64,000 bases of DNA, taken from the NCBI GenBank assembly GCA_963971425.1, contig OZ020517.1, forward strand, positions 26,492,668 to 26,556,667, in the 5' to 3' direction. This stretch comes from Bryoerythrophyllum caledonicum (Eukaryota; Streptophyta; Bryopsida; Pottiales; Pottiaceae). This document shows positions 1 to 64,000 of the stretch, piece by piece (positions within the stretch are counted from its first letter, which is position 1; each line of letters begins with the position of its first letter). Both the position numbers and the translations under genes were made by a program. The notes beneath the pieces were generated by a model. That model was given only the letters and a program-made list of their open reading frames with translations, made no database searches and was not told the DNA's origin.

Positions 1-1076
1 ATGTAAACAAGCTCTCTATAATCAAGGTCTTGTCACCCTCCGGAGCAGTCAGATAAACTTTTTTTTCTTGTAGGAACAAAGAAGAGCCACCTTCAGAATT
101 AAGTACAAGTGCAACCTCGTAAACAAGATACGCTAGTGTTATAAAGAAATTCCACACTGAGAGTAAACACTGGCAACACAAAACTTGAAAGTTGGATCAA
201 TTCCTTCCACAGGTTTTGCAATCCTCTCAGGTCTTGATCAAGATCACAGCTCCAGAAATGATACAGTGCTATATATCAGCGTACACTAGCTCCTTGACAT
301 GATGATTGTGATCAATGTGCACTTAGAACCCTGACTCTCTTCATAACAAGTGAATCTCAAAAGTCCAATGTACTTTCACCTGTAAATTGAGCATCTAAAC
401 AACAGCAGCACACCAATAATATCAAGCTCCACTTGTTCAAGAGAGCACCGTCACCTGTCTCCAACGAAACGTGCAAGAAACATTGTGAGAAGCGACACCA
501 TGCATCCGTTAATTGAAGTGCGACCTTATACAATTAATAACCTCCCTAGCAATGGAAAATAAAAAGAATACCATAGACTCCTCTTGCTAGCACCGTGAAG
601 GAATTGAAGGGTTACAACCTGGTCTAGATGATGCACTATTAAGCAGCAAAAGGAACGACTCAATAGAGCAAGTTCACCGAAGACTGAATGATTCCCTTTG
701 CTGATTGTGGGAAGCACACGAAAGCAGATTGGAAAGAAGGGAGGACAACCCAACGCTTGTTGACTTTCCATTTCGCACCATTTGTCTACATGAAATAAAT
801 AGATCCCACCAAGCGTGGAGTAGCGGAAGGGTGTCGTAGGCATGGAGCGGGAGGAGGGTGCTAATGAACTGGAGGGGTGGTTTGCAAAACCTCTTGACTC
901 TGCAAAAACCTCCAATTCATTAACACTTCCTACCACACCTCCACATTCCACGTCCTCCACACCTGCCAATGATCCAACTAGTGTTGAAAATGTAAGGGGT
1001 CACCCGTGTTGAAAGCGTAGGAGAGCCTCCCTCGCCACTAAGGGCGGGTTGAAACGGGGGAGCGCCTCCTTGCCCG
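1..1076. other. Left-end region without recognisable gene
   Basis: Short open frames occur on the minus strand, but none has a recognisable domain, splice structure or codon pattern. The last 100 bases become GC-rich and run into the inverted repeat at 1090-1180. I see no RNA gene here. Confidence 0.5.
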
Positions 1077-1089
1077 ATAGCCTCCCCTG

Positions 1090-2665
1090 CCCGCCCTCCC
1101 TCCCCTGTTCCAGTAGCTCTTGCTCCCACTCCTTGGCCCAAACCTGCACCTCCTGATACCCGCCCACTGCTGACACCCACCTACTGCTAGTACCCGCCTA
1201 CCCGAGGGTCCAGGCCTCCGTAGGGACTCCAAAGGGACCAAGGACCAGACCATTGGAGCACCTCAAACAACTCTAGCCCCTAAAGACTTTGCACTTTGAC
1301 CTCAATTATCTTTTAACCTGTATGGTCACAATTCACCAAAAATTTACCACATCATCTCATACAAGTTTATAAGAAGATCCTATGGTTACATTCACAAAAA
1401 AAGTTACTCTTGATTCATAATTAATGTATTGTGTAAAGATCCCTCTAAAATGTCTTGATCCTTTCAGGGCTAGTATGCCACACACAAAGTGTTTTAGTAA
1501 TTAGTTTACCAATCTAATGAAAACTTATGTATAACATGTAAGGTTTAGAAATGAAAAAAATAAATGAAAAAAATAACTACATAATTGAAATGTATAATTA
1601 TTGCTCATGAATTTACACTCATCCCTCCAATTAGTTATAGCCAAATCTAGCCCCGGTGGATGGAGGTGGTAAGAACTTAGTAGAGGTTAAATTTAGCAGG
1701 AGATTTAGTAGAGGTTTGGTAAGCTCCGCTGGATTGCACCATGAGCGCTTGTACTCTTTGGCGATCTCTTGCAGCCACCCGCACCCTCCGTGAACTTGAA
1801 GCGTTGTGATGTTGATCACCTACCACCAAAACCCTAGTTTGACTTGTTGCTTCGCACAGAGTTGCCACTTCGTGCGTTCAATTCAATAAATTGAGAGGAT
1901 GGTTTCTTGGAAATTCAATCGTGGTTGGAAAATTGAGAGTTGGATTTTGAGGATTTGGTGTTGGATTTAGGAAGATTGATTGGTGGTTTTTGAGGATCTC
2001 ATTCTGGTGGCGTAGTTTGGGAGACATTTTCAGGAATGTAACCCCAGAGAGTATCAGATTCCCTTCTCTCCCTCCTCATTACTTTAAACACCATACATTC
2101 TCTAGAGTAAAAGGTGAATCTGTGCATCTTTTAGCAAGATATGAGATTTGATATAGGGCATCTTGAATCAAAATGGAAACAACTCGATGTTAGACATGAG
2201 TTCCAAATTTTTGATCACGTAGGATGAGATTCGACATGCAAAAACAACATATTCAAACATGGCGCATGAATTTTTTTCCCAACCACCCAAACAACAACTC
2301 CAACCCGCCTCTACAATCTAATCAACAAGATATTGAAAACAAAACCCACAAACCCACAATCACAAAGATGGAGCGCAACGTAGAGACGGAGGAAACAATC
2401 AACGAAAGAGACGATGGGTTGAGAGGAAGCACACAAGTTCAGTGAAATGGTATAACTTAGCAAAGGTTATAACATTTGTTGAGGTTATAAGTAGTTGAGA
2501 TTATAGTTAGCCAAGGTTATAAATTAGCAGAATTATAACTTATGAGAGGTATAACTTATGGGAGGGATGAGTGTAAATCAGCAGTGGGCAGGTAGAGGGA
2601 GGCACAGGTTTGGGTCGGGGAGTGGGGGCGAGAGCTATTGGAACGGGCGAGGGAGAATTGACCCC
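1090..2665. repeat. Long imperfect inverted repeat, left arm interrupted by a MITE
   Basis: The GC-rich block at about 1090-1180 reappears in reverse complement at about 2577-2665; both read as a cagtgggc...ggaacggg-type sequence. Just inside, the block at 1612-1638 (ttacactcatccctcc) matches the reverse complement of about 2545-2571. On the right the two matching blocks are adjacent. On the left they are about 430 bp apart, and that gap holds the small MITE at 1277-1469. This suggests a foldback or TIR-type element whose left arm took later insertions. The outer ends and any target duplication were not resolved. Confidence 0.5.
1277..1469. mobile_element. Short piggyBac-like MITE (193 bp)
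   Basis: The element starts CCCCTAAAGAC and ends with its near-complement CCTTTCAGGG, flanked by CTAG on both sides, probably a decayed TTAA or a variant target. The interior (ttaccacatcatctcata, then agaagatcctatggttaca) matches the 217-bp element at 28327-28543, so the two are one family. There is no coding capacity. Confidence 0.6.
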
Positions 2666-2699
2666 CTCGCTCGTCCTCACCCGAGGTGGGCCCCGTCTT

Positions 2700-3386
2700 A
2701 ATTGCATGGGGTCATTTTTCTGGCCATCTTATTTTGGGGGTTCCAAAGGTTTTTTTGGATTTTTTTGACAAATTTGGGGCCTACGGCTATTGTTTACCCA
2801 AGTGTCCCTCTCTTGCTATTAATAGGGCCCCATCCAAAAACAAAGTAGGTCCAGGGCAATCTTGCATTTCGAAACGGAATCACTGTTACAGCAAAGTGTT
2901 GTGTAATATGGATTATCTCTGACGTTTTTCACTTCCTGTTCTGCAGTTCTGCAAAGAGGGTGAGTGAAGTTTGTCACAAGAGACATAAACAGGCGACCTT
3001 TTCCAGGTTTTCAGTGAGTGAAAAGTGACACATCTGGAATCAAAAGCGACGGCCCACATACCTCACCACTGGAACGTGTGCTAAACCTGACGAATACCAC
3101 GTGATACCTACCTGTTACCTAGGTGATACCATGTTGATACTCAGGCGAGTATCGTGTGAGATTCCAAGCTCAATCAAAGCTGTCCAGAGTAATCTATGTC
3201 ACGCAAGGTGTCTTCGTAACTTAAACATGTCGCTAGTCGCACAGCAGCGGGATTTGACAGCTTCCGCGATTTCATGGACGGAACGCTTTCCACGCATCGT
3301 GTAGATGAGCATATGCTCATGTTTCATGTCCAAGAGCTCCTTACATGAAGAGACGAGGATGAAGTGGTGAGAGAGTCAGTGACGCG
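2700..3386. other. 5' flank of the GH127-like gene
   Basis: This stretch has no gene. It presumably contains the promoter and 5' UTR of the gene starting at 3387. I could not pick a convincing TATA box. Confidence 0.4.
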
Positions 3387-6300
3387 ATGGCGAGCCACCG
3401 ATCGAGGATGATAAATCCGACGAGGTTGATGAATCCGACGAGGTTGAGTCGAGAATGCGGTTTTCTCTTGTGTTTTGTTATGTGTTTTGTCGTGGGTTTG
3501 TCGGACGGGAAAGAGTGTAACAATGTTCCCACGGAGCGCGTCTCGCACACAATTCGCGCTCAGGGGTTGTGGGAGGAGGTTGCTGTGGATGGCGAGAGCT
3601 CCCAAGGCGTGCTGGCCATGCCGAAGTCAGCCCTAATTAGCTCCTTCACGAAATTCTTGAGTGGGTGGAAGCAGCGCCGCGAGCTGGACGACGACGTGGT
3701 GGTGGATTTTGACGACTGGGGACAAGCATGGATGAAAAATCGGAGGATGCGCGGAGGAGGCTCCAGCGACGACTCGCATTCACGGCGACGCAGCTTGGAA
3801 GGCGCGTCGATGTTGAAGGATGTCAGCTTGCACAAGGTTTGTAGAATCATTTCACCAGGGTGTTGGTTGTTTGAAGGTGGTAATTCGAACCCTTGGTTTG
3901 TGCACAGGTGAGATTGGGAGCAGCCTCGCCGCAGTTTGTGGCTCAGAACACCAACTTGCAGTACTTGTTGGAGCTGGATGTAGACAGCATGGTGTGGAGT
4001 TTTCGCAAGGTCGCAAATCTGGATGCTCCTGGCAAACCGTATGGTGGCTGGGAATCGCCCGTGTCTGAGCTCCGAGGACACTTCGTCGGTCAGACAATGC
4101 ATCAAGTCCTTTCCTCTCCTGGATATCACTGATAATGGAAAAATAAACCATGTGTTTAGTATGATTGTTTCAGAGAAAACTCCCAACGTTGAGGAGGGTT
4201 TTACCTTTTCGGATTTCACCTCTGCGAGGGTTTAGTTGAGTTTTGAATTGTTTCCTGTCACATCTGATTTGGTTTGAAATGCTCTCTACAGGTCATTATT
4301 TGAGTGCATCTGCGTTGATGTGGGCAAGTACGCACAATGAGACGCTTCAGAAGAAGATGAATGCTCTTGTTCGCGCTTTGAAAGAGTGTCAAACGAGCAT
4401 TGGGACAGGCTATCTCTCTGCATTTCCTTCTGAATTCTTCGATCGGTTTGAAGCCATTCAGTATGTTTGGGCGCCATACTACACGATACATAAGGTACGA
4501 GACACTTCGACGCATTCATTCTGAGAGCTATGATGCCTAGATGCTATAATAGCTTTTGCATTGACTCTGTAGACCGCGCTGAAATAGAAAAGGATTGTGA
4601 CTTCTGACAACGGAATGGAATTGCTTCGTATGTGGAGACGCTGGAGTAGACTCAAGCTTGTATGTTTGATCAGATTATGGCAGGGCTGCTGGATCAGTAC
4701 ATGTTGGCAGAGTCCAAAGATGCTCTGGACATGGTCGTGGACATGGCCAATTATTTCCACAAAAGGGTCAAGAGTGTGATTGAAAGATACACGATAGAAC
4801 GTCACTGGAGATCCTTAAACGAAGAGACAGGCGGTATGAATGATGTTCTTTATCGATTATACACCGTTACGGTGAGCCCTCTTTTTTTGCAGCCCACTTT
4901 CCTTGAATTTTCTGGTTTTATGAAAAGAAACGGAGTCCAAGCTACTCTCCACTGCTACTGTTCTCTAGGCTCTTAGGTTGCAAAGTAGAATGCTGTACTT
5001 TCTTAGTAATCTGATGAAATTATGTGAAACAGAACGACAACGATCATTTGGAGCTTGCGCACCTCTTCGACAAACCATGTTTCCTTGGTCCTCTTGCCCT
5101 CCAGGTACTTTTCTAATGCCGAATTCTAGACTGGTTTGTCGATAATCACAAATCTCTTGGCCCTTACGACATTGGCTGCTCCAGGCGGATCATCTCTCTG
5201 GCTTTCATTCAAATACACATATTCCTGTCGTTGTTGGAGCCCAGATGCGTTATGAGGTGACCGGCGATCCGATTTACAGAGTACGCCACTCCTCTGATTT
5301 CTCCTAGTCTTCACTCCATTTTCAAATATGGGACATGTCTTAAGGTTATTGTATGGTGGCATTATTTCCCTTATCCTTTACCTTGATATCCTTTCAGAGT
5401 ATCGCAGAATACTTCTTGAGAATTGTTGCTTCATCACACAGCTACGCCACCGGCGGCACTTCAGTCTCTGAGTTCTGGTAAGTAGATTGGTTGCTGTCAA
5501 AAACTCTGTTTCTATACCTGCTTCCACCAACATCAGATTTTTACTAGATTTCACAGACCAGAGAACTCTTTCTGATTGTGGAATCTCAAGAGCAGGTCGG
5601 ATCCAATGCGACAGGGTGATACTTTGCACACTGAAAATCAGGAGACTTGCACCACCTACAATATGCTCAAGGTTTGTCTCATGCTTTTCTACCTGGATAT
5701 GCTATGGACACGTTTGTAGAGTACTATGCTCCAGATTTGCAGAGTACAACCATATTCTCTTACGTGTTGATGTTATGCACCAACGTTAGTGGTATGATGG
5801 GACTCTGCTACAGATTGCAAGGACTCTATTCCGATGGACCAAGAAAATCAAATACATGGATTACTATGAGCGCGCACTTGTAAATGGTATTCTTGGAACT
5901 CAAAGGGGGCAGCAACCTGGAGTGATGATCTACATGATGCCGATGGGGCCCGGCGTATCAAAGGCTAAGAGCTATCATGGCTGGGGGAACAAGTTTGATT
6001 CCTTCTGGTGCTGCTATGGATCCTGTAAGCTCTCCACTCTTTGGATTCTCATTCACCATCTCTCATCTCCTATTATATCTTTTCACAGCTGGTGTCTCTT
6101 CTATCCTGATAATGTTGTCTACTCAGGTTTTAGATATTACTTTGGATCTGTGTAAGATCTGTCATTTGATTGTGATTTCGGTGCAGCAATTGAGTCGTTT
6201 GCAAAGCTGGGCGACTCTATCTACTTCGAAGAGGACGGTGAGAGCCCTGCAGTGTACATCACCCAATTCGTGAGCAGCGATTACGAGTGGGACGCAGCTG

Positions 6301-7449
6301 GACTCGTGCTCCATCAGTCACACAAGCCCTTGGATGTTGAGGAATCCGTACTGGAAGTGACTCTCTCCGTCTCTCGTGGTGCAAGTGCCTCCGCAAACGA
6401 GGAAGATGCAGCAATCCACATCCGCATTCCGGCATGGACACCTGAGAAGGGTTGCCGTGCTTACCTGAATGGCAAAGAGGTTGACTCGGCTCCGGTTCCA
6501 GGTATGAAGCACTCTTGCATTGTGTGGACCAATGATTCTCTTGATGTGGTAGAGCTCATTCATGTTCTCTTTTGTTTGCTCAGGAAAATTCTTCAGCATC
6601 GTGCGAACATGGAGTCCTGACGATCAAGTAACGCTTTTGCTGCCCATGAGCCTCCGGTTGGAGAAAATTCAAGGTATAGCTAGTTCTTTGAGTGGCTTTT
6701 TTACGTGTTGGTTTCAAGTTTTTAAACTGGTTTGTTGGATTCATGGCGCAGATGATCGCGGTCGGTATGCGTCACTTCATGCGATCATGTACGGTCCGTT
6801 TGTGATGACGGGACTGAGCACGGGCGAGTGGGAGCTGGGGCATTTCGGAGAGCTCTCAGAGCGGATACGCCCCGTTCCAGCGGCTCACCGCAACCAGTTG
6901 TCGACGTTCTCCCAAGGTCCGCTTGTCATGGCCTGCGACAACGGCACGGCCGTCATGAGCTCCACTCCACTAGTGGATGGGACGAACCAGTGTGGACTTG
7001 CAACGTTCCGAGTGGCAGATCACCCCAAGACGACGAGTGCAGCGCAAGAAAGCAGGCGGCTCGTCTCCCTGGAGCTTTTCAGCCAACCGGGGCGTTTCCT
7101 GAAATACAACGGCAAAGATAGTCTCATCTCCGCTGGATCCCCAGGCGAAGACGCGGTGTTTGTTTTCCTCCCAGGTTTGACAGGGAAGAGCGGCACGGTG
7201 TCGTTCGAGGCTGCGAGTCAGGCTGGTTGCTTCCTGAGTTCGAGCTCCGACGCAACTGGTGGTATATTCCTACGGTGTAAGAACGATGACAGTGCCTTCA
7301 ATGCCATGAGCACATTCTCTATTCAATCGGGCGCCGCGGCATACCATCCCCTCAGCTTCGTTGCCGAAGGCGAGTATCGGAGCTTCCTCCTTGCCCCGCT
7401 GAATTCCTTGCGAGATGAAACCTATACCATTTACTTCGACATACAGTGA
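3387..7449 (+). CDS. GH127 (DUF1680) beta-L-arabinofuranosidase-like protein, 12 exons
   Basis: Exons: 3387-3836, 3908-4088, 4292-4494, 4674-4871, 5033-5104, 5185-5280, 5398-5477, 5596-5671, 5814-6024, 6187-6501, 6584-6673, 6752-7449. All junctions are GT-AG, phases agree, and the joined frame gives 889 residues, close to plant homologues (about 860). The N-terminus has a hydrophobic segment around residues 25-40 (FLLCFVMCFVVG), a likely signal peptide or anchor, implying a secretory or wall location. Met8 or Met15 are alternative starts. Conserved blocks follow: PYGGWESPVSELRGHF, YLSASALMWAST, AGLLDQYML, SHSYATGGTSVSEFW. The ETC motif (E443, C445) and WCCYG (C518, C519) match the Glu plus three Cys that bind zinc in GH127 enzymes, one Cys being the nucleophile. 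The C-terminal part (about 720-889) is beta-rich and AbfB-like. The family removes L-arabinofuranose from glycans; the exact substrate is inferred. It looks intact. Confidence 0.93.
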
Positions 7450-7577
7450 GAGCTATCAATAGTACAGTTGTAGTATGCCAGATATAAACAGTGGGGTTAG
7501 AGCTCGAAATCACCGCTGATTGTAATTGAATTCTTCGAAGGTAATCAGATAAACTTCACTGTACATAGACTAAGCCA

Positions 7578-8618
7578 CTACTCTCGGATAGGTTTGAAAT
7601 TGCGGTAAGCGACCACGGCGTAGAAAGGATCCCTGGCGGCAGACGCAAAGAGGTTGGTAAAGAAAGAGAAGGGGTTGTTGTCCTGTGACAGCTTGGCCTC
7701 CGTTGGCATCTTCTTCACCACCTCCGGCGCTGTGAACCCGTCGATGCACTGGAAGTACTGCTTCACGAGCTGGGTTCGGCTGTAATCGCTGCCATCGCGC
7801 CATGCGGCCACGGCTTTCTCGTAGAACATCCGGTTGCTGAAGCTCACGATGCACACCCCGCCGGGCCGGAGCACGCGGTAGATCTCCGCAAACACCTTCT
7901 CCGGCTGCTCCAAGTACTGCACGCTCACGGTGCAGACGACGGCGTCGAAGGAACCGTCGCCATTCTCCAGCTTCGGCTCCGCGTTCAGATCCTTCACGAA
8001 GAAGTGGTCTAGCTGCCGGTTGCGTGAAAGCTCTTGCGCGTTCAGGCCATGGCCAACTACACGCTTATACTTCTTGTCGGCTGCACATATAAATAGAAGA
8101 GAATCAAACCATCCACTTCCCAGCTATGATAAGATCCATAACTGGTCCAATTTTCCAACGACCTGGAAAAGTACCATATCCTTTCACAGGATACTGACAT
8201 GAAGAAGATGACAGAATAAAGAAATTAGGGTACCTGGCAAATGGCTGACCCAGGAGCTCATGAGATCCAGCACCTCGGCGTCGTCAGGAATGCGCTCGCG
8301 GTAGAGGTTGGTGAGAGCGGAGAGAAAGTGGTCGTCGACGTGAGTGACCAATCTGGGAGCGGAGTAGAACCCCCTGTCCGAAGCAAGGTTCAACTTCGTC
8401 CTGCCCTCTTTGTTCAAAACCTGGCGCAGGATTCGACCGCCAGGCTGCGAGTCAGTCATGCCGCTGCTGCTACTGCTGCTGCACTCCGGCGTGGCCATCA
8501 TCATCCCGCTCCGCCTCTCCGGCACCAGAAAAAACGCGTTCCTCTGAACAGTGAAGAAGCACGAGGCGGAGAGACCAGGGCTGATTGTCGCTGGCTGTGC
8601 AAGATTGACCGCTGCCAT
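7578..8618 (-). CDS. SAM-dependent methyltransferase (Methyltransf_11-like), probably plastid-targeted
   Basis: Two exons, 8618-8234 and 8080-7578, join GT-AG in phase to give 295 residues. The first 35-40 residues are rich in Ala, Ser and hydroxylated residues with few acids, like a transit peptide. The core has a variant SAM-binding strand (VLDLMSSWVSHLP), then VVGHGLNAQEL, FDAVVCTVSVQYLEQP, and the class I post-motif RVLRPGGVCIVSFSNRMFY. These blocks are typical of a conserved plant and cyanobacterial methyltransferase group with no settled substrate. Motif I lacks the usual GxGxG, which is normal for this group as I recall it. The gene converges on the GH127 gene with about 130 bp between stops, so the two 3' UTRs may overlap. 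The substrate is unknown. Confidence 0.88.
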
Positions 8619-9107
8619 AGCTACTGCAAGAAACCCACTTCAGAACCAGCGCAAATAATCTTACACTCCATGGCATGCTCTCCCATGCGATCAAAAACAG
8701 AAGAACTCAAGAGGATGTCCCACTTCTGACCTGATTGCAAGACGAGCTCTCAGCCCACATGCATGCAGTTGTGACAATGCCTTGAAGCTGCTGCTGCTCC
8801 CGGGATTCTTCTGCAAGTTATTACTCGAATCCTGGCTTGAATGACCTAGGATTGGGAGGAGAATTCTCACACTGGTTGCCTAGTAAAGGTGAGATGCAAC
8901 ATGGTGAATGGAGGTCGCGAGAGTCGCCGCGCGAGTGACAAGTCAGTGAGCCATTTGAGGCTGATGGTGCAGCCCACGTGGGATGAACTAGGCCTCTCTC
9001 GTGTGCTTCTCAAGTTGCACAACCAACAAAAGGCAAATGTGTCAATTCCCTGTGGTGTTCGGCAAAATCTATTCCTTGTGTAGACTGTATATCATCCAGT
9101 CGTTGTG
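8619..9107. other. 5' flank of the methyltransferase gene
   Basis: No gene is seen. The promoter of the minus-strand methyltransferase should lie here. Open frames on both strands lack family features. Confidence 0.4.
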
Positions 9108-9111
9108 TTAA

Positions 9112-9388
9112 TCCTTTAAGGATGACAGGCCCATAGGTGGTCATTTTGAAGTAAATTGCGAAAAGCAAATCTGAAAGATCATCGCAGCCCGATTCGCAAA
9201 TTAAGATAACTTGCATGGAATTGTGCGCTTGTGACAAAATGCGGTGAGAATGTGCATTGGAGTCGGATGGATGAACTACAATGAAGTGGGGTTGGTATGA
9301 AATGTACCCTTTGTGTAAATAATGATCTATACGATCTAATACACTTGTAGATTCTCTTAGGTCTCATGAGCTCGTAGGCCTTAAAGGG
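9112..9388. mobile_element. TTAA-flanked MITE, copy 1 (277 bp)
   Basis: The element reads TTAA, then TCCTTTAAGG at the left and CCTTAAAGGG, then TTAA at the right. Terminal inverted repeats and TTAA targets are the piggyBac hallmark. The interior (cataggtggtca, then gatgaactac, then gagctcgtagg) recurs in the neighbouring copy at about 9478-9774. It is non-coding. Confidence 0.6.
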
Positions 9389-9477
9389 TTAAGTGGGTCC
9401 TCCACATTGGAAAAATGTGAGATGAATGGAATTATTTGTAAAGTCATGCAAAGATTTGGCATCTTTTAACATTCTAA

Positions 9478-9774
9478 ACCCTTCAAGGAGGAGAGATCCA
9501 TAGGTGGTCACTTTTGGAGTAATCTACAAATTAGGTGGACTAATACTTTATTTCAATTTGTTCCACGACCTAAGTTTAGTTCCGAGGATCTGTGCAGTTC
9601 AGACAAAGGTGGTGAGAATGTGTGCCGATATCAATTAGGCGAACTACTACCCAAGGGCCAAACTGTGAGTTGGGGTTACGATGAAATGTACCCTTATTGT
9701 AAATGATGTTCTATGTAATCTATTATTGACGTGGATTATTCCCATGCCTCGTGAGCTTGTAGGTTTTAAAGGGT
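9478..9774. mobile_element. Diverged second copy of the same MITE
   Basis: It begins ACCCTTCAAGG and ends TTTTAAAGGGTTAT, with the same interior landmarks and orientation as the copy about 90 bp upstream (cataggtggtcac, aggcgaactact, gtgagcttgtagg). The TTAA on either side has decayed. Two separate insertions or a tandem duplication would both explain it. Confidence 0.5.
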
Positions 9775-10181
9775 TATTTATTATAATCAGCCCTAAATAA
9801 CTCTTAATTTGTATATTTAACTCAGAGTGGAAATACACGGTGAAGATTTGTGGACAAGATGATCTTCCCATCCTCCTTTTCACTTCTAAAATTACTTCTA
9901 ACTTGGGTTTAGAGACTAACCAGCTCTTCCACTGACTTAATAAGGATGCATTCTTCAAGATGGCATGGTGATTGCTCTTACCATCTCCTTATTACTACTT
10001 GAAAGACGATGACATTACATTATCCTGAAAAGAAATTCCGATGGTCAAGTCGAATATTACAAAAAATTGTTCAATTTGGTACCATCCAAGAACGGTTGGT
10101 AATATTTTGTGTCATATGGTGAGAAATCTAAATGATTTGTTTGGCATGGATATTTCTTGGCAGAAGTTTACCAACAAAACT
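9775..10181. other. Insertion site of the methyltransferase retrotransposon
   Basis: No recognisable gene. The sequence up to about 10181 appears to resume after 17042, so this is the pre-insertion locus, possibly an older degraded repeat. Confidence 0.35.
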
Positions 10182-10647
10182 GTCGTGTAAAGAAAGATTG
10201 ATAACCACAACAGATCGAGAGTCCTAACCAACATCGAATAAACAAAAAATATACACTAAAACAAGTATACATAATACACCCTTAAGAGTGAACAAGTATA
10301 AAATCACTCACGTAGTCAAGCGTCTCAAACTCCACAAAGGGAGAATCAACCAGTGCAAGTAGTATAGGAGAACGCGGAGCCTTCACTAATGATATATAAT
10401 CACTTACAAGCAAAGATAATCACTAACACTCTCTAACTCACATCACAAAGCTTGACTTCATAAAGACGTCAAGTCAAGCACGTGTGCGGCGCTATACGCA
10501 CACACATACAATCCTATGTGGATGAAAATCATCCACGGATGAATGCGGTGCGCCGCCGTTCGTCCCTAAACACACATAGATTAATAACAAACTAATTTAC
10601 GCTTAAAACTACGATACAAAGAAGCCCTTGACGCCATGTCCCATGGC
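10182..10647 (-). repeat. 3' LTR of the methyltransferase element, with an extra 100-bp segment
   Basis: The part at 10305-10647 matches the 5' LTR at 16696-17042. The outer 100 bp (10182-10281, tgtcgtgtaaagaaag...) are absent from the 5' LTR but recur just inside at 10651-10750 (tgtcgtgtaaagaaat...). The 3' end therefore reads segment S, LTR core, segment S'. Either the full LTR is about 465 bp and the 5' copy was truncated together with gag, or two LTRs were partly fused. Confidence 0.6.
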
Positions 10648-10650
10648 AGC

Positions 10651-10750
10651 TGTCGTGTAAAGAAATATCAATAACCACAACAGATCAAGAGTCCTAACCA
10701 ACATCAAATAAACGAAAAACATACACTATAACAAGTATAGACATAAGACC
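10651..10750 (-). repeat. Second copy of the LTR-edge segment
   Basis: This segment is about 88-90% identical to 10182-10281 (shared: ataaccacaacagatc, gagtcctaaccaacatc). It lies directly inside the 3' LTR, where a polypurine tract would be expected. Confidence 0.6.
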
Positions 10751-11070
10751 CTCAAGTGCCCCCTTAGCAGATAAATAGACCCTCTATCCAGCTAGGACCA
10801 TACAACACTAACAAGACTAAACGCCACGGTGATGTCGCTGCAACAACTTTACGCATCCAGTCGAAGATGTCGCCCGTCGCCAAATCAATAAGCATATGGA
10901 GAAATAACAAAGAGAGGGTAGGCCGGGTGCAATGTGAGCCCCATCTTTAATCGACTTAGCCAACTTTTTTGCCAATCCCGTGGTCACTCTCCACATTGCC
11001 TATCCCTGAATCGAAACGAGGAAATCCAACTGGATGGCAACGCACCAACAGTGACAAGTCCACGAGAAAT

Positions 11071-11520
11071 TCAAGCCGTTTCATCCAGTGAAACGTGGCT
11101 TGAACACCTCCGACAACGAAGGCAAGTCCAATCTTCGGACGGTAGAGTAGAAAGAAGCGGCGTCAGATAAGCCATATGCCAACCACGCTTGCAATGGTCA
11201 CAAAGCAACATGGTAGTCGCGCCCTTCTTCTCACCACACACAATACACGGAAGGCCGTCGAGCACAACCGCCAACTTCGGATGAACGGAGCTATCAATGG
11301 ATAAATGACATGAAGCGCAATTCTTAGAGTACTTCCGACACTCCCGGCCATCCTTGCTTTCGAGCAACAAGATGCCACTAGGCAACACATCCTTCACCCA
11401 AAGAATGGTATGCCCAGCCTTGGCGTCCACCGTCGTGGGCACCTCACGCTACAAATAAACGTAATCCCCCGTGGAAAAACGTCGCAGTTGAGGTCGGTAG
11501 GCACCGCTATAAATACGCGT
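11071..11520 (-). pseudogene. Post-integrase region with PHD finger
   Basis: The frame runs in-phase upstream of its first Met through a TAG to about 11520, with RRFSTGDYVYL, a tail seen after integrase in gypsy elements. It then reads DVLPSGILLLESKDGREC and YSKNCASCHL. The PHD finger is CIVC, then LLCDHCKRGWHM, then CLRC, a C4HC3 spacing. The Cys two residues after the zinc-binding His is Tyr here (HMAY instead of HMAC), a one-base change that should damage the finger. PHD fingers bind histone H3 tails, so the intact version could steer integration or the methyltransferase to particular chromatin (inference). Confidence 0.75.
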
Positions 11521-11611
11521 ACCGTAAGGTGTCACCGCGTTCAGCGATGGACAAGTTCTCCATGGCTATGAACATAGCCCGCTTGAAGAACTACGCTCAA
11601 TCCCGTAGAAA

Positions 11612-12355
11612 CTAAGCCCACACCTCTAGATCGTCCAAATCCTTAACCGGAGCCAACTTTTCCCGAACGGAACTGGGTAAAATTGGCTCCCGTCCGTACA
11701 ACAATTGATACGGACTGAAAAGAGCCAGTGAAGCCTGCCGACTAAACCGGTACCCCATGGCAATCCATGGTATCATCAGATCCCAATCACGGCAGCCACC
11801 CTGAAGTAATCCATACTTCCATCGGCCCCGCTTCACGATCTGAACTACACGCTCCGCTAAACCGTCTGCTTCTGGGTGATCCCGAAAAGTGGTACGATGG
11901 TCAATGAAAGTCTTTGTATACAAAGCTTCGAAAGCCCCATGGAACTCACGTCCCTGGTTAGTGAAAACCTCAGCTGGAGCTCCAAAAAGAGCCAACAGCC
12001 GGCCAAAGAATGCCATGGCCGCCAACTCTGAAGAGTTTTGCGGAAGAGCCACGAGCTCAATCCACTTGCTCAAATGTTCCACCATCACCAAGACATACTT
12101 GGCTCCGCGTGGAGTGACAACAAGTGGATCAGGAAAGTCCAAAGACCACTAGTATCCAAGCCCCATAATGTGCAAAGGCTGCAATTGCGGTGATAAGGTG
12201 TTGAAGCATGATCTAACTCGATCACATACTTCACACCGAGAAACATACGTGGCGACCTGCTGATACATGCCGGTCCACCAGTACCGGCTGCGCAACATCA
12301 AATGAGTCCGTCGCACACCAAAATCTCCTAGGTCTTCGTGTACTTGCCATACCAA
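11612..12355 (-). pseudogene. Integrase of the methyltransferase element
   Basis: The zinc-binding N-terminal part is at 12355-12149 (H...H, then CEVCDRV). The catalytic core is at 12142-11612: MDFPDPL (first Asp), KYVLVMVEHLSKW, then TNQGREF where the family has TDQGREF, then HPEADGLAERVV (Glu) and SPYQLLYGREP. The middle catalytic Asp is Asn here, so this copy should not integrate. A stop and frame change separate the two parts. Confidence 0.85.
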
Positions 12356-12539
12356 GCCCTCTCAGCTGGCCTTGGAACTATGCGTCTAGTCTCATCTAGC
12401 CACATCCGAAATAAAAGTTCGTTTTTCTAACGGAACCGTGCTATTCGGTGCCCAACTCTATCACGCTCCATAGCAGAAAGAGCTCGGGGAAGTGTCCCAT
12501 GTTGACATATTGTAGCTTGTGCAAGACTAGACCTTCTTC

Positions 12540-13007
12540 TCACACATTGCTAACAACTTGGGCCCTATCCGGTTCCTCATATGTTGCCAAATCACGCAAC
12601 GTCGATACGGAGCCAGACATCAACGTGAGGTAAGCTGTTACATGCCACCCCGGGACTGACTCCCTGTCACAATCCCCATGCCACCTGGCACCAATTAAAT
12701 CCTCCTCCGAAGGACTTGGATTGCGAGATAAACCATCCACATCTAAATTCGTGATGTCGGCGCGATGTACAACCTCAAAGTCATACTCCTGAAGCAACAA
12801 AGCCCACCTGGCCAGCTTGTCAGACTCCATGAACCACTTCAAAGGCTGATGGTCGGTCATCGATATAAAACGTTGCCCATACAAATAGGGCCAAAAATGG
12901 GCTATGGCCCAAACCGCAGCCAAAGCCTCCTCGTCATAGAATGAATAGTTGGACTGTGCGTTGTTGTTGCTCCTGGAAGCAAACGCCACAATGTACTTCC
13001 GTCCCAA
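12540..13007 (-). pseudogene. RNase H region and connection of the methyltransferase element
   Basis: The frame contains YIVAFASRS, YSFYDEEALAAVWAIAHFWPYL, MTDHQPLKWFM and NLDVDGLSRNP, the standard Ty3/gypsy RNase H series that normally follows RT. It is separated from the RT frame by two in-frame stops around 13008-13019. Confidence 0.85.
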
Positions 13008-13016
13008 ATCATATAT

Positions 13017-14197
13017 CTAAGTCAATTCAGCCTCCATTCCCACAACACTCAAGTCTGTGTGCAACTGAAAGGGTCGTGTAGCATCCGGACGCCGCAGCAC
13101 AGGCGCTGAACCGAGCTTTAGCTTCAAAGTAGCAAACGCCTGTTGCTGCTTCCATCCCCAAGTCCATAGTTGATCCTTTCTCGTGAGAATAGTCAGTGGC
13201 TTAGCAATCAAGCTAGAGTTCTTGACAAATTGGCGATAGTAATTTCCCAAGCCAAGAAAAGCTCGGAGCCGTGACACGTTGGTTAGGGCAAGAATCTTCT
13301 GCAACGTACCCACCTTGGCTTGTTGTATGCCAAGACCCCCTAGAACAACCATATGTTCCAAATATCGCAACCTTTCGTGGAAGAACTTGCACCTGCCATG
13401 GTGCAAGCGCAATCCCCAGTGACGTAACCTCTTAAACACCGCTTGAAGATGCCTTACATGTACTTGTGGGTTGCTACTAAAAATGAAAACATCATCAACG
13501 TAGCATCGCGCAAATGGTGAACCGGTCAACATCCGGTCCATCCCCTTTGAAACTCAGCGTGTGCGTTCTTGAGGCCAAATGGGAGAAACTTCCAATGATA
13601 AAATTGATCTCTCTCATCCTAATCAACTCCTCAAAATGCAGTCTTCATCCGGTCATCCACCATCAATGGTAACTGGTGGTAACTAGACCGCGAATCTAGA
13701 GTACTAAATACTCTAGCATGACCCACCGCATCAAACAACTCCTCCGGCGTGGGTATGGGATACCGGTATGACTTGGTCTTGTGATTGACCGGCCTATAAT
13801 CCCCATACATCCGCTTCTCCGTCCAGTTGCCAAAAAGATCCTTCTTCGATGGCATAACTCTGGCACAAACGTACTCGCCGTTGGAGAGCTCAATCAAGCT
13901 GCCGGCTAATAACTCCTGACAATGAGTCTGAACCCCAACTTTCTCTGATAGATTGAGCTTGTACGGTCGTTGGAAGATTAGGTGGTCGTCCTGTAACTGA
14001 ATGTGAATCGGTTTGCCTCTGTAGCCCTCCAAATCACGGAGACTAAAGGCAAAACAACTACAATACGAACGTATAAACGCTTGTATCCTTTGTGCCTTGG
14101 CACCGATAAGATGTGGCCCCAAATCCAAAGGCCAATCATCAAACTCCGTGGTCTCCTTCTCCATTGTAGAAGACTCACCGTGTACCGGCACGGCCAA
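13017..14197 (-). pseudogene. Reverse transcriptase of the methyltransferase element
   Basis: The frame at 14197-13631 has YRGKPIHIQLQ, YGDYRPVNHKT and FSTLDSRSSYHQLP. The next at 13541-13017 has CYVDDVFIFS (the YxDD active site, intact), FLGLGNYYRQFV and LHTDLSVVG, the start of RNase H. Between them are in-frame stops at about 13635 and 13620 and a frame change in a GGGG run near 13545. Domain order and motifs are Ty3/gypsy. Confidence 0.88.
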
Positions 14198-14295
14198 TGA
14201 TTGCTACTTTGTAGCAGAAAGGGCATTAATCCCGGGCATCCGCTCAATCAAAGTCCTCGGCTAAGGGTACAAAGACACGCTGAGCACGAAGCTCC

Positions 14296-15505
14296 TCAGA
14301 TGCATGCCTCTTCAAACAAAAAAAACAATTCCACTTCCTCGATCTCTGTGAGATATAGCACCGCTGCCTTCTGACCGTCAGAGTCTGCCCCTTGTATGCG
14401 TGGATGGTCACTCAAACAGCGTTGAACAGCAAAACAGAGGTCACATACCCAAACGAGGGTGTGGAAGTCAATGGCTTGACCCAACAAATAATGACGCTGG
14501 CCCTCAGAGAGATCTGGTGCGGCGATGGTGCCTGTCAAAAAGCCCATTGCCCGCTCCCTCTCATGAGCAGAAGGCTCCTCATAAGTTTGAGAAGATGAAT
14601 CCCAAACCATGCCCGGACCGCGTGTCATGAAGGCAAAAGACCGCGGGTAGCACATCAACATGGGAAACGCCCTCCAAGTGAAACCAACGCGGTTGACCAC
14701 GGCCAATGGTGGCTCATCATCCTTGGTAACCTCCGTGGAAGCACGGTGGTCGTTCAAGATGTCATCTACCTCACGGCGCACGGGCTGTTGCACTTGAGCA
14801 AGTGCAGAGGTGAGCAATGTCGATGATGCCATGTTGGTCCAAATCCAACGTGGTCGATGGACGTAAGAGCCCAACGCCGCAGCATCAACAAACGTAGGGG
14901 GGACCAAGAAGGTGATGGATGTATGCCCCATCCTCACGCACTTTCGTCCGTGTATCTCCCAATGAGGGTACATTCTCAAAAATGTACCCCGGTGGCGTCG
15001 ATTGGTGGGTAATACACCACTGGATGAGCCTGAGCAAAGCTGCAAAGAGATCCGAGCGTGGATCATCCAAGCCACGTCCACTGCCTGCCCGTGAATGGCC
15101 TTGGCAAGGCCATCCGGAAATCACCAAGTCCACGTGACCTAACCGGCGAAGATCATCCTCACTGATCAACGTCACATCATGTGGCAACTTGCCAAAACAC
15201 CCTCGAATCGCAGAAGGTGGTAACTGCTGTGGATACAATGCCAGAAGACGCTGAATGTGATGGTGAGCGGCACGGTTGGCTGCAAAGCCACTAGCCACGT
15301 GGATATATCGTCGTACCTTAAGCCCGGCCTCTAACACAGCCGTGAGCCCCGTACCGATACCGGCAAATAGCTCCACAAGGGTAATACCCTCATCTGGTGG
15401 TCGCCACTGAATATTGCGAGTCAACAACGTAGTAGAAGAATCCACTGAAAGTTGTGGAGCATCAATAACATCCACAATCTCCCGACTACAGCGTGTGAGC
15501 TCCAA
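14296..15505 (-). pseudogene. Cytosine-5 DNA methyltransferase domain inside the retrotransposon
   Basis: The first frame (15505-14885, 206 codons) has motif I VELFAGIGTG (residues 44-53), motif IV SGWPCQGHSRAG with the catalytic Cys in PCQ (133-135), and motif VI FENVPS with the catalytic Glu (177-179). The second frame (down to 14296) carries PPTFVDAAALGSYVHRPRW, PRSFAFMTRGPG, RERAMGFLTG (motif IX-like) and YLLGQAIDFH (motif X-like). The frame changes in a run of six C near 14897-14902; five C would join them. The catalytic residues are therefore intact but the copy is frameshifted. The enzyme would transfer a methyl group from SAM to C5 of cytosine in DNA. It lies between protease and RT, so it was probably part of the polyprotein. 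The PCQ form differs from the PCN of DNMT3-type enzymes. Confidence 0.88.
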
Positions 15506-15774
15506 CTGAGTTCTCTATGGAGGAAGGGGATCCTTACAATGACGAGCAGGGATCTCCACTTATTTGTGCTCACGTGGTTCCACTACCCCCGACATTAATG
15601 CATGTCTCTTTGAAAAGCGTAGAATCACATGGCAAATTGGATGCCAAAGCATTGCATCGAAACATTGCATCAGTCGTGGAAGTCACCGCGCTAGTTGCAA
15701 AGACAATCGGAATGAGCTCCTTTCTGCCATCACCGGCAGACCACCCAGGCCTTATCCAAGCGTCCTCCGTCCAG

Positions 15775-16362
15775 TTATCCACCCCGAAATCGAGGGGGTA
15801 AAGCGCCTGCTAACCCACCAAAATGTCGTAGTTGGTGGTGCCAGTCACAATATACTGGAAACACCTGAGAGAACAAATGACCAGATGTCACGCCAAACAT
15901 CAACTGCAACGGATGTTGGATGTAGCCCATGGCCTTCTCCATGCCTTCAACCGATGTAACAATCGTAAATGGGCAAGGCTCAAGGTTCGAAGCACCTAGA
16001 CCCAAATCATGGGCTAGTTGCTTGCTAATCATTACTGGCTGAGCTCCGGAGTCCAACATAACACATAGGGGGGTAGCTCGGGTGGGATTGTCGTCCGTAC
16101 AACCAACCACGATGACTCTATCATCGTTTACCAAGAGTACCACCCCTGAACGCACAATGCGTCGCTTCCGTACCGACCGGGCTGCAACGTCAGACAAATA
16201 AGCCACTTCAGATATCAAGGACTGATCCCCAGAGGACTGCTCCATAAGTGTGGAAGTGGCATTGGCCTCAAACGCAGAAATAGCCTCCGCCGCCAACTTG
16301 GCCCGCATTGCTACCAAATCCTCCTCAGTGGATGGAGCCGTCACTGCCTGCAATACCTCCAC
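15775..16362 (-). pseudogene. Retroviral-type aspartic protease region
   Basis: The active-site motif LCVMLDSGAQPVMISKQLA (DSG) lies mid-frame, followed by FTIVTSVEGMEKAMGY and LQLMFG. The N-terminal 70 residues are Ala/Ser/Glu-rich and may be the gag-protease linker. No CCHC knuckle or capsid region is found upstream; gag seems deleted. Confidence 0.8.
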
Positions 16363-16695
16363 GATGGCATGGGAACCTTGCCCTCCAACACACTACCCCG
16401 TGAGTGAAAACGTGTGGATGAAGACGTATTGTGCAGCGGATGAACCAAGTGGATGAAAAATCGGGGCTTGCCTCCAGAGATGATGTACTCACAGAACACC
16501 TCCCTTACAGAACATGAATATGAGCTCCCTCTCTTACCTTCACAACTTCAAATACCACCAAGACAAAATACTAACACAAAATATAATTTGTAACCCATTC
16601 TTCCTCCATTCTTTCCATTTTCTATAAACTCGCCAAATACAAAAATGGTAGAAATTGAAGTAGAAATGGAGGTCTTTGTCAAGTGAAAGAGATGC

Positions 16696-17042
16696 AAATC
16701 ACACGTAGTCAAACGTCTCGCATTCCACAAAGGGAGAATCAACGAGTGCGAGCGGAGCTAGAGAATGTGTAGCCTTTACTAATGACTAACCATCATTTAC
16801 AAGCAAGCACTCACTAATCACTCTCTAAACACACTCACAAAGTTTGACTTGATAAAGACGTCAAGTCAAGGACGTGTGCAGCGCTATACGCACACGCATA
16901 CAACCCTACGTGGATGAATATTATCCACGGATGAATGCGGTGCGCCACCGTTCGTCCCTAAACACACGCAGATTAGTAACAAACTAATTTACGCTTAAAA
17001 CCTACGATACGGAGAGGCCCTTGACGCCACGTCCTGTGACAA
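16696..17042 (-). repeat. 5' LTR of the methyltransferase element
   Basis: This repeat is about 90% identical to 10305-10647 (shared: ttccacaaagggagaatcaa, gacgtcaagtcaag, tgaatgcggtgcgcc). It ends TGTGACA followed by AAAC. No primer-binding site follows on the element strand, which fits a deletion that removed the LTR edge, the PBS and gag. Confidence 0.7.
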
Positions 17043-17215
17043 AACTCCAAGGCATATGGGTGAAACAAGGATGGAAGAAGCCAACATTTCCTTGTGAGAA
17101 GGGAATGGTTATTAAAAGGCGTGGAGATGTGAAGAGCAACCAGCTTTCCATGCTAAAGGTGAGAAAATGACGTGCAATTGAGCCAATGAATAATAAGTAG
17201 AATCTTAACCCTTAA

Positions 17216-18136
17216 CCCCTAAAGGACTAAACGTCCCCCCGGGGTCATTTTGGATTTTGGGCATGTACCTACAATTCGAAAAAAAATCCTTTTTAATTGA
17301 TTTTTTTTTCAAGATAGGATCTGATAAGAGCTTCGTGGAGATATTTTTTAAATTTTTTTTGGATTTGTGGTTTGAAAGTTAGTACCACTTAAAGCCAAAA
17401 GTGGGACTTCGGGCACCTCCAAAAATTTTGACAAAAGTTTCTATTGACATTGAGATTTTTCACACATATAAATAATATTTCCTTATTTAGAAATTTTCAA
17501 AAAAATCTTGTCTTTATTGTAAAAAGGCATTTTATTCCAAGTCAAACATTTTCACACATTGTCGGGCAACGGGGGAAAAAAACTTCATCTTTTCTACATA
17601 AAACCTAGAGATCTTCATATTTTTCACTTTTTTTTTTTCAACAACAATATATGGTGAAAACCTTCTTATTGACCGTTTGGATTATCATTTGAATATATAC
17701 GTAGTTCACAAAAAAATAAAACGTGAAATGGCAATTTTTGAACCTCCACTCCTTGCACACTTGTTTTGAATATGCTACACCCCTTTCTTACCTCTAAAAA
17801 TTGGTGTGTAGGGAAATAACATCATGCTTAAGACAATGGTAAAAGATTTAGACCCAGTACAATGCAAAAATTTGATACAAAATGAAGTCAAAGTCAGCTG
17901 ATCTACTCAACGCAGGGATGAAAATGAACCATTGTTTTGACTTTAAACACTAAAATCAATCAATCCGTGCGGTGGATTGCAACCAAAATTTGATGGCATG
18001 TTTATATGAAAGTCTTTTTTAAGATCTTACGGTTGAAAATCCAAAATTCACTTTAAAATGTGATTTTCATGTCTCTTTTAGACAGTGGCAGTTTTGGACT
18101 GGTTTTAGAGCGAATTAGGTCGTCGTCCTTTAGGGG
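17216..18136. mobile_element. piggyBac-like MITE, 921 bp, copy A
   Basis: It is flanked by TTAA at 17212-17215 and 18137-18140. The ends are CCCCTAAAGGAC and its exact complement GTCCTTTAGGGG. TTAA targets and CCC-starting ends are diagnostic of piggyBac. There is no transposase frame, and the body is AT-rich. It matches the element at 24805-25731 in reverse orientation along its whole length. It lies about 870 bp beyond the CRK stop codon. Confidence 0.8.
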
Positions 18137-19003
18137 TTAAGGGTGTAAGAAGCCACATGTAGGTTGCAACAAAATGTTTATTGTGCATTTGACATTCAAG
18201 GTGTAAGAATTGATGTGTACAATAGTTACAAAAGTTTGTATTTGTGTTGAGTCCAATCCAATGATACATGGCTTTCAAACTTAGATCATTATTGCACCAA
18301 CTACATGTTCGAGAATATGCAACCTAGACAGCCTGCTAGTAAAAACAACCATTAGGAAGAAACAAGGTGAAACAATAACACCACGTCATGGAATCGCTGC
18401 AAGCTACCATAAAGGATGGACAAGGCACAAAATTATAGACAGTCACTGAACATCTGAAGTGATACAATGTGGGAGGTGGATGGTCCCAGAAATTTGACGA
18501 GCCTATAATCGAACATTGCAGTAGAGCCTGACTGTCGGAATGACAATCACTAAGCGACATGGTTGCTGCTGCTGATCACATGGTCAGATCGCACGCACTC
18601 AACGCTAATCAAATGGACGGCACTCCAATGATTGCTTCCTGGATGTGCCAGTCTGTACATTCCACTCATAAAACCCTCCGTAGGAAATCATCATCTCCAT
18701 CAACTCTAAACTCCAATAACAGCACGGAATGTGTGCCAGAAGTGCTCCTAAATTCAATTACGTTACTCTCTCTCTCTCTCTCTTGCCGTTCCTTTCGCTG
18801 TTTGAAAAGGTTCTTACCAAATCATGGGAAGCCCGACTGATGAGCGGTGACAACGCACTTCCGCACACGCCATGGCCAAAGCGGAAAAAGGCTTGCTTAG
18901 GCGAAATTAGGCAGAGGCGAGGGGAAGCACCAAGCAGTCAAGTAGTAATTGACCGCTTAAGAGTTGAAAAACTCCGTTTAGCAGGTTTAACGCCGAAGAG
19001 GAA
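18137..19003. other. 3' flank of the CRK gene
   Basis: No gene is seen. A (CT)n run occurs at about 18766-18784. The 3' UTR of the kinase gene should end within this stretch. Confidence 0.4.
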
Positions 19004-23046
<4,043 letters not shown>

Positions 23047-24493
23047 CGCTCCTCGTCGTCCTCTCTCTCCACATTCCCTCCCCCTCCCTTCCCTACTACG
23101 CCCTCACAGCCATCCCCGGGCCATTTCTCCCCAGGCCTGTCTCCATCGCTCCGCCCGACAATCGGAATCCGCCCTCGCAGATCGTCGACGGCGATGGCGA
23201 CCTCATCGAGCCCGGCAATGCTCTTCGGTTTCTAGGTTTTGAATCCTTCCTTCCTTTCCTGCCTTTCAACGTCATGCTCTTCTTCATCCCTTTTTCCATC
23301 CAACATGAGAGTGTTCATCCATTTCATGAGCCTCGTCTGATCTCTTGGATGAATGAACGTCGACGACGTGGATGAACATTATCGGTTCTATCTTAAGCAG
23401 GTCGTCAGAAACGAAAGAAATATCATGAAATGGCGCTCCAAATTTCATGCATTTTTAGGAGCTCCCCATCTTCGGTCCAAAATAGGAATCTCTTTTTTTT
23501 AAATCAAAATTTTTAGAAGGGTGGTGATGATTAGGCGGAATTGGAGCGTGGTACATTTTGTTAGGTTGAATGATACCATTGTTTGTGTGGATTTGGTGTA
23601 TGGGAATGTGATACGGTCGGTATTCTACGAGCGGGGATGGGGGAGGGAAGACAGGATATGTGTCTGTTGGCGGTGGTGGGCCCTGGTGGGGATGGGCGGA
23701 CGGACTGAGGCGTTCATCCGGAGGAGGAGGCCGTTAAAGCGTCGGTTTTCTCGTCGGACGGACGGATCATCGTTTGATGCTGTGTTGGACTTGAATGCTG
23801 CAGGGTTGTTTTATACTTGAGTTGTCTGGGAGGGAGTTCTGGTGGTGCTGCAGACTTTGCAGTTGTTGCCTGGGCTTCACTTGTTACCTTTTTACTTTCA
23901 TAATAGCTGCCCTGGGTGGGCATTCAATTTGGGTCCATCAATAAGCATACGCAGGGGTCCGGGTTTGGTGTCTCACACCCATATCGGGTTGAGGTGGAAA
24001 CTACATCAAACACTAAATATAGTGTGGACTAGAGTAGTTTGAGTTTCTACACTAATTGGAAATGTACATCCAATGAGCGACTAACACACACTTGTTTGAA
24101 AATGAATAACCAATCAAATTTTGACATGATGTAAATTAGTGTGGGTGATCCACATCAATTATGAACCACTCTATATTCAGTGTTTGGTGTAGTTTGGTTG
24201 GTAACCAAACCATTTGTTTACCCTTCTTCGACTTTACAAAATTTACCATACATGTAACTTATCTGTTCCTAGCGTGGTCCCACATTGTTCTCATGTGTTC
24301 CCAATCTTCCCAAGTGCATTCCCAAGTAAGTTCCCAAGTGGGCATGGTTGTTCCCAAGTGTTCCCTAGTGTTCTCAATGTGTTCCCAATGTATAACTTTA
24401 AAATGTCAGAAAACAATTTTTCACGTGAGGTGGGGCCCACCATTTGACATTGTAGTCCAGATCGGAGCTCTGTCTGGTTGCATGTGTGTTTGC
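23047..24493. other. 5' flank of CRK and intergenic DNA
   Basis: The promoter of the minus-strand CRK gene lies at its left. Plus-strand open frames opposite CRK exon 1 are shadows of the GC-rich exon. A short degenerate repeat lies at 24286-24390. No gene is recognised. Confidence 0.45.
24286..24390. repeat. Degenerate tandem repeat, unit about 10 bp
   Basis: Units of the form TTCCCAAGTG occur about eight to nine times with single-base changes and small gaps. Confidence 0.6.
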
Positions 24494-24497
24494 TTAA

Positions 24498-26337
24498 CCC
24501 CTAATAGCTCGTGACGATTTCACACCAAAAATACTTCGAAATTGATGATTCTAGTACAATGAGTAAGGAAGGAAATAAAACCTTATATTTATCCTTTTGA
24601 CCGTAGGATCTCTATAAAGACTTACTGAATAACATATTCACAAAATTTCATATACTTTGATCGCAAGGATTGAAAGATTATAGTGTTTGAAGTCAAGAAA
24701 TGGTTCATTTTCTTCCCTGTGTAGAGTGGATGAGCAGACTTTGACTTCACTTGGTATCAAATTTTTGCACTACACAAGGTCTAAATCTTTTACCATTGTG
24801 TTAACCCCTAAAGGACCACGACCACTTTCGCTCTAAAACCAGTCCAAAACTGCCACTGCCAAAAAGAGACATGAAAATCACATTTTCAAGTGAATTTCGG
24901 ATTTTCAACCGTAAGATCTTAAAAAAGACCTCTATGTAAACGTGCCATCAAATTTTGGTTGCAATCCACCACACGGATTGATAGATTTTAGTGTTTAAAG
25001 TCAAAACAATGGTTCATTTTCTTCCCTACGTTGAATAGATCAGCAGACTTTGACTTCACTTTGTATCAAATTTTTGCATTGTACAAGGTCTAAATCTTTT
25101 ACCATTGTCTTAAGCATGATGTTATTTCCCAGCACACCAATTTTTAGAGGTAAAAAAGGGGTGTAGCATATTCAAAACAAGTGTGCAAGGAGTGGAGGTT
25201 CAAAAATTGCCATTTCGCGTTTAATTTTTTTGTGAACTACGTATATATTCAAATGATAATCCAAACGGTCAATAAGAAGGTTTTCACCACATATTGTTGT
25301 TGAAAAAATAAAAAGTGAAAAATATGAAGATCTCTAGGTTTTATGTAGAAAAGATGAAGTTTTTTCCCCCGTTGCCCGACAATGTGTGAAAATGTTTGAC
25401 TTGGAATAAAATGCCTTTTTACACTAAAGACAAGATTTTTTTTTGAAAATTTCCAGAAGAGGAAATATTCTTTATATGTGTGAAAAATCTCAATGTCAAT
25501 AGAAACTTTTGTCAAAAAATTTGGAGGTGCCCGGTGTCCCCACTTTTGACTTTAAGTGGTATTAACTTTCAAACCACAAATCCAAAAAAATAAAATAAAA
25601 ATATGTCCACGAAAGCTCTTATCAAAGGCAATCTAGAATACAAAATTTAGAGAAAAGGGATTTTTTTTCGAATTTTAAGAACCTACCCAAAATCAGAAAT
25701 CCCCTCGAAGGAGACTCTGGTCCTTTAGGGGTTAAGCATGATGTTAGTACAGTATACAACAATTTTAAGAGGTAGAGAAGGGGTGTAGCATATTCAAAAC
25801 AAGTGTGCAAGGAATGAAGGTTCAAAAATTGTCTATTTGATTTGTTTTTTTGAGAATTTGATATGTTATAGGATGTTAATCTAAATGGTCAATGAGAAGT
25901 TTTACACCACATTTTGTTGTAGAAAAAATAAAAAGTGAAAATTATGAAGATTTATAGCTTTTATGTAGAAAAGATGAAGTTTTTTTCCCCCCTTGCCCAA
26001 AATGTGTAAAAATGTGTTAAAATGTTTTTTAACACTAAAGGCAAGAATTTTTTTTGACATCTTGAAAGAACGTAATATTCTCTACATTTTTGGATATCTC
26101 AATGCCAATAGAGACTTCTAGCAAAATTTTGGAGCTGCCCAGAGTCCCCATTTCTAACTTTGAGTGGTACTAACTTTCAAACCATGAATCCAAAAATAAT
26201 AATAATAATATCTCCATGGAGCACTTATCAGGGACAATCTAGTATAAGAGTTTCAAAAAAAAAATTAAAAAAATCGAATAGTAGGAACCTGCCCAAAATC
26301 CAAAACGTACTCCCCACGTACACTTGGCTCTTAGGGG
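24498..26337. mobile_element. piggyBac-like MITE, copy B (about 909 bp), split by copy C
   Basis: It starts after TTAA (24494-24497) with CCCCTAATAGC and ends CTCTTAGGGG before TTAA (26338-26341). Copy C occupies 24805-25731 inside it. Left of C, copy B ends ...taccattgtg; right of C it continues gcatgatgttagta, matching the continuous sequence of the family (taccattgtcttaagcatgatgtta). Removing C and one TTAA leaves about 909 bp. Confidence 0.75.
24805..25731. mobile_element. piggyBac-like MITE, copy C (927 bp), nested in copy B
   Basis: The ends are CCCCTAAAGGAC and GTCCTTTAGGGG, with TTAA at 24801-24804 and 25732-25735. It is the reverse-complement counterpart of copy A at 17216-18136 and has no coding frame. 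The intact ends and target repeats show it is younger than copy B. Confidence 0.85.
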
Positions 26338-26533
26338 TTAATGATGGGGGCCATGGTAATGGGAAGGGTTCAAAGGGAGCTGTTTGAGCCAGTTCACCCT
26401 TTCCTTCCTTGGCGCTTTTCCCAGAATCTCAGGATTTGCGTTCATTTTTTACTCATGGAAATAAAATTCTATTGTTTAGTCTTTATCCTTACAAAAAAAA
26501 ATCTAATGTTGGGTCTCTGTTCTTTACCTTTAA

Positions 26534-26819
26534 CCCTGAAAGGCAAATGAGTTCTTTTAGCTTGCGAGAATCTACATGTGGTTCAGATCATGCAGAACAA
26601 CATCTATGCCCTGGGTACATTTCATTGTGACCCCACTTTGCGGAAGTCACTATAGCTCGCCAATGCTTGTACCGATTTTTGTGGCGCCGGTCCCAGTAGA
26701 TGCTCATCTTCCTCAACCTCTTTCTCATAATTTAAGTCTTTCAGGGAGGTGACATGTAGCAGTTGCTATCGAGATTATTGTGCCCAACATCCCAAAATGG
26801 GTCCCTCATCCTTGAAGGG
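26534..26819. mobile_element. TTAA-flanked MITE (286 bp)
   Basis: TTAA at 26530-26533 precedes CCCTGAAAGGCAAATGAG, and the right end CTCATCCTTGAAGGG is followed by TTAA (26820-26823). The terminal repeats match imperfectly over about 18 bp. It is non-coding; the ends resemble the neighbouring piggyBac-like families. Confidence 0.6.
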
Positions 26820-26835
26820 TTAAGCATGAGTGATC

Positions 26836-26990
26836 AGTTTGTGGTCGTTTGGGCACATTATTGTATGTAGTAGGTGCTCCAGTAGTTTGCAAAAGATTGA
26901 AACTAGCATCCTACAAAGACACAATACTTTCTGGTGAGGTAGTCTGTATTGCATGTTACATACAATAATGTGGCCAAATGACCACAAACT
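26836..26990. mobile_element. Foldback MITE (155 bp)
   Basis: The left arm AGTTTGTGGTCGTTTGGGCA... (26836-26870) pairs with the right arm ending ...ATGACCACAAACT (26956-26990), over about 34 bp with three mismatches. The loop is about 85 bp. The target duplication is unclear. Confidence 0.6.
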
Positions 26991-28322
26991 AGTTGCTTGT
27001 CCTTAAAGGTTAACCCATGATCTCAAGTTTGGAGTAAATCTGCATAACATTCCAATTGTCAATGGTATAGATTATAATATCTGAAGTGAACGTATGTTGG
27101 TCAAGAAATTGTGGACTTTGGACAGTATACTACTTTACCAATCAATAGAATTTTAGAAAATAACTACTATGAAAATAGAAGAGGTTGAGACGTGCACTAT
27201 CATGTTGATAGCTTTGCATTGACACGACATGTGAAGTAAACATTTATGTATGGTTTTTGATGAATTTCATCCATAGTCTACTTGTGTGTAAGTATGTTAC
27301 AGATATGTAAATAAAATATACAAATATGTTCTAGAACTCATACAAATTAGAACCAAATTTTTATGTGACTAGGGAGATCAACATTTACAAACAATGAAGA
27401 GTCTTGTAGGAACAAATCTCAATTAAAGTCTTAGACCAAGATCATTTTCCATGAGTATGAAATACGACATAATATGTGGCATTGTGTTTATAAGTTATTC
27501 AATGAATTTGAGTGTATTTGGGATATTTGGCAATTTATTATGAAGTAATCCAAGAGTTCTTTAACTCCAATTCATGATCCAATTTTTTTAAAGTGTGCAT
27601 ACAATACGTGTGCAAATATGAACATTGGAGTTTACGCCCTCATGAATTTCATGCAAGTTGAGACTGAACACATGCTGAGACGAAAAAGCGGTTGTGTGGC
27701 CAGTCAAGGGTTAAGTCCTGGGTAGGCCTTTTGTTTTTGGCGATTTGAGGCCAAAAAGCGAAATTTTATTTCCAAAAATAGAATATTCCTGTAAAACGGG
27801 GAATTTAAAGATTTTGTATTGCCAAAACTTAATTGCTGGCCGTTGGCATATCGCCATATTGCTACTAATGAACAATGGGGACTCCAACTTGTCGCCAAAA
27901 AGGATGTACAGATCTATGTTTACAGAGATGAATTCTCCAAATGGATATTTATGGAGAAAATTTGGATTTGAATGGTTTCAAGAGAAATTTTGTGTAGCCA
28001 AACTTCCGGTCGTCAAAAAGTTTGTGTCACCACTCTGACCAAATCTGGCTAAAACTCTGAAACCAAAACACAAGGCCTGGTCCTGGGAGTCGGATTTGAG
28101 TTGTCTTGAGCTTTACAAGATGATGGGGTCATGGATTACTTGTGGTTCCTGCAAAGGTCCGGAATATTCCCGTATGTATGAAAATGTGCATCGAAACGTG
28201 CAAAGAATGGGTGGATAATGCGGAAGTCTGGTTCATAATGATGTGGTTCATAATGATGTGATGTAATCGGGCTCTGAAGATTGTGTCAACTAAGGCATTA
28301 TTGAATAAAAGTTGTTGTAGGA
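26991..28322. other. Intergenic DNA without recognised gene
   Basis: Sequence with no supported coding region. A GTCCTTAAAGG end followed by TTAA at about 27010 may be the right end of another decayed TTAA element. A 17-bp unit (ggttcataatgatgt) is doubled at 28229-28262. Confidence 0.4.
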
Positions 28323-28326
28323 TTAA

Positions 28327-28543
28327 CCCTGGTAGGACCAAGTGTCCATTCAGGGGACAGAATTTTCACTTTGAGTATAAGTATCAATTAATCAGTATGA
28401 TCGAAATTCACAAAAAAATCTACCACATCATCTCATATAAGTGTAGAAGAAGATCCTATGGTTACATTCTCAAGAAAGTTCATATTGGCAATTTTTAATC
28501 AATTAAATCGATATTCCTCTACAATGCCTTGGTCCTTTAGGAG
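28327..28543. mobile_element. Short piggyBac-like MITE (217 bp)
   Basis: TTAA (28323-28326) precedes CCCTGGTAGGACCAAG. The right end CTTGGTCCTTTAGGAG is followed by CTAA, a one-base-changed TTAA. It is the same family as 1277-1469. Confidence 0.65.
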
Positions 28544-28675
28544 CTAACCCTTTTGGGCTAGGTCAACTATGCACCAAGATCCACAATCAAGGGAAATAAA
28601 TCAATTCCAATGTTTCACTTTAATGGTTACACTTTATGAAACTGTACTTTCTGAAGCCTTGGTGCATCTCTTTGA

Positions 28676-29600
28676 CCCTTGTAGTTCCTTGACAATTTCA
28701 CACCAAAACCACTTCAAATTTGTTAATTCTAGTATAAATAGTGGAGAAAAAAATAAAAACATACTTTTTGATTGTAACCATATGATCTTAATTATGACTT
28801 ATTAAGTAACATTCTCATAAAATTTCATAAATTTTGGTCACATGGATTGTAATATTATAGTGTTTGAAGTAGAGAAAACAATGCATTTCTATCCATGCGT
28901 TGAATGGATAAGCAGGCTTTGACTTCACTCGGTCTCAAATTTTTACATTACACAAGATATAAATGCATTACCAGTATGTTAAGCATGATATTAGCTCCTT
29001 GTGCACCAGATTAAAGGTAGGGAAAGGGTGTAGCATATTCAAAACAATTATTTAAGGTGTAGAGGTTCAAAATATGCCAATTCACGTTATAACTTTTTGT
29101 GAATTGAATATGTTTTTGATTGAGAATCACAACGCTTAATCAAAAGGTTTACACCACATCTTGTAGTAGGAAAAATTAAAAAGTTAAAACATTCAGATCT
29201 CTAATTTTTGTGTGGAGGAGAAGAATTTTTTTGGGTTTCTTGCAACAATGAGTGGAAATGTTTGATGTACCTTAGCATGCTTTTTTAAACTAAAGACAAT
29301 AATTTTTTGACATAATCCAAGAGATAAATGGTATTATTTATTTGTACAAAATATCTCAATACCAAAAGAGACTCGTATCAAAAAAATTGGAGTTGCATGG
29401 AGTCTCCAATTTTACATTTAGAATAACACAACTTCTTCTTCTAAAGGTCCAGTGTGAAGAAAAAAAACTATATGTTCCCACAAAGCTACTACTACTCCAC
29501 ATCTTCAAAAAAAGTTTCAAAACTTTAGGATCAAGATTGAGACCATATGAACTTGCCCAAAATGGAAAACGCCCTCTTAGAGGAAAATAGTCCTTCATGG
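28676..29600. mobile_element. Old diverged copy of the 0.92-kb MITE family
   Basis: It starts CCCTTGTAGTTCCTTGACAA, comparable with the start of copy B, and ends TAGTCCTTCATGG before TTAA (29601-29604). Internal landmarks are shared (gcaggctttgacttcactc, ggtgtagcatattcaaaac). Identity is visibly lower than among copies A, B and C, so this is an earlier insertion. Confidence 0.6.
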
Positions 29601-29604
29601 TTAA

Positions 29605-32600
29605 GTATAAACTGAACATGGACTAGGAGTTACCATACACCAAAAAATGGGTAAAAATATTTTTTTGGCAGATAGACTTTTGAATTTTAAAAGTGCTACT
29701 TATTTCTTTTATTTATAGAAAAACAAAACACATTATTGGATTTTGAGCACACACGTCCACAAAACTACGACACCAGATGTAATTTCTTTAATAGATTATA
29801 ACTTAAAATAACAACATGATATGCTTTTCCATATAATTTGGTCTATATAATGGTAGAAATAAATTTTTCATGGCATTTCTAGTCCGTGCTATTTTGAAGT
29901 GAGCAATAAGAAAGGCTATCTTCTTTATGGTTGCAAAATTCGGGAGTCCTTTGAACATTATCCACCTCATGGCTACATCCTCTTGTCAATGCTATTAGCT
30001 TTGGAAGAGTGGGTGGGCCCTATTGGTTGGTACAACTCAACATTATCTGCCTTTTAATTTCTCACAAGCAACACCAAGTCATTGCATATCATAGCATTGT
30101 TTAACCTCTAAAAGACAATTGTCCCCTCTTGAAACAATTTGAGTTTGGATGGAGTCTTAAGATCTCAATTCTTGGCATAATTTACTGAGATCTTTACAAA
30201 ATGGGCGATTTTGTATTAGCTTCTTATTGAAATTATTTTTGTAAAAATACGGTTTACGGTCCAAAAGATACAAACAATTTTTGGTGACATACGACAAATA
30301 GTGGAGCAAACTTTAGTTAACTCTAGATTCAATAGAAACCAGAGTATTAGCACATTTCTTTCAGTTTATCTCCCCATATCTTTTAGTTTATCTCCCCATA
30401 TCATTTAGTTTATCTCCCCATATCTTTCAATTTATTTCCCCATAGGAACTTTTGAGTTTCTGAAAAATAAGAATGATATGTTGTATACAAAATTGTTTTG
30501 TATAGTATTAATTTGTGGCACATAGTTGCATTGCATGACTTTTGTGGATATCTTCTAACCATCTTCTACTTCTAAACTATGGTGCACATGTGCCTAACAT
30601 GATCATTGTTCATTTAAAATGATAAAATCACAATTTGTAATGCAAATATTTGTATTAAAAGGTGGTCAAGTCTGTTGAAGCTATTTAGTATGACCTTAGA
30701 AAAATTTGTGTTGCACTTTAGAAACCAACAAATTTGGATATGTGCGGTCAACAAAAAATCACCATATACTCTCATACAATCCTAGTACAAGATCCTACAA
30801 TTTTTTATGTAAATATGTATGTATGTATAGCATATAAATTATGCATTATGTAGTGTTTTTTTCATTTTGTGTTGAATGCATTGGAAATGACAACTATCAT
30901 CGACAAGTGTGATAGATTTTGAAAAGTTTTATCTACTACTCTCTTAGATTGGCGGTTGTGCGGCAACCATCTCCGCATTGAAAGCTGAAGGATACAAAGT
31001 TCAATTTTTATTTTAAAATACACTTTATTTGCATTAGGCTGAAACGGACCAAAGTTCTTCTTCTATCATATCAATATATAGGCAATTTAAGGACCTTAAT
31101 TTCTTGGTCCTTCTTTCTAGTCTCTTAGTATAAACCCAATTATCTTTACAACAAGTTTGTGGGATGACAAAAAACAAATTGTACATACCATTGAATGCCA
31201 AGTAAGTCCTATTTATAGTCCATGACCGTGTAACTCTATAAATGATACATGCATGTAAGGTTTGAAATAATAATAATTTGTCAATTAGATCTTGTTATTA
31301 ATAAAAAGAGTATTTAGATTGTATATTCATAAGTAGATAGCAATAATTTCAAGAATGTGTTTGTTGTATAACAAATATAGTAGCATTCATACATAAGTTT
31401 TTGAGGCATTTTTTCACATAAACCATTTATAAAAAATACAAATTGGTATAATGAACAAAAAAGGATAATGAAAGTTTTATTCTATTCTTCAATCGTATGA
31501 TCTTCAGCTAAGCTTTTAACAAAACATATGATTAAAATTTCATGAAAGCTAAATTGTGGTCAAATTGGAAGAGTAGAAGTAACTTACATGAAGTGAAGCA
31601 AATGGGTTTTCTCTTCCTTGCATATAGACAAATATCAAAATTTGACTTCTTAAGGTTAAATTCTTGAATTACATAAGGTCTACTTCCACTTCCACCATAA
31701 TCGTACACATGGTGGTACTTTGTACATCACTTTTTAAACAAAGTAGAAGGATATAAGGTTTTTTATAAATTATATAAAGAAAGGAGGTTCAATCATTGTG
31801 AAAAGGCATTTTAATTGAATAATGAATATTTGTAGGTCCCATCTTTCTACGGAGCTTCTTACTTTTTCCTACCCACTTTTTAATTTAAATAATATTATCT
31901 TATAATGGAAGGTTGGTAAAATTTAAAAAAATCACCATAGAAGTATGGAGCTTTAGAGTTGATTTTATTATATTTTTTTGTGTGTTTCATAGGGAGAATG
32001 AAAGAATGAGAGAAGAGTAGCTTCGCAAAACCTGGTGAAGAGGGGTTTTTGATGTTAGATGCAAATGCAATGCACACAACAATGAAGGTTGTTGGGCTAA
32101 TTGTGAATCTCGGTATGTACTTCTTTTGTTGTTGAATGGTATCTCTAGGGTGTGTAGAATGTTGGAAGGTATTGCAAAGCTTAGATCTATTGTTACAAAG
32201 TTTGAAGGAAGATGCAACAACCTAGTTCTAGCTGAGAGAATGGATTTGTAGCGAGGCTCTGTGTTGGCTTAGATCTAGACCTAGATTTTGCAACTTCCAT
32301 ACCATCTCTCAAACAATCAGATCTAGATCTCGATACCACAAACACTATAGAAACACCGCATACCAAATCCCTCCTCAACCAAGATACAAGCTCCAGCAAG
32401 AAGGAAGTATGTTGCCTACACCAAACACAAGACCGACCCCAAGGCACAAGATTTGCGTACAAACACCAACGATTTTTAAAACCAGCTAAGTTTTTCATTG
32501 ATATTCTACACTTTTCAATGCTTCAACATAGTTTTTGTTACAATGGTACACACACATTAGTGAATATTGAAACAATAGGATGCATGCCTAACCCCATCCA

Positions 32601-34900
32601 ACAGGTGATGAATAGTAGGTGCCAATCTAGAGCAACAATAGAAATTAGACTCAAAACCGCAACGCACACTCCCAAGACACTTGCGTCAACTGCACCACAC
32701 CAACATTAGCAATTCAAGACCAACTCATACACCACCGAAAATTCAATACAAGGTCCAAAGCACAACGCCACATCTTCATCAACCAAGGTAAGTACTCTAA
32801 CCTTTCTTTCAATTTCTTATCATGAGAAAGGACTGCAATTCCCGTAGTTGGACAACAACAGTCAGAAACGAAGATCAACTATGCAACAAACATCAACAAA
32901 TAGAGAGCACATCCAAAAAGCACGAGAACCCACCAAGGCCTCGAGAGAAGGAAGTATGGTCCCCTATGCTACATACATAAAAAGACTTCATAGGTCAACC
33001 ACCACAAAGCCTCCACGGCCTGCACTTCCAAACACACCAATATCACCATGACATTAAGACCTTAAGACATCATAAAAAATCCAGGTTCGTGCACATCCAA
33101 GTAAGTGCCCTCACCTCTTTGTGATCTTCTTCTTCTCCTTTCCGCAAGTCACTACCGAATAATGACACTAGCTACACGCAACTCACAAGAATACATTGCC
33201 AACCGCTACTGCAATGTCACCTTTGCCGCCACAACAACCTCAAAACGATCAATCTACAATAGATCAAGTTTCAAACATCCACTCCAATCATCACAACCGC
33301 TAAGCTGCAATTGAACGGCACTTTGTAGAAGCCAATCCTAAACGCCGACAAGTCCAAAAACAAAGACGTTCATCAAACACAACAATATCCACCAAACATA
33401 AACATATCACAAGGTATATATCACGCTTCAACCTTACTTCCAAGCCCTCTTACTTTGTTCTATTGCGCAGACACCTACTCTCTGCCTTGTAGAAACAAAG
33501 CGCCACTTGTACAACCAGTGGGAAGGACACATATTTGCAAAGAAACCAGCGGAAGAGAGAGCCGTTGCTCTCACAACCATCGAGAACACCCTGCATTCGT
33601 GAAGAATTATTTATCCCTCTCTCCCAGTCCGTGTTGTATTCTACTCTACTTGTTTACATAGTAGCGGATTCTAACTTGCTGTTCGTGCAATCCTCTCAGA
33701 TTGCACGTCACCTGCACAAAAAAGACGAACTGCTTCGATCAGGAAGTTCTTTTGCACAACATATACAAACAGGGGAGAGACAACGTCACGTGCATAAGAC
33801 AAGCAACCATGTGCACAAGTCAGGCAACATATGTACTCAAGAAATGTAATTGAAGTCCCGCCCCAAGCCCCCCAAAGCTGATATCCTAGCCAAGATCTCG
33901 ACGTAGAGTACCCCGCCTTTGCCTGCAGCAACTCATAATTGCAGCCCCAGATCGAGCATTCCGCTATAATCGACAGCCATCACCAGAGTTATACTCAAAG
34001 CAACGTGCTAGAATCCAAGTTCTCGTCTTACAAGTAGCATTGTCTGTTTGCGGAGAGCAGTCTACTCGAGGGGACTGCAGTCAATATCATCAAGAGCGGG
34101 AGCTCGTGGATCAATACCCGTAGAAGAATCTAGAGATTACAATACACAAAAGACACAATCGAAGCTCCGTCGTAAGGACCCGCGAGTTGAGATCTTATCG
34201 GCAACGTGGATGAAGTTCAACCTACCTGTGTTTAGTATAACAACAAACCACAATGAGAGAGTGAACACGCCGCTGCAACCCACTGTCACAGTCAACCTGC
34301 AAACAAATCCAGCACAATCAGAAGCTTGTGCAACAATATCTTCAGACATCACTAGCAAGAGTCCAAGTAGATTGTCCCACAGCAAGCATAGAAGCACAAA
34401 CGCCGCACGAGGTAGTGTTTGAGGTGTCGAGTTCCCGGAAACCAAAGTAGTATCCAAGGAGATTGGCTCAGAGCTAGGACGAGAGCGTAAACGCCGCACA
34501 ATGAACCTACCTGAGTACTCCAGAACCCTGAAGTAGAACAAGCACGAGCGGGAGAGAAGCTAGACCTTGGGGTAGAAAAACAAGCCCAACTAGAAGCGGG
34601 ACCAACCCGAGTGGAAGCCCTAATTACGGTGTTCTACTCAACCCAACGAGTATTTTTGTATCTATACTTGCCGGTCTAGCTCTGCAACCAACCCTACACA
34701 AAATCAATCCCTCCACTTTAGTGCAGTAGGCTGCCAAGTCACGATTTCCCAAGACTGACCAAGAAGTAAACAATAGAAGGAACCAGTCCTTAGTGTAAAT
34801 TGTACCTACGGTGAACCTTAAGCCCAAGCTCATCAATACAGTAAGGTGGAGTTATCAAGTCAAGACTCAATACCACAACATCCAAATGATGACCATTCAC
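29605..34900. other. Long AT-rich intergenic stretch, no gene recognised
   Basis: The left part (29.6-32.2 kb) is strongly AT-rich with stops in all frames. The part at 32.2-34.9 kb is less AT-rich and has scattered open frames of 60-130 codons, none with a recognised domain. It may hold decayed repeats or the LINE 5' region. I see no tRNA or rRNA. Confidence 0.5.
30357..30446. repeat. Tandem repeat, 22-bp unit, four copies
   Basis: The unit is close to TCTTTTAGTTTATCTCCCCA plus TA, repeated four times with few changes. Confidence 0.75.
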
Positions 34901-35134
34901 TCAAGTCACAATGTCCTCTAACTCCCTCCACAATTTGTTAATTTTTGCCATCATTGGGTTTATTATGCAAACCTATGGACATGCACACAAGTTGTAATAT
35001 CAAACTTGTTCATTTGAAGAAGTGACCTTTTTTATGGCACCTCTCATGTTTGTGTATGTGTAAATGTCACTAAGTATCACAACACCAAATGTTCTTACCT
35101 CTTATTCTTAGAAATTAGTGGTCAAGCCAATTTC

Positions 35135-36600
35135 TTGCATGACATCCACATTGTCACTCTAAAGTCCTTCTTGATCATTTTAGCTTCACCAAGCCCTCAA
35201 TGCATGTTGAGGGGAGAAGTTACAATCAATGTGATAAGGGGTAAAACTAAAGTAATACCCTATATTCCCCTTAGTGACACATTTGCTCTTGATATTTACA
35301 ATATGTTTCAACTCCAAGCTGCGGCCACCTCTTCCAAGCGTTTGTTTGTTGAAATAGTTGAGGAGAATCCATGTGGTATGAATGTAATCCAAAATGCTAT
35401 TGCTATTGCAAGTGCCACCCAGGATAAGGTGAAGGCAACAAGTTTGCCTCACATCGAATATTGGTTAGGCTTTTATACAATAGATGTACTTGAAAAGAAG
35501 AGAAGAAGTCTTGTTGGAACCTGCATTGGTGAGCCAAGAGCCATCTTATGCTATCACCAGTCTGAAAATTACAATGGAATCATGAAATTGCATCTAAAAA
35601 ATCTAAAAGTGGATGCTAAGGGATTGCTGCAAGAATTAAGGCCCTTCATTCTCATTTTGAATGAAGGAGTTCCACATAAAGGAAAAGTATGTAAATCATA
35701 CCAAGTTGGCATGCCTTGGCCTTTTCACATCTCTTATTATTAAAAATATCCGGTTCTAATCTTGTCAATATGAAACCATATGATTTGCATGCCAAAATTA
35801 TGAGAGATAACTCTGCAAGAGGCTATGATTTTGAAGTGATAGGGATAGAAAAGAAGGGGTTTTCAAAGTTTGCGTGGGTAAAAATCCTTTCCCTAGTGCA
35901 AGTGGCCAAAGTGAAGGACTACAAAGTCTCATTTGATAATTAGATCTTTGTGCCGGTCTTTGCAACCTCAAAGATGGATGAAGATGAGATTGCAAAAAAA
36001 AATTGTCTAATTCTCATTCCAAAGAATCTCAATAAAACAAAAAGTGAAAAGGAACTAGCGGATGGAATCAAGTCCATACTTGGAGATGAGAATGTGGTTG
36101 ATACATTCTTCAAACCTGAATATGGGCGTCATATAGGGACTTGCAACATTGAGTGTCTAAACGCAGCCGTGTATAAAAAGTTTGCCAAACAGAGTAAATT
36201 TAAAAACTCTATGGTAAATACATCATGTTTACCTCCCATCCTAAGAGTTCAGACAGTAGTAACAAATCAAGTGCAGATGAATTAACAAGATTAGGGTTCA
36301 CTGATGTAAACTCACTTGTAGCAAACGTAGTGATTGCCATGGAAAGTAGTCCAAACAAAGGCAATGGTGTCACTCTACAACAACTTCGGAGAGAAATGAA
36401 GACCATGAAAGGCAAAATTGTAGAAGAAACAAGACAATATGTAGACATGGTGCAAGCAAACACAGTCAAATTCCTAAGGGAGGAAATGTTGACTCTCCGT
36501 TCCCAGCTCATTGCAACATCATGGCGGCAGAAACACAAGCATCCGAACGAGAGCAACGAGTCATTGAGAGCAAGATGGATAAGTCAAACTAATAGCGTTA
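35135..36600 (+). pseudogene. LINE ORF1, RRM-like RNA-binding protein
   Basis: Three overlapping frames (35135-35743, 35716-36285, 36225-36674) read as one protein with two frame changes and a TAG at about 35941. Visible blocks are KPYDLHAKIMRDNSARGYDF, NCLILIPKNLN, SILGDENVVDTFF and GTCNIECLNAAVYKKF, which look like an RRM-type fold. A C-terminal stretch rich in Glu, Arg and Met (LRREMKTMKGKIVEETRQ) is a likely coiled coil. By position it is ORF1, which packages the element's RNA. Assignment rests on context and these blocks. Confidence 0.6.
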
Positions 36601-36714
36601 AGCAATGCTACAACCAAACACACTATAGTATATATATACTAAAATACATATTAAAAAATCCAAAAAATATATAACAATATATATAAAAGAAAAAAAAACG
36701 TATCATAGTATATT

Positions 36715-36842
36715 TATATACAACAAAACAAAACAAAAACAAAAACAGTAACAACAAAACAACAAAAACAAAAACAACAAAACAACAAAAAAAAAAAAAA
36801 AAAAAAAACAATAGTAACAACAACAACAACAACCCCAAACAC
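36715..36842 (+). repeat. A/C-rich low-complexity spacer before ORF2
   Basis: Runs of CAAAA, CAA and a poly-A of about 22 bases. In frame with the 2A-like motif the last part reads as poly-Asn. It could be an unstructured leader between the two ORFs. Confidence 0.6.
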
Positions 36843-36914
36843 TACAAACTTATACTTCTACTTGGAGAAGACATTGAAATAAATCCCGGCCGCATGCCCA
36901 ACCTAGTAATAACA
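36843..36914 (+). pseudogene. Start of LINE ORF2 with 2A-like motif
   Basis: The frame reads KLILLLGEDIEINPGRMP. 2A ribosome-skipping peptides end D(V/I)ExNPG followed by P; here the residue after NPG is Arg, a one-base change from Pro. Such motifs precede the endonuclease in several non-LTR elements of animals and trypanosomes. The frame is cut by the CACTA element at 36915. Confidence 0.6.
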
Positions 36915-39900
36915 CACTATAAGAAACCCGTGTTTTTTGTCACGTCCTGAATCATGTCCCAGGAGACATGTAGACATCCGAATTTACATCCCTCTGACGT
37001 ACCAACGCGTGTAACACGCTATAACGCGTGGGGACATCACCAAAAACGCGAGGACATCCCTGCGACAGGGATGATTTTCGGAGATTTTGGGAGGCTGGAA
37101 ATGGTGCCAACTGGGCGCCACGTAGACGACACCTAAGCGGCAGGATGACGGGCAATGCCACATGGCCGAGAAATTCATCCTCTCCATTGGTGATGTGGCA
37201 TCTCACGTGGCATGTGACGTGGACCCACGTGGCCTCTGATGTGGACCCGGGAAAGAGTGACGTGGCGTGCCACGTCAGCAGAGATTTGCGTCGTTTTTTT
37301 TTCAGATTCATGTTTGCTGGGACGTCACTGGGAACATGGATGCGTTTTACAAAACGTCCCTGATTGACGTGGAGATGTCGACGTGGATGTCTACAGCGAC
37401 GCGTACTGGCTGTGGATGTTCGTTTTGTCGAACATTGCCATGTTGCACAGGACATGTCCATAGACATGACCAAGTTCTGAGGTACGTTGCTTATCCATGT
37501 ACGTGGTTATAGAAGGTGTCATCGCGGATGTCTCATAAAATTTATGCGTGTCTGACGTGACATCTCCCGAGACATGGTATTGTTCACGGCGTGTATTTGA
37601 TGATGTTTTGGAGGATATGAGACGTGCTGTAGAAGACACGAGTACTGTCTATGTGGACATCGTTGTGAATGCGCGGACATCTATATGATGACATTATAAT
37701 GTTCTTCAGGACGTCTCTGAAAACATCTACTTCAAATTTATGGATGTTATGAAATATGTCGTCGTGACCCTACAATAGTCCCTGAAAACATCTGTGCGTC
37801 ATGTGTGACGTGTTACCAAGACATCAACGACGACATGTAGACGTCGTGAAAGACATCCACTCGCCATGTCATAGGTGTTACTGAAGACATCATCACGTAG
37901 ACCGAGACGTCCGAGAATACATCCGCACGTCTATCTGATCCGAGAAAGAGACTGAACCCTTGAAAAATAGACGTCTCATAAAACATCCCCATGTCGCTAA
38001 AGTGTCACAACATCGTAGCCTAAAACATTGCTGCGTTTGTGAACATGTCCAGGAATGTCTCCATAGACACGGGGATGTTTCAAAAGATGTCCCTGCGTTT
38101 CCTAAGTGTTGCGGCATACGTCTTCTACAACATGGTCACGTCTATATGTCGCTCACAGCACATTGCATGTCCAACACTGCACATGTTCAACAGGCCAACA
38201 ACGCATGCGGTTAAACAAGGGATTTACAAAAGAAGGAAATTGTTGTAAATCTAGTTAGTAGAACAACGTCCATAAAATGTTAGCTCTAATCACAGCACTA
38301 TGTGAACGTTCAACATGCCCCACAAAGTGCAATACAACGTGCATCATGTGACAAGACATCTCTTGGGATGTTCTACCAAACATCTCAGACGCTCATGGAA
38401 ACGTCGACGCGTTTGATTGGACGTCTTTGAAGACGTCTTCTAGATTTCCCGTGTTGTTCATACATCATGCAGTGGCTCACCTATGTCTCATTTGGGCCAG
38501 CATTAGATTGTGCAATTACTCGCCTACTTGCACGCCTCTTTCTTCATTTCTTCTTTGCTGCCTCTACAGTCTAAACTCTACACTCTCAAAGTCTAACTTC
38601 TAACCTCTAAACTCTATACTATATAACTTTAACCTCTACCCTCTAAACTCTAACACTCTCAAACTCTAAAACTTTAACATCTAAACCATACACTCTCAAA
38701 TTCTAAAACTCTAACCTCTACACTCTAAACTCTAACATTCTAACTTGTAAACTAAGTCTACACTCTAAAACTCCAACCTCTACATTCTAAACTCTAACTA
38801 CTTGGAGAAATGAAGGCCAAAGTGAGCTTTGTGCAACCTCAAATTCTACTTAAAGGTCTCATGACCTAACTATGGCTGCAACAGCTAACCCTAGCCGCCT
38901 CATGACCTAACTATGGCTGTTGCAGCTAACCCTCGCCGCCTCTATTCATCCAATGAACTTGACGAAATTCATCCTACTTGATGGTTATGTTTTGCAAGAC
39001 ACAATGATGTTTTCCAGGACATGTCAATGTTTTGCCAAACACTGCTGATGTTTTCAAAGACGTCTCTGTGGGATGTCCTCAAAGACATGTAGACGTTACT
39101 CGAGACATCTTCAATTGGATGTCTCAAGTGACGTGGACCTATACACAGAATGACGTGTCACCTTGTCCGACATGGAATTGTGTTTGCCATGTAGATGAAG
39201 TGCTGTAAATTACAAAATATATAATATGTCCGCATGGGTAAGCCACCAAGGACTTTACAAAATCACCCTAAATTCCTTATAATTATGGTTTTGGTAGAAA
39301 AGTGGTATTTTAATATTATATTAATTAATAAATATTATTTAATATTTAAATATACAGTACTGAATTTAATATGTCCGCTTTAATTACAGAATAATCAGTT
39401 TTTATAAAATATTATTATAATATTAATTAATATTTTGTATTTTTAATATTTAAAATTAAATTTTATTTTGGAAACCATTTTGATACGAAGTGGACAAATC
39501 AGAAATTTCAGAGGATCAAAGTTAATAAATATAATCAGAACATTCTTCAATTTTATATATTTAATTTTTTATATATATATATTTTTAAAAATCTTGTTTT
39601 ATAAGGCTCGTGCCCTTTTGTTTCTCCTCTTGTATACCGCTGCCCGTTTTGCTGTTTATTTTAACGTTGGGCTGCTTTCTACCTTGCACAGCAGTAACTT
39701 CGACATTCTTACCCCAGGTGAAACGCTTGTCCGCTGCCAGCGTGGCAGTTTTGCGTCACCCAAGATGTCCTCGATGACGTCCTCGGAGACGGGCGCGTTG
39801 TTGGAGACATCGTCGCGTCTCCTATTTCGCACGCGCGTTTTGGGACCCTCCCACCTCCACTGTTCATTATTGACGCGTGGACATCCTCACGTTCACGGGG

Positions 39901-39983
39901 ACATTACTGGCTAGCTCCAAGACATCAAAAAAACACGCTGACATGATTAAGGACATAACAAAAAACACGGGTTCCTTATAGTG
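36915..39983. mobile_element. Non-autonomous CACTA (En/Spm-type) element, 3069 bp
   Basis: It starts CACTATAAGAAACCCGTG and ends CACGGGTTCCTTATAGTG. The terminal inverted repeats run about 45 bp with about five mismatches. The target duplication is ACA (36912-36914 and 39984-39986), 3 bp as expected for CACTA. The ends, especially 36.95-38.45 kb, are packed with GACATC/GATGTC and ACGTC motifs on both strands, like the subterminal transposase-binding repeats of this superfamily. The centre holds a CTCTAAA-type degenerate repeat (38565-38800) and very AT-rich DNA (39.2-39.6 kb). No transposase is found. Confidence 0.9.
38565..38800. repeat. Degenerate CTCTAAA/CTCTAAC-type repeat inside the CACTA element
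   Basis: About thirty loosely repeated heptamers (ctctaaa, ctctaac, ctctaca). They resemble but are not the plant telomere unit CCCTAAA. Confidence 0.6.
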
Positions 39984-39986
39984 ACA

Positions 39987-42900
39987 CATCCAACGGCACA
40001 CAAAAAAGAGCAATAATGTACTTTATCCCAAGTACCATAAAATTCCACCCCAAATACCAACACATATTCAACACATTTGCACCACTTCTAAAAAATATGC
40101 ACGCACTACATAACACATATAACATTGCATTCCAACATATCGCCCATTACATCCAACAAAACAGATAAAACCCCCATCACACATATTGTATACTCTAATA
40201 ATTACCACTCACCCCTATCTAGAAGTATGTAATTGTCTTCTATCACCACCACACCTAAAGGTAACACAATGGACTAGCACTCTTTTAAACAAACTAGCCA
40301 CCCTATACAATCCACCCAAACGACACATAAACACAAAATATCCTTATACAAAGTTCATTGAAGAAAACCAAGACATTATACATCATAAAGAATCAATACA
40401 TAAAAAACTATATGAATTCATCCATAATCAAAACCCAAGCCCAACACAACATAAAATACAACAACACTTGTCATTCCTCTACAATGAAATAATAAAAGAA
40501 TCATTGAGATGCTTTGAATCCATACCAGACTACTCACACCCACCCCCACCACCCCCATACATCCCTCTTCTAAGTTTGAACACAAACACAATAGACAACG
40601 TCACATATATTCCAACATGGAACACTTCATTCTTCAACACTGCCCTCCCATGCATCCAAAACCCCACCACATATAAAAACACCCCCCCTGCAATAATCAC
40701 CATTTAAGAAATCAAACTCACAGCCACAAAGTCCACTAAATATATACAACCATTTTTTCCTAACTATAAACTCATCTTTAATAATACCCATGCACTCACA
40801 CGTTGTATCCAACAACGCCACCCATACACACCCGGTTGTGGCGGCCTTCTCACACTAGTACATAAATCCTAGCTACGCATTCCCCGGCAACATTGCCAAA
40901 ATTCCCACACCAATGCACATATCTCTATATCTACAAATTCTAAAAAATAATAACCATCCACTTCAACCATAGCTAATACTTTGGATTTACATGCCATCCC
41001 ATTCAAAAGACATCAGATTCATGACAGATATCAAAAATTCCATTACTACTAAAATTAACAATCACCCAAACCACGCATACTTATTATGTGGCAATTTTAA
41101 TAGAGACGTCGCACTAATCGGGAGACAACACGGAGACTGCTATTCTCCACCACAACCCATTGACCAACAATGGTGCAATTTCATCGATATACTAAATTTT
41201 AAGTATATACCTACAGACTCAAGACACTCCAGACAAAGTGGATATGACTTCAAAGATCCAAGCTTAATAGATGGCTTCTACATATTCAATTTCAACCACG
41301 CACAATATACCTGCACAACACAAACAAGAATCATTCCAAACTCAAACGACTCACCAATCCAATTAAACATCTTACAAAACACATTAATTAGTAGAGCACC
41401 CGTAGCACCATACAACGATAATGTTTAAATACTTAATCCCATCCCAATAACCAATGCACAAGATTTCAACACAATGTTTTTTGAAGAAAACTTTATACAA
41501 ATTGACTCCCTTATTAACTGTCAAATTAACAATGACCAACTCTCTCAAACTCAATAGCCGGAAATTTGTAACTCCCTAGACACAATGATAAATAACGTCT
41601 CTAACACCCTAGAGAAAACCTGTAAAGCCCCACCCATACCTCAACTAACAATTAGAACATCTAAACAAGGAGGCTACTTACCACAAAAACTCTTAAGAAA
41701 ATGGAAACAATACTTAAACACCTGCCACACCATTAGAAAAACAACTAGGAATGTAAAAACTAGCCCACAATGGTTTACCCACCCCATTTGCGAAGAAATA
41801 CAATCCCTCCAACATACTCAAATCTTACCACCACCACCCCCACACATCACCAGATGAATGGTTAGATGATATCGCATTAATTGCAAAAGAGGCAAATAAA
41901 CAAACCAGAAAAATAACAACCAAGTATACCAAAGAAAATATAAAAAAGCCATCTTTAAATACAAACAATTATATGAAACTAGTCCAAAGAAAATCAATAG
42001 ACGAGTCTTCAAAAGCAATGAATCTCCACCACTAGAATGCAACACTAACAAGTATAACATTGTAACTAGCCCCAAAGACATCGCAAATGAAATTCATTAC
42101 CAATAAACGAAAAACAATAGACCTACCGTACCTACATGCAACTACTTACCAGACCACCCAAATACAAATATATGTGCAGTAAAACAATACCCACGACATG
42201 ACTTTGACCACATTTTTATAGATAGACGTGGTAAATAAAAAATCATGCTACCCAACTACTTCAACCGTGCCACATACGACATATGCTTGAAATTTTTAGG
42301 AAACAATAAATCCCCAGGACCAGACCAAATTCCAAACTCCATATTAAAACTAATGCCCCAGAGATCCATGAACTTCTCTCCCTATTTTTCTCTCACTGCT
42401 ACAAACAAAAACAAATCTCCGCATCATGGAAAACTAGGTCTACAGTATTACTATATAAAAAAGGTGATCCCTCAATGCTTCCCAACCACAAACCAATTGC
42501 CTTAGTCAACACTATCTATAAACTCTTCACAAGTATATTCACATCCATATTATCCTTGTATGGAGAAAAACATCAAATCCTAGACGACAACCAAAAAGGC
42601 TTTTGTGCGGAAAGAAGTACCGCTAGACAACTCCAAACCATAATAGGTGCACTCAAAGACGCACGATTGACAAAGCAAGATATATATAATTTTTATATAT
42701 TGATTTCAAAAATGCATTTGGATCTATTGACCACGTGAGATCATTAACAATTATGTTTGACCTCACCTACCCCACCAACGTAGTCGTATTAGTTGGATAC
42801 ATCTCCTATAACTCCTCTATCTTATACGTTGGAGAACATTTTGGAACTACCCGTCCCATTCCCATCCAAGGCGGAACCATACAAGGTGACACCCTAAGCC

Positions 42901-43598
42901 CATATCTATTCATCATTTTTTTAGAACCACTACTAAGATGGATGCAAAGGGGAACTAACGGCTACACCTTTGGAACATCACAAGTCACCATAAACTTGGC
43001 CCCGTACGCCGATGACCTTGCTGCTATTGCCGATAAACTTAAATCAATATAAATCCAACTAAATAAAATAGACAAATTCTGCGATTCGTCCAGTATGGAC
43101 GTCGGCATCCAAAAATGTGCCTCCACGGAATTTCCAAACAAATCCAAAATGAACCTGACCGCATTCAAAGCACTCATGCAAACCGCCAACATAAACTACT
43201 GCAACCAACCCATCCCCATACTACATCAAAATGAATCTTACGTATATCTAGGCACAAATCTTGTCCCCTCTAAAATGGAAGATACAAATCCACACCATTA
43301 AACCACAAAACTGACTAAACAATGTAACAAACTCACAACATGCCCAGTCACTATGAAACAAAAAATAAAAATGGTAGAGACAATACTTAGACCCGGAGTA
43401 CATAGCATATAGTTTCTATGCAGTCCCATACTCTATGCCTGCTATAAAAAAACTAGACAAAAAAATCATAGCCATACACAAATCCATTTGTGGCTTCTCC
43501 AAATGCATATCAAATATCATAACCCAACTCCCAAAAAAATTATTTGGTTTAGAAGCTTTTTCCTTTAAAAATGCTTACCTTCGATGTGTAAAGGAACA
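39987..43598 (+). pseudogene. LINE ORF2: APE endonuclease and reverse transcriptase
   Basis: Endonuclease blocks: TPGCGGLLTLVHKS (about 40838), YLLCGNFNRDVALI (about 41070; the usual GDFN is GNFN here) and SLIDGFYIFN (about 41262). RT blocks: NNKSPGPDQIPNSILK (42303), NHKPIALVNTIYKLF, NQKGFCAERSTARQL, QGDTLSPYLFIIFLEPLL and YADDLAAIA (about 43007, active site intact). Frames change repeatedly (40186, 40991, 42245, 42475, 42735). The protein is very rich in Asn, Pro and Thr, with strong A/C bias in the sense strand, unlike the host genes. Confidence 0.8.
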
Positions 43599-43904
43599 TG
43601 TTATGACTACGTCGTACATCTGGACTAGTTGACAAGTAACTCTACAAAAGGGAATTCATGGGAAACCATTACAAATCCAATACGGTTATGGTAGTTGTAA
43701 ACTAAGTCTTCTTTTGTCTCTCTTAAAGCTTAGTGGGAGGAGCTTTGTCTCTCACCTTGCATATTATTAATATAGTGGAATGTTATAGTCTTAAGCTTCT
43801 TTGGTTTGCGGTATGATTCGTGGTTGTATTATTTGTAGAGTCATGATAGGGTGATTATAGTAGAGTGTCGACAGGAATTCGATTAGATTTAACCAGTTCT
43901 AACA
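43599..43904 (+). repeat. 5' LTR of the chromovirus
   Basis: It starts TGTTATGACTACG and ends CCAGTTCTAACA; 306 bp, the same length as the 3' copy. Confidence 0.92.
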
Positions 43905-44421
43905 TTATGCAAGGTCTGAGAATGTCTACGCTCCTTGGATTAAGAATGTACAATTATGGAATCCTGGCTACATGTTGAGTTCAATCATGACTCTATAATT
44001 CACGAGCCCCAATTCAGAGTGGAGGATGGGTGTTTGGTAGGTTCTGCATAAATAAAATAAAATATAAACTGACACGATGGGATATGATTCCGCCGATTCC
44101 AGGTTCTGTATAAATTAAAACCGACATGATGGAGTATGATCCGACCTTCTGGCGCCTACACCGAGATTCCAAAGTTCAACAGGATTAAAACCGGTTCAAA
44201 ATTCGAGCAGAAGGCTCGCAACGTCCGGCCAGTCTGTGAGAAAACCGGGTCGCGTTTCGAAAAACCGGATCATGGCTGGTGGCTCCTATATTCTCCCCGA
44301 ACGAAGATGAGGACTGTGATCTTGAATTGCGCCTCTATGGCACCGCGGCACCGCAAAATCCGCACCATGGACGAGGGAACCGCATAGTACCAGATATTCT
44401 TAGTGGCGAGTGAATGATATT

Positions 44422-45460
44422 ATGGACCAAGCGGGGGCGGTCAACGAGGCACGTATACAAATGCTCGAAGGGGCGGAACCAGAGGTTGCAACGTACATTC
44501 AGCAACAAGTACAATCAATTCTTTAAGCCGCACTACCGCATCTTCTTCAGCAAGTTTCAGAAAATTTGGCTGCATCTTTATTATTGGCATCCCCACTAGC
44601 GGCTGTGAAGACTTTCGAGCAAGGCTGTGAGCGAATTGAAGAATCCGACTATAAAGTGGCAGCACCCGAGAAGTTTGCCAGAAAGAAAAGAGGAGAGGTG
44701 TACAAATGGTTCGCTCAACTTCGGTTGGTATTCCGAGGCAGGCCACGTGCTTATCGATCAGATGAGGACAAAATCACCTACGCATTGTCGTATCTCACAG
44801 GGGCGGCTCAGAATTGGGCAATGCCCATATTACAGGGGCTAGACGAGGGACGTCGTCATGAGCTGTTGGCAAGCTACGAAGTATTCCGAGAGGCTATGAT
44901 TGCAGTATATGGCGATATTGATCGCCGAAGCACTGCCGAAGATAGATTGGGAAAGCTTCGTCAGACATGATCAATGGCAAGTTATATTTCAATGTTTAAC
45001 GAGCATGCTGCACAAGTGGATTGGAATGAGTCGAGTTTAATCGCAGGTTTTTGTGGCGGACTCAAGGACAAAGTTCTTGACTCAATTGCAACGGCAGAAG
45101 CACAACCACGGAGGCTTCATGAGTGGATGGCGATGTCTTCCCGGATTGATGAACGGTTGTGGTCACGACGTCCAAATTCCTCCAACTTAACTCCAAGAAA
45201 TCAAACTAGCCGTTCTCAAGCTAGCTCCAGGAGCTCTGGGCCTGTTCCGATGGAGTTAGATTCAATCGGTGGAACAACTGCTTTCGCAAAGACGGCTGCT
45301 GAAAGATTAGAATTTCAACAACAAGGAAGATGTTAGAGATGTGGTTAGTTAGGCCATGTTCGCGCAAGATGTCCGGTCAACCCCTCCAAACCACTATCTC
45401 TGGCAGTAATGGGAGGGGGCGACGAGAAGTTTGAAGAATTGGAAAAAGGACGATTCCGGG
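44422..45460 (+). pseudogene. Chromovirus gag
   Basis: The start MDQAGAVNEARI is at 44422. The same frame continues through TAA (about 44524), TGA (44968-44970) and TAG (45334-45336). The capsid core has VYKWFAQLRLVFRG, YALSYLTGAAQNWA and EAMIAVYGD. A CCHC knuckle reads C-x2-C-x3-GHVRARC with two ligand-spacing codons changed to TAG. Gag packages the RNA. Confidence 0.85.
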
Positions 45461-45461
45461 G

Positions 45462-48400
45462 TTGAAGTCATCGTTTCAGTACCCAGGCTCTTCTCAGACT
45501 CCGATTGCAACTGGTTTGCGTTCTGAACAAAAGAGATCCGCCATGCAAGTATCGATCAAGCATTTGAGCTCCTTGTCTCCATTATATCTGCGAGTTGTCA
45601 TGGATCCAGATGTTCATTTTACACTAACGGCAACGATTAATTCAATACCAGCGGTCACACTTGTTGACTCCGGAGCGACGGGGGTATTCATGCACCCATT
45701 GTTTGCTAAAAAATGCCAAGCAGAAATCAGGTCCAAAGTTGTTCCACAAGAAGTTCGGGTCATTGATGGTCGAATCATCAACTCAGGATTGATCACTCAT
45801 GAGGCCGTGGTGGAACTACAGGTGGGAAGTCTTTGAGAGGTTTTAACAGCAGACATCACCAACACAGGACGCTATCCCTGTGTTTTAGGGACTCCGTGGT
45901 TAGTACGTGCATGAGGAACAAAGAAAACAAAGGGTTTGGTGGAACTACGACCCGATGTCGCTCCCTGGTTTCCAATACAATCAGGCCATGATCAAATGGA
46001 GGCAAAAACTCATCATAATAGAAGGAATGAAGACTCAAGGAAATTATACAGGGTGACGACACCAAGGCATGCGATTGTGTCTGCAGCAGCGTTTAGACAG
46101 TCAGCTAAAAGGGTTGAATTATACACCTTAGAGGTGTCGGAATTATTTGGAACAAAAAAAATGGAAGGATTGACTGAAGGAGTAATCCCGATGGAATATC
46201 AAGACCTACAAGGGGCTTTCAGTGAGGAGGCATCCAACGAATTACCGGATCATGGAACATCAGATATGAAGATAGAATTCAAGGAAGGACAAGAGCCACG
46301 AAACACCGGCTTACGACCCATGTCTTCAGTAGAACTACAGGAACTTTGTAAATATTTGGAGGAGAACCTCGGAAAGGGATGGATTAGAAGATCCAAATCT
46401 TTGGTCTCAGTCCCAGTTGTGTTTGCTAAGACAAAAGAGGGAATGATTCTGGTATGTGTGGATTACCAAAATCTCAAACGTGTTATAATAAAGAATCAAT
46501 ATCCGCTATCGCTGATTCCCGAGCTCATTGATCGGTTATTGGGAGCTAAAGTTTTTACCAAGTTGGACATAAGACATGCATACCATCGCGTGAGGATGGC
46601 AACGAGTCATGAATATAAGACAGCATTTAAAACACGATATGGATTATTTGAGTATTTTGTGATGCCATTTGGCTTAACAAATGCCCCAGCTCAGTTCCAA
46701 GCACATATGCTGTTTATTTTCAATGACCTATTGGATATATCAGTGGTGATCTATCTCGACAATATACTTATTTTTTCAAAAAATTTAGAAGAACACCAAG
46801 TAGTGGTAAGAGAAGTTCTACGACGGCTACAATGATATGGACTTTATGCTAAAGCATCAAAGTGTCACTTCCACCGTAGCTCCGTGAAATTTCTAGGGAT
46901 GATTGTCTTAGGAGAAGGACTACAGATGTGCCCAGATAAGATCCAGGCAATTCAAGAATGGCCAAGTCCAAAAACAATAAAGGAGGTCCAAACACTCTTA
47001 GGCTTTGCAAACTTTTACCGCCGCTTTATTTGGGATTATTCAAAAATTGCGGTACCCCTCACGATCCTCACTAGGAAAAAACCAACAATTTTAGTGGGAT
47101 ACCGTGGCCCAACAAGCATTTGAGGAACTACGATCGCGGTTCATACAAGCACCGGTATTATTACATCCCAATTTTGACCATCCTTTTATTGTTGAAACGG
47201 ACGCATCCGACACTGCAACGGGAGGCATCCACTCTCAACATGGAGAAGATGGGCATTTGCATCCTTGCGCTTATTGTAGCTCTAAGATATCACTAGCAGA
47301 ACAAAATTATGACATCAACGATAAAAAGTTACTAAGTATTGTCTTAGCGTTTCAAGATTGGTGAGTCTACCTTGAAGGGTCACCTCATCAAGTACGAGTA
47401 ATTTTTGACCATAAGAATCTCGAGCAATTTCTTACCACCAAACAACTTAATCGACGACAAGCTCGATGGTCGGAGCGGCTATCAGCATTCGATTTTGTTA
47501 TTCAGCACAGGCCAAGATCATTAAATGGACGAGCGGATATGTTATCAAGACGCATAGATATTGAAAACAAATTTGACCATGATTCAAGACCTTTACTACG
47601 ATTCGCAATGTTGGAAACATGTCAACCGGTTTGGAATGACGCCAAAATTATTAACATGATCAAATTATCAACCATTAAGGATAAAAATCTAGAGCCAATA
47701 TTGGCATTTTTTACAAATAACCCTGATCAGGCACCAATAAACATCCGACGACGATTTCAAGACTACAATTTTCAAAATGGAGTACTCTATTTCCAGGATA
47801 AGATGGTGGTACCCGAAAATAATGAGTTAAGACTCCAGATACTAAGATCAAGACATGATGCCCCGCTTGCTGGACATTTAGGACGTGCAAAGACTTTAGA
47901 CCTCGTAGCGAGAACATTTTATTAGCCCTCCTTGCATCGATATGTTCACAAATACGTAGACAGTTGTGATTTATGCCAACGTTCAAAGTCGACACGCCAT
48001 AGTCGATATGGACTATTACAACCAATTCCAGCAGCACAAGCTCCGTGGAAACGGATAACAACAGATTTCATTGTAAAATTGCCAAAGAGTGCACGGTTTG
48101 ATGCTATAATGGTGGTAGTTGATAAGAACACTAAATTGGCTCATTTTATCCCAACAAATGAAACAATTGATTTGAAAAGGATGGCTATGTTATATCTTCA
48201 TGATATCTGGAAGCACCATGGAACACCAGAAGAAGTAATCTCTGACCGAGGGCCGATATTTGTATCAAAATTTTTACGACGTTTATATGACCTCCTCCGT
48301 ATTCACCCCCTTCATACAACAGCGTTCCATCCACAATCGGATGGACAAACGGAGCGGGTCAATCAAATTTTAGAGCAAATTCTCCGAATGCTTACCACCA

Positions 48401-49134
48401 GGCGCCAAGATGATTGGTCCGACCTCCTTCCCCTAGCTGAATTTGCTTATAATAATTCTCTTCATTTTGCTACAGACTTCTCACCATTTTATGCCACGTA
48501 TGGCTATCATCCAACTCTATCTTTTATAACACCTACGACTTCCACGGTCCCAGCAGCCGAAGAACGGATTTGTCAATTACAAGCGGTGCATGAAGAAATA
48601 AAGACTATGATTAAGATTGCAAGAGATCAAGCAAAATGAAATTATGATCAATATGTTCAACAACAACTGCATTTCAAACTTGGAGACAAAGTACTTCTTT
48701 GACACAAACACATTGCGACAACGGCACCTTCTAAAAAATTGGGACCCAAATTCTTAGGACCATTCCTTATCATAGCTAAAATATCAGATTTGGTACATCG
48801 TCTCAAGTTTCCCAAGACACTTTGCATCCATGACGTGTTCCACGTTTTGTGCTTAGAGCCATACCGCCAAGACACAATCCCAGGCCGCAAATAACAACCA
48901 CCACCACCACCTATCGTATCACCAAATGGAAATATCGAATGGGAAGTACATAGCATATTGGACTCTCGAATAATTGGCCAAGGAAAAAAACTTCAATATT
49001 TGGTTGCATGGCAAGGCTATGGACCGGATCAAAGCTCGTGGGAGCCTGCAGGAAATTTACAAAACGCCCTAGACGCCGTCAAGAAATTTCACCGTCGACA
49101 TCCTACAACCCCAAGACCAAGGACTAGGACCTAA
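45462..49134 (+). pseudogene. Chromovirus pol: protease, RT, RNase H, integrase, chromodomain
   Basis: Protease: TLVDSGATGVFMHPLFAKKC (45660). RT: KLDIRHAYHRVRM, FEYFVMPFGLTNAPA and IYLDNILIFSK (about 46750), where the YLDD active site is YLDN. RNase H: ETDASDTATGGI, then a TGA. The frame moves by one near 47095. Integrase: HLGRAKTLDLVARTFY, CDLCQRS, ITTDFIV, VISDRGPIF and HPQSDGQTERVN (all three acidic residues present). The chromodomain at about 48937-49060 (QYLVAWQGY, SSWEP) would bind methylated histone tails and direct integration to heterochromatin. TGA codons at 45834, 45912, 46833, 47362, 48637 and 48700 each stand where Arg (CGA) fits. Confidence 0.92.
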
Positions 49135-49143
49135 AAGAGGGGG
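49133..49143 (+). promoter_or_regulatory. Polypurine tract of the chromovirus
   Basis: AAAAGAGGGGG lies three bases before the 3' LTR, the expected plus-strand primer. Confidence 0.75.
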
Positions 49144-49146
49144 TAA

Positions 49147-49452
49147 TGTTACGACTACGTCGTACATCTGGACTAGTTGACAAGTAACTCTACAAAAGGG
49201 AATTCATGGGAAACCGTTACAAATCCAATACGGTTATGGTAGTTGTAAACTAAGTCTTCTTTTGTCTCTCTTAAAGCTTAGTGGGAGGAGCTTTGTCTCT
49301 CACCTTGCATACTATTAATATAGTGGAATGTTATAGTCTTAAGCTTCTTTGGTTTGCGGTATGATTCGTGGTTGTATTATTTGTAGAGTCATGATAGGGT
49401 GATTACAGTAGAGTGTCGACAAGAATTCGATTAGGTTTAACCAGTTCTAAGA
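49147..49452 (+). repeat. 3' LTR of the chromovirus
   Basis: It starts TGTTACGACTACG and ends CCAGTTCTAAGA; the terminal CA has become GA. It is followed by GAACA. Confidence 0.92.
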
Positions 49453-49457
49453 GAACA

Positions 49458-51305
49458 ACTTCAAAATGCACTCAACAACAAAGGTAGACTTGGAAAGATT
49501 TTCAAAGGGCTCACCTGCTCTATCCTTGCCAAATTCGGTGGTGCTAAAAACATACCTAGAATAAACAAAACAAACTACACTAGATCACCAATCACGCGGA
49601 CATTTTTTCTACTAAAAAAAGAAGCAAAACTTTACCTCAAAAGCACATTCACGGACTTCTTATTAGAACCCTCACCTTTGGAACAAATATGGCTACAAGA
49701 AATCCAAAATGACACAAGAATTAACCAACACCTCTTCCAAAATCTTTTGACAATAAATTTTACCAACTTAAAATAAATTACACTACCAAATGGAACACAC
49801 ATTTTGAACCACAATGACTTCAAGACATTTCATACTACACCATCCAAACTAATAAACAATGCTTTTAGTATTTCCCAACAATTATTTTGCTACCCTCCAA
49901 TCTCCAATACATGCGCCTCACCATGCCTTGTACACCCAAATCCCTACACTCAAAAAGATGAATATGTTATCACCAACAATAATACCCATTTCAGAAACAA
50001 CACCCCACCAATTCACTCCCCTAACTTGCCGCACCCATCTCGTCCTAATTCTCCCCTGTATACATCCTAAAAAATCCCTCTACATATCCCATAAATCTTA
50101 TCATCAACCATAAACAAAGAAAACACATTGACTCTAACAATTTTTTTTAAAATGATACCAAATATCTATGTCAATGGCAACACAACAACAATACTTACAA
50201 CAAGTAGTTATCCCAAAGGAACTTCTTTCAATGGCATGGTCATAACACCTGTTTGGGTTCGCGACGTTGTCGTGGTCTTGCTGGATTGGACTTGCGGCGA
50301 GGGCGTAAATCCCGACAGAGCCCACCCTTTAAGACTTCTTGTGAACGAGATGGTGTGGAGTAGGGAGGCAAGTAGTTAGGTATTGACTCGGAAGCTTTGT
50401 GGACGGTTCTAACGTGCACTCACTGGGACCAGATTATAAGAACTCCCGACAATTGACACAATTTTATTTAAACACTCAAAACAAATTCTACTCAGAAATC
50501 ATACAAGCACACCACCCTCAAGAGCAACTTTGTAACTCAAGATCCGTCACCCCACCCATAATTATTCCCCTCCTAAACATCCACACAACCAAATGTAACC
50601 CCAAAAAGGATATTCTCATATAAAAATACCATCAAAATTAACAATGACCATGCACATACATATGAAGACAATGGAAGTCATCTTATCACTATTCCCGTCA
50701 CTAGACTCCAATGGCTATGGAACCAATATCATAACAAACTACAAACTCCCACAAACATAGAGCCAACAACCCAACTGTTTGAAACTGAAATAGTTTGTCC
50801 ATACCAAGATATAAATACCGCATCCCAAAAACTGACCCCCTCAAATGCTCACAAAATACACTACCCATGCCCATTCTAAACTCACTAATCTCATCCTTCA
50901 ACATCCAAGACTCCTACTTCTCATCCCTTGTTATATGCTCCATGCACTCACTAAGTTCCATTCACCATTTGAAAGAGAAAATTTTTGGCACATCAGGAAA
51001 TGCCTTTGACCACAAATGGATTGGAAATAATACTGCGCACCCCCACAATGTAGAAGATATACAACAAGCAGTACATTGGGCAAGACTAGCGGCCAAAATG
51101 ATCCAATGAATACTTTCACCCTCATTATAACTCAAGATAATAACTCTTACCAAAATCTTAACCTCTACTTAGGGCCATTTCCTGATTTCCACATCATTGC
51201 ACGTTATTTGAAGCAGACTCGGTGCCATATGAAGAACCAACTATTCCACCTAAACTAAAAAGCAAACTTGGACTCAAACCATCCACAATACAAATATTAT
51301 CCATA
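49458..51305 (+). pseudogene. LINE ORF2, C-terminal region
   Basis: The frame resumes directly after the chromovirus (ALNNKGRLGKIFKGL, ITRTFFLLKKEAKLYLKS). Further on, FGTSGNAFDHKWIGNN, IQQAVHWARLAAKM, LGPFPDFHIIARY and, in another frame, YEEPTIPPKLKSKLG read as one tail. I know no enzyme name for this tail; a methyltransferase-like fold is possible but unproven. A GC-richer piece at about 50228-50430 does not fit the A/C-biased ORF and may be a small insertion. Confidence 0.5.
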
Positions 51306-51500
51306 TGTTGCAAGTCTTCGGGTCAGTATTCCTCCGGAAGACACTCAATTGTCGCTAAATGCTTCCAAAGTAAACCGCTCCAGTGTCGTTCCCACAGGGA
51401 TCTATTGAATAAACTACAAAACTAACTACTACACACTACTCTACAAGTTAGCTTTCCTACTCATTCCTTTGCTCAATATCCGGATCCTTCCGGATTCCGG
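51306..51500 (-). mobile_element. Truncated 3' end of the same retroelement family as 55809-61411
   Basis: In reverse complement it matches about 61190-61411: the CCGGAATCCGGAAGGATCC block, GTGGGAACGA, GAGCGG, CCGGAGGAATACTGAC and a final TGCAACA. Its terminal base is at 51306. How far it extends past 51500 is unclear. Confidence 0.65.
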
Positions 51501-51559
51501 ACTTCTTACAATAGCTTTATGGGTATAGTCCACTAAGCTTACTCACTTTTGGGCAAAAA

Positions 51560-52097
51560 AATATACTACAGGGTATGTTTTTCATGGAGCCCTTTGTAAG
51601 AGGTCACAAACGTTGAAGACCAACCATCCAACTGGTGGTTGCTAATCCTGGCCGTCGAATTTGTGATGCTACCTGACATAATTACAAACAACGGCGCATT
51701 AATCTGGACGCCTGGGATGAAGCCACGTGGCTCTGAATTTATGAATGCTATGGGCACGGTTTTCGAGGGGTTCCTGGGTCCGCGAGTTCCAGGCCGGCCA
51801 ATGTGTGTTTTTTTCCGCGCGGTTGTGGTTTTCTCTCCTCCTTGGCGCCGTTGAGTTTGGATGAATTGACATGAGGCGATGGCCAAATATTCCGAAACGA
51901 GTAGAGGCGGAGCTGGTGCACGCCGCGATTGAACTTCATAATTCAAGAAATCCATGTCAAGGTATTCAATCGCTGTAGTTGTAGAGAGAGAGTGCCAAGG
52001 ATTAGCATGATAGAAGAGTTGTGATTAGATTAGGTGACATCCTGTTCGTGGCGGGCGAGGTGCTCGAGGTCATAGGGTTAAGCGCTCCTGAAAAGTG
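51560..52097. other. Region without recognised gene, upstream of the duplicated segment
   Basis: Mixed composition; open frames on both strands without family features. It might be the promoter region of the locus at 52-64 kb. Confidence 0.35.
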
Positions 52098-52707
52098 GTG
52101 CGCGATCAGTGTATGTTCGTGGAAGGTTGTCTCGGGAGGAGGGTCGGGCCACGAACCATAGTGTATATGAAGACCGCAGAGGCATTGAAGTTGGATCGTA
52201 GCCGAAGGAGGAGCTCCTGGATCGCAGTTCGAGCTCGGGGTGGCGACGGCGTTGTGTTCTTGGTAAGACATTGCCTGAAGTTACTGTTTTGCATTTCTCA
52301 TGCTTTTTTTCCTTCATCTGGTCTAAAGCACGTGGATCGACGTAGCAAGTACATAGGTAGGGGATGTGTGGAAAGTGCTTGCAAGTACTGGGTCTCATTT
52401 TGAATCTTAAATGTGCGATCGGTGTCTGTGCGTGGAAGTTTGTCTCCGGAGGAGGGTCGGGCAACGAACCACAGTGTATGTGAAGACCGCAGAGGCGTTG
52501 GAGTTGGATCGCAGCTAAAGGAAGAGCTCTTGGATCGCAGTTTGCGCTTGGGCTGGCGACGGCGTTATGTACTTGGTAAGACATCGCATGAAGTTACTGT
52601 TTTGCATTTCTCATGCTTTTTTTTCTTATTCTGGCTTGATACACGTGGATTGCCGTAGCACGTACGTAGATAGGGGACGTGTGGGGAGTGCTTGCAAGTT
52701 CTCGATG
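52098..52707. repeat. Tandem duplication of a 300-bp segment
   Basis: Segments 52098-52396 and 52413-52707 are about 85% identical (shared: gaggagggtcgggc, gaagaccgcagaggc, gttactgttttgcatttctc). Each contains TTG followed by GTAAGACAT, a good splice donor at the same place, so this may be a duplicated 5' exon of the downstream locus. On the minus strand both copies are also open in the same frame (start MSYQ, then HNAVA). Confidence 0.65.
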
Positions 52708-52766
52708 TGTGCTTGCAAGTTCTCGATGTGTGCTTGCAAGTTGTGGGTGTGTGCTTGCAAGTACTG
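52688..52766. repeat. 21-bp tandem repeat, about four units
   Basis: Unit GTGCTTGCAAGTTCTCGATG plus T; the first two are identical, the third varies, the fourth is partial. It lies at the end of the duplicated segment. Confidence 0.8.
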
Positions 52767-52948
52767 TTTTCTAAATGTAAGCTGCTCTTGTGTCCGCAGC
52801 TTGCTAATCAGTGTAAAATGAGGTGCTAGGCTTGTTCGTTTCATTACATGTGTGTTTTAGTTGGACGGGATGTGGAAGATTGTCCATGGCTGGAATGCAA
52901 ATTGTTTGCTTTAGGTTGCTACTTGATTAATGTACACTTGAACTGTAG

Positions 52949-53370
52949 GTGATTGAGAAAGTTGTTGTAAGCGTGCAATTGTTCAGGATTCCATACAAGT
53001 TTTTTGTGAATCTGCAACGGATTTCTACCCGACCACTTCAGGGGTGCGGAGAAAAAACACTGGAACTCATTGGTAAGTTTGCTCTCTTTCTAGTTTTTAA
53101 TTTGTTTAGTGGTTCTTTTGCTTCTTGTGTAATGTGTGAGTAAAGAGCGCAGCACGTACGTAAGTGCGTGGCCAGTTGTGAATCTAGAAAGAGGTGCTAG
53201 GCCAGTTCGTTTAAGGTTACTACTACAATGATGTGAACATCTGAACTGTAGGTGATTGGGAAAGGAGTGTCTAGGCTAATTCCTGACGATTCCATACAAG
53301 TGGAGGACGTGAGCTAACAACGAAGAGCTGGCCGACTGCTTGAGGGCTGCTTACAAAAAGCGGTGAAACT
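52949..53370 (+). other. Possible duplicated exons of the unknown locus
   Basis: Two similar segments both follow the acceptor-like gaactgtag: 52949-53072 (ending before GTAAGT) and about 53253-53369 (ending before GTAATC). They share gattgRgaaag and gattccatacaag. The first is open (VIEKVVVSVQLFRIPYKFF); the second has a stop. Their frames do not join the exon at 54524 cleanly, so coding status is doubtful. Confidence 0.3.
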
Positions 53371-53449
53371 TAGGTAATCCATGTCAAGGTGTATGGTCAC
53401 ACTGTCGTGGTGGCAACCCATGTTTGCGGTTTAGTTGTTCAATTATACG

Positions 53450-54210
53450 TCTTTGATAACTACGTTGGGTTTAGAGTAATATCCAGGTTGCTGTGCATAC
53501 ATGGGTTGATGTGCAATGTACATATCTGTGTGGATGTTCATACATGGGTTACAGTGTATATCTAGGTGGGTACTATACAATGGTATCAATATTGTAGCTG
53601 GATTCGGGGCCATACCTAGGGTTGGTGTGTATACCTCGGTTGATATGCATACCTGGCTTGGTTTAGGATTTACATGGGCTGAGGTGTTTACCTAGGTAGA
53701 TATCCGTATCCAGGACATGTCGCTTATCTGGGTTCGGGTGTCTAGTCTAGTACTTATGTATACTCGGCTAGGACCGTGTATCCGGGGTTGGGTGCATACC
53801 CGTGTGGGTGCATAACTGGGTGACTGTATACGTAGGTGGTGGTTCTTGCTGTGGCTTTATATTTGCTTCAGATTTACACATGCATCGATGTATACGGTCA
53901 ATGGGAAATGTCGCTTATCCAAGTACGGGTGTCTAGTCCAGTACTGATGTATACCTGGCTAGGATTATATATCCGAGATAAGGTGCATATCCATCAGGGT
54001 GCATATCCATGTGGGTGCATACCCATGTGGGTGCGTACCCATGTGGGTGTATACGTAGGTGGTGCTTCTTGCTGCGGGTTTCTATTTGCGTAGGGTTTAT
54101 ACGTGGATCGGTGTTTTCTAATGTGGTTATATTCCTAGGCGGGGTATATACTCGCATATGGGTTTACCACTCTGTGGGGGGAGTATACTCGTCAAGGATG
54201 TATATTTTGG
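53450..54210. repeat. Degenerate minisatellite, intronic
   Basis: Many variants of a unit such as GGTGCATACCCATGTGGGT, with TATACCTGGGT and TATCCGGGTT relatives. The same kind of sequence fills the later intron at 61990-62600. Confidence 0.55.
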
Positions 54211-54523
54211 GATGCCAGTGCATGCAATTTTGGATGTATTGGACGGTCAATAGTCCTTTGTATGCTACGTACTAAAAGGGTTGCCATAATCGGCTTTAGG
54301 AATTTAAGTTGAGTGTATTAAATATGTACTCCACATTAGTTTAGTTCATATGCGTGCATTCTTGGAAGACTATGCTACCTTTTCTGGAATTTACTATTGA
54401 ACACTGTAGTACACCGTGGTATACCGTATGAGACATTGTATATTTCTCACTGTAGTATATTATAGTCAGTGCAGTATATTTTAGTTTAAAATTAAACTAT
54501 CATGTCCTGTGCATGTGTGGTAG

Positions 54524-55808
54524 GTGCTGCTGGACGTGACTACTGGCTTCATTCGGTATGGGGAGGCAAGACAGAAGGGACACGGTCGGCTTAAGAAGAA
54601 AGAGATGGCCATCCGAAGGATTGACAACACCGATGAACGAGATGAGTCTGACACGGAGGAGGAGGCCACGGAGGAGGAGGAGGCCAGAGAGGAGGAGGAC
54701 GATAAGGTGGAGAATATCGACGAGAGTAGCGATGAGAAGGGGTCTGAATTGGAGGACATTGAGCTGAAGATGGGGATGATGCTCAGAGGCGCGCTGCCTC
54801 GTGCTGTTTCATATGAGCAATTCCGAGACCAGTACAAGCTACACGCAGGTGGATTGAACCCGCACAAGCACGGGGAGAAGCATGATGTCATGGAATGACC
54901 TCATGGTGATTTTTAGACCGAGGCGATTGGGTAAGTCCGGTTATTCATTCAGGAAGGTCGCGGATACAGCAATAATAAATGCAATAAACCGCTACTATTA
55001 CAATTGTTATCAGAAGCCGCAGGTGCCTCACTCAAAGCTTGTAGGGAAGGACTTTGCGGTAGCAGTTGTTGGAGAGGTGGTCACGAGGGTTGAAGTGGAC
55101 TGGGCGGGTTTTGCTACTATCACGAACACAAACCAAAGGTCTGCCTGGCACAAGAAGATGATGGGATTGGTGAAGGAAAAATTGCGCATTACTGGTAAGT
55201 CTCTTCTTGAAATTGTGCAAGAAGAGGGATTGGCGTGCTTTTTTAAGGGAGGGAATTTGGTGAAGCGGGAGGGTGCCGAAACTTCTGTAGGAATGTTGGA
55301 CAACAACATCCCTCAAAGCTCTTTGTGGACGGAGAAGAAGAGGGCAGAGGTGTAGGAGCTTCTTCCGCTGGTGGGTTGGAGACTAAGGCAACAAAGAAGG
55401 AGCTTGAGGTGGCAAAAAATGATCTCCACCATCTAAACCAACCAATCGTGAGTCAAGGTCAACTAGTTGAGACCATGGAGGCAACTGGGACCGGTGCAAG
55501 GAAGCGTATGGATGAATGCAAGAACGATGGGCAGTTGCAACACCTCCGGCTGCACAATGATTTTTATGGTGACATGTTCAGAGAAGCAGGCGACAAGCTT
55601 GGGATCCTCAAGGCTGATTACAAATGCAAAGTTGCATTGATTGCCAGATTGGAGTAGAGAGAAGACATCTTGGAGAAGCAGGCCAAGGACTTATTGAAGC
55701 TCATAGGGACTTTGAAGGCTGGGCAGAACGGTCTAACCATTTCTCCGCACCCCATGGTGTACCTCGAGGAAGCAGAGAGTAAGGGATGGAACACATTGAA
55801 ATGGAGGA
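54524..55808 (+). pseudogene. Unknown gene, large exon, part before the retroelement
   Basis: The acceptor tag at 54521-54523 opens the exon. The product has an acidic stretch (about 54650-54760, Glu/Asp-rich), then blocks LPRAVSYEQFRDQYKLHAGG, FRPRRLGKSGYSF and KEKLRITGKSLLEIVQEEGL, then a helical, probably coiled-coil part (KKELEVAKNDLHHL, KADYKCKVALIARLE). The frame shifts near 54885 and near 55320, and TAG at 55655-55657 stands in an otherwise open frame. I do not recognise the family; it could be a host regulatory protein or part of an old transposon. The exon continues at 61417 beyond the inserted element. Confidence 0.5.
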
Positions 55809-56072
55809 TGTGGGAAGGCGTTTCCACTAATTTCCGGAACTTAATACTGAATCCGGAAGAAAATAAAGAAAAATTAAAAAAAATTGGTAGTTAGTTAGCC
55901 CTAGTAGCATAAATAGTTCCTAGAATAAAATAAGATTTTAGTTGCTGAGCCGGAATCTTTAAAAGAAGTAGTTACAACACTCTTTGCGAAAGTTGCGAAA
56001 CCGGAGTACGGCGATAGCCGGATCCAGAAATGCCGTTATGACGCGTAACGGTTTCCGTACAGGTTCATCAGC

Positions 56073-56078
56073 TATAAA
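56073..56078 (+). promoter_or_regulatory. TATA-like box of the gag-only element
   Basis: TATAAA in a GC-richer context about 215 bp before the gag start at 56291; a plausible element promoter. Confidence 0.35.
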
Positions 56079-56290
56079 ACACGACTGGCAGCCCTGCGCG
56101 CCATTCTTTTAGGGTTTCCAGCAGTCTCGTTTTTCTTCCGCTCAGCACATTTTCTTAGGGTTTCCGCATCCGGTCTTTGTGTGGTACTGTAGCGCAGAGG
56201 TAGCGTAGCACGAGGGACTTGGTGAGGTCAGTGCGTGCAAGATTTCAGGACACCATTGCAAGGCGCAAGTTCACAGAGAGGTAGGCACGG

Positions 56291-56571
56291 ATGGCGAGCA
56301 AGAAGGGCAAGGCTTCGACAGTCGGGGCCCTGCTGCTGCAGAAGGTTACTCCGGAGATTCCGAAGCCGGACAAGACCTATCGGGTTTTAGAAAGCTTCCT
56401 CGAAATCATGGAATGTGCAGGTCTTTTAAGGACACCATGGGCTTTCCAGAGCGAAACCATGATGACGGAGCTCCTGGGAGAGCCACCAAGCCAGTATGCT
56501 GTCATGGTAGAGAGTTTATGTTCCAAGAAAATACTGGATTTCTGGCTGCCACTTTTACTCAATCAAGTTCT
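56291..56571 (+). pseudogene. Gag-like protein of the retroelement, N-terminal part
   Basis: The frame starts MASKKGKASTVGALLLQ and continues FLEIMECAGLLRTPWAFQ and VMVESLCSKKILDFW. It is then interrupted by AT-rich DNA with TACTCAATCA at the left border; TACGCAATCA at about 58204 on the right is a possible target repeat. No named family is recognised, but it is followed by gag-like sequence after the insertion. Confidence 0.5.
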
Positions 56572-57480
56572 TGATAAGATAAACTCCAAATATATATATG
56601 AAGATTGTCTTTTTCAAGAGACAATCACTTCAATACACAAGTCCTTATAGGACAAAGGAATCCAACTATCTAAGAAAACTATATGATTTTACAAGCCTTA
56701 GAAAAGGAAACTAACCCGAATCCTAAGAGCTTGTGTCTCTTAATCGAACCGTCTAAATAGATCCTAACTTCAGTAGTAGAAGTGATATACTATTAAAAAT
56801 AGTTACACAAAGTTTCAACCGTAGATACTTCACAAATCTTGAGATATCACCGAAATACCTACAGCCTCTCTAAAACCTTGTTTACAAACACCCGCGCACC
56901 AAAATCTTCATAACTTCCAAGAAAATGCTCCAAATGCTACGAAACTTGAGACATAGCTTGACAGCATATCAAACCACCTTCTTGAAAAATCTTAGCCAAA
57001 AACTCGTCCATAAGCCAAAGATATGGCCAAAATCGCCACCAACATCAAAGTGATATACTTATAGCCGTCAAAAATATTTGTGCGCTGTTCAGCTCCAAAT
57101 ATCTCCTGCAGAAAAGCTTCAAATCCTTCAATTCTTCCGCGTAAAAGGTAGAGCTTAAAAACACCTTTGCAGCCGCTCTTCCTGATCTCTAAAAGCTTTC
57201 TTAAAGCTCCCGAAATGCTCAAAAGAGTGGTAGTAGGTTCCCAAATCGCCCCCTAACTTCTAACGCTTATAACTTCTTAACCTTAACTCCAAAGCCTATG
57301 TTTTTTTGTATCCAAAGTATAGCCCGAAATCCAATCTACTCGAATATGGCCTTTTTTGATCAAATGCCCCCTTCAAAGTTACTGAAACGCTTGATAAGGC
57401 CGCGGACAACCCCCTTGATTGTCATTGGACATGAGAATCGGCGAATGGGAGGAGGACTTTCATCCAAAACCCAAACCCCT

Positions 57481-57570
57481 CTATCCCTTGCCACCTCCTC
57501 CTATCCTTTGCCACCTTCTTCTATCCTTTGCCACCTCCTTCTATCCTTTGCCACCTCCTTCCATCCTTTT
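57481..57570. repeat. 20-bp tandem repeat, about 4.5 units
   Basis: Unit CTATCCTTTGCCACCTCCTT, with near-perfect period and only a few base changes. Confidence 0.85.
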
Positions 57571-57899
57571 TAATATTATGTTTTGTATATTCAATTCTAT
57601 CTTTTCAATTTAAACATATAGAACTAAACTCTAAACTTTAAGCCCAAGACTTTATCTTAAAGCTTAACATCAAACATTTAAGTCCTAAATAATCCAAAGA
57701 CTTCAACTAATTTAACAAAAACGTACGAAATAACCCTTTCATATCAACTTTCAAACTAATTTACCAACTATTATTACATACCCCAAACTTATAAACATAT
57801 TACCAATCATGATTGGTTTTTTACATATTTTGGATAATCCTAATATAACAAAATCTTTATATACTACTGGATGATATCTTCGCACATCGATCACGGCTC

Positions 57900-58160
57900 A
57901 GCGGGCTGGCTGAGCGTTCCGCCACACTAAACTAGTTCAGAGTTCGATTCCCGTAGACTGCTTGAACAGTTAGTGTGACGCGTGGTCCTAGGGAGTGCTA
58001 AAACTTTAGCAGTGAGACATCCGGTTGACGCTCCTAAAGCCTGAGCTAGTGACAAGATCTCGGAATATCATTTCCAAGATAAGGCTTGCCCCGGTAAAGT
58101 ATGACCGTGTGGTTGAGGATGAATCCACTAGTCATATCTTCACTATTGGCCTAGACCATT
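57900..58160 (+). mobile_element. Possible tRNA-derived SINE
   Basis: A box A-like TGGCTGAGCGT (57907-57917, 10 of 11 consensus positions) is followed 35 bp later by a perfect box B GTTCGATTC (57942-57950). The sequence is not a foldable full tRNA, so a SINE head is likelier than a tRNA gene. The end is not defined. Confidence 0.45.
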
Positions 58161-58203
58161 GAATACCCCTTATTTTTCTACACTGCTATATGTTTTCACA
58201 TCA

Positions 58204-60168
58204 TGTACGCAATCACTACACGACAATGCGCAGCGCGTACGGGCGCATCCAGAGGTCTGGACCACGGCGCTCTGGAGAGAGACTTACGAGCTCCGGGCAG
58301 GGACGATCAAGGTGGCGGAGCGCGACGACGCCATCCTGAAGGGTGAGTTCCACGCAAAGGCAAACCCTAAAGACGGGTACGTCCTCAGCGACCTCACCGA
58401 TCCGAATGCCAGGTTAGTTATGGCATTCTTTAACCCCATTTTCCACCCCGAGAAACCTAAACGGATAGTGGCCAAGTTAGCGACCTCGAATCTGGAGTCG
58501 ATGAGTGGGAAACTGTCCGTTGATTGGGCAGCCATCATGGACAAGCAGATCGACAGGATGGTGAAGAACCTGCCAAAATCCCGGAAAACCTCATCACCCC
58601 TTTCCACCTACCTGGCCCATATGTACGCGAAGCAGAAGATGCTGAGTACGGATGAGCAGGCCGAGTACGATAGCCTGCTCACCATCCAGTCATACGGAGG
58701 GATGGAGACAGATGAGGAGCCGGAAAAGTCGACGGACTCCGAGACGGAGAATTTGTCATCCCCCCTCATACTCCGAAGACCGAACCGAAAGCGGAGTCGC
58801 TCGGCTCAGAGGACTTCGGAAGCCTCGGGAGCATGCCGGCCTCTGTCAACAATCCTAGCTCAGAGCCCACCCACGGCACCACCAACCGCACCGGAACCGG
58901 CCACAGAAGATGAACGATTCGTGACCGGATCAGAGCTAGGACCTACGTTTGTCCCAAACATCAGTGGCAACATTTCGATGGACGTTCACGAGCTCTGCAG
59001 ACATATTATCTGGCGGACCAGAATCTAGGAAGGAGAGATTCGGGAAAGGCACGCCATGATCATGGCCGTCCTGGAGGTAGTGGGATTGGAGGATTCCGCT
59101 GACCTCATTCCACTACTGAGACGGATGAAAGCGAACTAGTTTTTAATCGCCAGGTTGGAGCAGGAGAACGCCATCGTCACCCAGATCAACACCCGGCTCT
59201 GGGCACAGGTGCGGCAAGCGGAGACTGCATGGGATGCAGCACAACATGCGAGAGTGGTGGCGGAAGCAAAGGTCCGGGCGACCTCTCAGACCTTAACGGA
59301 GATCCGCACTGCGCTGGACTTGTCGGTGGATACAGTCAACCGGGCTCTTTTTTACACCGAGAGTCTTGAAAGGAATGAGAAGCTCAATAGGGGGCAGGTC
59401 ATCCGGTTTCTCGTGGATCACAGCCGGAAGATGGAGAGCACCTGGACAAAGATGCAGGAGCTGGCAAGGAATCTCACGACGGCAACCTCAATAGTCCCAG
59501 AAGCTCCACCTTTGCCCGCAGCACCTCCGACCCCAGACACAGCAAGACCATCCGGAACCGCTGTAGGTCCATCCGGAATTGATACAGTCCCATCCGGATC
59601 TCCACCCGGACCAGTAGCGACATCCCCACCCCAACCTACAGCTGGCTCTTCACCCAGGCCCGTAGCCGGATCACCGAAGATCCCTACTGAAGGGTTCAAC
59701 GATCTAGTGGGAGCACCGGACTTCAACTCACTAATGAGCTGGAATGGTGTGACCTTCCCAAGCACATGGAGTATGCGGGAATGGGAGGATATGCCGGGAA
59801 ACCCATTGACGGTACCTCCTTTACACTTCCGGATTCCCTCAGAGTCTCCCTCTCCTGTGCCACCAGTGACGGGCCCTTTACCCGGAAGCTCTGCAGCGAC
59901 ACCCATGGTGGTCAGCCCCAGTGGTAGCTTCCGGGACCTTCCGAGCCTCGAAGACCGGACATACACACCATCAGCCCGGATCGCAACAGCAGAGGATCCG
60001 GATACAATTTCCGGACCAAGATTGTAGATACCGACCTCTGTATCTGATCCACCAGCAACCATTCCGGCGCAAGCAGAGACCGGCGCTGCACCAGTAGAGG
60101 TTACCCCTACGCGCCGTAGCAGTAGTAGGAGGAACCAAGTTACTCCGTAGATAGAGACCTTAGTGCTT
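58204..60168 (+). pseudogene. Gag-like protein of the retroelement, main part
   Basis: The reading frame opens HDNAQRVRAHPEVWTTALW, with a basic and polar region. It passes TAG (59026), TAG (59138) and, after 59155, an Ala/Glu-rich helical segment (VRQAETAWDAAQHARV) that looks like a coiled coil, then a long Pro/Ser/Thr-rich tail (59500-60030). Such gag-only proteins occur in large non-autonomous retroelements. No zinc knuckle is seen. GC content and TCCGGA frequency differ clearly from surrounding DNA. Confidence 0.55.
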
Positions 60169-61411
60169 AAGTGTGATAGTGATTAACGATGGGGCTCAGG
60201 GTTGCACTCGGCTATCGCTGAGTAGACTAAGGAAAACCCTTATTACATTTTGATTTAGATCCGTGAAAATTGGATCTGTGATCCGGAATTTCCGGAGCTG
60301 AGTTTTGAATTCCAGATTCCTAGGGATAAGATCCCTTTCGCTATTAGGATAGACTTTCCAGATTTTCAGCTGATAGGATAAGGTTATAGGATTAGTTGTA
60401 GTGTTACTTAATACCTGAGTTTTAGCAGGATCAGGGTTTTGTTCTTTTCTCTTTCACGAAGGGTATTTTTTGTTAGTGTATTTTCTCTTCTTGAAGTTAT
60501 GGTGATGGAGTACAGTTTCGTGAATGAAGGATAAGGCCCATTGTGGTTGATGTTTAGTGAACTAGTTATGGGAGGTGAAGTGGTAAGCGGATTGCATCTA
60601 GTACAACCGGTTGGGACTTGCTTTGGGAGAGCGCCCGGAACAGCTGAAGGAGAGGGTAGGTAGAGTTTGACGATCCACAGTGACCGGAAGGAGCCTGGAG
60701 GGGGAGGGAGGGTACTGTAGGTGGTGAGCCTGGTACCTCCTAGGGCACGGAGAATCCGTGTGAACCCGGATTCTGGTTGCGGCCGGAATTTCACCTAACG
60801 ATAGATGGAAAAGCCTAAGGTGTATGTCCAGAAGGAAATCTAGGAGTAAATCTACCATACACGTCTCATAGAACCACTGAGTATTAACTGGAATGTTGTT
60901 GTAGTCCGGACGAGATTCCAAGTGACCGTATCCGGAAGGCCTTTTGGATAATGTGAGAGATTGGATCCGGAAGCAACAAACCAACTACCGGTTAGCACAA
61001 GTAGGAAGAGTGGGTGTCCAGCCACTATAAAGTCCAGGGCACTGGGTGTCTAGCCACTTTAAATCACAAGGCAGTGGAGAATCCGGCCACTAACACAAAA
61101 TAGGATCAGTGGTAACCGGCCACTTGATTAAAAACTCCGGAAGAAAACTCCGTCTGACACTATCCGGAATCCGGAAGGATCCGGTGGTTGGAAGAAGGGA
61201 CATCCGGAATCCGGAAGGATCCGGATGTGTAGATCAAGGGATGAATGGGAACTCTAACTGGTAAATGATAGGAGGATAGTTATTACTTTACTTATCATTT
61301 CAGAAAGAAACAATAGGTCTATGTGGGAACGAATTTAGAGCGGATATTCCGGATACATTTAGCTCCAATTAAGTGTTATCCGGAGGAATACTGACTCTAC
61401 GAACTGCAACA
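60169..61411 (+). other. 3' untranslated part of the retroelement
   Basis: Non-coding; it holds repeated GTGTCYAGCCACT-type units (about 61014-61125) and dense CCGGAATCCGG/GGATCCGG palindromes. The last 220 bp recur at 51306-51500. Confidence 0.5.
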
Positions 61412-61416
61412 GAGGA

Positions 61417-61698
61417 CATGCACGGTATGTAATCTTCCATTTCCTTACAATGACATCCATATATGTAGTTGTGAGCATGTATATCACCCGTGGTGTGCGA
61501 GGCTGTGGTTTCAATCAAATTCAAAGTATGCGTCAAAGAATTGCGGGTTGGTCTATCCAGAGTGGTACAAGTCCAATGGATACGGGGAGTTGCTCGGTGA
61601 CCTTCAAGTGGAGGCTGAAGCTTTGGATTGTAACTTTTCTTGGGTATTGGCAATTTCGGCACGTACATTGTCGGCCAAGAAGAACTGCACCACAGTTT
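61417..61698 (+). pseudogene. Unknown gene, continuation of the interrupted exon, RING-H2-like finger
   Basis: Joined to 55808 the frame reads through WRTCTVCNLPF. The cysteines and histidines are CTVC, then 13 residues, then C-E-H-x2-H-x2-C (CSCEHVYHPWC), the first six ligands of a RING-H2 pattern; the last C-x2-C pair is not clear (only NCG follows). A stretch with SWVLAISARTLS follows. The exon ends at 61698 before GTAAGT, in phase with the next exon. Confidence 0.55.
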
Positions 61699-61989
61699 GT
61701 AAGTGTTTCATTCATGGTACACTTGTGGTATCTCTTTATAAAAATGCATACATATTGGAGAACATGTTCAATGCTACCATACAGTGTATCTTGTATGTTT
61801 AGTACTACTTCAAATGTGATTGTGTCTTCGCCTACTCATGTATAACTATTGAGTTTGTATATTGTGTTGTTCTTTATCCTCTGATATGCTTTCTATTACG
61901 GGCTTAGGGTATATAGAATACCTCAAAATACTATTTGCTACTATAGACGTGTAAAGAATATGCATGGAACGGTGAATGCCTAAGTGGAG

Positions 61990-62600
61990 TGTCTCTGGGT
62001 GGAGTGTATGCATGGGTTTTGATTTTACATAGGTGGTGTATATAGTTGTCACAAGTGTTTACATTGCATGCGGTACATATACTCGGTGGATGTTTAGGCG
62101 TTGATGGGTGTGTATATACTTGGTAGAGGGTATATACACGCGGTTCCCAAAAGTAGACTCGGTGGATGTTAATACCGTGGGTGGGGTTCAGGCATTATTG
62201 CAAGTGTGACTACCCCCCTTGGAGTGTATACATTATGTGGGTGGGTTGTATACTAGGGATCAGGTATAGGATAGGCTAGGGGTAATAGGATAGGAGTCTA
62301 AATATCTGCACAAGAGTATGTACTAGTATATATCGGTGGGTGTATACACTAGTTGGAACAAGGTAGGGGTATACATCTGACTGACGGGGAAAGTGCATGC
62401 CCATGAGAGGCAGGGGTGTATATCTTACGTAGGGTATATACCACTGTCACCTATGGAAGTGTGTATTGGTTTAAGTATATACCCTCGAGGGGTATATATC
62501 CTCGAGAAATATACACTCCTAAAAGATATATACCCTCTACGAGTGTATACCCCGTAACCGTGTATATTTAAGGGTGTATATTGTGGTTGGACAGTAGGTA
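61990..62600. repeat. Degenerate minisatellite, intronic
   Basis: Repeated GTGTATACC, GGGTGTATA and TATATACCCTCGAG-type units inside the intron 61699-62773, similar in kind to 53450-54210. Confidence 0.55.
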
Positions 62601-62773
62601 CCGTATCGTAGTGTAGTGCACATCTGTAGATTATATTGACATTCTTTTGTATATTAAGCAAATATTCTTTGGGGGTTCGCTTGAGTGACGGCCATGCATA
62701 ATGAGAGGTGATTGTTCTGATGATTTGTGCTATTCTTACTGATGTAATTGTACGTTTGAACCTCCAATTGCAG

Positions 62774-63433
62774 ATTCTTCCCATGTGCATCACAGTCCCA
62801 ATTCAACCACCACATGCACGCAAAACGCGGGTGAGTTTAGCCAAGTGAAGGTCAGTTTTGTCATAAGTGATAGTAGGTATCTTGAGGCAAAAGGAGGTGG
62901 TAGGCCTCAAAACATGGAAACTCATTCTTTGAAGTTGACAGGGCAACCAACCCTTGACAGCTATAGGGGATCTAGTGTCCACGAGTTACCAAAGGTTGAT
63001 AAGTCTTTCCCTTCGAAGAGAGCTAGTGATGTAGTTCCCTATCCAAGGAGACCTGTGGGCGGATTAGAGGTGGACGATGTCATGCTCACTCCACGGAGAG
63101 CCTTGTACTCTTTGCCAGTGGAACATTTTGTCAACACTCCAAGGAGAGCTACCTGCGGCGCAAGACTGGTCGATGCTCTAAGAACTCCAATGAGAGCGTC
63201 GGACGGGATGACATCAGCAGCCATGACACCTACAAGAGTGATTGGACCCGACATTCAACTTCAAGAACCGGCCTAGCAGCCAACGGTAGCCTTGCAACCA
63301 GCATGCACGGTTGTTACATCATCTACTGCAGCTATAGGTGTATCACCATCGAAGCAGGGTTTGCCGTTTCAGTCCAAGAGCGGTGAAAGCCAAGCATTGC
63401 CTCCGAATACAAAGCAGGGCGACGCAAAAGAAG
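62774..63433 (+). pseudogene. Unknown gene, exon with 16-residue repeats
   Basis: Acceptor cag at 62771-62773, donor GTAGGT at 63434; phases fit both neighbours. The product is Ser/Thr/Pro-rich with four or five repeats spaced about 16 residues, each with a TPRRA-like core (YPRRP, TPRRA, TPRRA, TPMRA, TPTRV) at about 63034-63240. A TAG at 63274-63276 interrupts the frame, which otherwise continues to the donor; CAG is the likely ancestor. The basic TPRR motifs could be phosphorylation sites. Confidence 0.5.
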
Positions 63434-63586
63434 GTAGGTCTCACTTCATTAAGCACAATGTGTATGCATGCTGCTGTGTGCTTCAAGCTAAGGAGCATCG
63501 CCTTTCAAATTATAAAGCTAATGTATATACATGTGCGTTGACTGGTATACCTACGTGTACTGATGCGTGATGGATCCTGACTGCAG

Positions 63587-63966
63587 CAAGTAATTCATCG
63601 GATGATGATACTCAGGAGTTGGATGACGAGAACATGCTTCTAGCGGAGGCTCGATTGATAGCAGAATGTCAAGACATGATCGCGGAGATGAAGTCTTCAA
63701 AGGCTAAGAATGGGGCTTTTTCAGCTAAAGGGGTTTCAAGTGCTCTTCCAGAGAGTAACAACGTTGGAGCACAAACAAGGGGGAAAGGAAATTTGAAGAT
63801 GAGGACACGCGGTGATGGACCTTCTGAAGACGTCAGCTTCACAGGTACAGGGAAAAAAAGGGGGAATAAGAGGAAGAGATTTGAGTTTGTACGTGGTGAC
63901 GACGTAGTGGACATTGACGGTGACGACTCGAAAGTTGCCAAGGTAAAAAGTAGGAGCAAGAAGTAG
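63587..63966 (+). CDS. Unknown gene, last exon with basic tail
   Basis: Acceptor cag at 63584-63586, in phase with the previous exon. It has acidic SDDDTQELDDENM, then a helical LLAEARLIAECQDMIAEM, then a basic stretch KKRGNKRKRFEF that looks like a nuclear localisation signal, then Asp-rich and Lys-rich ends (SRSKK). Stop at 63964-63966. A nuclear protein is the best guess. Confidence 0.5.
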
Positions 63967-64000
63967 TGAATTTTTTTCTGCAGAGTGTTCGTTTATGTAG

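What the first reader, a model, noticed from the sequence alone, without database searches (positions are those of the whole stretch)
10182..17042. Retrotransposon that encodes its own cytosine DNA methyltransferase and a PHD finger
One minus-strand element carries protease, a full set of cytosine-5 methyltransferase motifs (FAGIG, PCQ, ENV, a motif X-like end), RT, RNase H, integrase and a C-terminal PHD finger. Capture of such enzymes by retrotransposons is known from streptophyte algae and dinoflagellates; pairing a DNA-methylation writer with a histone-tail reader in one polyprotein is striking. Inference: the element may methylate its own copies after integration, hiding from host damage or limiting its own expression, with the PHD finger choosing the chromatin.
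Basis: partly seen in the sequence, partly recalled or inferred. Interest (0 to 1): 0.92.

Follow-up and report, generated by a model that had tools for sequence, protein, structure and literature searches.

The report
Jumping gene with DNA-methylating enzyme
A decayed copy of an abundant plant or algal jumping gene that carries its own DNA-methylating enzyme and a chromatin-binding finger; the kind was known from one alga, but its readthrough signal, its finger and its odd way of ending and inserting are new details that make its mechanism testable.

Summary
Confirmed: window 10181-17041 (minus strand) is a broken copy (gag lost, frames interrupted) of a Ty3-like retrotransposon family with a DNMT3-type cytosine methyltransferase between protease and RT and a PHD finger after the integrase. 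It is not a chance nested insertion: two families in this 437-Mb genome (host a streptophyte, judging by rbcL) share the layout, with purifying selection on both domains. The kind is known: Klebsormidium KnitGypsy-Dnmt3 (de Mendoza 2018), including DIRS-like repeats. Added here: (1) methyltransferase and PHD sit on opposite sides of a conserved in-frame UAG in a tobamovirus-type leaky context (30 of 31 distinct copies), so the enzyme is a Gag-level product and the PHD belongs to a rarer readthrough product; (2) ends are split direct repeats A1...B1-GC-A2-B2, yet with TG..CA termini and 4-bp target duplications (exact in 3 of 5), as expected if integrase cuts an inner palindrome in a two-LTR circle; (3) methyltransferase and integrase trees show the same deep split among 39 relatives, in two domain orders; (4) relatives occur in Marchantia and Sphagnum. 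Self-methylation and PHD targeting remain inference. One copy examined lacks the enzyme, apparently by deletion.

The parts
10181..17041 (-). whole element copy, decayed, gag deleted
   Evidence: terminal repeats and flanking GTTT; 85% DNA identity to copy L045
17042..17045 (-). target-site duplication, 5' copy (GTTT read on minus strand)
10177..10180 (-). target-site duplication, 3' copy (GTTT)
16685..17041 (-). A1, 5' terminal repeat, not followed by B
   Evidence: 89% to A2 of L045
16671..16684 (-). ACTTGACAAAGACC right after A1, candidate primer-binding site
   Evidence: ACTTGAGAAAGATC stands at the same place in family A (L053, L054); role inferred
16395..16397 (-). deletion joint: leader fused to protease region, about 3 kb with gag missing
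15775..16392 (-). aspartic protease piece
   Evidence: PF13650 1.4e-4, below cut-off; 80-82% to family-B copies
14885..15514 (-). DNMT3-type methyltransferase, N-terminal piece (motifs I, IV, VI)
   Evidence: PF00145 5.4e-13; family profile best match among solved methyltransferases DNMT3A
14296..15120 (-). methyltransferase, C-terminal piece in another frame (motifs VIII-X)
   Evidence: 72-84% to family-B copies
14204..14206 (-). UAG between ORF1 and ORF2, followed by CAATCA
13017..14203 (-). reverse transcriptase pieces
   Evidence: PF00078, PF17919
12540..13016 (-). RNase H piece
   Evidence: PF17917 1.5e-22
11612..12148 (-). integrase core piece
   Evidence: PF00665 5.8e-6, below cut-off
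11113..11247 (-). PHD finger, inside ORF piece 11071-11448
   Evidence: PF00628 6.2e-8
10757..10765 (-). purine-rich tract (AAGGGGGCA) directly before B1
   Evidence: role as plus-strand primer inferred
10651..10756 (-). B1 repeat
   Evidence: 90% to B of L045
10290..10648 (-). A2 repeat; GC of the B1-GC-A2 joint at 10649-10650; about three extra bases (10287-10289) before B2
10181..10286 (-). B2 repeat, 3' terminus
   Evidence: 95% to B of L045

Best explanation
A Ty3-like (Gypsy) retrotransposon of the KnitGypsy-Dnmt3 kind. Read from sequence: ORF1 (gag, protease, DNMT3-type methyltransferase) ends at a UAG in a type-I leaky context, in frame with ORF2 (RT, RNase H, integrase, PHD). Expected from that: a minority of ribosomes reads through, so the methyltransferase is made at Gag level and should fill the particle, while the PHD rides on the scarce integrase. 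Terminal structure: the repeat bounded by the purine tract and by the motif after A1 is B-A; the integrated form A1...B1-GC-A2-B2 is what results if two B-A repeats are joined end to end in a circle and integrase cuts the inner palindrome ACGACA-GC-TGTC after CA on both strands, giving recessed CA ends with a 2-base 5' overhang, and inserts them with a 4-bp duplication. Inferred: the particle's enzyme methylates the new double-stranded cDNA before insertion (protection from host recognition or early quieting), and the PHD, at the place where chromoviruses carry a chromodomain (recalled), steers integration to a histone-H3 state, perhaps unmodified H3K4.
For: Same layout in 14 of 17 fetched 9.9-kb stretches; UAG-CARYYA in 36 of 37 rows, 30 of 31 distinct places, in two families, motif as published; unnamed relatives P0001-P0006 end ORF1 at the same point; dN/dS of family A: methyltransferase 0.132, PHD 0.097, RT 0.125; eight zinc ligands invariant in 47 aligned PHDs; best solved methyltransferase DNMT3A 1.3e-23; A1 without B in 6 of 6 visible 5' ends, B1-A2-B2 in 17 of 23 visible 3' ends, exact CGACA-GC-TGTCA joint in 15 of those 17; exact 4-bp duplications in 3 of 5 copies with both ends; 267 of 448 residues of the modelled methyltransferase region at pLDDT 90 or more.
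Against: Two of five copies have one mismatch in the 4-bp flank (L045, L049). No circle was seen. 6 of 23 3' ends carry B1 alone, which may be one-LTR-circle products or later recombination. The A2-B2 joint of the window copy holds about three extra bases. The C-to-T excess is at CG and CHG alike, as host plant methylation would also give, and comparisons between family-A subgroups show no such one-sided excess. L049 has lost the enzyme; whether it moved after that is unknown. P0022, P0026 and Marchantia P0024 have no stop between enzyme and RT, so readthrough is not general in the lineage. No binding data for the PHD; the acidic residues by which relatives read H3K4me0 (recalled) are not evident.
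Confidence: 0.62

Rival explanations
1. The methyltransferase is a chance nested passenger of single copies.
For: One copy of the family, L049, lacks it.
Against: Same place in two diverged families and in Marchantia, Sphagnum and unnamed relatives; 101 of 150 RT hits linked; purifying selection. L049 lacks what corresponds to L045 3197-4696, which looks like a deletion.
Confidence: 0.02
2. The enzyme works in trans on host chromatin or on RNA rather than on the element's own cDNA, for example to blunt host silencing or rival elements.
For: Gag-level synthesis would give plenty of enzyme; SymbioLINE-Dnmt failed to methylate DNA in yeast and an RNA role was discussed.
Against: Placement inside the particle polyprotein in both domain orders suits a cDNA substrate; a Symbiodinium DIRS-encoded DNMT is reported to methylate CG.
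Confidence: 0.25
3. Split repeats arise during reverse transcription or by linear integration with end completion templated on B1-A2, as I recall being proposed for Ngaro/PAT elements, with no two-LTR circle.
For: Same repeat order as PAT and Ngaro elements.
Against: Ends at CA/TG with 4-bp duplications, a DDE integrase and no tyrosine recombinase family listed; the A2-B2 joint lies at the two presumed priming-site borders, with 0 or 1 extra base in 16 of 17 copies.
Confidence: 0.3
4. The PHD is not a histone reader but a structural zinc module for integrase or for protein contacts.
For: No binding data; acidic contacts of H3K4me0 readers (recalled) not evident in the alignment.
Against: Best solved relatives are PHDs of CHD4, PHF12, KDM5A/B, PHF21A and UHRF1; all zinc ligands conserved in 47 rows.
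Confidence: 0.3
5. The UAG is only a decay stop, or the two ORFs are translated separately.
For: One copy, L040, has a sense codon there; P0022, P0026 and P0024 have no stop there.
Against: Same stop and same following motif in two families of about 50% identity in the neighbouring domains; the ORFs are in one frame and separated by the stop alone.
Confidence: 0.06

Closest known systems
KnitGypsy-Dnmt3 of Klebsormidium nitens (de Mendoza et al. 2018, PMC5890265; abstract, sections 9 and 11 and passages read)
   Same: Gypsy domains, Dnmt3-type enzyme, repeats described as DIRS-like, purifying selection
   Different: That text puts the enzyme in the Pol ORF; the words PHD and protease do not occur in its main text. 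A readthrough UAG and 4-bp duplications are not described in the parts read; figures and supplements were not seen
SymbioDIRS-Dnmt3 and SymbioLINE-Dnmt of Symbiodinium (same paper)
   Same: retroelement-encoded cytosine methyltransferase
   Different: DIRS or LINE machinery, reported as an independent acquisition
PAT, Toc and Ngaro tyrosine-recombinase retrotransposons (PMC4157794, passages read)
   Same: A1-B1-A2-B2 split direct repeats
   Different: they lack an integrase and form no target duplication; here DDE integrase and 4-bp duplications
Chromoviruses (Ty3-like with chromodomain after integrase; recalled)
   Same: chromatin-reader type module after the integrase
   Different: PHD instead of chromodomain
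Tobamovirus type-I readthrough (PMC3542737, passages read)
   Same: UAG-CARYYA
   Different: here between Gag-protease-methyltransferase and RT of a retrotransposon

Membership tests
Ty3/Gypsy LTR retrotransposons | order PR-RT-RH-IN with H2C2 and rve | tested here: met
   the family profile's best solved match is Ty3 Gag-Pol
Ty3/Gypsy LTR retrotransposons | identical LTR at both ends | tested here: not met
   5' end A only, 3' end B-A-B or B
KnitGypsy-Dnmt3 kind | Dnmt3-type enzyme in a Gypsy element with DIRS-like repeats | tested here: met
   the K. nitens sequence itself was not compared
DIRS/PAT/Ngaro | tyrosine recombinase, no integrase | tested here: not met
   rve and H2C2 found, no recombinase family listed for the ORFs of L045 and L033
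DIRS/PAT/Ngaro | no target-site duplication | tested here: not met
   exact 4-bp duplications in 3 of 5, one mismatch in the other 2
DIRS/PAT/Ngaro | split direct repeats | tested here: met
   17 of 23 visible 3' ends B1-A2-B2; 6 of 6 visible 5' ends A1 only
Chromoviruses | chromodomain at C-terminus | tested here: not met
   PHD found, no chromodomain listed
DNMT3 methyltransferases | sequence closest to DNMT3 among solved enzymes | tested here: met
   DNMT3A 1.3e-23, DRM 4.5e-10, M.HaeIII 2.3e-8; no DNMT1 in the 60 shown of 356; no tree with host DNMTs was made
DNMT3 methyltransferases | catalysis | not testable with these tools
   -
Type-I stop readthrough | UAG-CARYYA | tested here: met
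   36 of 37 rows, 30 of 31 distinct places
Type-I stop readthrough | readthrough measured | not testable with these tools
   -
PHD histone readers | Cys4-His-Cys3 zinc ligands | tested here: met
   invariant in 47 rows
PHD histone readers | histone binding | not testable with these tools
   -

The most novel reading that the evidence does not exclude
A retrotransposon with a DDE integrase that integrates from a circle: reverse transcription makes B-A repeats, two of them are joined in a circle, and integrase opens the circle at an inner palindrome (as IS3-type transposon circles, recalled) so that the integrated form is permuted; a DNMT3 made at Gag level methylates that circle in the particle, and a PHD on the scarce integrase chooses the chromatin. 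The methyltransferase has travelled with this integrase lineage since before the split of its two domain orders.
Probability: 0.38. Interest if true: 0.88.

Novelty: new variant of a known kind. Interest (0 to 1): 0.72.

Why it matters
It turns a one-species case into a widespread lineage with a legible expression and integration scheme. It makes an open question testable: why a parasite would carry the host's silencing enzyme. The predicted stoichiometry (enzyme with Gag, PHD with integrase) argues for cDNA as the substrate. The permuted ends suggest that circles, long regarded as dead ends for retroviral integrases (recalled), may be the substrate here. One paper says that methylase-encoding transposons are not present in land plants such as tracheophytes (PMC6338049, passage); the Marchantia and Sphagnum relatives show that bryophyte genomes have them.

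Tried and rejected
Nested chance insertion: rejected. Ordinary LTR element with a damaged 5' LTR: rejected, since two families share the same split ends, while another Ty3-like element in the same window has two ordinary repeats. tRNA primer site starting with TGG directly after A1: not seen by eye; instead a conserved ACTTGA-AAAGA-C motif of unknown partner; tRNA genes were not searched. Host naming: rbcL of contigs C590/C894 is 96% like a protein labelled SM000511S17828 (I recall this as Spirogloea) and 95% like the moss Fissidens (the database is clustered at 90%, so a nearer name may be hidden); a second rbcL type (C821) is present, so I say only streptophyte. Relatives in IMG/VR: 31 pattern matches, none confirmed. 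Genome-wide count of the CACGACAGCTGTCA joint: not completed. Paper searches for PHD in such elements, for KnitGypsy follow-ups, for Marchantia elements, for split repeats with integrase and for leaky gag stops showed in their listings no report of PHD plus methyltransferase in one retrotransposon; I read passages of seven papers only (PMC5890265, PMC6338049, PMC3542737, PMC3441728, PMC9915684, PMC12344493, PMC4157794; of the first also the abstract and two sections); subscription journals and supplements are not covered. PMC12344493 (passage) mentions DNMT3 in LTR Copia and DIRS elements of streptophytes and dinoflagellates. A structure of integrase-PHD and a fold search of the methyltransferase model could not be run.
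Full report
Observation. The window lies at G000:C4:26492668-26556667 of a 437-Mb assembly. The minus-strand pieces give, in order, protease, DNA_methylase, RT, RNase H, integrase core and PHD (protease and integrase below Pfam's cut-offs in this copy). The element runs from 10181 to 17041 and is flanked by GTTT on both sides. It is a dead copy: its domains lie in eight separate stop-to-stop pieces, and aligned with the well-preserved copy L045 it lacks about 3 kb with gag, the joint lying at 16395-16397.

The family. Protein searches of the whole genome with the window's methyltransferase, RT and PHD pieces each filled the scoring limit of 150 matches, with 1678, 3885 and 1821 first-look candidates; these are not copy counts. 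Of the 150 RT matches, 101 have a scored methyltransferase match 0-6 kb upstream on the same strand, 90 of them at 1850-2150 bases; the other 49 are mostly undecided, because only 150 methyltransferase matches were scored. Of those 49, five could be looked at: L026-L029 hold methyltransferase sequence, L049 does not. L049 lacks bases 3197-4696 of L045; its part before the gap is 85.7% and its part after it 96.4% identical to L045, so it may also be a recombinant.

Two families. A search with the Pfam methyltransferase profile (123 of 1054 candidates scored) showed a second family (A). Several family-A copies have an extra upstream ORF of 216-237 aa with no Pfam match in L033 that is under purifying selection: dN/dS 0.17 in its frame against 1.07 and 1.63 in the others, ten copies. 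Family B is the window's. The window's pieces are about 32-36% (protease; 46% over a short stretch of L039), 38-53% (methyltransferase), 45-55% (RT), 63-64% (integrase) and 44-46% (PHD) identical to family A. Of the 17 stretches of 9.9 kb fetched, L033-L041 and L044-L048 (14) carry protease, methyltransferase, RT, RNase H, integrase and PHD in this order; L049 lacks the methyltransferase, L043 shows no match after it, and L042 is another gene, a lone DNA_methylase ORF. The family-A stretches were chosen by their methyltransferase, the family-B ones (L045-L049) by RT.

Expression. In the best-preserved copies ORF1 (gag, protease, methyltransferase; 1353-1371 aa) and ORF2 (RT, RNase H, integrase, PHD; 1041-1047 aa) are in one frame and separated by one TAG. 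Over all held stretches in which this point was found, 36 of 37 rows (31 distinct places, 30 of them) read TAG followed by CAACCA or CAATCA, which fit CARYYA; the exception, L040, has a sense codon (distinct places counted by me). UAG-CARYYA is the published type-I leaky context of tobamoviruses (PMC3542737, passages). Six unnamed relatives (P0001-P0006, 84-89% identical in the methyltransferase region) end ORF1 at the same point, while P0022, P0026 and Marchantia P0024 run from enzyme into RT without a stop. A Verticillium Copia element with a leaky gag stop was reported to lack CARYYA (PMC3441728, passages). The inference is that the methyltransferase is made with Gag and the PHD only with the readthrough product.

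Selection. Pooled pairwise dN/dS: family A gag 0.133, protease 0.130, methyltransferase 0.132, RT 0.125, RNase H 0.128, integrase 0.163, PHD 0.097; family B gag 0.168, protease 0.278, methyltransferase 0.247, RT 0.157, RNase H 0.239, integrase 0.160, PHD 0.282. Copies were taken by score, so decayed ones are under-represented; some rows are the same place; codons with stops were skipped; and the RT, RNase H and integrase rows mix the two families where identity exceeds 70%. In family A the enzyme and the PHD are kept as well as the replication domains; in family B they are kept about as well as protease and RNase H and less well than RT and integrase.

What the enzyme is. A profile of 25 related proteins matches, among solved methyltransferases, DNMT3A best (1.3e-23), then DNMT3B (3.3e-19), DRM (4.5e-10), M.HaeIII (2.3e-8) and M.HhaI (1.5e-7); no DNMT1 is among the 60 shown of 356. 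An AlphaFold2 model of the L045 region has mean pLDDT 83, with 267 of 448 residues at 90 or more. No fold comparison and no tree with host enzymes could be made. The PHD's best solved relatives are CHD4, PHF12, the protein Cph2, KDM5B/A and PHF21A, followed by others such as UHRF1; several of these I recall as readers of unmodified H3 tails. Its eight zinc ligands are invariant in 47 aligned rows.

Ends. In both families the 5' end is A1 alone (6 of 6 visible 5' ends; in L046 and L037 no A1 was found in the 2 kb upstream and they are not counted), and the 3' end is B1-GC-A2-B2 in 17 of 23 visible cases and B1 alone in 6. In 15 of the 17 the joint reads CGACA-GC-TGTCA. Of five copies with both ends in hand, three have exact 4-bp duplications (window GTTT, L047 ATGC, L035 CCTC) and two differ at one base of four (L045, L049). 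A purine-rich tract stands before B1, and A ends at the same base before the internal motif ACTTGA-AAAGA-C and before B2, with 0 or 1 extra base in 16 of 17 copies and about three in the window copy. I read this as B-A repeats joined in a circle that is cut inside at ACGACA-GC-TGTC. De Mendoza 2018 already noted in a figure legend that the K. nitens repeats are like those of DIRS while the domains are Gypsy; PAT and Ngaro elements with such repeats lack integrase and target duplications (PMC4157794, passages). A1 and A2 are 99-100% identical over 280-365 bases or more in L033, L035, L045 and L047 and 86% in the window, which suggests that some copies are young.

Relatives. Methyltransferase relatives include Marchantia polymorpha (42-50%), Sphagnum fallax (36%), Closterium (30-44%) and many unnamed sequences (43 proteins). 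Integrase-PHD relatives include Haematococcus, Volvox reticuliferus, a protein labelled Chrzof1 (recalled as Chromochloris) and Marchantia (best 120 of 468 listed). Among 167 rows (163 proteins and 4 ORFs of L045 and L033), 125 of 132 with an integrase match also have a PHD match, a figure biased by the PHD-bearing query; 48 rows hold methyltransferase and PHD matches in one protein. Two orders occur: enzyme before RT, and enzyme between RNase H and integrase; rows that begin inside the enzyme were put with the second order if no RT lies between enzyme and integrase. In trees of 39 rows with both domains near-complete (of 65 with the enzyme and 121 with integrase), the two orders fall on opposite sides of one branch for the enzyme (96/87) and for integrase (95/98), and several subgroups agree. 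P0043, P0172 and P0226 (enzyme) and P0043, P0036 and P0032 (integrase) have long branches, and 14 and 10 of 36 inner branches are open. This speaks for long co-descent and, most simply, one capture and one move; two captures are not excluded.

Methylation trace. The window against L045 has T for C at 127/749 CG, 87/564 CHG and 186/2011 CHH sites, with 136 C transversions among 3324 sites; the reverse rates are about half (48/613, 32/452, 91/2001). Similar CG and CHG excess appears in the decayed family-B copies L013 and L026, and less clearly or not at all in younger ones. In family A, L033, L038 and L040 against L035 differ as subgroups do and show no such one-sided CG excess (CG is even higher in the reverse direction). 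The trace fits ordinary plant-type methylation and does not single out the element's enzyme.

Verdict.

Noticed in passing
window 43598-49445: A second Ty3-like element on the plus strand with ordinary 300-nt terminal repeats (98% identical); only its RT-integrase part matched the L045/L033 proteins (24-36%), no methyltransferase or PHD match.
   Followed up: partly
L033:884-1552, L035:908-1555: Family A has an extra conserved upstream ORF of about 220 aa without Pfam match, in another frame than ORF1; the stretch before the first ATG of ORF1 is also partly constrained (dN/dS 0.36), which may mean a frameshift.
   Followed up: partly
L038, L040, L044, L049, L010, L014 3' ends: Copies that end with B1 alone, without A2-B2.
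   Followed up: partly
L042:4302-5411 (C14:16012000-16021900): Full-length DNA_methylase ORF of 370 aa (PF00145 2.4e-64, NCBIfam dcm) outside the retrotransposons, in a stretch with many long ORFs; host gene or bacterial contamination not settled.
   Followed up: no
G000 contigs C821 versus C590 and C894: Two different plastid rbcL types in one assembly.
   Followed up: no
window 6553-7449: ORF of 298 aa with an AbfB (arabinofuranosidase B) domain match, 4.1e-6.
   Followed up: no
window 52102-52699: Tandem repeat of a 313-base unit, 1.9 copies.
   Followed up: no
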